From contig FN648655.1 in NCBI GenBank assembly GCA_000310025.1, forward strand, positions 25,914-89,913: 64,000 nt of DNA, written 5' to 3'. Numbering within the stretch: position 1 is the first letter of the stretch; every line of letters starts with the position of its first letter. The stretch is from Ectocarpus siliculosus (lineage: Eukaryota; Sar; Phaeophyceae; Ectocarpales; Ectocarpaceae). Below are positions 1 to 64,000 of this stretch, piece after piece. A program made the translations under genes and the position numbers. A model generated the notes under the pieces. It was given only the letters and a program-made list of their open reading frames with translations. It was not told the DNA's origin and did no database searches.

Positions 1-1582
1 GATCCAACTTCACCTCAGGGGGGTACGCAGACTAGACAAAATCCTAAGAGGGTAGGTGTCTGAAGGGTATACCTCCTGAGACCGACCCACATCCTATCAA
101 CAATAAGATGTACCCTATTTAAGCTAGCTGCCACACTCCTTAACAGCAATGTGTGACGGCGCCACGGCGTAGTGGGCTCCAATACGTAGTAGTGGGACCT
201 ACAGCAGTTAGTCGTGTGTTGGCATATGATGCCGAACCTGGCGCTGCGGCGAAAACGAAATTTTTGTGGCGTAGCCAATTTTAGAGTACACATCCAATTT
301 TTGGTCCAAAATTCCCATAAAATGTCTGGAAATTCGGGTCCAAATATCTGGAACCAACATCTTCATTTTTTTACACGCTGCAAGGCAACTTTCCAAATAA
401 ATCTCGCCGCATGTGATGGCGACAGGGCATACCCCTTCAACCACATCCCGCACTCCACACACAACGATCCCACACGCGCGATACCGTGGTAGGGCCCAAC
501 ATAGATAGGGTTGGTGGTCACCAAGGGCAAATCCCGGCTGGACTCAAAAGAGGTTAATGGCGCTGCTGTAGGTCCAGCCGCATTCAGTTTTCCCTGCTCG
601 GCGTCAGGCAACACCTCGGGCCAAGGCGAAGCGCGAAGCAACACGAGCCCGAGAGCATGTCCTACTTGCTGGCTAGCGCCAGCCAGGTTGTTGAAAGGAG
701 AAGCCATCATGTCCCGGGCCTCGAGGTGTGTGAGAAGCTTGTTTTCTGTCTACGCCGCCTGGTGTGTGTGTGTGTGTGTCTCGCTCTCGTCCCCTCTCTG
801 TTGTCTCACCGCACTCGCTCGCACCCCCGCCACCCCAACTCTTTGTCTCGCACTGCAAGTTGAAGCATGTGTCGGGTGGTATTCATGGTACAAGCTGCTG
901 CACCCACATGTATTCCCTTGACTCTGTAGCAAACATATATATCAAATCATGCTGGTGCCACGGCGCTGTTGTACCTATTTTGTGAGTCCACCTCTCTCTG
1001 CATGTAGTTTGTACGTTTGGGCAAATACATGGAGAGAGTACTGCAATACTGCTGTACGTGGTCTGCTTCTGTGTCGGGGAAACTACTGCTGTAGAATTGC
1101 CGAAACCTGCTGCAATCCGTCGGTCAAAATCGGCAGCAGTGGTATGTCGTTTATTTATGGGGAATGGACAAAAGTGGGTATGCCCACGCCATTCTCGGAC
1201 AAACGTGAGTACTCGAAAATCCAGCGCGCGCGCCCTCCGTAGGCGACCCCCAAACGACTCAACACCCCATTCTGACACCTGGGCGACCCAGCCAGGGACC
1301 ATACACAGCACGGGCATCGATTTTTTCCCACTGCCGGGCACAGCTTTGGCCCTAATACCGCCGAGGCGCGCAAGGCCTCACCAGAGTGCCCACTTCTGTC
1401 CGACATCGTGGTGGGTATACCCAGCGGCGTCTACTAATTTTTTCATGTACCCATGTGGGATTTAGTCTAGGGCGCAGTCGATAAGAGTTACGAGCTCTCT
1501 ACTCTTGCGACGAGCAAGTTGTCCTCACGTAGAGCAACGACGATGAAAGTAGGGCACGTGTAGAACCACGTGGACAGTCGGA

Positions 1583-1682
1583 NNNNNNNNNNNNNNNNNN
1601 NNNNNNNNNNNNNNNNNNNNNNNNNNNNNNNNNNNNNNNNNNNNNNNNNNNNNNNNNNNNNNNNNNNNNNNNNNNNNNNNNN
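1583..1682. other. Assembly gap (100 N)
   Basis: This is a run of exactly 100 N. The fixed length, the same as the other two gaps in the window, suggests a placeholder of unknown true size. Confidence 0.99.
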
Positions 1683-1770
1683 TGACAAGACAAACACTAA
1701 ATGTTAGTGTTGACAAACAAACTTATCCAACAATATGTTGTTCCCAAAATGTATGGACAAAGGATATGAC

Positions 1771-1880
1771 AAGGACATGCCATTTACTTCTGATGTAAAT
1801 GTGACAAAGTGTACAACAAGGACAGGACATTTACTCTCCAGCGTAAATGTGACAATGTACCAATAGGACCATTTCATTAG
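1771..1880. repeat. Diverged tandem duplication
   Basis: Two adjacent units of roughly 55-60 bp share the frame GGACA..CATTTACT...GTAAATGTGACAA. The unit ends also resemble the GACAAA-type words just upstream (1683-1770). There is no coding potential. Confidence 0.5.
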
Positions 1881-2544
1881 GTGACAACATTATTTTAGTT
1901 TTCATCCAAAATGGCAAGTGTCAGGATTGAAAAACCTTGAGTGGAGATACAATGATCGACAACTAAATACTTTGGTTACCGTTGACATGGGCCTGTAGAA
2001 CTTGTAACCACGTGACAGACATAATCGCGCGAAATGATATGAACGAATACATACGACCATTGTTCATGTGAAATCCTGACATGATTCGTTTTTCTAATAC
2101 CGAGGAGGTGAAAAAGCATCGTGGCCAGACAAATATTTTGATGCGCACCAACAACTGGTATCTGAGAAACAGAGAAAACATGATGGCATTCAAAAAATAA
2201 ATTGCCCTGCTCTTGCAGGGCTGCCTCCAATCCGTGGTCCGCTTTTCCTTTGATCCTTTGAACGGATTAGATTTCGTGCGTGACGGCGTGACGAAACGAC
2301 GACAAATAAATCCTAACGGGAAAAATGGGAGCGAGCGAGGGTGTCTCTTTCTCTGTCGCGGAGTCCTCTCTCATCTTGTTATGTACTAATTAAATATATC
2401 ATTATACATCATCATGTCACACAGTAGCGGATGGATGTACAGTATGCCTACGCCAGTTTGCTATATATTGCCTTTCTTCTTGTTGTGCGCTGGTTGGTGC
2501 CTGTCTCGTGGTTGTGGATGACAAAAAGGCAGGGCTGTCCTCTT

Positions 2545-3430
2545 TAATTTCTCCGCGGTAATTTTACCGCATTAAAACCACGGTAATTAATTACCGTTTC
2601 CCGTGATCCCGTGAAAAGTGAGAATTATTACCGTTCCCATCCAAATCGTTTCCGTGATAAATTGATTTTACCGTTAACGCCCAAACCGTTAACGAACAAA
2701 TTGAAGTGCCCCATTACCTTACAAAAAATACCGCGGAAACATCGGAATTCCCGTGCTTTCGAGCTACCACGGAGTGAGTATATTATCGTAAAAGCAACAC
2801 AAAACTCATCATCTATAGTAAGTACCGCACAGAAACACCACAGTTGCATTGTTTGTTGAACCGTTGAATAATTCCACCGTTCGTTTCTCTGTGGATGAGG
2901 AAGGCGGCGCTTCCTTGTTGCCTGTCGTGTTGATGAGATATTACTACTTGGCGCATGATGGACTTATTACGTCGTCGTCGTCTTGAGGCCACGGGAGCCT
3001 TTCTATGCAATAAAAGTGGATACATATGCTGTCTGGTTTTCACCCTTCTTTTTATGCCACCGGTCGGTTTGGTTAACGGACGTGTGATGCTCGGTCAATG
3101 AATGTGTCGCACACGTTTGGTGTGCAGCGACCACACCCTGAAGGAACACTTGACAGCAAGCAAACGAAACAGGGTCCGACGTGCCATGGTGTGTGTGGCG
3201 GTGTGGTAAACTGTATGTACAAGTTGTACTACCGCCGTAACAAAGAAAGCGTGTTTCTGTGCACTACTATACTGTGGGGACTAATCTGGTTACCGTACAA
3301 GAAAATTACCGTGGAGACCAGTTACTACCACCGTAAAAACATGCACATTCCTGTGCATTACCGTGGTGGCTGGTTGCCGTACAATAAAATTACCGTGGTA
3401 ACCAGTTACCGTACGGAATTTACCGTGGTG
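2545..3430. repeat. Array of TTACCG/CGGTAA palindromic words
   Basis: The stretch is studded with TTACCG and its complement CGGTAA, often back to back as in GGTAATTAATTACC or joined through CCGTGG. The clearest parts are 2545-2800 and 3285-3430. Spacing is irregular, so this is not a simple satellite. The neighbouring array at 3455-3715 has the same build with another word (CCATGG). Confidence 0.6.
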
Positions 3431-3454
3431 GCAATCGTTCACACCACCATTTGT

Positions 3455-3715
3455 CACTCCATGGAACTCCAAGGAATATTCAATATTCCATGGGGTTCCA
3501 TGGAGCCCCATGGAGTTCCATGGAGCTCCATGGAACGTTCCATGGCACTCCATGGTACTCCATGGAAAATGCCACGGAATTCCATGGGGCTCCGTGGAAT
3601 ATTCCATGGAGCTCCATGGACTCCGTGGCATTTTCCATGGAATATTCCATGGCAATTTCCATGGCCCTCCATGGAATTTTTCCGTGGTTTCCATGGCAAT
3701 AATTCCATAACTTCA
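3455..3715. repeat. CCATGG palindromic-word array
   Basis: By eye there are about 17 CCATGG sites in roughly 250 bp, separated by 4-10 bp linkers that are often themselves palindromic (AGCT, AATATT, AACGTT). Many units read TTCCATGGAGCTCCATGGAA. Open frames on both strands are by-products of the repeat (peptides rich in SMELHG/HGAPW) and should not be annotated. Similar CATG-cored arrays lie at 51.9-54.0 kb. Confidence 0.85.
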
Positions 3716-4923
3716 TGTCGAGGGTGGAATCTCGTGGAAAATGTCCACCCGCATGAACAACAAGTAGTAGTTGACAGCACGCAGCCTGGTTGATTATGTC
3801 GCGTATGTCCCGCGATGGTTCGTGTATACTGCATAACTCTAACCTTATACGCAGGAGCAGCAGTAGCAGCAGCAGCACAGCGTGGTCTGGTGCACTCAAC
3901 TGGCAACGCCGTCTATATCGATCCATCCAAATCCATCAGCATATTTATGCGGTTTGGGCGCCTTATTCTCATTGGCCAACGCATGACAGTACCGCTGTAG
4001 CACACACACACACAGCGTGCATTGCATGATGCACACAGCAGTCACCCGTAGCAGGACGACCGCAATGGGGTCTTTTTGGATTTTTGGAGGAGTGGAGGGG
4101 AAGGAAGTAAGCGAACTTCGTCCTCCGTCATCTGCTGGGTGCTTGCTTGTGCCGCAAGTACCTGCTGCTGCCGAGGGTACCGCCGTGCTACAACGCATAT
4201 ATATGTAGACTGCCGCTTGCCGCCTGCCGCGGCTGCTGGACAAAGCGACCATCTCCGGAACGGCAAGCACTGCCGGTACAGCAAAGTGGAAGCAGTGTAA
4301 CGAGCTTCATTGTGCAGCGTGCGGAAGGTATGGCATTTCTACGCATGTACATTTGCACGTGTAGGGCGTTGGTCGTTGGTCGGCATTTGATTTGTTCGGT
4401 GTACCCTCGCCTGCCATATCCCGACTTGCTACAATGAACCACGAAGTGCGAGGAGCAGCAGTAGTTGTAGTCAATACAAGGGCGCTTCGCGGACGACCGC
4501 TATCGGGGGTCGCCGCTGCGCTCGTAGGTTGCATGGCGATGGCAAGTTTGTGCGGGTTGAGGTTTGAAAGGAGAGGAACGAAGCCGTACTGTAATTGTTG
4601 TTTGGAAAAATATATTCTTCGACGAACATGGTACTTGTTTGAAGGGTGTGCACCCGCTACAAGAGGGCACACTCCTCTAGACTACACCCGAGGTACGCGT
4701 AGAAGACAGCAAGCTACATACAAACGTCGAAGAGCGTGTACTTTTATGGCCATCTTTACAAATAAATGTGCAAGACGCGTACGGGCGGCAACATCGGTAC
4801 GACAATGCCGCAGATTGATGATGTCGTACGGAGATGACAGCGAAAGCTTATACGGCAAGCTTACAAATGTGCAAGACGCGTTGGGACTGCGGTAGTTTCG
4901 GTACCACAATCCCGCAGATAGAT
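3716..4923. other. Non-coding stretch
   Basis: No gene recognised. The segment contains short CAG/CTG and CA runs (about 3855-3880 and 4000-4015) and ends at the 5-bp target duplication AGATC that borders the copia element. Confidence 0.5.
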
Positions 4924-4928
4924 AGATC

Positions 4929-5262
4929 TGATCGATAATTCGGGTGGCTCAGTTCTTTGTGTTGGGAGTGTAGAGCAGCTGGGCCATGACGGGCCGTGGT
5001 AGGGTAGGGACGTATAGGAAAACGTGTTGTAAAACGTATAGTGGTCATCGGGGGCGTGCTTCAGCTCGTCAATCGGTCACGGCATGGAGTCACGGGTCAC
5101 GCTCATCACGCTCAAAGTACCTAACGAATGTCCATGAATCTCCACCATTGCATCACACTCCCAAGGAAAATATGAAGAAACTTCTTGTTCCTCCGCACTC
5201 GTCACTACTGTACATCAATAAGTAATATATCACCCACCATGCTATGCTACGAGTATATCTAA
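4929..5262 (-). repeat. Copia 3' LTR
   Basis: On the plus strand the repeat begins TGATCGATAATTCGGGTGGC and ends at about TATATCTAA. It matches 13562-13892 at about 97%, apart from a 5-bp insertion (CTGTA) near 5207-5213. The preceding AGATC (4924-4928) is the outer target-site copy. Confidence 0.92.
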
Positions 5263-7005
5263 CTAGGGTTAAGGATTGGCCCCCCGCCCCCCAATGGGGC
5301 TGGGGGCCAACATCCAGGAAGGATGGTGGTGAGTGTCCGGGAGGGAGGAAAGAAGAAGAAGAAGGGGAGAGGATTTGTTGGGGCGGGAAGAAGGGACGGT
5401 GTTGGGAGAGGCAAGGAAGTGGTGAAGAATTTCGGCACTCGACGAGCGCGCGGTCCCGTTGGGGGTGAAAGGGACCTGTCAGTCCGTAGTATTGTCTATC
5501 GGAATCGAAAAGTCGAAAAATCGAGGTATACCTTATGTATGTACATAACGTGGAGAAGGCCGACGAGGAAGGTACGAAGAGAGGAAATTGCACCCCACGT
5601 TCGAAGTTCGAAGTCCGAGTGAAAACCGCGGCAAGGAAGGAGTGCGAAGGACAAAAAAAAAAAAAAGGAGACGTCGACGTTTGCGTCGTGGAACCATCCT
5701 TCGATCCGTATAACGCAGGTACTCACCAATCATTGCAAGACGGGGAGGTAAAATACCCATCGTGAAAGTCAAAGCGCAGGTCATAACCAACCGCATTTGA
5801 CTCATGCGCGGAGAAGTTACCACGGAGACTTATCAACAAGAAGTTTGAAGGCCGACTGAGAAGGTTTCAAGACACAAATACTTAAGCGACGATGGCAAGC
5901 GCAACGTCAAAACTTCACAAGAAGAAAAGTGCATACTTGTACAAAAAATGAAAAGGCCGGATGCCGACCTAGACTATGGCTCTCTCGGAATGTAGGGATC
6001 ACAATTTCCAACAGGTATAATCCACAAGCAAGTATGGACATTACATACATATGAAGGTACTGGGTAGAGAGAGATCGGAACGGTTTTTAATGTGAAGACA
6101 ACAACAACAATAACAACAACAACAATGATGAAGGTCGACCCGCCCTGCGTCGTTCGGTGTAAAATGATAAATGCGAAAGATGGATACTGCGTAAAAATCC
6201 AGCGGTCTTTTTCGGCAGTGGCAAAGAAATATGCAACCACACGTCGCAAAAAAAAAACGTTTAGCGGGATTCCGTAGGAAATAGAACACCGCCTTCTCTG
6301 TTGTTGCAGGCAGGTTTGCTTCCACAACCCGGAACCCATCCCACTCTTGTATTTCGGCCTACCAGACTCCAATCGACACAAGCACCGGTAGGAGAGTGCG
6401 TGGCAGACGCCGTGACAGCACAACTCCACTCTCCTACGACATCTATGTACAGTAGTACTGCTGTCGTTGTAGCACCATGTGGAAGATCTCCGAGGGGTCC
6501 TCCTACGCGGTAACGACAACATGGCGAGAGCTTTACGTGTACCTGTCGTCGACACATGTGGCAGCCGCACGACACACGAACGGATATTTGCATCGCATTG
6601 TACTATGGTTCGCCGTGACAGGAAGTATCCCATCCAGTTAGGTCGCTGCCGTAGTACGCGGACGTCGTTCGGTGTCTATAGCCCATACTGCTGTATGTAG
6701 CAAAAGCACAGCAGTAATCTAGCTATGTATGCATTTTTTTTGGTGGGGTTCACTTTTGCCTCCACAACCCGAGAATCCCACTGCTGTATCTCAACCTACA
6801 AGACTCCAATCAACAAACCAGCACTGGTAGAAGTGCGTGGAAGATGCTGTGACAGCACAACTAAGTCGACACTCGTACGACTTCTATGTGCAGTCGGCGT
6901 CTGGTCCATACTGCTGTAGAAATACAAAAATCGAGCCATCTTTTTTTTATTTTTTCCCATACTAATAACAAGAAATGTATCACGTCACGACGACCATCCT
7001 GTGAG
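5263..7005. mobile_element. Probable nested insertion inside the copia element
   Basis: In the two related elements the LTR end abuts AGCCCCCC (27157 and 57056). Here about 1.75 kb lies between the LTR end at 5262 and that polypurine tract at about 7023. The word GAGTATAT occurs at both junctions (about 5251 and 7004), as an 8-bp target duplication would look, but the following bases differ. Inside are a G-rich stretch (5280-5470), poly-A runs, an AAC-rich tract (6100-6125) and a diverged direct duplication (about 6310-6465 and 6750-6915). A 219-codon open frame on the minus strand (6633-5974) has no recognisable domain. The class of the inserted element is unknown. Confidence 0.45.
6310..6915. 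repeat. Diverged direct duplication (about 160 bp, two copies)
   Basis: The segments 6310-6465 and 6750-6915 share, in order: a TTTGC/TTTTGC-TTCCACAACCCG start, an ACCAGACTCCAATC-like word (CTACAAGACTCCAATC in the second), GGTAG..AGTGCGTGG, GTGACAGCACAACT and a CTATGT(A/G)CAGT end. No coding signal. Confidence 0.6.
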
Positions 7006-7251
7006 TATATACATAACATGATAGCCCCCCTGCTCGTATGCATCGTCATGCGCTGGCAAAATATCAATATCATCCTCACCGTTACCACCATCTCCAAAAC
7101 AAGAAAAACTCCTCAAAGACAATCAAGAAACAAATACCAACACAACCAAAACTCCTACGACCTTCACCAGACTCTCTCTTTCTCTTGTCCAATCTCGTCT
7201 TTCTCTTTCTCCCTCCACTACAGAATACGAATCGACCCCAAAACACTTCCT

Positions 7252-7777
7252 TCACTGCAAGTTCATCACAAAGTCACGGTGCAACGCAAAAGACTCGTTG
7301 CTAATAGCCTTCGTCAAGAAGTCTGCATGCTGGAATTGCGTCGGCACATGAGTGATTGAAATCTCCTTCCTCTCTACCAGCTCCCTGATAAAGTGATGCC
7401 GTACATCGATGTGCTTCGAGTTGGAGTTCGTGATCGGGTTGTGCGCAATCTGAATCGCTCCTTGATTATCCTCGAACACCGGGATGCACGGCATACCCGC
7501 ATCTGGCAACATAAAACGCCACACCTGCCTTAAGAACAACACTTCCTTCAAGACGTCGGCAATTGCCACATACTCTGCTTCCGTGGTGGAAAGGGTGACG
7601 CATTTCTGCGTTCGGGAAAACCAAGTCACACACCCCCACACACACATCACTAGCCCCCCTGATACGGACCTCCGGTCTGCCGCCTTGCTTGGATAGTCGG
7701 CATCCACAAACACCTGCATGCTCATACCTGTCACGACGCCCCTCTAAAATACCGAGTGCTGCCTTCCAGTGCACCAT
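7252..7777 (-). pseudogene. Copia RNase H domain (broken)
   Basis: This is the last domain of the copia polyprotein. It removes the RNA strand of the RNA/DNA hybrid during reverse transcription. The frame ending at 7252 shows FVDADY, STTEAEY, EDNQGAI and DVRHHF, the four acidic blocks of copia RNase H, then HADFLTK near the C-terminus. A one-base frameshift near 7755 separates it from the preceding VHWKAALG block. Another break upstream is the nonsense codon ending the reverse-transcriptase frame at about 7838. The gene runs toward the polypurine tract at about 7023. Confidence 0.9.
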
Positions 7778-7837
7778 CTTGGGAGACGCGCAATACCGCG
7801 CTACTGCTCGAACTGCATTCGCGATGTCCGGCCTTGT

Positions 7838-8968
7838 TTAAGTGGCCAACCACATCAGGGATCCTACCAACTCGCGAAAAGGGACGTCAGCACTCGCTTC
7901 ATTCATGTCAAAGTCGGTGAGCTTAACGCTAACCGGCAGAGGCACACTCTGCCCCCACTCAACGCCATACTCTGCAGCCACCTCTTCGGCGAACCTCTGT
8001 TGTGAAATCTTCAGCAGCCCTCTCTCTACGTCTCTCTCGTAAAAGCACGCGGAGTACCACCTCAACTCTCCAAGGTTCTTCACGGGGATCATCTCGTTGA
8101 GATCCCTGCCAAACTTGTCACACCTCTCCTTCTGCCCTACGGCAAAAATGTCATCCACGTGGACCACGATGATCATGATCACGCGTCCCTCCTCCATCAA
8201 TCGAAAAACACATGCATCCGCCAGACAATACAAAAAACCTAAAAGTAACAAACACCTCGTCAGGTGCGCATGCCAATGTCGTGATGCCTGCTTCACACCA
8301 TACAGACTCTTGCACAGCTTCACGATCAGGCCAGACAACCTACCACAACCCTGCGGTAAGCGCATGAAAACATCCTCATCAAGCTCAGACTGCACAAAAG
8401 CCTGCTGAATATCGAAATGGCACAAGTCAAGATTCTGCTCACATGCTAATGCTGCCAACAAGCGCACACTAGACACTGATACGGTGGGTGCAAACAATTC
8501 TCCAAAATCAATCGAAGCCCTCTGCATGTCCCCCCGTGCTACAAGTCTTGCCTTGAATTTTGTCGGCCATCCGTACTCGTCTGCTTTACAGTTAAAAACC
8601 CACTTGGCATTGATGGCGTTCTCTACTGGTTGCTACACCGGACTAAAAGTTCCTGCATCCAGCAAACCGAAAAACTCTCGACCGACTGCATCATCCCACA
8701 ACTCTGAGTGTTGAGACCGCATGGCCTCCTTCAACGTTTTCGGCACTCGGAGGTCGCTGGCGAGGCAGTGAGGAAGGTCCGGCATCTTGTCAGGAGGACG
8801 CTCGGCGCGAAGAGCAGCGTCCACGTCCTCGCGGGTGGCGAACATCGAGGCGAACATGTGCGGTCTCCCCCCCCCCCCGTGAATCCACGGGCCCCCCAGC
8901 TCCCACTGCCCCCCCGCTCTCACGGCCTCCGAAGCTCGGATCCGGCGGCGGCGGAGGCGGTGGGTCAC
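7838..8968 (-). pseudogene. Copia reverse transcriptase (RVT_2), broken
   Basis: The frame shows the copia-type reverse-transcriptase blocks in order: a conserved lead-in ending near KARLVARGD, FAPTVSVSSVRLL, HFDIQQAFVQSELDEDVFM, KSLYGVKQASRHWH and the catalytic VHVDDI (the YVDD box of other copias). The frame opened at 8968 is cut by a TAG at 8633-8635, between FSPV and QPVENAINAKW. A second nonsense codon near 7838 interrupts SLMWLAT-TRPDIANAV, where family members continue. A C homopolymer near 8867-8879 marks a frameshift against the upstream linker. The element could not make a continuous Pol. Confidence 0.93.
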
Positions 8969-8979
8969 ACCGTCCTTGG

Positions 8980-9640
8980 TCGACGGCCTCGCGAGTGGCC
9001 AGCGACGAGATGAAGGAGTCCTTGTCCATCATCGCTAACAGTCCAAGGCGGTGGTGGAGAGCGGCGCCGCCACCTGACGGCGGTTGTTGTTGATCTCCCA
9101 TGAACCGCACTCCATCGCCGCGCGTGCGGCCGTGGACCCTCGTGTCCTCTCGTCCCAACTCCTTGACGGCTCCTTTCGAGAGCGGCGGGTGCGGAGGAAC
9201 GGGGGCGGCGGCGCTGGCGGGCTGCGGCGGCAGGCCCGGGGGCGAACGGGGCGGCGTGGCTGCGGTCGACGGTGGGGCTGATGGTGGGGCGTCGGAGATC
9301 GGCGACGGGGCTGATGATCCTGTGAAGATCGGCGGAGAAGCGGACGGCAGCGGTGCGGTGGTCGCTGGTGCAAGCGGGGTGTACCTGTACGTCCTGGATA
9401 GCGGGGGCGGCGGCGGTGCGGCATCGGCCGCAGGTACGGCGGCGGCCGGCGAGGGCGCCGCGGTGACCGAAGAACCCCCCCCGATGCCCGGCACCGGTGC
9501 CGGCGCTCCTGCCCGGCGGTTTACCCACACGACGTTGTTGGTGAGGGCGAGGCGACCGGTGTCAGCGCGAAGAATGACAGCGGTAGACGTCGAGTGGTTG
9601 TTGGCGCCGTGCAGGTAAGCACCGCGCGGATTGGACGTCC
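8980..9640 (-). pseudogene. Copia Pol linker, Pro/Ala-rich
   Basis: Between the integrase and reverse transcriptase the minus strand encodes a linker rich in Pro, Ala and Ser. It begins in the frame that follows the integrase after a one-base shift at about 9625 (CYLHGANNHSTSTAVIL then VVWVNRRAGAP). This is a normal position for a variable spacer in copia Pol. High GC gives long spurious frames on both strands here, including a 172-codon plus-strand frame. Those are shadows. Confidence 0.6.
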
Positions 9641-10720
9641 GCCTTGGTAGCCCGCTTCACGCGCATCATCCCCTCCTGGAAAAAAGGGACGACGGTGAGG
9701 GGCGGTTTCCGGCCGAAGAACGCCTCGAACGGCGACATCCAGCCCAGGTTGGCCTTCGTCGCCGAGCGGTTGAAGCAGGCGGATGCCCACAGCGCCGACG
9801 CGAGCCACAGGCGGTGTCCGTTGACGCCGACGTTGGGGATGGAGGAGAGGTCGACGTGGCCCATGGCGAGGATGTGGCGGCGCGCGGCGTGGCCCCCCTT
9901 CATGGCGCGCCATATGGCGCTCTCGACCACCTCGTTTTGCTTGGGGGTGTCGGGGGCGGTGTACTCGCGCCGAATGCCAGCAGCGTCGCAGAACGAGGTG
10001 AACGCGGAGCCGGTGAACTCGCCGCCGTTGTCCATGCGGAAACAACCCGGAGTGCCCATGCCGTTCATGTCGGCGAGGAACCGCTGCACGAACTTCAGGG
10101 TGTGGCTCTTGGCCCGCATCCCGTACCCCCGTTGCCACCGCGATGCGCTGTCCACGAACATGATCAGGTACCGGGAGCCGTCCAACGCGTCAGAGAACGG
10201 GCCCGTGAGGTCGATGTGGATTTTGCCGAACGGTACCGCCGCGCGGGTGCCACGCCGCGGCACCGGGGCCCGCCTACCCTTCGCTTCCACGCAGCCCACA
10301 CACGGCTGCATCTCCCCCACCAATCGTACGCCCTGCTGCTTGGCCGTTTCACGCATCAAGAATTCGTTGACATGGCCGGTGGAGGCATGGAACAAATTAA
10401 TATCGATGGTGGGCGTGGATTTTCCTATCGAAAATGGGGAAGCACCGGGGGCGATGATCGCCAAGGCATGCGAGAGGGAGGGGGGAACGACGGTTTGCTG
10501 CTCATTGCATCCAGCAACACAACCTTTCAGGCACTCCAAGTCATCACTCATCACGGGAAACGCGGGGGGAGGGGGTGTTGCGGAATCGCAAACATCAAGG
10601 GCATCCGGAAAAAAATCACCCTGTGGGACCGAGTCTTTTCCATCCATCAGGCCAACATCAAGGAACATGCTCATATCCATGAGAGGCAAATGGTCCTGGG
10701 GGACGAGGGGGTTGATCACA
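9640..10720 (-). pseudogene. Copia integrase
   Basis: The integrase inserts the cDNA into the host genome. The N-terminal HHCC zinc site is visible as LFHASTGHVNEF..CVGC. The catalytic triad follows: D in IHIDLTGPF, D in FRMDNGGEFTG, E in QNEVVESAIW. Downstream are RHILAMGHVDLS and the conserved FEAFFGRKP. The domain itself is open in one frame from about 11049 to 9562. It is out of frame with the protease upstream (the shift is in the minisatellite at 10887-11093) and with the linker downstream (a shift near 9625). Confidence 0.93.
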
Positions 10721-10886
10721 ACTTCACAAAAATGGCTCGGGTCAACGACGGAGGGAGAAACAATCTCAGACGTGCTACGGCAGCCGTAATTACAGGCTGG
10801 AAGTCGGCAATAGTCGTTGGCACTACATCTACGTCCATGGGCGGGAATGCACAACGCGGAAGCACTACACCGGAAGTGGCGGATGG

Positions 10887-11093
10887 GAAGCTCGGACTCG
10901 CACTCGAACTCGAAGGTACAACACCGGCAGTGGCACCACCGGCGGACTGGAAGCTCGGAACGCACTCGAACTCGAAGGTACAACACCGGCAGTGGCACCA
11001 CCGGCAGACTGGAAGCTCGGACTTGCACTCGAACTCGAAGGTACAACACCGGCAGCGACTCGACCGGCGGACTGGAAGCTCGTACTCGCAGGT
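10887..11093. repeat. 63-bp minisatellite inside copia pol
   Basis: Units beginning GAAGCTCGGA start at 10887, 10950, 11012 and 11075 (63, 62, 63 bp and a partial copy). They share CACTCGAACTCGAAGGTACA and a CACCGGCAG segment. The 62-bp unit lacks one base, which by itself shifts the reading frame between protease and integrase. On the coding strand the array gives a repeated Cys/Ser-rich linker. Confidence 0.9.
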
Positions 11094-11149
11094 GTGCCCG
11101 CTCCTGTGTTTGTTCGCCACAACAAGGCCTGTTCCAACGCTAGGCGAGG

Positions 11150-11954
11150 GAGCTTGGGGAGACACACGAGGGAGGGCATTGGGACCGAGGGTCACAGCAC
11201 TACCGGTATACGTGGGAGGCAAGCGAGTGGCCCAAAGAGAACATCCTACATCGGAGTAGGCAAAGGAAAGCTGGCCATTGAAAAGATGCACGCCATTCTC
11301 GTCCAACGTAATCTTCTGCCTACGCTGCGTATGGTGCAGAGAAAACAGATTGAACGTGATACCGGGGATTACACACACGTCCGACATCTGCACGCAAAAA
11401 TCGGTCTCGCCCGAAGGACCAGGCATGTGAAATGCCATGTTGATGCTACCAACACATTGCTCGCGCAGGTAGGCACCATTCCCTACTTGGATGAACTCTT
11501 TTCCTGCTGGGATCGGCTTCATGTCGAACATGTTTTCGCTACTGCTGACAAACGTGTTGCTTGCGCCGCTGTCGGCCCAAAATTGCTCTCTACCAATCTG
11601 CGAAGGGCGACTCTGAACAGACAAAGCAAAACCACCACCATTCTCACGCGCTACCACACTTGGAAAGATCTCGCCTTGTGACACAAAACATGTCTTGAGG
11701 AAGTGAAGATGCCCAGGGGATCCGGCTACGTCGGGAGGAGGCGAATGGTACAGGGCATGGGTCGAGTGCTGCTGCTGCTGCTGGAACGACGGCGGTGGCG
11801 GAGGCTGCGGCGGTGGCTGCTGCTGGTGTCGGAGGCGGGTAGTACGGCTGCTGCTGGTAGCTGTAGTCTGGCGACGGTTGCTGATACTGTGGCTGCTGCT
11901 CCCACCCCCCGTACTCGGTGCTATACGCGGGCCCCCCATGGGGCGCGGCACCAT
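11150..11954 (-). pseudogene. Copia aspartic protease region
   Basis: The retropepsin cleaves the Gag-Pol polyprotein. The active site is seen as QFWADSGASNTF, with the catalytic Asp at about 11573-11571, followed by the hydrophobic block VCVIPGITFNLFSL and the LTLDENGVHLF-like segment seen in copia proteases. The frame continues into the minisatellite and there loses register with integrase. Upstream the same frame is closed by a TGA just before 11954 and a TAG in the Gln-repeat tract. Confidence 0.88.
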
Positions 11955-12174
11955 ACGTTTGACTCACATTTGCATGCCCGTGCGCGGGCCGCCACTGCTG
12001 CTGCAGTGGGCGGGGGGGGCTGGATGTCCGTGATGCTGCTGTCCTCCGTAGCCGCCGTGAGGTCCGTGCTGGGGCCCACCCCCCCAGCCCCCCCCACTGC
12101 GGCTCGGCTGCTGTGGCGGCGGTCCCCGAGGTTGCTGTTGCTGCTGAGGCCGCTGCTGTTGTGGGGGCTGTTGC

Positions 12175-12300
12175 TGTTGTTGGGGCTGTTGCTGAGGCTG
12201 TTGCTGAGGCTTTTGCTGAGGCTATTGCTGAGGCTGTTGCTGAGGCTGTTGCTGAGGCTGTTCCTGAGGCTGTTGCTGAGGCTGCTGCTGCTTGGGCTGC
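12175..12300. repeat. 12-bp tandem repeat coding poly-Gln in copia gag
   Basis: Units of the form TTGCTGAGGCTG repeat about nine times with point differences. On the minus strand they encode (Pro-Gln-Gln-Gln)n in the zinc-knuckle frame. One unit (CTATTGCTGAGG, about 12219-12230) converts a Gln codon to TAG in that frame. The long plus-strand LLRLLLRLLL frame across this region is an artefact of the repeat. Confidence 0.85.
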
Positions 12301-13474
12301 TGCTTCTTCCGTTGGCGACGCTGGGTGTAGCACTCGCTGTTGGTGTGCGACGAGTACCGATGATAGTCGCAGCGCTTGTCTCCGTCCGCCCTGTTGTTGC
12401 TGCTCCGACCGCCTCCGTTGCCGTCCTGACCCCCGCCGTTCCCACTGGACCCATTTTGGACACGTCCGTCGCCCCGGTTCCCACCGGCAGCGACGAAGCG
12501 TGCCCCGCGCCATTCTGCGGCTCCCCCTCCCCTGCGGTCACCATATCCTGATGGGCATCTTTCACGACTTTTTCAAGGTGCTGACGGGTTAAATTGGGGG
12601 GCGGAAGGGCACGCAGCATGGCTTTCTCCATCTTATACTCTGAAGACAAGTTGTACACAACGTGCAAATTGGCATCATCGTCGGGGTATGTGACGCCGTG
12701 TGAGGCTAACCTACTGCGCAAAACAGCAAATCTCCCGAAATATTCTTGCGGAGTTTCACCCACTCGCATTTTGATGGCATGGTATTCTGAAGTCAACCGT
12801 GTTTTCCCTGCTCTCGCCTGGGGTTCGTAGTATGCTAGAAATAGTTTCCAACCTCCACTGGGACTACCATCAGCGATAATCTGGGTCAAGACAGGCATGT
12901 AGGTGATTGTCGTGATGATCAAATTCCACGCCGTGATCGCCTTTTCTACCGTTTCAGGCGAGTGCATCCTACGTAAGTCCTCCATGTCTACTCCTTCTAG
13001 CCCAACTGGAATTCTGCAGTCACTCAATACCACTTCCCGGACTCCTTCTTGCGCAAACATCGCAGTCATATTCGATCGAAAAATCAAAAACTTTGCTTGC
13101 TCATCCTCGCCTTGCCGAATCACACCATCCCACGGCGCTAGGCGCTTAACCTCAGTCACCCTAAGAGTCGCTGCGCTACTTGGTACTCTACCCATGTCTC
13201 TGGGTGACATCTGAAGACGGCTGGTCAGGGCGTCGGCGAGAGTGCGGGCGATGTCGTCTGTGGACGGGCCGGCCGATGGTCGCCCCGCATGTTGCTGGTG
13301 GCGTGTCTCGTGGTCGTTCCCGCTCCGGACGTGATCTGTCCTCTGCTGCTGCTCGTCTTGTTCCCTTGTAATGTCGGCCAGTCTTGCTGCTACCCTCTGG
13401 TTGACCAAGTCGTTGATCCGGGCGTCCTCCTCTGCTAGTCGGGCGCTCACTCGATCTTGCTCGGTGTCGCTCAT
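12300..13474 (-). pseudogene. Copia gag (capsid-nucleocapsid), frameshifted
   Basis: Gag packages the element RNA into particles. The frame starts at an ATG (13474) 88 bp downstream of the 5' LTR. It contains EEDARINDLVNQRVAAR near residue 15, the capsid-type block WKLFLAYYEP and SEYHAIKMRVGETPQEYF, and then loses frame between about 12540 and 12430. In the other frame (that of the protease) a zinc knuckle variant reads CDYHRYSSHTNSEC, spaced C-x2-H-x4-H-x4-C, near 12371-12330. A shift of frame is therefore needed to join capsid and nucleocapsid. Confidence 0.9.
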
Positions 13475-13561
13475 CGGTGGCTGCTGCTGATCGCTGCAAA
13501 GCGATGTAACTCCAAACTAAGCTCGACGCGAATATCGTTGACGACGTGTCATACGCTAGCG

Positions 13562-13892
13562 TGATCGATAATTCGGGTGGCTCAGTTGTTTGTTTTGGGA
13601 GTGTAGAGCAGCTGGGCCATGACGGGCCGTGGTAGGGTAGGGACGTATAGGAAAACGTCTTGTAAAACGTATAGTGGTCATCGGGGGCGTGCTTCAGCTC
13701 GTCAATCGGTCACGGCATGGAGTCACGGGTCACGCTCATGACGCTCAAAGTACCTAACGAATGTCCATGAATCTCCACCATTGCATCACACTCCCAAGGA
13801 AAATATGAAGAAACTTCCTGTTCCTCCGCACTCGTCACTACATCAATACGTAAGATATCACCTACCATGCTATGCTACGAGTATATCTAATA
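13562..13892 (-). repeat. Copia 5' LTR
   Basis: This 331-bp repeat begins TGATCGATAATTCGGGTGGC and ends ATCTAATA on the plus strand, followed by the target duplication AGATC (13893-13897). The next 21 bp on the inner side (13541-13561, ending CATACGCTAGCG) are identical to those inside the element at 29436-29456. They should contain the primer-binding region. Confidence 0.93.
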
Positions 13893-13897
13893 AGATC

Positions 13898-14849
13898 TGG
13901 TAGGGTGTGGCAGCGAAAGCTACATATCTGTGTGTTCGTCCCATCTATTCTGGCGCCGGTATACCAAGGTATTCAGGCCTTTCGGCGTATTGATATGAAC
14001 GTACGAAGAATACAGACCCTGGTAACGGACAATGTGTGTACACTGCAACCGACGCAGCGATAGCGTGAGAAAAGAGAAGGAAAAGACGCGAAGGAAAACT
14101 ATCTTCGGACGGCGGCATTGATGAATGGGCTCATTGACAATGCCGCAACTTGAGTCATCGTCATGAAAACGCGGAGATCTCGAACGGGTATCTCTTTGTG
14201 TTAGTTGTTTATTTTCTATAGCGATGGCCAGAGGTCAGTCAGAGAGAGAGGAAAACATACATGCAGATGATGCGGCAAAAGAAACAACACCGCAAAAAGA
14301 AAAGAACAACGTCGTCTAGACTATGTCTAGTACATCGTTAGTTGCATGCATATAGAGACCATGCACCGAAATGGACGTGGTATATGTATCTGTCGCCCCA
14401 ACACCACCGGAACATTTTGTATAGATATGTCGTAGTCTACGTGTGAGGAGAAAACGAACATCTCTACTTTCTCAACCATCCCACCCAGCAACTACCACAC
14501 GCATGTATGTGTACTTTGAAGCAGTGAATTGATGTGCCGTGGTATGCATATCAGGAGGGCAAAAACCCACAGCCAGTAAGCACTCGTCCACAGCAGTAGT
14601 TCTGATGCTATACTGCTGTATGATCGGCCAGAGAAAACAAAAGAGGACCCCCGACGGGTTGGCGGTGGAGGATATTTACCCCTCGATGGATTCCCGCTAT
14701 TGGCTACTCATTTCTGGTTCCTAACCGTATGCATAGTATGTTCCGCAGTACACCTTGTACACAGAATCTTTAAATGCTATCCGGCCGCAACCCCCTCCCC
14801 CGCCTGGCGCCGGGATCGAAAGGGAGACTCACTTCAGCAGTATTGACCT
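13898..14849. other. Non-coding flank of the copia element
   Basis: No gene recognised. The stretch contains several short open frames, a GA-rich run (14240-14310) and one TACTGCTGTA word near 14612. The segment from about 14760 leads into the dispersed repeat that starts near 14850. Confidence 0.5.
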
Positions 14850-15340
14850 CGCATCCCTACAAAGCCGGGACGGAGCACGCCGGGTTCTCACCGGACCAGG
14901 CTCTCACACCACCAAGCGCGAAGCACCGTGAGGTATTTGGCGAGTCGCATGAAGGGTGAGCTGCATCCTGCTAAGGGTGTTCGGCATCTTGTGCTTACTT
15001 CCTTGCGTACGGATGACAGCTACGTATGACTTAATTTATTTGCCGGTGCTTTCACTTCCAGAGACAGTTGTAAGCACTGTGTAACTGCCTCGAGGGTGCT
15101 TGACCATTTTAACACAACGTGGTGCGATCATCCCCCGTTGCGCGGAGTGAGGGTTCCCCACCCCGCACAACATGATCTACTCGACCACCATTATGGTTAC
15201 CGCCAAAAAAAAAAAACGAGGTAAAAAAAAAAAAAAAACGGTAACCTGGTTGCCGAGTTCACGAAGTGAATTGGCTTGTTTTACAACGTCGTTGCCAAGC
15301 GACGAAAACCCAATCCCGATGGCAAACACCGAGCGGGGGG
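14850..15340. repeat. Dispersed repeat, copy 1 (about 490 bp)
   Basis: It matches 35228-35715 in the same orientation at roughly 80-85% by eye. Shared landmarks in order are CATCCCTACAAAGC, GGCGGAGCACGCCGGGTTCTC-like words, GTTCGGCATCTTGTGCTTAC, CAGAGACAGTTGTAAGCACT, CACCCCGCACAACAT, an A-rich tract and CAAGCGACGAAA. There is no coding potential. It is presumably a non-autonomous transposon or an LTR fragment, class unknown. Confidence 0.75.
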
Positions 15341-15344
15341 AGAG

Positions 15345-16388
15345 AAAATAACAAAATAAAAATACTAGTCAGCTTCAATCCGCCACATGCCGTGCGACAC
15401 GGTCGGCCTCTTCTCGTTAGCTCTCTTCCCTCGCTGTTTCCTTCCGCCCCCCTCCCGCGCCGTTGATTGGCGCCGAGTCTAGAGGAGGCCAGCCTACAAC
15501 ACGAACATGCCGCTACAATTCTCCAAGTCACAACGAATATGCCGACGATATCGCTAGGCTTAGGCTAAAGGGCAAACAAAAAATAAACTAACTCCTGCCC
15601 GTCTTCCGCTTCTTGGCGCCGCCCGTCTTACACTTGCCGGGGAGGGGGGGGGGCTTCTGGGCGTTGGGGATGGGATGCTTCAGTAGAGCGTTCTCGATCG
15701 TGGAATCCTTCGTACAGCAGGATTTCTTGTGGCAAACATTGATCGCCGAGAGGATTGTGAGCCACCTGATCAAAGAAGTTCAGTTGTTCGCGAGAGGGGG
15801 GGGGGGGGGTGTACTCATAGTCGTGCATGCCGTAATCCTTAAACCGAGGGGGGGGGAATATTGCCAAAAGGCTTCATTAATGTTTGATGGAGAAGGGTAG
15901 TAGACTGGGGGCTCTGAAACAAAGCAGTTGTCTGTACGTTACATATGTTGGTAATTCAATGTCAGTCATTAGTATTTGTACTACTGTAAACACAGCACAT
16001 GGGTATTCACCTCAGGAGAATTATCGGACCATTTGGGAGAGACCATTGTCCGTTAGAATATTCTTGCGTTGTTCCTAGAGGTCGGATTAACCGCCTGCTA
16101 GCGTGACCGGGATATTCCAATGTCCCGTGTGTGTGCCTCTTTCCGTGATAGCTTGGACGCTCGCCCCCCGTGGTGCTCGCCCCCACTCTATCACTCCTCT
16201 CTCTTTCCTCTTTCCTTACCTTTTGGCCAACTAAGCGCCACTTTCAACCATTAATCTGGTCTTTCGACAAGTGTACTTACAGTCACTCTGTGAGCCTTTG
16301 CACACTGTCTCTACACAGTGCTTGCCACATCCAGGGATACACCTACCACAAGGTTACATCCCAACAACATATTCGCCCAACCCGTTGC
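15345..16388. other. Non-coding stretch with G-runs
   Basis: No gene recognised. Long G homopolymers lie at about 15642-15652 and 15796-15808. The piece at about 15808-15845 (GTACTCATAGTCGTGCATGC...) recurs next to copy 2 of the dispersed repeat at about 35188-35222. Confidence 0.5.
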
Positions 16389-16661
16389 TCACCTTCCGGT
16401 GGTCGACATGGTGCAGCCGGGAACCAACGGGGCAGTAACCTTCGTCGTGACCTTCTGACCATCTGCCCCCTTCTTCCTCGACGTAGAGCCGTCCATAATC
16501 GCGGTGAGCTGGGCACGACCAGCAGTGCGGGTTCCTTGAAGATCGTCGTAGCACTCCTTCCAGCACCGCATGCTGTCGATCGACACCTTGCCGTAGGTCA
16601 TCCTACTGCCGCCGTCTTTCCTCAACGCGGACACACTGGAGGCAAACTTGCGCAGTGGGGG

Positions 16662-16694
<33 letters not shown>

Positions 16695-16735
16695 CTCGCC
16701 GCGGCACTCCTCCCCCATATTGGCGTCTGCCCCTG
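16389..16735 (-). CDS. Possible exon, acidic low-complexity protein
   Basis: After a good acceptor (CAACTTGCAG, plus-strand 16736-16745) the minus strand is open to a stop at 16389. The predicted peptide has MGEECRGEGGG, a run of eight Asp encoded by a GTC microsatellite (16661-16685), then LRKFASSVSALRKDGG and a Thr/Lys-rich tail. I do not recognise a domain. It lies downstream of the gene at 17224-19202 on the same strand, with an unexplained 490-bp interval. It could be a separate small gene or chance. Confidence 0.3.
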
Positions 16736-17223
16736 CAAGTTGGAGAATCAATGCAAGTTGGAGGACAATATAGAGGTAAGGATTGGCGCTTAAGCCTATT
16801 GTTATGAATATTAATACTATTATGAAGGTCTCAAAGCCGACAAGAAGGGCAATCGCCAGCAGTGGGAAATGTGGTCTGCTCAAGTGATTTAAGGTGTCTA
16901 GTGTCATGACTATAGCTGTTCTTCTGACGCAAAGTCAACGCCTGACCGCACGAAAACATATAAAGGCAAAGGTTCGACACCTACCGGCCCTAACATTCCC
17001 ATGCAACCAAACAAACGAAACCCATCAAAAGGGACGGCTATTACAATCGGTTGACCAAACATGGCGGGAGCACATGCAGGGCCGGGGCCCGCTCCGACGC
17101 CGGTGCCCAAAGCGAGGTTTCCCAATGACTAAGAAAACAAACAAACGCGGTGGATCTGGATACTGCTCATATCACAAGGCGAACAAACGAACCACCATGT
17201 AATGATTAGCGTAGCGCAGTGTT

Positions 17224-19202
17224 CTAGGGAACCGAGGATGGCGGCCCATCTATTTGAAGACCCAGTCTCTCACCGCTTGCACCCTGGGCGTCTCCAGCCG
17301 ACGGCTCTCCCGCGGAGGCGGCGTGGTCGTCATTGCCGTTGGCAGAGAGGCCATCAACACCGTCGGCCACTGCGCGCTCTAGTCGACTGATCTCGGCCGC
17401 GTGCTCGGCTGCCTTGAGTCGGGCCTGGAGCAAACGAATTTCCGCAAGCTGCGACAGAGCAGCGTCGCGCACAGCGTGCAAATATTTTTCAATCAAGTGA
17501 ACCAGGGGGGTACGTCGGCCCGAACATACGCAATATATATTTGCGAGGCCATGCTACTTTACTCTTCGATACGCTTTCGCAGCAGCAATTTCTCTACATC
17601 GTTCGCGGAAGCGAGAATGGAGAATGACGTGTGGAGGCGTAGTTAGCATTTTCATCAATGCGCACACCCAAAGTAGACGCAGCTCCACAACGAGCACGAA
17701 GGAGAGCTGCACCAAGATTGACCCTAGTGTCTGTCGACCAAAAAAAACTAGGGAAAACACTGCGGGGAACCCACCTCGTGATTCGGCACGCCCCCGCTCC
17801 CTGACCCACTCGCCGTCGAAGCCCGCGCCGTGGCCTCAGCGCCGGTGCTTCCCGCTGCAACGTTCTTCCGTTCCGTCTTCTTCTCCTCTCGTGCCTCGTG
17901 GAATTCATTCGCTTGCTGGAAACGACCAACCGACGAAAAAAAATTATACGGAGTATTACATCACTACATGTCGGCGCCTGGAAGGTCGGGCAAAAAGGAA
18001 CCTTGCGAAAAATACTGGGAGAGGACAGAATGGTGGAAAGGACGAGTAGGTTTGACGCGGAACCACAACGTGCAACACGCAACCCATCCAAGCACGGCCA
18101 GACAGGAACCACAACCCATCCAAGCACGGCCAGACAAAAAAACATGTGAGTGTGAGGGGGGTCGCACCTGAATAGCAGCGGAGGCGGCAGAGTTGGCGGC
18201 GTGCTCCTTGATCGCTTTTCGCTCGCTCCTAGCCTTCTGTTGCTTCTCGAGTGCCGCCATAGACGCCCTACACGCTGCCTTCGAGGCGTCCGACATCTGG
18301 CGTGCGGTGGCTGCTATCTCGGCTTTTTTCTTCTTGTCCTCCTTGATTCTCGCGGCTTTGACGGCGTGGTCTTGGTCTTTCTTGCTTTTCGGGGGCTTCT
18401 TCGCACGGCCCTCTCCCGCCGCCGCAGCCCCCCCCCCTCCCTCCGCCGTCGCCGGAGGCATGGCAGCCGCTGCTTTCCCAGCAGCAGCCGCGGCCACGGC
18501 GGCGGCTGCTTCTCCCCCGCCCGCCGCCATCACCGCCATCACAGCGGCAGCGACAGCAACTCCAACTGCCGCAGAGGACGCCCCCGCGGTCACCTCCGAT
18601 GTGTCTGCTGCTGTAGGCGGTGCCGTCTTCTCGCTCTTGTTGGCACCCGGCGCCATACCCACCACGGCGGTGATGCCGCCGTCAACTTGCGTCAGGTCCA
18701 CGTTGCCTGCTGTCGCTGTCGATGCCGCCGCGCCTTTTGTGACGCCGCGCTTCGGCCTCGTGGCCCCCGGCGCTGCCGCTCTCTTCTTGCCCATCTTGGT
18801 AGCACCCGGCGCGGTCGGCTTCGCGGCCCCCGGAAGCCCCGGTGTGCCGCCGCGCTTCTCGGCAACTGCCGACCTCGTCGGCCTCTTCGGCGCCGGGGCC
18901 GCGGTTGAAGGGACCACTTCTTGTTCATTTTCGCCGTCGCTGTCGTCGCTATAATCTCGAAGGATGGGTGCTTGGAAGAACCTATCGTCCACACCTCCAT
19001 CTGGCTCGTTGGCCACGTCCAACACCGCCCAGTCTGGAAACGCAGCAGCAGTGGTGCCGGTCAAACTGGTGGTAGACCGGAGAGCCGACGTCGCTCTCCT
19101 CTTGCCTGCAGCACGAACCACGTCGTCACGCTGCACAAGAGCAAATGGGCACAGGGGGGTGAGGGCGGGTGTAGCGCGCAGCGTTCTCTCCAGATTAGGC
19201 AT
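17224..19202 (-). CDS. Three-exon gene, basic coiled-coil low-complexity protein
   Basis: My model is exon 1 19202-18168, exon 2 17915-17775 and exon 3 17553-17224, all phase 0, about 501 residues. Donors read CAG/GTGCGA and GAG/GTGGGT; acceptors read TTTCCAG/CAA and AAGTAG/CAT. The product starts MPNLERTLRATPALT, has an acidic patch (DYSDDSDGENEQEVV), a long Ala/Gly/Pro/Thr-rich middle with basic KR clusters, then a Lys-rich helix (KEDKKKKAEI..ALEKQQKARSERKAI) continuing across exon 2. Exon 3 encodes a Leu/Ala/Glu coiled coil (LSQLAEIRLLQARLKAAEHA). I recognise no catalytic domain. A nuclear or DNA-associated role, such as a transposon accessory protein, is only a guess. The opposite strand is open for 250 codons because of GC bias; the spliced minus model is preferred. 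ATG 19202 was chosen because the longer frame starts with GTG. Confidence 0.6.
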
Positions 19203-21330
19203 TCTGTCGTATGAATGTTGCACAGCAGTGGGTGATCGTATGGGTTACGCCGAAGGTCATAGTAAGCGCGACCACGCCGAGAGGACCCGGAGAGGCGAGC
19301 CCTAACGCTCAAAGTCTAGCAAGCATGGCCTTGAAATGCGAAAAGAAGAGCACTCTGTCGACCTGCCCTACCGCCAACCCTGCCTAGTCGTACGAATGGC
19401 CTACAAACATGGGCACGTGGAGGTCACACCCCGGGAAAGTTTTGAACGTGATATCGCCTTTCCCTACTTCCCATACCAGTGGAATTAGCTTACCCCGTGA
19501 AGCCGAGAATCGGAACCCAAAATGCACGAGAGGCGGGAAGGAGAGAGAGCTGCACGCGAACCACACCTTGTGGTGCGGCTGGAAACTGCCAGAGCTGGCA
19601 GGCACTTTGTCACATTCTCGAAGGAAACACCGGTCAAATATGGTCTACACATGTACTCCGATTATCATGCTTCATGCTTTTCACCTACCAGCTGTGCTCC
19701 AGCGCCTTTGTCACGAATACTCTTTGCGAAGTCGGCCACCAATTTCTCGAGCTAGTCGCAGCCTGGAACGTACGAGCCATCCGGGATACGACCCGGGACG
19801 AACTCGAAACACTCCGGGTAGTTGCCCCTTTCCTCTCTGGGGGAGCAGATTCACGGCGAAAAGGATGTTGTGCAAAGATGTGAACATCGAACACCACAAA
19901 TAGCAAATAGGGTATGCTTGACGCGGCATTCCTCCTATCGGGGCTACCACCAGCGGACTAAACCACGTGACTGACACCAACCCCAGGCACCATTCACCAA
20001 CGTAAGACACCGGTCAGCAGGCGAGATGTTCACCTTTCGTTAAGATGCCCTTCACGATGGCCATCCGAAAGATAGGGTATTCGCAGTCGGGCCTTTCGTA
20101 GCAAGGCGCAAGAACGAACGGGCGGGCGGGGAAATCGGCATGATATTTTCGGATGACTACAGTGTGAGCAGCGTCATTCCGTCATCTGCATAGCCCCCTG
20201 TTGTGTGTTCGGTAAGCCATGCGGGGAACTTGTACAGGGAGGTGATGCGATAGCGTCGGGAGCATAGGTATCATATGTCTCCTATCCTTGAATCGTGCTT
20301 TGAGGCTGCCCTTCGAACGAACACATGTACGCCAAGCGGCAACCAGAATGTAGCCATGCGCCGCCCAAAATACAACAAATCAACGCAATGTCGGCCGATT
20401 CAAACGGGCGATTTGACCCTGCGCCAATTAAAGGCATGCGTTCGTGCCCACCGGCTACCTCATCACTCACATCTGCATTTTGTTGACACTGAAGGGCAAG
20501 AGGTTGGGATCGCGATCCTCCTCCGACCGCACTTCTGTCGCGAACCCCCGTATCCAGGGTCTCATTCCAACCCTAAGCTGTGTTGCAACCAAACAAAATT
20601 CGACGGACGCGGGGACACGACGGGACGTGAGCAGTCCATGCGCCGAAAATAATCAAGGAGTCGACGAGGAGCAGCAGGAATGGACGCACAAGACAGCAGC
20701 TAGCGGTTTCCACGTCCAGGTGCTGACACCTATACGTCCGGTCTAGCGCAGGCAACCACAAGCGGGTGTCCAAGTGCTGTCGAAGTGCTACGTGTTGTTG
20801 TAGCCGACCTCGAACTACATACATATAGAGGACGCGCCAATAACGCTGCATGGTGCCGCCATCCACGCCTTTTTGGAAGCGACGCAGAGAAGGGAAAATG
20901 AACCTTCCCACCATATTTTAGAGGCCTTGAGCAACAACATCCTATAGAAAGGTAGCACGATGTTCTGTGGTGCGCGGGCGCGGCGGAATGCGTCGAAAAA
21001 CACCAGACTGCGAGTGCCAACACCCGTCAGGTGTGCATGACTCGCAAACGTACGGGCAGTCGAGGCATGCACCCACCACGTCCGGGTAGGTGATCAGCAT
21101 CCCGGCAGTGAGCCGAATGCCCTTCTTGCGCCATTCCTCGTGCTTGGGAGGTATATACTTATCCCCGTGCTTTTTCTGAAGAGACCACAGACCAACGCAA
21201 CAAGGTTGTAACCGGGCGGCGGGGTGTGGGGTTGGGGGGGGCGGCGGAGTGGTCAAACGAAGGCTGGCGACACCGGTTGGCTGCTCGTTCTTGTTTGAAC
21301 CGACGGGGGCTTGGTTCACCTAAGCTTCAA
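19203..21330. other. Stretch with no recognised gene
   Basis: Short open frames occur on both strands, none with a known domain. A minus-strand Cys-rich segment near 21080-21020 (CLDCPYVCESCTPDGCWH) could be an exon of the transposase-like fragment at 22061-22719, but no frame or splice pair proves it. Confidence 0.4.
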
Positions 21331-21336
21331 ACCGCA

Positions 21337-21440
21337 CCCGTGATCCGTGGCATCCTCTACGTACGGGCTGCAGCAGTGCGCTACAAAGCCCGTGATCCGT
21401 GGCATCCTCTACGTACTGGCCTGCAGCAGTGCGCTCAAAA
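21337..21440. repeat. Tandem duplication, 54-bp unit
   Basis: Two adjacent near-identical units contain CCCGTGATCCGTGGCATCCT, CTACGTA and TGCAGCAGTGCGCT, beginning at about 21337 and 21389. Non-coding as far as I can tell. Confidence 0.75.
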
Positions 21441-22060
21441 GGGTGGTCATGATGTATGCGACCGCACACCACACGCATATCTTATCACGCCGCAGCATGC
21501 TGCTAACCTTCGGTTCGGCTCCGCTCATGATGCCACGAAGGACGGAATGGGCCTCGAAGGTATGTGGGATCGTCCGCGCGAGCTTGTGACACCGAGCATG
21601 CGATCTCCACGACGTCTTGCGCCAGGAGCCTCCGCACCATCACCACTTGCGCGAAAGTGAAGGGAACACCGCGAAAGAAAAAGTAAGGGGGGAGTCGGTT
21701 TGCGCGGGCGTGCACGAGGCCCCCAGTTGCACCGCATTGCACCGCAAAGGCAGCAGACAGCAGACAGGCAGACAGGCCCCGCGCTGCGCGGGAGGAAGCT
21801 CCCGCGGGTTATACGTCTTCTGACTGTTGGAGAGGGACGCACTTCCCCGGGCTCATCTTGGGTGCCTGTTGCTGGACTGCCATTGTCGGGTGAGGCGTGT
21901 TCGCTGCACTTTGGTAAGCAGCACTCCACGACTACGTTGTACCTGTACAATAGAGAGATGGACATGCTGTTGCGGTGGGCGAAAGTCGAGGTCCAATGAC
22001 AAAACAGCGTCCCGTCTGGATGTACCCCTTGTGTCAATATCGGGGACTTTCTGAACCCAC

Positions 22061-22719
22061 CTCACCCTCGACAGAGTAAGAGCGACTTGCATCAGGAACG
22101 CCACGAACAGAACGCACTTCCCGGACTTGTTGCTGATTTCTTCGGGGATGCCTTGGTCCCAGGCGTAGAAAACGTGCCAGGTTGTGCCATCGGGACCACT
22201 CTGACGGCGTTTGTTCAGGTAGTAACTGGACCCGCACTCTCGACAAGTCTTGACATAGTGCCGCATAGGGTAGCACCCGTTCACCCCATAAAACGCCGAT
22301 TGGAGAAATGTCACTGTCATGGCTACGTCGTCGCAAGACTCATTCTGGCAGAACACTCCAGCATACTGCACCGATCTCGCTACAAATCCTGCAGCAGCTT
22401 GCGAACCGTTGGGAAGAGATCTCTGATACGCCGCGAATACGTCCCCTACGCCCCCCCCATTGTCACACAAGTCGACTAGGGCCTGGTACTGCGCTACGGA
22501 CAAGTCATGCTGTGCCCGGAAAGATGCTGCTGCTGCCCTACTCATGGTCAGGCTTGTCGGGTTGTTATTGACGTCTCGACGTAGATTGGATTGCTGCTGA
22601 CACGCAACGACCAGAACCAATATGTCTAGAGTGGGCGTGCCATGAAACAAACCACCCTCCTGAAGAAGGATATCCGCCAGGTTGAAAAAACTCATGTCTG
22701 GATGAAGTCCGGGGGGCAC
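22061..22719 (-). pseudogene. Possible Cys-containing exon of a KDZ-like transposase
   Basis: The minus strand is open across this segment and ends in a good donor (GGTGAG/GTGGGT at 22061). The peptide contains an LSVAQYQALVDLCDNGG region, VFCQNESCDD, then YVKTCRECGSSYYL (a C-x2-C pair) and EEISNKSGKCVLFVAFL near the end. Cysteine clusters followed by a hydrophobic helix occur in N-terminal parts of KDZ-family transposases. That comparison is from memory and is weak. No catalytic exons like those at 38.5-40.1 or 59.0-60.0 kb are found downstream, so it is at best a fragment. The 345-codon plus-strand frame at 22642-23679 shows no domain. Confidence 0.3.
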
Positions 22720-24415
22720 AACACCGGCTGCGGCGTGCCAACAGAGGCGAGGTTGACGACGGGCATGTGCGAAGCGAATGTTGGATTGTTTGGCGAGGTT
22801 TGGGCCAACAAAACGTGCGTGGCGTGCGTGTCGAATGTTGAGCTAGACAGGGTTAAGCTGATCAGACACCCTCCGAGTGTTGTGCATGTCGACGACGGCA
22901 ACCTGTTGGTAGCGTGCACGTGGAGGGCGTGTGCGTCAGTCAATTTGTGGACTACGAGGTACGGCGAGGAGGCACTGACGCCGGGCGCCTGCGGCACCGT
23001 CGCCAGTTTTTTTTTTTTTTATTGGAAGAAGCATCTACAGGCTGGTGTGCAGGCTGGTGTGTACGAAACTCGAGCGCAAAAGCTGCGACGGTGCGGCTGG
23101 TTGGGGTGCACTCCCTCGGGACGAGACCGGCCAACGTGCAACACGCGAGGCACGTTTCAAACAGATCAAGTTTCACGTCGCGTTCGACGTTCAGCTTGCG
23201 ATACTCCTAACCCTGTATTGCCGCTACTGGCCGCTACAACCCCCCCAATCAGAGTCGGCTTCACTGCCATCTGCAACGTCTACAACGATACAGTCTTGCG
23301 TGATCGAGGGCACGGATCGCCGCCGCTGGCGGTTGACACGCTCCTGGAGTGTTGGTCGCTCCTGGCGACTCTGAAAATGGCGCAAGGCGTAGGTGCGTAT
23401 CTGCATTGCATTGTCGCGGGCGTGGCCATCACAACACTGCTGGGATACGCATGCCAGTACCCGTCTCGACTGTTTCACAGCGTAGAGCACTCGCTGTGTT
23501 GGCGGATAGACGGTGGTGCCGTGTTGGTGTACCTTGTTGGCATCCGAATGAAACGGGACCACCAAACGTGGCTAGTTTTGGTTGTCCATCGCACTCGAAG
23601 CTGTTTTCCCTTTGCTTCGCCATCGTTGGATGATGCTCATTGCACACTATTCCCTGTTTTCCGTATTGCTGCAGCTTGACTGCGCTCCCCTGACTTCCTT
23701 GTGCGATTTATTGCGACAAAGGTCCCTGGCTAACCTTCCTGCCGGAAGGGTTGACCCTTGTCGTGGGGAACCCACGGTTGGTATGGGTCCGAGACATCGA
23801 CGGGGAACAAAGCGGGGCAAATCATTGGAAGGGTCTCCGTGAGTTGACGGCGGATCAAAACGAGGGTTTCTGGGAGAACGTGGCTTGGCACAGACACAGC
23901 TGCGACCTCTGCCGCCCTGCTGTGCGGTGCATGAGTGCCCCCATGATCTGCCCAACCTCAGTGGGGCCAGGTGGGGAGTACGAAATCGGGTACGTCGCCG
24001 ATTTGCGAGTGTACGTCATGAATACATACCTAACAGGTACTCCGAAATTCCCGGTTGCGCTTCGCGCGATGCTGTTGGTAGGGCGACGTATTTCAGACAT
24101 GTATCGGTGGTTTACTGTCGCTCATGAGCTCCGTTACGCGCTTCGGCGGTAAGCAGTTTATCTTTTGACGGTTGCAGCAAGTCCAACACTAGGCTAAGTA
24201 AGTTGTTAAACTGTATCGTTTCATACGTTTCGTGTTATCTGTGTTCCCTTAGCTGCGTTCACTGTTTTTTTTTTTCCGCTTTCCGAGTTTCCGAAATTCC
24301 TTCTTTCCACATTTCACCGCCTTGCCTTGGTGGTGAAAGACAGAAACGTGGAGAAAAGGTCCGCCGCACACGTAGATCATATGCATACCATTTGGGTTGG
24401 CCACAGAGGAGGACC

Positions 24416-25282
24416 ATGGCAAGGCGGACCACAGAGAAACCCACTACCACGAAGAAGACGAGGGCAGCGAGCTCGTCGCGGAAGGCCGGGGATGCTGCGG
24501 CGTCTGGATCGGGCGTGGTGAAGAAGGTGAAGCGAGCGGCGGCCAAAAAGTCAGGAGCGTCCTCTCAACCACAAGGTCTGCCTCCTCGCCCTCCCGCACG
24601 CGGCCCTACTCGCAGCTCCACGCGGTCCGCGGGCGCCACGCGGTCCGCGCTCGGAGATAAGCCCCCCGGTGAAGCAGGGGGTGGGAGGAGGACTCCGCCG
24701 AGAAAGAGCAAAACTTCTGCAGGCGGGGACAAGGAAAGCGTCGCTGCAGCCGCGCTTTTGGGTCTACATGCGCCGGGTGTCAAGGAAGGCCCCGCCGTGC
24801 AAGACCACAATGCGGGGCTCTCCGGTGACAAGGGATCCCTCCCTGCTTCACCGGCAGCGTTAGGTCGGGTGTTGCGTGGCTCATCGCTGCCGCAGGGTGG
24901 ATATCGTGCGCTAAATGGTAGCCCTGCTCGAGGCGAGTCGGGCGTTGCCACGAGGCCAGGAAACGGCTCTTCCTCGACTACGACAGCTGCGGCAGCAGCA
25001 GCAGCAGCAGCAGCAGCAGCGGGAGCTGGCACTAGGGACGCGCCGGGGGGGACCGCCCGTCCGTTAGTCAGGCAAAGAATCGCCACACTCCAAGATGTTC
25101 TAGACGAGTCGGATGGAGGTTCCTCCGCTGCACCCTTGCGTGTGGAGGAAGAGGACTCTGCTGATGCAGCGCTCCAGGGCGGCAAGGGCAAGCAACCCGC
25201 GCGCGCCCCGCGCATGGAGAACGAGACAGCCGGCCAAGACACTCTGAAGAGGAACAGGGTGGAGTCCAGCAGAACAAGGTGA
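24416..25282 (+). CDS. Low-complexity basic protein
   Basis: The ATG at 24416 opens a 289-codon frame rich in Ala, Gly, Ser, Lys and Arg. It starts MARRTTEKPTTTKKTR, has several KKVKR/KRAAAKK-like clusters that could serve as nuclear localisation or DNA-binding patches, a GCA-repeat poly-Ala tract (24985-25020) and an acidic stretch (LDESDGG, VEEEDSADAA). It ends at a TGA (25280-25282) that overlaps a plausible splice donor (CAAG/GTGAAA). Either the protein ends here or this is exon 1 of a longer gene continuing toward 30.2 kb. The intervening 5 kb carries a young LTR element. No domain recognised. The minus strand is also open through GC bias. Confidence 0.5.
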   Translation: MARRTTEKPTTTKKTRAASSSRKAGDAAASGSGVVKKVKRAAAKKSGASSQPQGLPPRPPARGPTRSSTRSAGATRSALGDKPPGEAGGGRRTPPRKSKTSAGGDKESVAAAALLGLHAPGVKEGPAVQDHNAGLSGDKGSLPASPAALGRVLRGSSLPQGGYRALNGSPARGESGVATRPGNGSSSTTTAAAAAAAAAAAAGAGTRDAPGGTARPLVRQRIATLQDVLDESDGGSSAAPLRVEEEDSADAALQGGKGKQPARAPRMENETAGQDTLKRNRVESSRTR

Positions 25283-26799
25283 AAAATTTAGGTACATGTA
25301 GGTGATCTTGCGGCTGATATTTTAGCGGTGTTAAAATTTGAATTGTGGAGCGCTTTGTACTTGAAACAACTGCTGTGTCCTGTACCCTGTACAAGTACAG
25401 TACCTATCATGCTTGTGGAAACTACTTGCGTGGATACTGCTCTGAACGATACGTAGTATCACCTCCGATCTGCTGTAGTGTTTTGAGTATTTGATTTTCT
25501 TTGATTTTAGTTTTTACAATTTTCAAGGTATGAACCGACACTCACCTCCGCTGTGTCTCGGATCACGACTGGTTGACACTTGCCACTGATGGTCCGTTCG
25601 ATTTGATTCTGTCGTCAGTCTGTGCATTCTGTGTGTGTATTTATTTGGCCTTAATCCGTTCATACGGCGGTATCTTTGCCACTTCTTTCTTGTTCGTACA
25701 TCTGTTGCAAACAGATCCTCATACATAGCGTGGATAGGGTAACTGCAGCGACTTGTGGCCTTCGTTTGGTGTCCCGGTTGTAAGATCCTATCATCTCCGG
25801 ACTACTACTGCTGTAGGGATTAGGGACTCCCCCCCCGGCACCGTAGCCATGAATGCTGCGGCGTTGTGAGGGGCCCGCGGCGGTGATTGCCTTTCCTATG
25901 CCACTATATTGAAACCACAGAGACATGTTGACGAGATTGTGCTGTACGTGCCGCACATGAAGACAGCAAGCAGTGGTGCCTACAACACCCTGGCGCTTGT
26001 CTCGCAACTATGCACCTCGCCCCAATTTAATCTTACACCTTTGTCTGCCTTTGGTGCGGGATTGCAGGAGTCCTGGAAATATGACCCGGTGGAGTAGGAG
26101 GTCATCCTACAGGTTGTCCTCGAGCGCTTGGGCGACAGGATTTATGTGAGTTCGGCTGTAGAGGGTACCTGGCGTCTACGCAGAACTTGCGCTATGTTCT
26201 TATGCACGCGTTGGTGAGTTTCTTTCAGGGTCGCTCTTTTGAGTTTCAACGATTGCCGTAGTCTAAGGATCGACGCAACGAAGATGAATAATGTTTTTCT
26301 TGCCTCGCTTCTCGCTCCACGATACCTTCTCTCCGACCTGTGCGGCTCCCGATTAAATAGACTCCCTCTGACGTATCGCCTGGGGCTAACGCCATCTCAG
26401 AAGCCGTTCCCGGATCGGTCTTCCGCACTGTTGGGGTGAATAGGTACATTTACATAGTTCCCGGATCTACTGTACTACATAAGGCACAAATGCAGCAACC
26501 GGCATTCTCACGCGGTATGTTCGTTCGCTGTTGAGACCCAGGAGTTTGGCCCTGTTCATGCGAACACCAAATTGGTGTAGGAGTTGGCCGGGTATAACAG
26601 GGGTAGCAGCTCATTGAATGCCCTGTGCCCACTTGCAAGAACCCCAGTCGCGGACTCGGGGTGGCTCATCGCACTCGGTGCACGCTTTGCAGGCTCAGTG
26701 CAACGATAAGGTTTGATCGTGTCTTTGAGCACAACCTTTATGCTATGTCTACGACACTCCCTTCCTTTCATTATTCTGGAAAACGTCCCGGGTCACCAT
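25283..26799. other. Non-coding stretch before the young LTR element
   Basis: No gene recognised. It could be an intron if 24416-25278 and 30.2-31.4 kb belong to one gene. One TACTGCTGTA lies near 25807. The final five bases before the element (26800-26804, TAGTA) are its target duplication. Confidence 0.4.
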
Positions 26800-26804
26800 T
26801 AGTA

Positions 26805-27156
26805 TGATCGATAATTCGGGTGGCTCGGTTCTTTGTGCTTGGAGCTCAAAGCGGGTGGCTCATGGCGGAGCGTGGATGGGTAGGAAACGTGTTGAAAACG
26901 TAACGAAAAGGATTGGAAAGTATTGTATTCATCGGGGGCGTGCCAGTGCTCGTCAAACCTTCACGGTATCTGGGCACGCCTTCACTCTTTGTCACTCAAC
27001 GAATCTCTCTGAATCTCCACCAAATACCTCTCGCAACCAAGGAATATATGTAGAAAGTTCCTATCCCTCCGCATCTCATCACTGTTACTTTCGTACGTAC
27101 GTACCGAACATCTCAACCGTCATACTATGCTACGAGTACCCCCAATATATCTAATA
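26805..27156 (-). repeat. 3' LTR of the young element
   Basis: It begins TGATCGATAATTCGGGTGGC and ends TATATCTAATA. It is the same family as the LTRs of the 4929-13892 element (shared ends and scattered blocks such as ATCGGGGGCGTGC) but a clearly different subfamily in its middle part. Confidence 0.95.
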
Positions 27157-28628
27157 GCCCCCCTACTCGTATGCATCGTCATGCTCCGAGAAAAACCAAA
27201 TTCCTCTTTACCATCTCTCCAAAACAAACAAAAAAAAACTTTAACACAACAAACACTCCTCCAACCTTCACCAGACTCTCTCTTTTCTCTTGTCCAATCT
27301 CGTCTCTCTCTCTCTCTCTCCATCACAGAATACGAATTGACCCCAAAACACTTCCTTCACTGCAAGTTCATCACAAAGTCACGGTGCAATGCAAAAGACT
27401 CCTTGCTCACGATCATACCCGACAATCTACCAACTATAATCTACGTAGATCCATGCTCCATTATTCAACCATCAGCTACATTATTTCCTTCCGAAAGAAC
27501 ATCGTGCCCCCCTGATCTGGGAGATCCACCACCTGCCTTTAGAAGGGTCGGAGTCAGAACCAAAGACCAAAAGAACAACAACATTCGAAATTCATCCAGT
27601 CGAAAACTCATGGAAAAACAATCCTCCAGCATCGCAAATTCCAAGACAAAAATCCAATCCAACACCAAAACCCAAACCCAAACCAATACCAAACAAATCC
27701 TTTCAAAACTCAAACTCCTACATTTGCCGGCCCATCAACCCCGGCGCTTTCATCCATTCCTCCTGCCACTGCTTCTTCCCCGCGGTAGCCACCCTCGCCT
27801 CTGCCGCGGGCACCCTTTTCTGCTGGCATTGCCGCGGCTCGGGCTTCATCAGGTGTCACGTATCCGTCTGGATGGGGTGTGTAGAGCTGTCTCTCCGGAG
27901 GGATTGACTCGACAGTGCAGGGGAGATTGCGCATTCGAAAGGGGAAGGCAAAGGCAAAATCAGTCACCCAAAGCGTCAATTCAGCACGTGGCACTGCTGG
28001 GGAGAATACCTTGCAATACGCCCCCTGTTCTGCGCAGCAGTGATTGTTGTCTTTCGCATTCTATATGACATCATGGTTACCTATCAAATCGAATGCCAAT
28101 CTGCGACTGAGGTTAATTACTCCTCTTTCGCAAAAATGGCACAACGATTCTTGTGATTTGTCTGACAAGGTTAATTATTCCTCGGTCACGCAAACAACAA
28201 TGTTGGACCCATGTTAGAGCTTATACAGCAGTGTTTCGGATCAACAACCCAACACATCTTCTTACTGGTGTACTACCACTGCGCTGCTTTCGTGCAGATA
28301 GTGTTCTGGTCCGAAATGGAGATCATCTCTCTCGATGTAATCCTGTCGGTTACACAGGCCCCTGACCAAATTTCCAAGTGTGTCCCCTACAAATCCTACC
28401 GTTTGACATGCAACGAACAGAACCCGCAACTCATGGTCGGTAGAGGGTACAAAGGTTCATGACGCCTTCGCATATCCCCGTATCAACGTAAAAGCAAAAA
28501 CAATTGAATCGGAGATCAATCTCTGGATTTTTGAAACATCCGGGACAAGGCATTTCCATAAAGTTCAAAAACTCAAGAAGGTATGCAGCAGCTTGGATAG
28601 GATTCGCTGTCAATCTCATCTAATCTTT
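27157..28628 (-). other. Interior of the young LTR element
   Basis: 27157-27400 matches the 3' interior of the dead copia, including ACACTTCCTTCACTGCAAGT. From about 27420 to 28110 it instead matches the fragment at 56980-58480. Shared pieces include TCCATGCTCCAT/TCCATGCCCCAT, the word CCTTCCGAAAGAACA and a segment giving peptides with LPCTVESI/LPCTTAESI and GLDGPANVGV-like ends. A 94-codon minus frame (27994-27710) covers this part. The similarity to a 58 kb counterpart (80 codons at 58280-58038) hints at a decayed shared reading frame, function unknown. Confidence 0.6.
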
Positions 28629-28925
28629 CAGTTTTTGTGGGTGACTGGCAACCTTACGTGGCGTAGCAGCCATATAACCTCGCAGTTTTTGTGGGTGACT
28701 GGCAACCTTACGTGGCGTAGCAGCCATATAACCTCGCAGTTTTGTGGATGACTGGCAACCTTACGTGGCGTAGCAGCCATACAACCTCGCAGTTTTTGTG
28801 GGTGACTGGCAACCTTACGTGGCGTAGCAGCCATATAACCTCGCAGTTTTGTGGATGACTGGCAACCTTACGTGGCGTAGCAGCCATACAACCTCGCAGT
28901 TTTTGTGGGTGACTGGCAACCTTAT
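28629..28925. repeat. 54-bp tandem repeat inside the LTR element
   Basis: Unit starts (CAGTTTTTGTGGGTGACTGG or the one-base-shorter CAGTTTTGTGGATGACTGG) fall at 28629, 28683, 28737, 28790, 28844 and 28897, giving periods 54, 54, 53, 54, 53. Each unit carries CAACCTTACGTGGCGTAGCA. From the second unit on, a long type (CATATAACC) and a short type (CATACAACC) alternate, so the array grew as a dimer. The last copy stops after 28 bp. It encodes nothing plausible. Confidence 0.95.
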
Positions 28926-29269
28926 TTAGAATAAAACGCCCTGGGAAGGGGTCTACTGCTACTGCTGTAGTCTACCTCGGAAATAACACGATTAAAGAAG
29001 ACACGTACGTACGTATGCAGAAGAAACGCAACTTGGTGTGCTGAAGGTACACACCCAAACGAAATCTACGAAGACCAACATGCACGCACACAGTAACCAC
29101 TTCAGACGTAATACGATCAACAGATCATCACGTGCCTGAGCGGATCTACGACCCTAGTAGACGCATGCTGATGGTGTTGCTGCTTGGCATCTCCAGTAGG
29201 TGACAGCAGCAGTCGTCACACCCAGCTGCAGCTCACAACTCCAGCTCGGGATCCCGTGTTTCATCCGAG

Positions 29270-29369
29270 CTGCTACTCGCTGGTTGACCAGTTCTTCGAT
29301 CCTGGCGTCCTCCGCTGCTTGGCGGGCTTCCGCTGCTGGGCGGGATTCATCTTCGCGCCTGGTGGCCAT
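29270..29369 (-). pseudogene. Truncated gag N-terminus in the young element
   Basis: From an ATG at 29369 the minus strand reads MATRREDESRPAAEARQ then AEDARIEELVNQRVAAR. The latter is nearly the same as the start of Gag in the dead copia (EEDARINDLVNQRVAAR). After about 34 codons the similarity ends abruptly and the frame continues into unrelated sequence. This is the deletion breakpoint that made the element non-autonomous. Confidence 0.85.
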
Positions 29370-29456
29370 CGTGACCCTGCTCTTGATCGCCGCAAAGCGA
29401 TGCTCCTAAACCAAGCTCGACCGCGAATCTCGTAGACGACGTGTCATACGCTAGCG

Positions 29457-29808
29457 TGATCGATAATTCGGGTGGCTCGGTTCTTTGTGCTTGGAGCTCA
29501 AAGCGGGTGGCTCATGGCGGAGCGTGGATGGGTAGGAAACGTGTTGAAAACGTAACGAAAAGGATTGGAAAGTATTGTATTCATCGGGGGCGTGCCAGTG
29601 CTCGTCAAACCTTCACGGTATCTGGGCACGCCTTCACTCTTTGTCACTCAACGAATCTCTCTGAATCTCCACCAAATACCTCTCGCAACCAAGGAATATA
29701 TGTAGAAAGTTCCTATCCCTCCGCATCTCATCACTGTTACTTTCGTACGTACGTACCGAACATCTCAACCGTCATACTATGCTACGAGTACCCCCAATAT
29801 ATCTAATA
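29457..29808 (-). repeat. 5' LTR of the young element
   Basis: Identical by eye to 26805-27156 over all 352 bp. It is followed by TAGTA, the second target-site copy. Confidence 0.95.
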
Positions 29809-29813
29809 TAGTA

Positions 29814-30225
29814 CGTTCTGTTGTCTGCACTTATCCAAGATCCGCGGACGCCTTCGGTGGTGACACGTAATCTGTACCAAAGGGCCGTATACCTTTCTAT
29901 AAATTGATGAAACACGAAATATGAATGGTCTACAAACTTTATCTAAGGCGCGATTTATTACCCAAACGAGAAAACACTGGAACGGATACGATCGACCCCT
30001 ATATCAAGAAGGGATGAAAGCAAACAAGGAAAGAGAGACACTGGAAGGAAACACTATGGAAGAGGGACAGGTGGGTTGTCCAGTCCTCCATGCAACATCT
30101 ACAACAGGCACTGGGATCCTCGTATATGCGGCGGAACTGTCGGCGGTAGCAGATTAACGTCCGCATTGGCACAATAATTCGCGTGACTCTATGTATGGTC
30201 TGACGACTTAATCCTATGCTAACTT
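29814..30225. other. Flank of the young LTR element, no gene seen
   Basis: The stretch after the target duplication carries a 78-codon plus-strand frame (29921-30157) with no recognisable features. It may be intron or 5' flank of the coding region that follows. Confidence 0.4.
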
Positions 30226-31425
30226 TTGCATTGTGTGCTCTGTTCCGTGCTGGAATCGCTTTGCCCGAACGTCATATCGTCACTGGGGAAGGAGTTCAGT
30301 TGCGGTAAGGGCTACGGCTACGAACAGTGGTACTCTCGGGTCGCGCATCACGTCAAGATCGAGCTGGCCAAGAACAAGGGTTACATGAAGACCCACGGAT
30401 CTCTTCTGGAAGAACGCTTCGGGAGGGCGGAGATGCAACACCTCAGGGGCTGGTTCGTCGCGCAGAAGGAGAATTACACGACAGCCATGAAGAAGAAAGG
30501 CACGGGCTCGGAAGGAGGCCGGATCCAGAGGTCTCCCAACAAAATCCAGCAGCTGAGGGCCCACATCTTCTCCGGCAACGCTGCTGCGAACAAGCGGAAG
30601 TTTATGTTGGAGGTCGTCTCTCTTAAGAACGGGAAGCGCCATAAGGTCGCGCATGCAGATGCCGGTGGTGCGGCTAGTGCCTCGGGTGGTGGCGCCAGCA
30701 GTGGTCAGGGTGGGGGAAAGGGGAAGGGGAAACGGCGTCAGAGTAATGGAGTTCGCGGCGGAGGTGACGACACGAGCGGGAAATCCCAAGCGCCCGGTGG
30801 CGACGACGCGACGGGGGAAGGCAGCGGCGGGGGAAAAAATAAAAGTCGTCGGAAGGCAGCGATGGTGGCGGCGGAGGAGGATGACCAAGAGGATCCCCCG
30901 ATGGACGTAGGCGGAGATGACTGGGCCCCCTCAGAATCGGAGGACGAAGAGGAACTGCGCAGCCGAGGGGGGGCTGGTGGGGAGGGCGGTATGTCTGACG
31001 GCGACTTGCAAGACGTGGCTGACGACAGCTCACCAGACGTGGTGGAAGTGAAGCGTAAGGGTCGCCGCAGAAAATCTGATAAGTTGGATCCTAAAAGTTT
31101 CCAGCTCACAGCAACGAAGGAGAGAGACGCACGTGACAAAGTGTTCACGTCCACCATGCTACAAGGTGTAGGAATGATCATCGGCGGGCATGGGCAGGAC
31201 GGGTCAGGCGCCGCCGATGGTGCCGGTGGTGCGTCTGGCGTGAATCGGGGGAAGATGGAGGCAGCGGAGAAATCAGTCTCTCTGCTCAGAAGCAGTTGGA
31301 TGGACTCCATTGTGGCCGAGAAACACGGGTACGGCAGTCAGGCCGAAGTAAAAGGACATTACGATAAATACCAGGCAGCCGTTGCCCGGCAGCAGGCCTT
31401 GATCTCCGGAGTCAACGACGGGTGA
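30226..31425 (+). CDS. Hypothetical protein, basic N-terminus and acidic middle
   Basis: A 399-codon open frame ends at a TGA at 31423-31425. The frame has no ATG at its 5' end (it opens with TTG), so the first exon border probably lies within 30240-30310. The N-terminal part is folded-looking and basic (KGYGYEQWYSRVAHHVKIEL, LLEERFGRAEMQHLRGWFVA, KRKFMLEVVSLKNGKRHKV). The middle is Gly/Lys/Asp-rich and acidic (AAEEDDQEDPPMDVGGDDW, SESEDEEEL). The C-terminus is helical (EKSVSLLRSSWMDSIVAEKH, GHYDKYQAAVARQQAL). This resembles chromatin or transposon accessory proteins only in composition; I assign no function. It converges with the Harbinger-type gene, whose relatives often travel with a DNA-binding partner, but no Myb/SANT motif is evident. 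Confidence 0.6.
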   Translation: MHCVLCSVLESLCPNVISSLGKEFSCGKGYGYEQWYSRVAHHVKIELAKNKGYMKTHGSLLEERFGRAEMQHLRGWFVAQKENYTTAMKKKGTGSEGGRIQRSPNKIQQLRAHIFSGNAAANKRKFMLEVVSLKNGKRHKVAHADAGGAASASGGGASSGQGGGKGKGKRRQSNGVRGGGDDTSGKSQAPGGDDATGEGSGGGKNKSRRKAAMVAAEEDDQEDPPMDVGGDDWAPSESEDEEELRSRGGAGGEGGMSDGDLQDVADDSSPDVVEVKRKGRRRKSDKLDPKSFQLTATKERDARDKVFTSTMLQGVGMIIGGHGQDGSGAADGAGGASGVNRGKMEAAEKSVSLLRSSWMDSIVAEKHGYGSQAEVKGHYDKYQAAVARQQALISGVNDG

Positions 31426-31950
31426 TGTCTGCCTGTCGTTGGTGTTGGTCTGACTATGTTGTGCTGCTTTCGCTTTCGCGTGCGAGGAAGCGTGGGTTGG
31501 TGGATGTATTCCTCGTGGAGAGCAAGGTTAGGGGATGGTGCCTGATTGTTTATGTGCCTTAATCAGTAGGGAAAGGCTTAGCAGTTGGAGTAGTAGCGAT
31601 GGGAATGCTGTTGCGTTTTCTTTTAGACATTGGCGCCGATTGTAGGCGTGAAGGGTTAAGGTTCTTATCGGGCGGGGAGTCAACGGACGAAAAAAATTGG
31701 AGGAGGTTACGGTGTTCGCCATTGCCACGGGGGTTTAGAGTATGATGTTCGGGGGGGGTGCGGGCTTGTGTCAGTGTGTCAGCGAGAGCGTTGGCGAGAG
31801 GGCTGCTTACCTTGAGGGGAAGGTGCGCATGGTACTGTAGGTCGTTGGTCCGAGATTTATACTTTGCCCAAATAGTTTTTTTTCCTTGTCTTTTTTTTCG
31901 GTATCTAAGTAAGTGCGTGCCGTAGGACATGTAATACCTTCGGTATTCTA

Positions 31951-32222
31951 GGGGGGGGGAGGAGCGGGGGGGGGGGGGGGCTGTGTTTTTTCCCGGCCCG
32001 TTTAAATAAGGGTTCCCCCCGGGGCGGCAAGACCTGCCNNNNNNNNNNNNNNNNNNNNNNNNNNNNNNNNNNNNNNNNNNNNNNNNNNNNNNNNNNNNNN
32101 NNNNNNNNNNNNNNNNNNNNNNNNNNNNNNNNNNNNNNGGGTGGAGGGGGGGGGGGGGGGGCGTAGGTTTAAGCGCAGGCCTGTTGAACTAAGGTTTCCT
32201 CCGTGAGCGGCAAGACGTGCGC
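31951..32222. repeat. Duplicated G-run segment around an assembly gap
   Basis: Left of the gap the order is G-run, GGCCCGTTTAAATAAGGGTT, CCCC-rich piece, GCGGCAAGACCTGCC. Right of the gap it is G-run, GGCCTGTTGAACTAAGGTTT, then GCGGCAAGACGTGCGC. The two sides are diverged copies of one another. The gap probably hides more copies. Confidence 0.65.
32039..32138. other. Assembly gap (100 N)
   Basis: Exactly 100 N, bordered by G homopolymers and a repeat. True length unknown. Confidence 0.99.
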
Positions 32223-33143
32223 GGGTTAGTCTATATACTTCACTTTTTTTTTTTTTCGCGTGCACTGCTTTGTACTCTTCTTTTGCCTTTAGTAAACGAG
32301 GGCTGGGTTTTCGGAGGGTGTTTCACCTGTGACCATGCCCGGCGTTGGCGTACTTGTAGGATGTTTGGTTCGTGGATAATTATTTGTGACGGTTACTATA
32401 ATAGTCGTTATATTTCTTCAGGTGCGGACTGCGATGCGTGCCCACGCTTTAGGGCTCGGGTTTCGAAGTTTCGGTTTGCGTCCAGGACACGAGACATCCT
32501 GGAGCTGAGTCCGTTGAGTTCGACTCAATGTTGCGATTCTACTAAAATAAAATATTTTCTTCGCTTTCCTCGCCGTTCACCTTATCATGACACTTATTAC
32601 TGTGCGGCCTTCGGGGTGCCCCTCCTGCAACATAATACATCCACACGTTCTCCTGTCCCGTTGTGTCGACACTTCACATAGTAGGCTAGTGCTGCAGGGG
32701 TGCAAAACGTCATGACATAAGCCCCACCGTATGCATCGAGTAATTGACGCCCCCTCGGCCACTGGAGTCAAAAGGCTGTCATTTGTATTCCGATATTATT
32801 GGGTCTCCGTTACAACGTTACAAGCCTACTTGATGCACACCCTAATTGTGCAAACATTCAACCGACTCTCAACGTTTCATGCTAAGGTAAAGTGGAAACA
32901 CTACCCTAGTGCACGACTAGCCCGTAGCTTGCCCATTCTACTCCATATCGCTATACGTCCTGTCCTCTAAATGCCCGACATCACGTAAACACATATGCCT
33001 AGACCAAAAATATGCCATACAAAAAAATTGACACGCAGGCGGCCTTAGGGTTAGTCCCCGTCACCAGACTCTAGCCAGGGGAAACAAAAGGCAAAAACAC
33101 ACGGCTAGACATTACAGATTATATCCCCACGAGTCTCAGTGTA

Positions 33144-36100
33144 TCAACGCGCTGTGCCGTTGATCCTCCTGGCAAGCCTCTCGTCTTGTAAGCGTTGTTG
33201 GTCCATTCGCGAGCCTGGAGCTCCCCACTCCCTCCGCAGGAAATTGCGGCGGAGGTAGTCGACCTCCCTGGCCCTCTCAGAATCAACAGGGCCAGCACCT
33301 TGCGAGAGTGCGCGTCCAGTGCCGTTCCTCGTGGGGGCATTGTCGACTCCGTGATCGGCAGGTGATTCGCCTTCGCGCATGAAGATGAAGTTGTGAAGGA
33401 TGACACACGCGTTAACGATCGTCGGGCAGTGGTCGAGGTGGCAGTCCAAACCATCGAGAAGAGCACGGAACTTCTTCTTCAGGCGTCCGAAAGCATGCTC
33501 TACGCGGAAGCGCATGCTCGAATGCTTTTAGTTGAAAAACCGTTCCGCCCTGTTGCCGGGTATCCCGATTGGCGTGCGCATCCATGGAGATTCAGCGAAT
33601 GCGGAGTCCCCCAGGATGCACGCGCCGTTGGCAAACATCCGTCTGCTGTTGACTGGCTGGGCCTGGTCCTCCTGTACCATCTCGTAGAACGCGGTGTCCG
33701 TCAAGACCCCGCTGTCGGCGCACGCGCCCGGTGCTCCGGAGCAAAACCAGCGGAACATACCCTCGTTGTCCACGATTGCGAGCAGCGAAATGGAGTAGAA
33801 ATGCTTGTAGTTGTAGTACGAGGTTTGGAGCGAGTCTGGTGGCGCCAGGATCTTGATGTGACTCCCGTCGATGGCTCCGATCACACCCCTACGTTTGGAA
33901 AAAAAGCGCAGGATTGTGGGACGAGGTGTGGGATGTACGAGCTTAGGGTTAGGGTGAGATAAATGAGGGTGTCCATCGATCTAAACCACCTGTTCATCTG
34001 TTGCATTCGATCAAGGCCTACAGCGGAGTATAGACGTGGTATTCGGCATGGTCCTCGTTGTGTCTTAGACAAGCTAGCCCGCGGATATGTTTCCCAATTA
34101 CATGGCTCGTGGGTACATTGAGAGATGGGGATTATTCTCCAATGAGTGAGACGCAGGCATTCCGGGCGTACTCACCACCGATATCCAGCTATCGCACAGG
34201 TGATCGATACTACGCGGGTAGGTAGAAAATTGTAGCGTGAGCGCACTAGGTAGTCGGCATGATTTTTTGGAAGTTCATGGGTGTCTTCGGATGGTGCAGG
34301 TCGCAGAGCTCAGGACGGGAGTACCCACATGTTGGCAATGTTGTACACTTAGGATAGAGCTTGAGCGAACTCCACGAGCCCAAAGTGTCCGTCCGTAAGG
34401 AGTGGTCGTTCGTGCATACTGGAGTCGGCGATAGACACGTCCGTCCCCGTCTACCAATGCTGAAATCACACTTGTTCTACCTTGGGACTTGGAACTGTCA
34501 AAGTCTCGACAATAGGCGCGATCAAATCGAGAAAAATACGAATACAAACCCACCTGAGATGCTTCTCGAGTTCCCATCCTGCAGACATCTCCCGCTGCTC
34601 TCCCGGGCTAGGCCACCAGACGCATCCATCGCGAAGATACTTGTCGACCCTTCTTGCCACCTCCAGGGTCACCTGAGATACCGTCCCCTCGGACAGGCCA
34701 AACTGAAGCGCCGTCTGCCTGACCGTGGAGTCTCCACCCAGCCTCCACAGGAATACGGCTACACGCTCGCACGGGTCGAACGGCGGTCCTCTACGACCCT
34801 TCCTGCACATGCCAGTGGTGCCGTAGAGCTTCTTCACAAGATCGGCGAAGGTCGTTTTCCTGTAGATGCAACGCAGGCGTGGGGTTGGGGGGTAGATTGA
34901 GGATGCTATTGTAGCCCTCTGACTTCGGGTCATGTCAAGGAATTCGAGAATCTGCATCCATGTGTGTTCCATGTGTGTTATTCAGGAAGCTCTCATGAAT
35001 TTGAGTTGTCGCCGCAGCTTAACTTGATACCAACGAGCCAGACGCAATTCATGAAGTCAACAACAAATCAACTCCTCGCCCTACGAACAAGGTGTATTGC
35101 GACCGCAAAAATTGCCGGGATTCGAATGCCGCGAGGATCTCACCCTAGTAGTCGGGTCTAAGCGCTATGGCATCCGAGTGGGGGAGGGTGTACTCATTGT
35201 CGTGCATGCCGTAGTCGTTAAACCATTGTCCTCTCATCCCTACAAAGCAGGGGCGGAGCACGCCGGGTTCTCATCGGAACAAAAAATAATATTGCGAAGC
35301 GCGAAGCGCCGTGAGGTATTCGGCGAGTCGCATCAAGGGTGCGCTGCTTCCTGGTGAGGGTGTTCGGCATCTTGTGCTTACTTCCTTGCCTACTCATGAC
35401 AGCTGCGTATGACTTGATATCTTCTGGCGTGCTTTCATTTCCAGAGACAGTTGTAAGCACTGTGTAACTGCCTATCAAGTAGGGTGCTTGACCCATTTTA
35501 CACTACGAGGTGCGTTTATCCCCCTTGTGCGGAGTGAGGGTTCTCCACCCCGCACAACATAATGTATCGACCACCATTCATGGTAACCGCAAAAAAATAA
35601 AAAAAGCAAAAAAAAACGGTACCCTTAGTTGCCGAGCTCACCAAGTGATCGGCTTGTTGTACAACATCGCTGACAAGCGACGAAACCCCAACTCCGATGG
35701 CATACGCCGGGGGGGCGGCTTGTGTTTTCTACAAGTAGAATGCTGCCAAGCGATGAAAACCCAACCCCGATGGCAAACCGCCGGGGGGGGGGGGGCATCC
35801 ATGGGGGGGGGGGCAAGTATTTTTTTCCCCTTTTGCTTTGCCCGAATTAGGCACGGCTTGCCCGCAACTTTACAGCTCGAGGCACGCTCCCAGGATATAT
35901 GGGAGTGAGGAAACAGAAACAACAAACTAGGACCCCGACAATCCATCGTCGCTTAGCATCATGTGATTTGGGGTGTTCATTTGTTCCAGAGGACGGGGGA
36001 CAGAGTGCCGACATGTGTGAATGGCAAATTTTACTCTGACATTATACAGGGCCGTTTACATAGGGTTACGGACAAAATACAAAATCGATGTCCACACACC

Positions 36101-36305
36101 TGCACCTAAAGGCTGTCCTAAACTGGGCGCTGCTGAGATGCCGCCCGCTTCTCTCCCACCAGCGATCGGCGTGTGGGACGGATCGTCCCGTCCGGGCGGT
36201 TCCATCCTGGAAGTCTGCTGCTTGGTTGTAGTCAGCGAGACGAAGAGCATCCAGGAGGGGGCTGTCATCATCCATTCCCAGGTACATCATCCCCGCCAGC
36301 AACAT
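33144..36305 (-). pseudogene. PIF/Harbinger-type DDE transposase, one nonsense codon
   Basis: Three exons on the minus strand: 36305-36100, 34859-34554 and 33888-33144, with phases that fit (CAG/GTGTGT, CTACAG/G, CTCAG/GTGGGT, ACGTAG/GGG). Exon 1 encodes the usual N-terminal block (DRWWERSGRHLSSAQFRTAF). Exon 2 encodes the helix-turn-helix-like part (RVAVFLWRLGGDSTVRQTA, FGLSEGTVSQV). Exon 3 holds the DDE_Tnp_4 core: first Asp in GAIDGSHIKI (about 33869), second in ILGDSAF, Glu in FRVEHAFGRLKKKFR. Total is about 418 codons, the normal family length. A TAA at 33530-33528 falls between RFFN and KHSSMRFRVEHAF, where a sense codon (usually Tyr) is expected. It removes the third catalytic residue. 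The frame is otherwise intact, so inactivation looks recent, or the base is an error. Intron 1 contains the dispersed repeat at 35228-35715. Confidence 0.9.
35228..35715. repeat. Dispersed repeat, copy 2 (about 490 bp)
   Basis: Same orientation and order of landmarks as 14850-15340. It lies inside intron 1 of the Harbinger-type gene. A second partial piece (CAAGCGATGAAAACCCAACC...) follows at about 35745-35785, before a G-run. Confidence 0.75.
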
Positions 36306-37922
36306 GAAGGCAGCGGCGTCTCGTCGGGCGGAGGAAATCTTGTTCGCGCCTGCATTGCGGCACACCCCGATCGTTGTAGACGCGAGCACATATTAGCAAT
36401 GTCGGTAGTTACGTTGCACAGTTCAATCAAATTCAACACAATGTAGGTGGGCTTACACGCAACGTTCGTCATGAATTATCTTCATGTTTCGCAACAGATA
36501 ACACATTGTAATGGTTGGTCGTTGTTCAACTTCGGGCAGGAAGGGAGCGTGCACTCTGGGGCCTACTTTTCGAATAAAAAAAATAAAAATATCGCTGCGC
36601 TGTCCGCACATCGGCAAAGGTGCACCAGCCTCAGTTACGTCAGCGCAATAAGCTGCCGATTACGTGAACACATTCTACATACCTAGATTTTGGCTCGCCG
36701 CGAGAGCGGTGTTCAATTGTAGTGTAGATGTGCTGTGCTCAGACATGCGGCTACGACTACGTACTTTTGCTCTTGGTACCAACAGGCAGTTGCTGACCCG
36801 AGAACGTCCTGGCGGCGGCAGTTCGTGGAAGTGCGATACTGATACAGTACCACAGAGTACACAGCAGTTCAGCGTTACAAAACGTTGGGATATCCATAAT
36901 AGTACAGCAGTGCTCCGTGTAAAGCAGTGCTCCTTCTTGGAAGTGCCCGTAGAGTGCGCGCGCTAGTGTAGCTGTGTGTCTTCCGCGAGAGAGGGCTGCT
37001 GCTGTTGCTGCTGCTGAACGAGTACACGTGTACCGCTGGAAAGGGTGAGGCGTATTTTGCGTCATACATAGCCTGGGTTACGTAGGCATATTGCATGCGG
37101 CGGTACCGAGCGAATCGAAAAGACGCATTGACGTTTCTCGCTCTTTATCTACCTATTGCTGTTGGTCCTATTTAGTTACGCACAGCGGGTCTTTCTGTCG
37201 TGTATCTTATCTATGTCATGCCTCAAGCCCTGGCAAAGCACCGTGTACTGCTGTAGCGTCCATCCTGCGACGTTCCATAGGTACGAACACTCCATGGTAC
37301 AAAACAGCGGGGCATACTTTGGGCAGTCCGGCAGGGGGAGGTCAAAGCAGTCAACATCGGCTGCCCACTCTTGCGCTAGGGCTAGTCGGCGTACAGAAAC
37401 CAGCTCGGTGCTGGTGGTGCAGGGCTATGCACACGGCGGGGCTACTGGTTAGGTAGGAAAGGTTTCTCGAAAAATACAACAACCTTCCCGCCGCGTAGAA
37501 GCATATAACACACCTCTTGCTTTCTTCCACCGTCCCCGGCACCCTGTCAACCTCCTGTGTTGGTTGTCCTAGCCGTAGCTTACGCGTGTCCTCGTCTCGG
37601 TACCGGGTAGGCTCTGTGGCTTAGTCTTGCTCTCCGCTTCGGAGAGGGAAGGAGGGGGGGGGGGTAGAAAAGCATATTTTCTAGAAACACAGAAACCTGT
37701 TTTTTTTTTTGTGAAAGGACTTTTATGCCACTCTCCTTGAACGGTGTATACCCTGTTATTCGCACGTCTGACGTATAGGCGTGCATGCATGCCTCGAACG
37801 CCGTCTTTTATGTCGACTACTAGAGCCTGCACTTCCCAGCACTTGCATCCTGCGAATTAAGCCCCCATCCTTGCCGTCGCAACCGACACTGCCGCCCCCG
37901 CCTGTTGTCTAACAAACCAAAG
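36306..37922. other. Stretch between the two transposase genes
   Basis: The 5' part of the plus-strand KDZ-like gene should lie here, but I cannot identify its N-terminal exons. It contains one TACTGCTGTA near 37248 and CTG-rich pieces at 36990-37020. No other gene recognised. Confidence 0.4.
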
Positions 37923-40120
37923 GTTTTGCGAGCACCACGCTCCTATCTACGAACATCGCTGCGCCGTTACCTCCCCCGAGTGCCTCAACGACCATGAGGA
38001 TGGGAGCTTGGCCTGCGCAGAACACGCTGACATGGAAAGGCGGTGGAAAGTTTTCAACAACTTCGGAGACTACCGGCGCAAGCAAAGGATGCGGGCTGCT
38101 GGCATCGAAGTGGAGGTATGTCCAGCGTACGCCCTTACTGGTACACAACTTATATAATCTGTTGGTGTTTGTGATGTTTTCAACCAGCAGGGCGTTTGTC
38201 TGTCTATCGGGCGTGTGTCTGTCTATCGGCGTGCCATCGCGTTCGAGGAACCTATGACTCGCCCCAAAAAGGTTTGCCTTTCCTTTCGTGAATAGCGGCC
38301 TCGAGTCCGACGGCGGTAGTACATGCGTACATGCGTACAACCCTGAACCTGGTAGAATATGTTGAACGGCACAGAGAGTTTGCATGACCTGAACCTGGTC
38401 AAATATGTTGAACGGCAAAGAGAATTTGCATGTTGTGTCCATCCCTGCTTGTGCTGAAGCGCCGATTACTGAACGTCTCGTTCCACTCGAAAAACAACAC
38501 TTTGTTTTGACCCGTCGATATTCCCTGTTGCTGCCTGTCCACCCAGCCTGACGACATCAAACTCTTGCGAGTGATGTTTTCAAGGCACAACTCATACGGT
38601 CATCTGGTGGGCACCCTCAACTGCGGTATTATTTCGGGAAACTCTGTTCGTGCAGCTCACGAGGGCATGGAGTGCGTGTGCGCGACCTTGGATCCAATGT
38701 GGCCTGACCCTCTCTCCAGGCCTGGAATCCTGTTTTACGACCTCGCGTGCCGGCTCCTGGAATACCGCCTCTGGCACCCTCACCTGGGCTGGCTGATGTG
38801 TCGCTACATCGTGGACAGGTTGTTATATGTAACTGCTAGTTCCCTTTTTTCCCGTGCCACCGATGACGTGTCTACTCGTTTTGCTGAGCTCCAGGTAGGG
38901 GACCAATACCAATAGCGGTTGTGTTGTACCTCCGTAGTCGGTCATTGCTACTTCACGTGGGGCTTGCCTGTCATGTTTTGTGACCGCTTATCAACCTGTT
39001 CGCGAACCGGGTCCTAGCCCAACCGCTGCATCTGACCGCGACCTACACGGCGACCTACAAGTACCACTGCTAACGTTTCCCTTGCCGCTTTCGTGTGTTC
39101 CGCCAACCCCTTTTGTCATGGTCATTGATCTTCAGCTTCCTCTTGCTGTGGCGTCCTCAAGATTCCACTTCCGTTCTCACAATGAGGTACGAGTGACATT
39201 TCCTTCTACAGTGAACGCGTGGGAAACAATGTTCCAACTTTACTTTGACTACCGTAAGTATAGGATGTGCGGACGCCTTCGAAAAGTCCTGGTCAGATTC
39301 TTATTGCAAAGGCGGAAAGTCAATTAAATATTTGGAACTCGCTTTTCTCCGCGCACCCTGTGCGGAGACCCCGACCGAAATGTCCGGGGACCCCGATGCT
39401 TACGGTAGCTAACCTTGCTTCGCCACGCCGTCATGTAACTTCGATTGCCTCGTGCCCTGGGACTCGTGTTGCGATATACTGTGACAGATTAACTGCGCTA
39501 TCTTCAATTCGCCGGAGGCCCGCGACGATGCCACGCTCTGGCGGACAAGCCCCGAAGGACAGGAAGAATTTCGGTGGAACTCAAGTCGGGCGAAAAGCAG
39601 CAACAGCTGGCTTGAAGGTAGAGCGTCAAAATGTACATGTGTGCTCACCCGCCCTCCTGTCTTTTGTGTTGACCCCGAAAAAAGAGTTCACTTTATATAA
39701 TTCTTGGTTCACTTTTATAACAGTTAGTTCACTTTTGTAACAAGTGATTCTCACTTTCATGACAGAGACTTGGCGTTTCCCTGGCGACGGCACAACAGGG
39801 TGTTTTCATTAATGCGAGACAGCACACACGAAACGTCCAGGGTATACATGTTCTTGTGCGATCTGGTCTGTCTCTTGTCTTCCGACTGTCTTGCCAACAT
39901 GCACGCCCACACCATCAAAATACCGATTTTTGCGCCCACGTCGTGTTTTTGTTTTTTTTTGCTGCCATGCTTTTCCCCTGCTTTTCTAGGCTTTGGGGTC
40001 GTCGTCAAACAGATGCCTCAAGTGCTGAGGGGCTTCTTCCTCAACCACGCCATCCTTGTTCGGAATGAGACCCTTCTCAGGTCCAAACTGATGAGCCAGC
40101 ACCCTAACTTCGATGGTTGA
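37923..40120 (+). CDS. KDZ-like transposase, spliced 3' part (copy B)
   Basis: Five exons with matching phases: 37923-38115, 38547-38818, 39162-39186, 39488-39617 and 39990-40120 (stop TGA). Exon 1 is a Cys/His cluster (RFCEHHAPIYEHRCAVTS, CLNDHEDGSLACAEHAD), probably zinc-binding. Exon 2 carries CGIISGNSV and ILFYDLACRLLEY and ends YIVDR. The tiny 25-bp exon adds FHFRSHNE, so the joined motif is VDRFHFRSHNE. Exon 4 has FRWNSSRAKSSNSWL, and exon 5 ends MSQHPNFDG. FYD-xAC, VDxFHxxxH and NSS-x-AE-xxN-xWL blocks are what I know of KDZ (Kyakuja-Dileera-Zisupton) transposases with CxC-type Cys clusters. The position that is Glu in copy C is Lys here (AAA, 39593-39595), so this copy is probably catalytically dead. 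Upstream exons are missing from my model. Confidence 0.62.
38342..38432. repeat. Tandem duplication in an intron of the KDZ-like gene
   Basis: Two units of about 48 bp share CCTGAACCTGGT.(A/G)AATATGTTGAACGGCA, AGAGA.TTTGCATG. They lie between exons 38115 and 38547. Confidence 0.75.
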
Positions 40121-40734
40121 GATCGGTGGTGGAGAGATGCTGTACATGTTCTGGTTGTGGTGTAACCTTTGCGTTTGGTCAGCAGTTCACCGTTATTTTT
40201 GCGGGTCTAGATTGGCATTCACCGATCGTCGGATAGGACCCCCGACATAGACCTACTGTCACGGGTTGAGTGGTTACTGTCACAGGTTGAGTGGTTCACT
40301 CAGCGACCTTCGTCGAAGTTGTTCATCGGCCGTGGGGTTCATTTGCGTCGTCGGAGGAAGGCCCGCGGTGGTATCAAAGGTGTTGTCGGCGGGTGTAGTG
40401 TGCCTTTATCCCTTTACGTCTTGCTCGCGGTATGTGCGAACCTAGGTGAACCAGCCGTACACACACGTGATAATCGTTCCAGCTGCACTACTGGGGGTTC
40501 GTCCTATTTATGCGGTGCACAACACGTACGGGCTTTCCTGCCCGAGGATCGCCATATCGCAATTACCTTCGTCACGTCATGCGCCTGGAACCTGTAACTG
40601 AAGTTGCATATTTCTATGATGCGATGATGCGCTTGGGCAAGTATGTGCTCGTCCCATCGTTCCGTTTCTTGATGAGAGCTGCAAAACTGCTCCAAAATCA
40701 AAGTCATTTTTCCGCCTGGCTGTTAAAGGTGACT
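40121..40734. other. Downstream flank of the KDZ-like gene
   Basis: No gene recognised. A CAC(G/A)GGTTGAGTGGTTACTGTCA duplication lies at about 40258-40300. The open frames here (such as 40319-40597) show no domain. Confidence 0.4.
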
Positions 40735-41095
40735 TGCACGACAGTCGTTTTACTTTTATAAAAGTCCCCAAACTGACTGCTAGTAATGTGCGCCCTCACT
40801 TTCATAAGAATCAGCTGACTGTAACAACAGTGTTTGAACTGACACCTCACTTTCATAATGGTCACCTGACAGTCGTTTCACTTTTATAAAAGTCCCCCAA
40901 CTGACTGTTAGTATTATACACCCACCTCACTTTCATAAGAGTCAGCTGACTGTTATAACAGTGTGTGAACTGACATCTGACTCTTATGAAAGTGAATGAA
41001 CTGACTGTCATAACAGTGAAATAACGATGACTGTTATAGGAGTGAGCCGACTGTTATAACAGTCAAATATTCACTTTTATAACAGTGAATCCATA
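40735..41095. repeat. TTATAA/CAGTGA-CTGACT palindromic-word array
   Basis: The stretch is made of the words TTTATAA, GTTATAACAGT, CAGCTGACTG, ACTTTCATAA and their complements. Examples are CACTTTTATAAAAGTCCCC (twice) and ACTGTTATAACAGT. Spacing is irregular (12-30 bp). The end of the array (41075-41115, TTATAACAGTGAATCCATAT then GTGTGGGAGCCC) closely resembles 54031-54080, at the edge of the CATGGA array and just before a copia gag. Confidence 0.75.
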
Positions 41096-44000
41096 TACAA
41101 GATTGTGTGGGAGCCCGCGCCAAATGCTTCGGAATTTTTCCGCGGTCGTCGAAACCGCACGGTCACATTTTCGATTTTCCGCCTCTGCCAAACAAATTCG
41201 TCACCGCCGAAAAACGCACCACGACCTACGGCCGAAAACAATTGTTCACAGCAGGTTTGGGTAGGTAAGGATTGCCGCTACAGCAGCTCGCGGTAGCTTC
41301 ATCCTCCGATATAGGACAGAACAGCGTTTGCCCCTTCGAATAGTCCCTTGCCGGAAGAACTCCCCCTGCTCTCCGTAGTATGCGGGCGTCGAAGCCCAGA
41401 GACGTTGACCTTTGCCCGGGGCGTGATATTCTACAACTTTATTGGCGCCCCTTGGAGCATGTACCAAGCATTCCAAAGCATGCCTTGCGGTAACATTGCT
41501 GTTGTTGGTGTTGTTGTTGTCGTCGTCGTCGTCGTAGTCGAAGTCATTGTTGTGCGGTCGTTGCTGCCACCGCTGCTTTAAGCTCAGCACTTCTGGTATG
41601 GCAGTGTTTCAAGTTCCCCCCCTTTTTCCATCGACCAATTCCGCACACCACCTTACTTGGTACTCCTGCCGATGAGCACGAGGGTTGCGCCGTCGCAAGC
41701 GTACTGGTGCGCAACACCAACATGCGGCGCTGTGCTTCGACGCCCCACCCAACTATCGGGCGATAGTTTAAGCTTGTGCCCATTTGTGCGTGAGATACCC
41801 TGCTATACCTCGCGTGACCGGAAAGCACGAGAGCCAACGAGCCTTTCGAAACGATACGTGGTTGAGGGGGCGCGTAACCAGCATTGATTTTGAGATCGGC
41901 AAAGCGGGCACGCAGCAGTCAATTACGAGATTCCCTGAACCAGTGGGGCCAGTAGCCTTAGCGAGGGTAGTAAACTATGTTATGTATAGTAGGGGTCACG
42001 GGTTTTGGTTGGGGGGTAGTCCAAGGGTTCGGGTTCCGACGCCCCCCTACCTCTTTGACGTACAACGCTGTGCATCCTCGCAGAGGCGGTGCAGTGGGGC
42101 AGCTTTGGGCATGAGCAAATCCGTTGGTTGTCGCACAGAGTAGCGGTTGGGTTTTGTTTCCATCACCGTGGTATCCGCACTCTTTCGCTTGGACAGTCTA
42201 ACTTCAAGAGTCAACAGCATACGGGGAGTTCTTACAAAGGGCCTGCACGCCCTACCTCCAAAGTTCCATGGGTAATGTTGGGGAGATTGTCCACCGTGAA
42301 GCTACCGCCCTGGTGGGCGCGCTGGTAAACCGCCGCCGTCCCCTGTTTCGTTATACAGCCTCCGCCAAAGTCGTTACCGCCGAAAAATGAAACACCACCT
42401 ACGGCCGAAACAGTTACCGCCGAATGGATACTATCGTCCTGCCCGTGTTAGCCTGAAAACCCGTTATCGACCTGTAACCGTTGGAAATCCCGGTATGTGG
42501 ATGACACCATGCAGGAGCTGCTTGCATGCGACATCTCCAAATGGGGCTGAGCTTTCGGACGCTGCGCTCGCAGTCCCACCACGGGGCAAGTGCGGCGTAT
42601 CTGGTTTCCACGCCTGTCACCTTTCCCTGCTGTACCGTACTCGCCGTCACAGACCCAACCTCCCGATTTCCAGCTCTGCAAACAGTAGCTCAAACCTTGG
42701 ACGACCCCCAGTTCAGGATGGCTACGTTGCGACCATTACTGCAGTTGGTGGTGATAGGCTGGTTTGGGTCCAGATTTTCCAAAGCTTTTATCGCCCGGCC
42801 ACAGTAGACGACACCCTTTGATATCAATGCCCAAGGAGAAGGTCTAAGAGTATCACTACCTTCGCCCGGCTCTGTACACTATCTTCTACTGATACGTTCC
42901 TAGCGTTTAAGGAAAATCACTCTAACACGTAAGTATTGACAGAGGGAGTTACTGTATGGAGAGATCGGAACGGTTTTAATGTGAACACAACAACAAAAAT
43001 AACAACGACAAAAGATCCTGTAGATGAGAGGTCATTTTCCATGTTTCCTTCTCACAATCTTGGACGTACACAAGAACCCATTCACCGCCCTTATCGACGC
43101 TTTGTCTGCCGTTTCCAGTCTTTTTCTGGCCGCGAGTTACTTCGACACGTTTCGTCTGCTGTAGTAGTATTGCTGCTGCCCCTCTTTGTCTGGCCGTGCG
43201 TTGCTTTGTTTTGTCTGCTGTACATAGTATTGCTGTCGCCTCTCTCTGTCTGGCGGTGCGCTGCTCCCTTGCTACAGCAACGTTCACTCACGGTTTTGCG
43301 CTCAATGGGCTAGGGTATGAGTAGCGCACGACTGTTGTTTCTAGCGGAACAATGCGGTGGTCTGGGTTTGCCCACGGGCAGACTTGCCACACCCAAATGT
43401 GAAATCGAAAACAAAAGGAGGACTAAAGCGGGAATGTGGATATTTCGGTACTAGTGGAAACATTAGACACTAGAGTGCAAGCTATTATGGGTCACGGCCG
43501 AAACCATCGCGGTACACAGGATATCAGGCATTCTATGGTGGTCAGCGTATCCACTTGCCCAGACCCAGGACACGATGAGTCTGCTGTTGCCCGAAGTCTC
43601 GAGTCAGCTGAACCCTGTTGCAGCGGGACGTGCCTCTCCGGAGCGGCATAGAGACGCGTCGTCTGATGGTCGCTGACTCGCTTCCGTGCGTAGAAATTCA
43701 ACCCCCTGTACCGAGATGTTGCTTGGTGCTCAAATATACCGTCAAGACCGCCAGTCAAGCTAGTTTGAGGCCAAAATGGAGACGACCCCTGTGCTAGGTA
43801 TGGCACGACCGGAAAGACGTCGCCACGACGGAAACTTTCGCCCATGGGGTCAGGTCACCGACGGTGCATTCAGGTTTGGCGAGGAAGAGGAGCTCATCGT
43901 GTTACATGCCCTATTGTCGCGAATACTAGCGATGGCGGAGGAAACCCGTTCGGGTGAACGTGTATGCATTTGACGAATCTATCACCTTCTCAACCTTTGA

Positions 44001-45240
44001 TATTTTCCATCCTTCTCCTCCCCTCAGCTCGGCTCTTATTTGCCCGGACACTCGACGTTCCCCGCGCGCCGTGACGTCAGCGTGAGGTCGGCATGCGCCT
44101 CCTCTACGGTGCCCTGGGTCTTTCATTCGTCCGAGGCGCCGGTGAGAATTCCCGCGAAGGCAGTTGGCCGAAAGCAAAAAACAGGAATTGAGGGAGAACT
44201 TGGTCGATTTCGATTCTGACGCAGATCTCGTGCCCTTATCCCGCCCGCCGGCAATCTTCACGTTGATGAAAGTATATAGATCCAGGCGTTATTGTCGCCG
44301 TAGCGATGTATGCCCCTCCCTTTGGGAGGGGGTGATTGTATCTCTTCTCTCGCTATGACGAAGGGCGCACGACTCCTTAGGCCTAGCCTGTAGCTCATCG
44401 GGCGGAAAGACGCCGGTTGAATCCTGGCTTCACGTGATATTTTGTTGTCTTGGGTGACTTGTTGTGGCATTTTGTGGCTTATTGTGTGCAATGAAGCAAG
44501 ACATGAGGCACGCCGTGGGTTTGGTTCCTGAGTGTGCTGTACGGACACGGCTTCCCGCGGAAACTTGGAAATCTCAAATACCGCTCTCTTCACCATCTAG
44601 CTCCATTATTTCACATGCTATACTCCGCGGCAGGTGCGATGAAATCCTGCTTGGACCCTAGGACTGCGTGACCTCTCGGGTCAACTCATATGTGAGCCCC
44701 CTTACCCGGACGGATGTGTGTTTTGGAAGTATCGAGGCCTGTAAGGTCTGTACGTTTTCGGGTATTGAAAGTGTTTTAGAACTCAGTAGACGTATTCTTT
44801 AGGGTATTGGAAGTATCACAGATCTCGTCTGTAGCATTCTGTACGAGCGACACCCGGACAAATACCCCCGGTACACTTCTGTGGGTATCCTAAATCACGG
44901 TATTCTTCCTCGACCCCGAGTTGCAGGCGTTTTTTTCCAGAAGGCGCTCGGGTGTTAGTTGGTCCGGAACTCAAGTCCAGACGTTGTCGATGGTGTATCC
45001 CGGCTGAATTACATTTGTGTCTGGACCCCACAATCCCTCTCTATCAGCCACGGGGTATGGTACGCAAAAGCTGAGAGGCATATGCCATCATAACATCTTG
45101 TGATGTAGGCAGGGCCCGCGGGGCCCCTGGGAAGCTAGTCTTGGTTTTCGTATGTGACGACGGGATGGCGGGTGTTGGCGTGCTCGGTGATATTTTCTGT
45201 ATTTTCTCTAACCCGCAACCTATGCATATCCAGGGCTTAG
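41096..45240. other. Long non-coding stretch
   Basis: No gene recognised on either strand. Noted pieces: a related segment at about 41145-41245 and 42350-42415 (CCGCCGAAAAA.., CCTACGGCCGAAA); a segment at 42955-43005 (AGAGATCGGAACGGTTTTAA then AAC repeats) that also occurs at 6068-6120; and a two-unit CTGCTGT-containing duplication of about 60 bp at 43145-43275. A minus-strand 114-codon frame (41590-41246) with an Asp/Asn run from a GTT/GTC microsatellite looks spurious. Confidence 0.45.
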
Positions 45241-45680
45241 TCAGGCGAAACTGACCGCAAGACTTCGCCCCACGTCCTCCTTGCTGTTCGCCATCATCGT
45301 GGCGAAGACTCGGCGCTGATCGAATGCCTCCCGGTGTTGTGCCGCTTCTTCTCCTTGTTCTTCGGGGTGCACCGCCTCGTTGTCATGGCCATCGTCGAAC
45401 GTAGGGCCCCAGTTATGATCGTCATCGCCGCTCCTCCGATCCTTGCCCGAGTAGGCATCGCTGCTGCCATCCTCCTGCTCATCGCCGCTACGCCTACCCT
45501 TGCCTATGTAGGCATCACTTCCGGCATCCTCCTGGTCGTCGCTGTTACTCCTAATCTTTTCCGAATGGTCATCACTGTCGTCGTTATGCCCCTTGATGGT
45601 GCCATTCCCGCTTCCCCTCCCCTCTCCACGCTCTTCTGCGGCAGACTGCCGTCGATCCCACCCTCGTTGGTGACAGTATC
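45241..45680 (-). CDS. Possible terminal exon, acidic repetitive protein
   Basis: On the minus strand a frame without an ATG is open from about 45680 to a TGA at 45243-45241. It encodes a hydrophilic peptide with an imperfect repeat: QEDAGSDAYIGKGRRSGDEQ, then EDGSSDAYSGKDRRSGDDDH, preceded by DDSDDHSEKIRSNSDD and followed by HDNEAVHPEEQGEEAAQHRE and SKEDVGRSLAVSFA at the end. A candidate acceptor (GACGGCAG) lies near 45650. The composition is that of a disordered acidic region. I recognise no domain and find no upstream exon in the repeat array that follows. Confidence 0.4.
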
Positions 45681-45849
45681 ACTGCCATCCACTGTACCCC
45701 CCCGGGATTCTTGCCCCTGGCCACCTTTTTCCCCACCCGGTTTTGTGGTTGTTGGGGTACCGGCATCGTTCTGGCATGTGCTCCGTCTGCGTCGCCGAGA
45801 CCAGCAAGAACCGTTTGCCTCCAACCTTTTGAACCGATAACCACATCGT

Positions 45850-48480
45850 ACGAGTCGGTACAAAGCCAAGACGTCCGGTGTCCCACGTCCCGGTGTGAAA
45901 CCGATTTCTGACTCCGACACGCATATCTCCCTGGTTTGAGCGAATCGGAGGCATCATGTCCCAGGGCGTCGTTTCCGAATACATGTTTCACGGTCAGTTT
46001 CGAGGAGGGAACTCGACGAGGGAACCGATGTGCATGTGAAACAGAACTCTACGTTTTCAGTAGCACGACACGGTGGTCGATGTCGGGATGAACTTCTTGA
46101 AAACGTTCTGTGACATCCCAACGGATATTTTACCATGCCGTAGAAGAAATATTGCTCCATGGAAACGCTGTCTTGACGAAATTCAATCATTCATTCTTGC
46201 CGACGACATTCATAGCCAGCTTTGGGTGTTCCAAGTTCCGAACATGCTACTGTAGTTCACTGTTAAAACCTTACTTGATATTTCACTCCTTCACTCTTGT
46301 CCATGGCATTCATATCGAGGGTTATCTGTGCCAGAGGTCATGGTGTGAAACCGAGTCCCGACTCCTACACGCAAAACTCCCTCGGTTGATCGAATAGGAG
46401 ACATGTCATCGCAGGATGTCATTGCCCAAAACCCGTTACACTGTTAGCTTTGAGAAGTGTTATTCCTCGAGCGAACCCATATGCATCCGAAACAAGACCC
46501 TACTTTCTCGGTAGGACGGCAGGTTGGTCGAATTGGGAGTGAACGTTCGTTAAATCTGTGACATCTCAAAGACAACCGTACCATATCGTTCAAGAAACAC
46601 AACTCCACGGCAACATAGGCTAGACCAAATCCACCCATGCATCTTCTTCGACGACATTCATAGGCAGGGCTTTCGGTGTCCCAGGTTGGGGTGTGAAACC
46701 GAGCCCCGACTTCTTGAAATCATGATGTTTCACTGTCGCAATATCCTCCGTGATAATTTCACTCCCTCCTTCTTGTCCATGACATTCACAACGCGGGGCT
46801 TGGCTGTGCCCTAAGTCCCGATGCCACACGGAGTTCCGTGTCCGACATGCATATCTCCCCTTGTTTGAGCCAAACAAAGGGATCATATCGCAGAGCGTCG
46901 TTGCCAAATACATGTTTCAAGGTCAGCTTCAAGGAGACTTCCTCGTCGAGGGACCCGATATGAATCTGAAACAGAACTCTACGTTTTCAGTAGCACACAC
47001 ACGGGGGTCGATGTCAGAATGAACGTGTTGCCAAAATTCTGCTACATACTAAAGAAAACCGTACCATGACATTGAAGAAATGGAGCTCCACGAAAACACG
47101 GTCTTGACGAAACTCACTTGTTCATTCTTGCCGATGACTTCATAGGCGGTCTTCAGTGTCCCAAGTTGCAGTGTGAAACCGGATCCGCACTCCGTGCAAA
47201 TATCTCTTTCACGTTCGAGACCCCTACGTGAGAATTTCATTCCTATGATTTTATCCATGGCATTCATATCGCGGGTTATCGGTGCCAGACGTCATCGGTG
47301 CCAGACGTCCTCAATGAAACGAAGTCCGACTCCGACACGCACATCTCCTTAGTTGGATCGAATCGAAGACAGAAATATCTTCGTAGGATGCCATTGCCCA
47401 ATACAATATTCACTGTCAGCTTCAAGAAGGGCTACTCGTCGACAGAACCAATTTGCACCTGAAACAAACTTTGCCTTATCGGTAGCACGACAGGGTTGTC
47501 GAATTGGGAGTGGAAGGTGGTCAAAATCCATGGCATCCCACTGAAACTGGTACCATGCCGTTGAACAAATAAATCTGCACGTATATAGGGTCTTGACGAA
47601 GTTCGCTCATTCGTTGTCTTCGACGACATTCATAGGCAGGGATTCCGGTCGCCCAGGTTAGTCTGTGAAACCGAGCACCGAATTCTTCAACTGTGATGTT
47701 TCGCTGTCGGAGCCCCCTGTGTAAAAGGTTTTCTCCCTAATTCTTGTCCATCAAACTCATAGCCAGGGTTTGTCTGCCAGAAGTCCGGGTGAAACCAAGT
47801 CCCGACTTCGATACGCATATCTCCCTTGTTTGATCGGGTCGAAGACAGAAATATCTTTTCAGAAAGTCTTGCCCAATTCCATTTCGCTGTAAGGTTAGAG
47901 AACGGTTAGTCGTCGAGAGAACCAAGATGCGCCTGAATCTATACTCTGCTTTTCCGGTAGACGACATGGGAAGTTCGTCAAAATATGTGAAATCCCGAAG
48001 AATATTGTACCTAATCGTTGAGCAAATGTCCTCCGCGCAAAAACAGTCTGGACGAAGTTCACTCGTGCATTCTGTTGGACGGCATTCATAGGCAGGGTTT
48101 TCGGTGTCCATGTTGGGGTGTGAAATCGAGTCCCGACTTCTTCAAACATTGGTGCTTCACTGTCGTTACCCTGACCGTGACAATTTCACTCCCTCCTTCT
48201 TTTCCATGACATTCATACTGAGAGCAGGCTGTGCCCGAAGTCCCGATGTCACACCGAGCTCCGACTTCGACATGCATTTCTCCCTTGTTTGATCGAATCA
48301 ATGACATAACATCGCACGGTGTCATTGTCCGAAACATGTTTTACTGTCAGCTTCGAGGAGGCTTCCTCGCCGAGGGAACCGATGAGCGTTTGGAGTGAAA
48401 ACTCTGCCTTTTAGAACTTGAGTGGCACGACACTCCTTTGAATATCTGGATGTGAAAATACTGCCGAACCAACACGATTA
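45850..48480. repeat. Diverged tandem array, period about 450-490 bp
   Basis: A block of the form CACTGTCAGCTTCGAGGAGG...TCGTCGAG.GAACCGAT recurs at about 45987, 46436, 46916, 47408, 47880 and 48338 (spacings 449, 480, 492, 472, 458). Between these, every unit also repeats GTGTGAAACCGAGTCCCGAC, CATATCTCCCTTGTTTGA, CCATGCCGTTGAAGAAAT-like, and GACATTCATAGGCAGGG words. Units are perhaps 70-80% alike. Minus-strand frames of 60-138 codons recur at similar positions (for example with GFTPQPGTPKALPMN) but are broken in different places. If they once coded, they are decayed. Confidence 0.85.
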
Positions 48481-49074
48481 TCCAAGGTAAGGTAGTATGT
48501 TTTTTGGTGAAATATTTGGGCTACATGGAAACGGACCCGATCAATTTCATTCCTTCCTTTCATAAAATTCGCAGCAGATTGGGCGGTATTCGGAGAAATA
48601 GCCTACACCAACTGCTACAGGCGAGAAAATCATGATCGGTCAACCCACCGTGCGCTCCCGCCCAATCGCATTTCTCCGAAACTTATGCACCGTCCGAAGC
48701 AGTTCCCGACCCCCACGCTGTTGCTGGCGTTCCTCCGCTGCGGCGTTTCCGTCGCTGATGCCCTCCGGCGCGCTCGGCGAAGGATATTTGACTTTCCACC
48801 CCGCTTCCCACGCTTTTGCCGTGGACTGAGGGTGGTGGGCAAGTGAGGCTACCCCCTTGCGGCCCGTACGCCAATCTCCTGCAGGAATTCCACCCGTGTC
48901 CGCCATTTTTGAAGATGTACCACCCACCGTCTGCAGTCCACCTTCTCCGGCCATCTTGCCGACCCCACTGCATCCCTTTCGTAATCCCATATCTTCTCCG
49001 TATTGTTCTCCCTGTATTTCCCCCATCCACCTGTGCCTTCGTTCTCGGCCGTCGTAAGGCTGTAGAAAGGGAGC
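48481..49074. other. GC-rich stretch, coding status unclear
   Basis: Both strands are open in long overlapping frames (plus 48816-49520, minus 49026-48640 and 49448-48849). I cannot choose a real one. Minus-strand segments such as SARWPEKVDCRRWVVHLQKW look somewhat like folded protein but match no family I can name. Confidence 0.3.
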
Positions 49075-49640
49075 ATGTTAGAGTGGCAACCGCATGTTGG
49101 CTTCGGTCGAATACCGGCTTGCGCGATAGCTGTTGGCCGTGGAAACCCAGCAACCTCGTTTTTGGCCACGTAAAATTCGTTCTCGGAATATTTTACTCGG
49201 TGTCGTGCATAAGTCATATTTACGACAATTGTTTTCGGCCGAAGGACGGCTTGTGTGACAGTGGGGGGCCTTGGGAACACAGTGCAAATGGGTTCGTGCC
49301 TATTGGAGATGTTTTCGGAACTTTTCGTGCGGTGTCGTACATAAGACACCGGCGAGGTGGTGCTGCGGCCACATTCTTGGGCGTATCTCGGGAACCACAT
49401 ACTCGGCGAAATGACGGCTTGTATGACAGCTGGGGGCCATGGAAACACAGTTCAATTGATTTCATGCCCGTTGGAGGTGTTTTCGGAAAGTTTCGCGGTG
49501 TGTCAGAAAATAAGCATTAATACGGCACCGCGGAGGTGGTGCCGTGACATCATGTTGGGCCATATCTCGACAGCCACCGGTCACTATGGGACCAACGAGG
49601 GCTTACGCGACAGCTGAGAGCCGTGTCGAAAATACTACGG
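49075..49640. repeat. Tandem array, four units of 130-190 bp
   Basis: The block CGGCTTG(T/C)(G/A)(T/C)GA(C/T)AGCTG..GGCC.TGGAAACACAG appears at about 49113, 49246, 49413 and 49601. Other shared words are TTTTCGGAA.(A/T)TTT and CGTATCTCGG. In the plus frame the units give GLRDSCWPWK, GLCDSGGPWE, GLYDSWGPWK, each followed by an FG-rich block. The similarity could be coding or simply the DNA repeat. Confidence 0.75.
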
Positions 49641-51112
49641 TGTCGTAAATAGCGATGGGTTTGTGGCCTACTTTGGGGCTTAGAGCACACTTCACCCAAG
49701 CCATGTAAGGGGGACACGTCGTGTGCTACTAGGAACGACGTTTCACGAATAGTTTGAGCGGATTGGGTGCTCTCTTGATGTGCTACGCACCCGTTTCGTG
49801 TGATCATGGCTTGGGGCTTCGCAAGACGGGGACTCTAGCTCGCGCATGGCGTACCCGGGCAACTACAGGGCTCCTCGGTGCCCTAATGCTTGATATTGGA
49901 ATTTGACTTCCCCCCCCGTGAATGACTCGAATAAGAATTTGGGTGCTTGGTGCCGACAAATTTGTGTTTCGTGCACCCTACAGTAGGTGCCTCGTCAGAG
50001 TCCTTATTTGGGTGATTCCGAAGCTTTTCACGATTGTTTTCGCAAATTTTGTGATTGTGGGCAAGTGGCGCAATGTTGTCTTGTCGACTGTGTAGGCGTA
50101 GCTTGCTAACCATGGAGCACCTCCTTTGTCTTTTGTCCCCGCGTTCTTGTCGTTGAAGGGAAATCTGTCGATTTTTAGGTGGCGGGGGCCTACATTAACC
50201 TTGCAACATACGATTGGATGCCTGAATTGACGCCAGCACCTGTTTTTCATGTACTTCATTGTTCGCCGTCCTCGATGCCGTTCCAGGAACCTCTACTACT
50301 GCGGCATAACATCCGTGGAGGCCGACGCCTTCCTGGGCCTCGAGGCTTTCGTTCATCTGTAAGCCCCCTTCAATGTATATACATGAATATCCTCTCTTTG
50401 AATCAGCGCTCACACCTCACAAACCCCTACCTGGTAGCTGCTACAGTTTTGGTACCGGTAAGTGTGTGTCATGCGTCCACACCTCTGCTCGCGGAGAAAT
50501 CCGCTCGGAATGGGATAAACACGCAGGTATCGGGGTATCACCGGGTATTTGTACGTACCTTCTTGGCAGAATTGAAGCGGCCTGGGTGCAGCACCAATTG
50601 AGTATTGCTTGTGTTCCCTCCTCGGTGTTGCTTTTGATCAAAGGCTTGACAGGAAATTGGTGTATTCTGTCTTCAGCTGTCAACCTTTCTCCACGTGCGA
50701 ACCCCTTTCGTCGGTGCTCTTTACCACCGTCTGCGCTGCGATGGGAAGTTCCAACAGCATGGCCTTGGCGCGTAGGTCATCCTCAGTAGAACAGATGAGG
50801 CCCGTCGTGAGGACACAGCGTTGCATGTGATGGGCGAACGGAGCTCTTTGCTCGAAAGGCCTACAGTAGTCTGTACAATTCTCATTCTCGCAAGCAAGCT
50901 CTGCGTCATGTCTTGGTGGTCTGTGGATCGGATGTGGACCTACCTTTCAACTGTCCATATGCATCATAGTCCCCAGGTGCTTTCATCAGGCTTTCGCATT
51001 GAGGCCCTTCGTCCAGAATGTTTGTTGCTATCTTAAAAAAGCCTCCCTATCCCTTTCGTTGCTCCATGTCCGCCGCCCCCCGTTTTACCTCTCCCTCTTT
51101 CTCCTGCCTGTC
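49641..51112. other. Stretch with no recognised gene
   Basis: Short frames on both strands (for example plus 50373-50789) lack known domains. A donor-like CATCT/GTAAGC ends a small plus-strand open block near 50361, but no partner exon is evident. Confidence 0.35.
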
Positions 51113-51122
51113 TCTCTCTGTT

Positions 51123-51208
<86 letters not shown>

Positions 51209-51275
51209 TGCGTGTCTGTCTGCCTCTCTCTCTCTCTTTCTTTCTATCTCTCTCTCTCTCTCACCCCCCCTTATA
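51113..51275. repeat. (CT)n microsatellite
   Basis: About 160 bp is almost pure CT/TC dinucleotide with occasional TG or TTT interruptions. The overlapping open frames (poly-Leu/Ser) are artefacts. Confidence 0.97.
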
Positions 51276-51904
51276 GATGGTGCTCACCTTGGGGAATCCT
51301 AACACATCGACCTCAACTCACATACAGGGGTATAGGCCTTGAGAATTCGTTGGGACATTTACCAGCCGGAGCATTCAACGGTCGTTCGGCCCTACATAAA
51401 GCTGTGAGAGGCTATTGTAGCCATGGCCGCCACCCTTCCACTTGGGTCGTTGCAGACATGCAAAGGTGCTCTGTCGATCCGCCCACATGGCTAGAGATGA
51501 GCGCCCCCATATTGCGGTGCCGAAATCCGAAACGTTGAGGGTATTGTGATCTCGTTGGCTCAACCGTCTACGAGATCGACACATACATACCGTTGAACCT
51601 ACATGCTGGACGCCAATCTCTCCAAACCAGCGCTACCAAATGAGAGAAGAGAAAAATTGCGGGATGGTACGGATGGTTGTTGGAAGATTGACTCCAAACG
51701 CTCTGCGAGAATCGCAAGGTTTAGATGGGCTCTACAGTCGCCAGTCCAGGCGATACATTCGGGATTCGCGGCGGGCAATAGCCTTCGCTTCTCCCACGGG
51801 GACATTTCGGATGCTGTGAAAGTCTGATACCTTCGGGTGTGTACAGGCGATTTACACATAACACACTGAGGAACGCTCGCAGTCATCTACATTATAGTAT
51901 TTTT
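51276..51904. other. Stretch with no recognised gene
   Basis: A 95-codon minus frame (51886-51599) and a 74-codon plus frame cover part of it; neither shows a domain. Confidence 0.35.
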
Positions 51905-52345
51905 TAGTGAAATATTTCATGGAAGTCCATGGAACATACTTTCATCACGGAAGTCTATGCAACATTTCATGGACGTTCAAGAAATAATCCAGTGACGCCA
52001 ACTTGGTTGATAAATGCTGACAATGAGCCTTGGCAGTGTTCGACATTGATTTCCATGAAATGTGTGCATGGGCTTTTCATTGGACTTCCAAGAAAACTTT
52101 TACTTGTTTCCACGGAGCTCCATGGGCTTCCAAGAATCTCTTGATGGAACTCCTTTCACTTCCATGAAACTTTTCATGGAAGTCCATGGACGTCCATGGA
52201 ACTCTTCATGAAATATTTCATGGAAGTCCAAGGAGTTCCATGAAATCCTATGAAATGTTTCATGAAAGTCCATGGAGTTTCATGAAAAGTTCCATGGAGC
52301 TCCATGGACTTCCATAGAAATCGTCATGGAATTTCATGAAAAATG
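51905..52345. repeat. TTCATGGA/TTTCATGAAA palindromic-word array
   Basis: The words CATGGA, CATGAAA, TTTCATG and TCCATGG recur every 8-20 bp in both orientations, as in CTTTTCATGGAAGTCCATGG. The array runs up to an A-rich tract at 52346-52360. It has the same building principle as 3455-3715 and continues at 52860-54015 on the other side of a 0.5-kb unique segment. Confidence 0.85.
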
Positions 52346-52390
52346 TAAAAAAAAAAAATGAATAAAACTACCATTATAATAATTGAGATG

Positions 52391-52669
52391 AATCACACGG
52401 ACGACGGGCTCAGGGTGCATCTGCTCCAAGCCGAAAGAAAAGTGAGTGGTGGACGCCATCGTCCGCCCATCAGCAGAGCCGCGGGAGAAGTCAAACGGCC
52501 GGGCACAACAACCTCGCCGACGGCCTCCACCGCCAGCTCGTCGCGTTCAGCAATGAATGGGTGTCCCATCACAGCCAGCCCCGATCTGGCGAACCGTCGA
52601 ATAATGGAGGGGCGGAAGAAGGCGAAAGGGAAAAACATTTCCAACCGATACCTAGCCATTGCCGAGTGA
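52391..52669 (+). CDS. Small open frame between palindromic-word arrays
   Basis: A plus-strand frame from ATG 52388-52390 on gives about 93 residues (MNHTDDGLRVHLLQAERKVS start, RRIMEGRKKAKGKNISNRYL near the end). The opposite strand is open as well. The basic tail and the position between two inverted CATG arrays make it a candidate cargo of a foldback element. There is no domain, and the support is weak. Confidence 0.25.
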   Translation, partial: NHTDDGLRVHLLQAERKVSGGRHRPPISRAAGEVKRPGTTTSPTASTASSSRSAMNGCPITASPDLANRRIMEGRKKAKGKNISNRYLAIAE

Positions 52670-53233
52670 GGTAGGTGAGGTGCGTTCCGAAACCCTTGTC
52701 CAAGGGAGTGTCGTGAACACAAATTCAGGACACTCAGTTAGTTATAGACTACATAGTCGAAAATCGGGGTAATTTTGTTCCATTTTGGGGGGGGCGGGGA
52801 CATATCCCCATGTATCCTCGGGTTTTCCGCCGACGCGTCGGCGCTTCGGCGTCCCGCCCTCGCATGGAACATTTCATGGAGGCCCATGGGTTTTCATGAA
52901 ACATTTCATGAACGTTCATGGATGTTCATGAAATGTTTCATGGAAGCCCATGGGCCTCCATGAAATGTTCCATGCGAGGGCGGGACGCCGAAGCGCCGAC
53001 GCGTCGGCGGAAAACCCGAGGATACATGGGGATATGTCCCCGCCCCCCCCAAAATGGAACAAAATTACCCCGATTTTCGACTATGTAGTCTATAACTAAC
53101 TGAGTGTCCTGAATTTGTGTTCACGACACTCCCTTGGACAAGGGTTTCGGAACGCACCTCACCTACCTCACTCGGCAATGGCTAGGTATCGGTTGGAAAT
53201 GTTTTTCCCTTTCGCCTTCTTCCGCCCCTCCAT
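52604..53233. repeat. 630-bp inverted repeat abutting an assembly gap
   Basis: 52604-52918 (ATGGAGGGGCGGAAGAAGGC onward) is repeated as its reverse complement at 52919-53233, with mismatches only near the centre. Landmarks on both arms are CAAGGGAGTGTCGTGAACAC, GTTATAGACTACATAGTCGA and CCGACGCGTCGGCGCTTCGG. The centre lies in CATGGA/CATGAAA words. The right arm ends exactly at the N gap. Confidence 0.95.
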
Positions 53234-53333
53234 NNNNNNNNNNNNNNNNNNNNNNNNNNNNNNNNNNNNNNNNNNNNNNNNNNNNNNNNNNNNNNNNNNN
53301 NNNNNNNNNNNNNNNNNNNNNNNNNNNNNNNNN
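53234..53333. other. Assembly gap (100 N)
   Basis: Exactly 100 N, between the right arm of the inverted repeat and a further direct copy of its left arm. Confidence 0.99.
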
Positions 53334-53627
53334 CTAGCCATTGCCGAGTGAGGTAGGTGAGGTGCGTTCCGAAACCCTTGTCCAAGGGAGTGTCGTGAAC
53401 ACAAATTCAGGACACTCAGTTAGTTATAGACTACATAGTCGAAAATCGGGGTAATTTTGTTCCATTTTGGGGGGGGCGGGGACATATCCCCATGTATCCT
53501 CGGGTTTTCCGCCGACGCGTCGGCGCTTCGGCGTCCCGCCCTCGCATGGAACATTTCATGGAGGCCCATGGGTTTTCATGAAACATTTCATGAACGTTCA
53601 TGGATGTTCATGAAATGTTTCATGGAC
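53334..53627. repeat. Second direct copy of the inverted-repeat arm
   Basis: Identical by eye to 52652-52945 (offset 682 bp), then it diverges into other CATGGA words. The same segment is therefore present three times around the gap: direct, inverted, direct. Confidence 0.93.
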
Positions 53628-54015
53628 GTCCATGACCTTTCATGAAATATTTCATGAAAATATTTCATGAAATTTCATGGAAGACCATTGGATGTTCATG
53701 ACATATTTCATGAAAGGCCATGGACGTCCATGAAACGTCCATGAAACATTACATGGACGTTCATGGGCTATCATGAAATATTTCATGACCCCCATGGGGC
53801 CTCCATGATTTTTTTTTTTATGAACGTTCATGGGCGTCCGTTTCATGAACGTTCACGGGCGTTCAGGAAAGCATGTCATGAACGTCCATGAAATTGTTCC
53901 ATGAAAAGTTTCATGACAAGGAGTGAAATTATTTCATGGAAAGTTTCATGACAAAAATGTCATGGACATCCATGGAACTTTTCACGGAATGCCGTGAAAA
54001 CTTTCATGGAATTCC
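53628..54015. repeat. TTTCATGAAA/CATGGACGTCCATG palindromic-word array
   Basis: Continuation of the CATG-word array with units such as ACGTCCATGAAA, GTTTCATGACA and GTTCATGGGC, ending at CACTGTTATAACAGTGAATC (54031-54050). Non-coding. Confidence 0.85.
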
Positions 54016-54444
54016 ATGGACTTCGAAATTCACTGTTATAACAGTGAATCCATTTACACGATAATGTGGGAACCCCGGTTTGTTCTGCTCGCGCGACACA
54101 CTGCGGAGAGAGCACGCACCAACTCAAGAACAAATTAGCACATACTTTCGACGATAATCTACAACACCTCTTCGAGAACCGATACGGGACAATCGTCAAC
54201 ATCCACAAGCCTACATCCCCAAGAGGTTATGAGCCTCGGTTAGCGCTCTGGCACATCGTTCGAGGTCAAGTTCGAGGAAACGAGGATTCGGGACTCGTGA
54301 CAAGATCTAGAAGCAAGGAATACTTTCTGGATCTACGAGTTCTACGACGGAAATCAAGAACACGAGAAATTGGATCGGTTTGGCGGAGCTCCAGGATCCA
54401 ACAAGCAAGTACAAGCCCTCAAGCGCAGCAGCTGGTGTAACATC

Positions 54445-55260
54445 ATGGCAGAGTCCACCGGCAAGCTCACGTCGATCGTCAGAGGGATCCCGAAGTTCGA
54501 CGGGAATCCAAACAAGTATGAAGATTGGAAGGTCGACATCAAGACCGTTCTGGAATTATCTCGGCGGGACATGTTCGAGATATTGAATGGCGACTCCTCA
54601 AGACCGAAGGAGATCTATGCGCGGCGAGCCCGTGCATCAGGCACCATGGAAGCCCCGGTGCCCAGCGAGGAAGTCGCTGACGGGGACAGCAGCAAGGTTG
54701 TAGGAAGTCAAGAAAAATCATCAGCCAGCAGTGCGGCGACTGCTGTTGTGATACCAGGATGTACCGCGGATCGTGACAGTCCCGGGACAGGATCGCCGGA
54801 TCTTCAAGCGCGAGATTCGGAACAACCTGGACCACCTCAGAATCAACGTGAGATTGATGAATGGGAGCAGATCAACGCTCTACTATACAACGTCTTATTC
54901 CTGACTACCAGTGGAGACGCAAAGTATTTTATGCGTACATACGAGGCCAAGAAAGGAAGGAAGGCAGACGGGCTAGCAGGCTGGCTTGCGCTGGAGAACA
55001 AACATCAGAACAAGTCAACTCACAGGAGGCAACAACTCATGCCAAGACTTGCCAACTTCCGAATGGAAGAAGGATCCGATCCGGACACCTTCTTCAGGAA
55101 CATTGACCAGCTCGCCGAGCAGCTCGAGCTGGTAGGAGAGCATGTTTCGCGGCATAGAAAAATGGACACCATCATGAGGGGGATGCCCAGAGAGTGCGAG
55201 TCCATCAAGTTCCACGTCATGAGCAATCCAGCGTGGCCTCACCCAGATCCACGGCGCTAG
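54445..55260 (+). CDS. Gag of a second Ty1/copia lineage (truncated element)
   Basis: ATG 54445 opens a 271-residue protein. IVRGIPKFDGNPNKYEDWK at the start, LLYNVLFLTTSGDAKYF and GLAGWLALENKHQNKSTHRR in the middle, and RLANFRMEEGSDPDTFFRNI with MRGMPRECESIKFHVMSNP near the end are the hallmark blocks of copia Gag (UBN2-type capsid). A low-complexity insert (residues about 50-115) separates the first two blocks. The frame stops at 55260 within a 23-bp tandem duplication (CTCACCCAGATCCACGGCGC twice, 55238-55280). No zinc knuckle or pol follows, so the element is cut off. It is not close to the gag at 12300-13474. TGTTATAACAGTGAATCC at about 54033 might be the LTR start; the second LTR is not found. 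Confidence 0.8.
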   Translation: MAESTGKLTSIVRGIPKFDGNPNKYEDWKVDIKTVLELSRRDMFEILNGDSSRPKEIYARRARASGTMEAPVPSEEVADGDSSKVVGSQEKSSASSAATAVVIPGCTADRDSPGTGSPDLQARDSEQPGPPQNQREIDEWEQINALLYNVLFLTTSGDAKYFMRTYEAKKGRKADGLAGWLALENKHQNKSTHRRQQLMPRLANFRMEEGSDPDTFFRNIDQLAEQLELVGEHVSRHRKMDTIMRGMPRECESIKFHVMSNPAWPHPDPRR

Positions 55261-55489
55261 GCTCACCCAGATCCACGGCGCGACGCTGAGGGCGTTGTCG
55301 CATCTCCCGTGTTTCGTACAGTGCACACGCACGCCGAGGCCTTGGGCAGGTCTCTTCATTATACTTACTTGTTGCAGATTTAAACGGTACGGTGGGTTTA
55401 GTTGTTTTCAAAGCTCCAAGACGTGTCGTCTTTCCTTAGTCGGGACGAATAGGTCCCGTGGTGATTGATCATCATGAATACCCGTCGGC
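55261..55489. other. Short non-coding link
   Basis: No features beyond the end of the small duplication. Confidence 0.4.
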
Positions 55490-55750
55490 ACCCGTAGGGT
55501 GCTACACCACCAATACCAATGGATCGCTACCCACGGTTGTCACCACGGGTGCCTGTGGCTACCCACGGTGACGACCATGGGCTAGCGTTAGGCATCAGTT
55601 TGGGTGCCCATGGGTCACCATGTGTGTGGCCATGAGTCACCATGGGTACCCACGGGATAATTTCACTTGGTTATGTATGGGTACCCATGGGTACCCATGG
55701 ACATTGCCTATGGTGCCCGTGGGTACCCACGGGGTAATTTCACTTGGTTA
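55490..55750. repeat. GGGTACCCATGGGTACCC palindromic-word array
   Basis: The words GGTACC, CCATGG, CCCACGG and CCGTGGG alternate, as in ATGGGTACCCATGGGTACCC (about 55676-55698). An 18-bp segment GGTAATTTCACTTGGTTATG-like also recurs (about 55658 and 55735). It is the fourth word type of this kind in the window. Confidence 0.8.
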
Positions 55751-56390
55751 TGGGCGAATGTATCAAACATCTGCACCGAGACAAAGAAAAAAACGGAAAA
55801 CCCCGACGCAATGAAGAGGGCCGCGGGGCGGGAAAGCTTCGGGTATCGATTATGGTTTGAAACCCTTTTGTCACCTGAACGGGCACGCACGAATGCGTGT
55901 ATGCTGCCTCGGGGAGAGATAAATAAAGTAAGGAACAGAACGCCATTTGGCCTGCGGGTTCGCTTCGGCGACGATATGAAACCCGGTATGTCGTGACCAT
56001 CTCGCGTCCACGTGGTTGAAACCCCCTTACGCTTCTTGGGGCGGGGTCGCTTCTGCCGCGACCTGAATCCCTTACCCCTTGCTGTATATGCCCCATATTC
56101 GGAACTATTTGGCTCGGTCCTGAAGAACCACGAAGGAAACACTAACATACGTAATGACGCCACAAAAAACGATGTTGTGAAAAAATATATGAAGCCAAAC
56201 ACAGCACCATAGAAAATCCACGCTCGACACCTTCACCACGAACTCCGCATCGGGCATCGTAAAATACCGTCGTTACGCTGTGTACGACGCAACAAGGAAA
56301 AACGGTTTCGTCGGAACCAAGATATTGACAAGAAGTCGGAACCACGATGTTGACATACGCAGCACATATCGTCCCGAGAACAGACAACAC
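55751..56390. other. Stretch with no recognised gene
   Basis: Minus-strand frames (56202-55708 and 56096-55740) are open for 118-164 codons but show no domain, and each overlaps the other. Confidence 0.35.
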
Positions 56391-56392
56391 CC

Positions 56393-56436
56393 CTGTTAGA
56401 AAGTCTTACCCATTAGACTACTCAGTCAGCGCTGAC
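56393..56436 (-). repeat. tRNA-like 5' half (A-box piece)
   Basis: On the minus strand it reads AGCGCTGACTGAGTAGTCTA then ATGGGTAAGACTTTCTAACA. The same piece appears inverted at 56665-56705 and, diverged, at the start of the tRNA-like unit 56664-56593. Confidence 0.5.
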
Positions 56437-56592
56437 TTGCCGGATGGTCCAATTTTACCGATTAAAAGATATGCTCAGAGCTCGTTAGCACCCGGCCGGA
56501 TCACATGGGCTTGGGAATGAGTAGAGATCTCCGGGGCCGGACCCCTCGCCAGACGCCGCTGTTTGGTAAACAAATGGTGATTCTTGTGTAAG

Positions 56593-56664
56593 TGGACCAC
56601 TGGGATTCGAACCCGTGCGTGGAACCTTGGGTAAGAACGCTTTGACCATTAGACCACTGAGTCA
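56593..56664 (-). ncRNA. tRNA-like sequence (tRNA pseudogene or SINE head)
   Basis: On the minus strand an A-box-like TGGTCTAATGG is followed, at almost exactly tRNA spacing, by a B-box-like GGGTTCGAATCCC. These are the two internal Pol III promoter boxes. The acceptor stem does not pair (5' GACTCAG against 3' TGGTCCA), and the anticodon arm is unclear, so this is not a working tRNA. A 12-bp palindrome GTCAGCGCTGAC (56661-56672) joins it head to head with a second A-box piece (56665-56705, plus strand). Confidence 0.5.
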
Positions 56665-56929
56665 GCGCTGACTTAGTAGTCTAATGGGTAAGCCTTTCTA
56701 ACAAAAGATATACTCTCGGCTCGTTGCCATCCAGCTGGTCACTGTGATATTTACAAGTAGGGATCTCCGGGGACGGACCCCTTTTTTTTTTTTTTTGAGA
56801 AAGGCTACTCGGCCAGTGAGGGCCGAGATGGGAAAGTCTTGTATTAGAGGGAAGAGGGAACAGCAGAGAACACTAGAGAGCGAGGAACCGAAGAGAGTGC
56901 GTCACCACACCTATCCGTCACGCAATTCA

Positions 56930-58480
56930 GATCACTCATCGAATCTCCGAAGAAACCAAGCAGAAACTCCCTGTTCCTCCGCAATCTACCAACTGCAATC
57001 TCCGTAGATCCATGCCCCATATTCAACCACATTTACTATGCTACGAGTATATCTAACAGCCCCCCTGCTCGTATGCATCGTAATGATACGGCAAGTCAAT
57101 ATAATTCCATTTACTCCCCAAACGTAGATCCTACTCCTCCATGACACACAAATAACCAAGAACTCGATTATGCAAACGTTCCTGAACTCACAACGTCTTC
57201 TCTCATCGCCTTCATTCCTTCTCTGAAAAACGCTCTTCTGGTCCATCCTTTCTCAGTACTTCACCGCAACGACACCCGCAAAGTACTAATGTCCCCCGCA
57301 CAACCGAAGCATTAAACAATCCATCGAACCAAACCTATCTGTGACACTCGTCATTTCGTTCACTTTCGAAAACACGGATCAATTCGTAGAAATTCGCCTT
57401 CGTTGTGCTTCCAGTACATCCATCCATCCGTGTACAAAACCTACAAAGACAACACAAACTTTCGCACACAACAAACGTATTTGTTTCATGTTCCGCGCAA
57501 AAACAGAAGTAAGTATGAACATGCCCATAGTGCAGGTAAAACGCAGCTGGGTATGGTATGGATCCTTTTTTACTCTCACATTTCCGATCAAACAACATCC
57601 ATCCTCAAACATTCGTTCAGCGTGAAGATCATTTGCGCAGAAAATACGTGAGTATTCCTATTGTTTCTCTCTAGAAACCTAGTACCACCTACAGGTAAAT
57701 ACCTTCCGAAAGAACAACGCGCCCCCCTGCTCTGGGAGATTCGCCCCCGTGAGTTTAGAAGGGGTTGGAGTCTGAACCATAGAACAAAAGAACAACATTT
57801 AATGTTCATCCAGTCGAAACCCAAGAAAAACAATCCTCCTGCAAATAAATCCCGACGAACACCAAAACCAAATCAAATTCAATGCCAAAACATATAATCC
57901 AATCCAGTACCAAAACAGAACATTCGAAAACCCTTCAATTCAACACCAAAACAATCAACACCCGAAAATCCTCCAATTCAATACCAAAACAAAAACACTC
58001 GAAACCCCTACATTTGCCGGCCCATCAAGCTCCAGCGCTAACCCATTGCCCAAGCCATTGTTTCTCTCCCCCCAGCGGATATTTCGCACGCCTTCGCCGC
58101 GGTCGCCTTCCGTCTTTCATCTTTTCCGGCTGGCCGCGACTCGAGCTTGGATGTTTGCGTCCGCCTGAAGTGGGCGAAGAACTTTTGTCGTTCCCGGAGG
58201 ATTGACTCGGCGGTGGTGCAGGGCAGGTCGCGCGTTTGGAGGGGAAGATGGCGGCAGATTAGTTCCGAACAAACCAGCAATACTGAAGAGAATCACATAC
58301 TACCAACATTCCCCCCGGTTCTGCACAGTAGTGACTGCAGCAGAGAAAACAATGAATGAAATACACTTTCAAGTCGTCGGATCCTACTTGTGCAATGTTT
58401 GTCTGAAATTACCGATCACGGCGACATTGCCATTCAATACATAGATAGCTGAATATCATCCTGAAACGGAGGTTGATTAG
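56930..58480 (-). mobile_element. Fragment of the same LTR-element family
   Basis: 56930-57055 is a diverged LTR end finishing TATGCTACGAGTATATCTAACA, followed by GCCCCCCTGCTCGTATGCAT, the polypurine tract and interior seen at 7023 and 27157. The rest runs parallel to 27420-28110 of the young element: CCTTCCGAAAGAACAACG at 57705, ACATTTGCCGGCCCATCAA near 58010 and GGAGGTTGATTAGTCCTC near 58468. Neither a 5' LTR nor gag is seen. Confidence 0.75.
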
Positions 58481-59003
58481 TCCTCTATCACAAAATGATA
58501 ATTCAGCCGCTGCTCCTGTTCCAAACAAAGGGCAATCAATCCTAAGTCGAAACTTTCACACCCCCGCCAGGAAGGAAACCCATACCGGGAAACGTTGGCA
58601 ATTTACATTGTCAACCGTGCAATGGGACAAAAAAAAAAACGACAACAACGTCAACCCATTCTAGTAAACCCACTGTAGTAAGAAACGTCGCCGATCAAAG
58701 TGACATGACGCAGCTTGACAAGAGGAAGCAACCTAAACGGCTCGAATGTACGTAAAGCAGCCCCATTAGGCAGCGCGAATGGTGTAACCATAATCAAGTG
58801 CATCCTTCAGCCCATCACCCCAGGACATCTGTGCGGGTGGAATTCCTCTCTGCTAGGTAGAGAGCACCAGGGAACTCGGATCGGTAGGAATGTTGGCCCA
58901 CTCTCGACACACCGTAGGAGGACGAAAAAGATGGCAGCGGGAGCTGTGCGGTTCCTGACGTCTACAACCTTCCTTTCCGGATGTATGTGTTGTACGTGCT
59001 GCG
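58481..59003. other. Stretch before the KDZ-like gene end
   Basis: No gene recognised. A 110-codon plus frame (58715-59047) is antisense to the terminal exon of the KDZ-like gene and lacks features. Confidence 0.4.
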
Positions 59004-61176
59004 CTAACGGTCAAAGGTCGGGTGCTGGGACAACAGCTTTTTGGTGAGCAGGAGCTCGTTCTTGAAGCAGATGCTGTTGTCCAAGACGAAACGGTTCAGC
59101 ACCTTTGGTATGCGCATGAGTACATGTCGAAACCCTGGTCAGCAAGAGAGGCATGCGTTTCAGAACAAGTGTGGGTAGTTAACGTAGTTGGAGGTACTTA
59201 GCCTTAATGGATGAAACAACACGGATTACGAGTGAGACAGCGAGTAAAAGACATCAACGGGGGGCTGTAATGACGGTGTTAACCAGAAACTGCTATTGGT
59301 TCGACGCAGGGTGTATCTGACGCACCGCTTAGCCACCCGTTGTTGGACTCGGCGATGGAGGAGTTCCAGTAGAACTCGGGTGGGTCTTGCTGCAAGTTCC
59401 ACAGAAGAGGGTTGTTGTAGTCGTTTGGGTTGTTGAGGATAGAGCACGCAAGCTCCGTATGGCCCCGATAATGGAACCTGCCGGCGTCCACAGTAACGAT
59501 ATGCGCACAACACGGGTATTGGGTACGGCCGGGGTATGTGTTCGACGACGGTACTTCATTCCAAGTTGGAGTTCGGACACACTGTACACGTCACCCCCAA
59601 AGCCACGCAAACTACAATTTAGAACGCCCAACCTGCTGCTGTGAGCAACTTACTTACAGGGAGCACGCCCTACTTTAGGCCGAGGTGTACGTAGTCTCTC
59701 GCGTAGTCTCTCGTTGAATTGCCCCGGGTGCTTTGGAAACACAGGCCCACGTGTCACGTACCGGTCGACGATCAGCATCGTTCCAACCCAGGACAGATCC
59801 CCTCGGCCGCTCAGGTAGCGGTCCAGAACGCAGGCCTTGTCGTAAAAGAGGATGGTCGGGCGTCGATCCTCATCGGGAAAAATATGTTTCAGGGCCGCGT
59901 CCACATCGGCACATCCTTCCGCCTCCAAGAGGGGCACTATCCCGCAGATGATCCCGCAAGACCAGCTCGCGGAAAGACTCCCCCAGCTGCTCTTCCTTCC
60001 TAGAATTGCACGGAGCATCCTCATGTCCTCAGGCTATGTTGTCGGCACACACACGCACGCAGTGACAAGGGAGGTAGGGGTTTGTGATGGTGCCGATCAA
60101 TGTGGCTTAAATCCGGCTGCTCCCATGCGCGCCAGATTCGTTATTATACACTCGATACCGCCACGTTCAAAATAGGTTAAACCCGAAGCCTGCGGTGTCA
60201 GTGGGCTTCAATCGCAGGCCCTCCTACAGTGTATTCTTGGAGTACATGGTGATGTACACCCTCAACTGATGTTGGTGTGTGGACCTTCTGTCTCAAGTCC
60301 ATGCGGTGTGACAAAAAACGTTCGCGTCGTCTGCCGGACGCGTTCCGTCCTCGCCTGAGAACCCATGTCGGAGGGTTCATCCCGGCCGGAACGCGCCTAT
60401 TGTCCTGTAGCTGTGGTGGGGTTAGGAGTAGAGTGTAGGGTAAAATAACTTGCGCTGTTGAAGGAAATACGTTGAGGTGGGTATTTGTCGCCCGTGAAGC
60501 AGAGGGCAGTCGATGCAAAAGACACGGCGCTTGTGCGATAGTTTTTTAGATTGGAACGTGCACACATCACGTACGGGAGTACCTCTAACATTTGTTTTTG
60601 CTGAAGCAAAAACGGCACCCCTATCGGAGCGGTTTTCCATAAAAAAACTTCCAAAAATAAAGAACGCGAGGGGAAAGGAATAACAGTTATTGGGGTTCTG
60701 TAAAACGGGCCAGATGAAGGAAGAGGACCCCAAGCAGCTCTGTACCTTCGAAGAAGTCCAAAGACTCTTCTTTAGACTCACGACGAAACACGTACTTGAG
60801 AGGTAGTTGAGAAGCCCTCCCGAACCCTCTGGTGATGTAAAGACGATATCATGTCGGTAACCAATCACAGAGTATGCCACCGCCGCGATGGTTGTTTATG
60901 CAGAAACCCCACATCAAAAACGCTTCGTCGTAAATTGCTGTTTCGTCCTAAAGGCGGGTGGGCGTAGCATGCGTTGATTCTACGACACCTCCTGGTCCAA
61001 GAAGCGCGCTCGCTGTGCAGCAGTCCACGTAACCTCCCGGCTCCTTCTTCTCGTCCTCCTGTGCCTTGTGTGCTGTGCACGTTAGCCTGTTGTCCTCGCG
61101 ATTGTTTCCGCAGGGCGGTTGTGCGACCCAGAACGCGCATTTGTGCCCGTGTACAGCAGCGTGGTCCTCGCAGTAT
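59004..61176 (-). CDS. KDZ-like transposase, spliced 3' part (copy C)
   Basis: Minus-strand exons: about 61176-61034, 60033-59762, 59477-59326 and 59134-59004 (stop TAG). Exon 1 is a Cys/His cluster (YCEDHAAVHGHKCAFWVA, CGNNREDNRLTCTAHKAQED) aligning with that of copy B. Exon 2 (272 bp, the same length as in copy B) has CGIICGIV, ILFYDKACVLDRYL and ends LIVDR. Exon 3 gives FHYRGHTELACSILNN and EFYWNSSIAESNNGWLSG. The terminal exon (131 bp, as in copy B) ends LLSQHPTFDR. Joined motifs are FYD-K-AC, VDRFHYRGH and AESNNGWL, the probable acidic residues of a KDZ/RNase-H-fold transposase, all present (Glu at 59350-59348). The donor of exon 1 is uncertain by one phase. N-terminal exons are not identified. 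Confidence 0.62.
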
Positions 61177-61739
61177 CTGCCATTCAAAGATCACAAAAGA
61201 TCACGAAAAGACCTCGGCGTATCTTGATTATTGTTGCCTTCCTACGATACGCAGTTTGTGTTGGTTGTCGTTCGACTGGTCTCGCAGTGTATGGAAGACG
61301 TAGCTGGTTACGTTATGCATGCTGTTGGTGAGCCTCTGTGTCCCGAAAACCTCAGCCATCGATCTAGCGTTGTACAAGCGGCACGCCTTACTATCCCACA
61401 AAGCTAATCGACGGCGCAGCTGCCATCGTTTTTCCTCATACCGATACGTCGATTAACGCGTGTCTCAGCAAGCGTGATGAACTTGGGCATGACGCTACCA
61501 TTCAGGTAGCTTTAGCGACACGTATTGAACGTTGGTTGTGGTGATGATGCACGAATACGTGCAGCCTAGCGGCAAGGGCTTGGGACAGGGCTTCGGACGA
61601 GGGTTACACAGGTGGAGGTCGAACCCCCTTGGGGACTTTTCGGCAAGGGGGGGGGGGGGTCATCGGCAAGGTCGAGCCCCTGAAGAGTCCGTTGGGTTGT
61701 CCAACCTCCGTCCCTTCACCAACCTTGGCAACCCCTGAC
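61177..61739. other. Upstream flank of the KDZ-like gene
   Basis: The N-terminal exons of the minus-strand gene may lie here or beyond. I could not identify them. A G-run lies at 61648-61658. Confidence 0.35.
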
Positions 61740-62250
61740 AGAAGAACGGTTTGGCAAACTCATTGCCTAGGATGTGCTTGCCAAGCTCGTTCGCGTACGT
61801 GAGATTGGCAAGGCTAGTTATAGCCAGCGTGCGATTGGCGATTGGCAAGGTCGTTTTCGAACTTGAGATTGGCAAGGCTAGTGCGGGAACGTGTGATTGG
61901 CAAGGCTCATTGCCAACGATGTGCTTGGCAAGGTCGTTTTCGAACTTGAGATTGGCAAGGCTAGTTCGGGAACGTGCGATTGGCGATTGGCAAGGTCGTT
62001 TTCGAACTTGAGATTGGCAACGCTAGTTCGGGAACGTGTGATTGGCAAGGCTCATTGCCTACGATGTGCTTGCCAAGCTTGTTCGCGAACATGAGATTGG
62101 CAAGGCTAGTTCGCGAGCGTGCGATTGGCGATTGGCAAGCTTGTTCGCGAAAGTAGGATTGCAAGCTCGACCCGGATATTGGCAAGGCTCATTGCCTACC
62201 ATGTGTTTGGCAAGGCTAGTTCGCGAGCGTGAGATTGCCAAGGTGCTCTG
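61740..62250. repeat. GATTGGCAAGG tandem array
   Basis: GATTGGCAAGG or close variants occur about 14 times in 500 bp. They are arranged in a higher-order unit of roughly 115-145 bp: GGCTCATTGCC(A/T)ACGATGTG, CTTGCCAAGCT.GTTCGCG, GAGATTGGCAAGGCTAGTTC, GCGATTGGCGATTGGCAAGG, TCGTTTTCGAACTT. Overlapping open frames on both strands are artefacts. It is not CRISPR-like, since there are no unique spacers. Confidence 0.85.
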
Positions 62251-62925
62251 AGCACTTCGACTGGCAGGCTCGGTGAATGTACGAGATAGTTAGCCAGTCA
62301 CGTTCGCTAAGGCCGACAACGCGAAGGTCGTACCCGCCCCCGCCCCCGGCACCTCACAGCCGTCGTGGTCGAGGACAGTAAGAGATGGATATAGAGTTCT
62401 TCCTTTTCCCGCGAATCCACACATACATGCTTGTAAATTACAAAAAAAGCGACAGCGACTCTTCTCGATGCAATATGTGCCTCTCTACAGTAGACCGATG
62501 CACAGCGCGAAAGGTATATCGGCAAAAGGGCAACAAACTCATGCAGTAATATAAACATACCCGCAAGTACAATGGAGTCCGTAGCGGAAATACGCGCTCA
62601 ACTCCCCCCATGGCAAAAAAAAAAAACGCGACACATGAGTCATCATCGCCACCCATCACGCTCTCCAGATGACAGGCTACAACACGAAGCGCCACCACAT
62701 GTAACTCACAAGAGTAGACACCATAAAACCAAGAGAATGGTCGCTACAAGAGACACAGCGTATGCCACAAAACGCACACCGAGATATCACCATAACCCGC
62801 CTTCTCACTCTCTCCATCACAAGACAAGCAAAAACAACCGACACAATCGAACACCCGCAGACCACAACACTAGAAACGCCCCCGCACGCAGGGGCACAAG
62901 AAGAGACACCCCTCTCTACTTCTAC
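62251..62925. other. AC-rich stretch, no gene recognised
   Basis: A plus-strand frame (62572-62982) rich in His, Arg and Thr reflects the CAC/ACA-rich composition. No domain. Confidence 0.4.
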
Positions 62926-63690
62926 GCGCAGCCTATGTACCGTCCTCGAGGAACTCAACATTTTACACGTGCATATACATGATTCGGATACTTGAACAAC
63001 ACCCCGCGAGCTTTCTTGGTCGAACCCGGCAAGGGTCAGACCACCAGATAGCAACAAACACGTGGATAAGACGTACTCACAAAAAACCATACAAAGTCCT
63101 TGGCGAGAGGAAAGTCCGCGGCTTCGCGCACCTCCTCCGTCAGCCACGACTAAAACACCACAGAAAGAAGAGTAACCACCCTCTCTACGACAGTCCAGAT
63201 GTAAAAACTAAGACAATGTACCACAACAACAACGGTACCAAACCCTGTGCCATTCGACCGGCACCGTCCGCCGTGCAACGTCGACGACCTCGCATTGTTT
63301 TACAAACGAACAGGATGCACACGCATCCCTTGAGCCTCTCTCGACAAACACATGATCACCCGTAGTTTTACAGAACCCCCGCCCGCGCAAACAAAAAAAA
63401 AACACAGCACCGTCTGCAGTCACAGACAAAAATACGAAACCAAAATTTAAAGACACACACGTCGACAACAACAACGGAACAAGACCGTCTTTTTCTACGC
63501 GCAGAGTACCCTACCTCTGCTACCATTCGACTAGTGTACCGTCCGCCCTGCAGCGTCGACGACCTCACACTATTGTACACATGAGGATATGAACACGACG
63601 AGGTGATCTCATAATTTACATGATCATCCGCAAGTTTACAAAAATCCGTGCCCCCACGACTAAAATAAAAAAATGCAGCAAGCGTCGTCA
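62926..63690. repeat. Diverged tandem repeat, about 280-320 bp
   Basis: The block ACCGTCC.CC.TGCA.CGTCGACGACCTC recurs at about 63263 and 63540, with a weaker copy at about 62939. Each is preceded by TCTACGCGCAG or CATTCGAC words and followed by TTTACA.A..CCGTGCCCC/CCCCGCCCGC and an A-run with CAGC. Confidence 0.65.
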
Positions 63691-63911
63691 CTTCTCCCAT
63701 CACGGGAAAAAACGAAACAAAAATGCCTTCTGTTGGCAGTGCGCGCAAAAGAAAGCTAGACACACGCCAAACCAAACCACAGCGACTCGCCTCCGAAGAG
63801 ACATGGTCGGTCGATGGTGCCACCTTGCGGCCTCCCACCTGCGTTCACTTTCGCCGCGCACGGGGGGTTCTGAACAGGCTGTGGTACAGGCCAAGAGGGC
63901 ACAGCTTCTAT

Positions 63912-64000
63912 CCAGAAGCCTCTCCTGCTGCTCCTGTCCCTCCGGCAGCTGCTCCCGTCGCCGCCCCTTCAGCAGCTGATCCAGCCGCGGCCGACGCCGG
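63912..64000 (+). CDS. Possible exon running off the window, Ala/Pro-rich
   Basis: After an acceptor-like GAGGGCACAG (to 63911) the plus strand reads FYPEASPAAPVPPAAAPVAA and continues AAPSAADPAAADA to the window end. The low complexity makes it uncertain. It could be the start of a GC-rich coding region beyond the window. Confidence 0.3.

Follow-up and report, generated by a model that had tools for sequence, protein, structure and literature searches.

In the Zisupton, Dileera and Kyakuja elements of fish and fungi, KDZ-linked cysteine clusters are found beside a DDE-type transposase. The available text on these elements describes an 8-bp target duplication for Zisupton, and one of 7 bp, together with CA..TG ends, for Kyakuja (PMC12730594). 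According to the available part of a survey of Ectocarpus, eight KDZ families are present there, the elements of which are generally longer than 10 kb and reach up to 30.3 kb, carry nested insertions that are fixed among the copies, and often have a pseudogenized transposase, so that movement in trans has been inferred (PMC12477816). Here, a window of 64,000 nucleotides of Ectocarpus siliculosus contig FN648655.1 was analysed, which contains two diverged KDZ-like genes, copy B on the plus strand and copy C on the minus strand. The results make it very probable that copy C is the dead and incomplete remnant of a large cut-and-paste DNA transposon of KDZ-like type, whose ancestors were under selection and whose recent burst was followed by neutral decay.

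The main coding part of copy C consists of three exons with GT-AG borders: an exon of 272 bp (59762..60033) with the first and second putative catalytic D, an exon of 152 bp (59326..59477) with the putative catalytic E, and a final exon of 131 bp, stop codon included (59004..59134). We take the D of ILFYDKAC, the D of IVDRFHY and the E of SIAESNN to be the putative catalytic triad of a DDE transposase. The three-exon frame is open, the splice signals are intact and the putative triad is present. Upstream, a cysteine-cluster (CxC6-like) exon, now frame-shifted, was located at 60951..61176 (3' border approximate), the outer border of the region pointed out in the initial annotation, 61176, being the start of this exon. 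The intron at 59478-59761 contains a 12-base stretch that reads as a tandem duplication and is absent from the 29 other aligned copies.

Copy B consists of exons of 272 bp (38547..38818), 25 bp (39162..39186) and 130 bp (39488..39617) and a final exon of 131 bp including the stop codon (39990..40120), all with GT-AG borders, preceded by a CxC6-like cysteine-cluster exon at 37915..38154 (borders approximate; CxC6 score below the Pfam cut-off). The exon-by-exon correspondence proposed initially was thus borne out, with 272, 152 and 131 bp in copy C facing 272, 25 + 130 and 131 bp in copy B, which has one more intron. The last exon is preceded by 424 bases in copy C and by 427 in copy B and is therefore in equal phase, and the proteins share the same C-terminal end, SQHPTFDR in copy C and SQHPNFDG in copy B. 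The proteins have indeed drifted, although somewhat further than the "roughly half" identity first estimated: 80 of 184 aligned codons encode identical residues (43%), with a single one-residue gap. The alignment score was 384, compared with −62.5 ± 14 (highest, −12) in 300 shuffles. Both D residues lie in motifs common to the two copies; the reading of the putative triad as intact would hold for copy C, whereas the residue of copy B aligned with the putative catalytic E is K.

The C family is likely to belong to KDZ, an assignment drawn from the combination of three KDZ-linked profile models, each of which scored below its cut-off, and from the motifs described above. CxC6 matched the cysteine exons of copy C (E-value, 0.0027) and copy B (E-value, 9.6e-05), both below the curated cut-off; its score of 18.4 bits, against a cut-off of 27.5, was not raised (17.5 bits) when the upstream exon of another copy was added to the cysteine exon, and the upstream exon alone gave no match. 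The KDZ model matched spliced copy C with an E-value of 0.099 (12.8 bits, cut-off 26.6), and CxC5 matched a minus-strand ORF at 21853-22842 (E-value, 3.3e-04, below cut-off), which may be the N-terminal part of a further KDZ copy. Spliced copy B, and the KDZ exons of copies C and B scanned singly, had no Pfam match. The copy C cysteine exon also matches zf-AN1 weakly (E-value, 0.048). A search of the whole genome with the KDZ model returned nothing, as it did in 14 control genomes, which shows only that this search was blind. The C family is like Zisupton, Dileera and Kyakuja in having a putative KDZ-linked cysteine cluster next to a putative DDE-type transposase, with profile scores that here stay under the cut-offs. 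Its transposon-like behaviour is independent of the KDZ name.

In order to find relatives, the genome (189 Mb, 492 contigs) was searched with the reading frame of 127 residues that covers the first exon of copy C. At least 89 matches were obtained. Besides the window, at least 32 places encode the main exon of copy C at 92–100% identity over at least 107 of the 127 residues (33 places with copy C itself), at least 32 further matches, copy B included, show 35–48% identity, and the other 24 are shorter pieces of the 92–100% kind. A search for relatives in viral contigs found none. For comparison at the DNA level, 20 copies (L031–L050) were taken with 10 kb each; all of them match copy C, and 18 run across the site of a nested insertion in copy C. 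In 13 of the 14 copies, out of the 20, in which the 3' end was displayed, the family sequence ends in ...GGGCACGAATAACGATAGTGTATATGATTG, in some cases with one or a few bases changed, and is followed by unrelated flanks; the fourteenth copy, L044, ends a few bases before this shared terminus. With up to three mismatches allowed, the last 30 bases were found 37 times in the genome, and not once in a reversed control. The 3' end finishes in TG, like the CA..TG ends given for Kyakuja in the available description (PMC12730594).

The 5' end of the element lies upstream of the DNA compared (10 kb per copy). Comparison of the 37 terminal-sequence matches with the first-exon matches revealed no recognisable 5' partner of the 3' terminus, and neither terminal inverted repeats nor a target duplication belonging to the element were seen in the DNA compared. 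Beyond 61606, the 5' border of copy C, family sequence continues in 18 of the 20 copies, the exceptions being L038 and L041. When L045:1-1300, which is the furthest upstream of the DNA compared, was used as a probe, 46 stretches in the genome matched, and therefore the element, nested insertions counted, exceeds 9 kb. A candidate terminal inverted repeat at 54025-54077 of the window, with an inverted match at the break of L038, was considered as an element end and dropped, because this stretch adjoins the L038 break, precedes the KDZ part of L041 by about 0.4 kb and stands beside a Copia-type gag ORF in the window; it was taken for part of another repeat.

Two ORFs on the strand opposite the transposase are seen at L046:288-1802: one with FNIP repeats (E-value, 8.9e-20), which lies within DNA common to L043 and partly to L045, and one that was read by eye as tyrosine-recombinase-like, a reading for which a Pfam scan gave no support. 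Among the best 150 of 155 matches to the latter ORF, 22 of the 30 copies L001–L030 have one on the opposite strand, 3.5–6.2 kb upstream, and the remaining eight have none. Relatives with an identical score (E-value, 9.2e-104) occur at 11 places that, when the matches listed were compared by hand, had no first-exon match within 10 kb; this suggests that a nested element is also spreading alone. One could picture the amplified unit as a composite giant element that carries a KDZ-type DDE transposase, a tyrosine-recombinase-like enzyme and, as cargo, the FNIP-repeat ORF, with the second enzyme aiding movement, but we consider this very unlikely. Somewhat less probable still is a mobile unit moved by the recombinase-like protein itself, with the KDZ gene as a passenger: the frequent upstream position of this ORF and the separate spread of its relatives would agree with it, but the ORF is without Pfam support, eight of 30 copies have no match among those listed, and the separate spread fits a nested element that has become fixed in the KDZ family, as is described for the giant elements of Ectocarpus generally in the available text of that survey (PMC12477816).

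The C family is the product of a recent burst. Its copies differ on average by 2.9% in pairwise comparison, with a maximum of 4.9%, and they form a star-like tree in which terminal branches account for 77% of the total length. Within the exon region, L026 has the same sequence as L027, and L028 the same as L029; three of the four copies are on contigs of 11–12 kb, and each pair may therefore represent one copy assembled twice. That the copies as a whole were made by segmental or assembly duplication instead of by transposition is nevertheless an explanation to which we give very little weight, since a common terminus stands next to unrelated flanks, the copies are spread over many large contigs, and they show the divergence and the star-like tree given above.

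Thirty copies spanning the three exons, the two identical pairs included, were aligned for an analysis of selection. Pairwise differences averaged 2.04, 2.43 and 2.33% at the first, second and third codon positions, respectively, and 3.81% in the introns. The ratio pN/pS was 1.11 among the 30 copies and 1.52 among the 20 that were left after removal of 10 with exon indels; for singleton changes it was 0.84, and for shared changes 1.30. The three-exon frame is broken in 17 of the 30 copies (eight premature stops, eight frame-shifts and one lost stop) and is kept to the normal stop in 13, two of which have lost a splice site. All six distinct exon gaps in the family shift the frame. Equal differences at the three codon positions and a pN/pS of about 1.1 mean that no selection is visible since the burst, and the present copies are thus decaying neutrally. 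The higher divergence of introns (3.8%) than of exons (2.0–2.4%) can reflect some constraint on the exons before or during the burst. The initial annotation had counted neutral change with random indels among the paralogs, or a lack of transposon termini and of homologs in related genomes, against its reading; the former is what the C family displays, whereas a sharp 3' terminus does exist.

Two of the exon changes are each shared by several copies. In eight of the 30 copies (L004, L005, L009, L010, L015, L016, L023 and L030), a TGG to TGA change makes codon 117 of the three-exon stretch a stop, and six (L024–L029) share one gap of 2 bp in the first exon. The carriers of both are scattered over the tree, which may be due to recurrent change, to exchange between copies or to old polymorphism.

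As regards selection, the lineages joining copies B and C differ from the present copies. Over the 184 codons, the differences between copies B and C at codon positions 1, 2 and 3 were 0.446, 0.408 and 0.652, respectively, and the sole gap is in-frame, whereas among the copies of the C family these exons contain six frame-shifting gaps per 107 substitutions. At this rate more than ten gaps would be expected between copies B and C, so the single in-frame gap argues for long constraint on the ancestors. The claim that a spliced KDZ-like transposase had been under long purifying selection therefore holds for these lineages: the codon pattern indicates selection such as a transposase that has to stay functional requires, and a function for the host is unnecessary to account for it. 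The exon lengths of the two copies agree because intron places are common to both and hardly any indels have been retained, and the intron positions are older than the split between B and C. Conserved exon structure between transposon families thus records selection on active ancestors and is silent about any individual copy.

Copy C itself is heavily damaged. DNA matches to the family divide it into two surviving segments on the minus strand, the first at 58558..61606 (by comparison with L031–L050) and the second at 55229..56393. Between them lies a nested insertion of 2164 bp (56394..58557), a length in which one of the two ACACCCC repeats of a 7-bp target duplication, read by eye, is counted. 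The border of this insertion is visible in 18 of the 20 copies, and the uninterrupted site was displayed for L031 and L034. The first 44 bp of the insertion form an arm that is repeated in inverted orientation at 56660-56703, and a 0.62-kb part of it is also found directly past the 3' end of the L046 copy. The frame of the cysteine-cluster exon is shifted by a 5-bp deletion private to copy C, which is absent from all 17 copies covering the place among the 20 compared. Neither the final 0.3 kb of the family sequence nor the 3' terminus is present in the window. A Copia-type gag fragment (Retrotran_gag_2; E-value, 3.8e-11) occupies 54301-55260, where the C element stops.

On the 5' side, 16 of the 20 copies have an upstream transposase exon that covers at least 141 of 155 residues, two have 33 residues of it, and two (L038 and L041) lack it. 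For copy C, no such exon was found before the end of the contig; the only clear match in the window is an exon with 37% identity at 23712-23915, far off. Window and contig both end 2.4 kb past 61606, and copy C may have been cut at this position or interrupted there by another insertion. A minisatellite of TTGGCAAGGCT-like units lies at 61759-62237, near the 5' border of the fragment. Scans of the window for Rfam families and for tRNAs found no matches.

Copy C is thus an ordinary dead copy and not a gene kept by the host, and the initial preference for domestication over a burst of recent copies was not upheld. That a transposase-derived protein was retained by the host under purifying selection is the least credible of the explanations considered: it would account for the open three-exon frame with its splice signals and putative triad and for the strong constraint between copies B and C, but it is contradicted by more than 30 near-identical dispersed copies, by a pN/pS of about 1, and by the frame-shift, the nested insertion and the absence of an upstream exon before the contig end in copy C.

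Under the preferred explanation, in which copy C is the dead remnant of a large KDZ-like transposon, the spliced transposase would combine a zinc-binding cysteine cluster at its N-terminus with a catalytic domain of the DDE type. Selection in autonomous lineages would have kept this transposase functional for a long time, so that families B and C still agree in intron positions and exon lengths. The C lineage would then have reached more than 30 places in a recent spread, and many copies, copy C among them, would since have decayed neutrally. Copies with a dead transposase may have moved in trans by means of the enzyme from better copies. The C family resembles the giant KDZ elements of Ectocarpus, as described in the available text (PMC12477816), in large size, many low-divergence copies, nested insertions, broken transposase and extra genes, the comparison being one with published descriptions. 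The C family could help to date bursts of giant elements in the brown-algal genome.

A run of undetermined bases, seen as X in an ORF, lies within 31559-32188. The exon at 23712-23915, which shares 37% identity with the upstream C-family exon, is located 14 kb upstream of copy B on the same strand, and copy B may belong to a very large, interrupted element.
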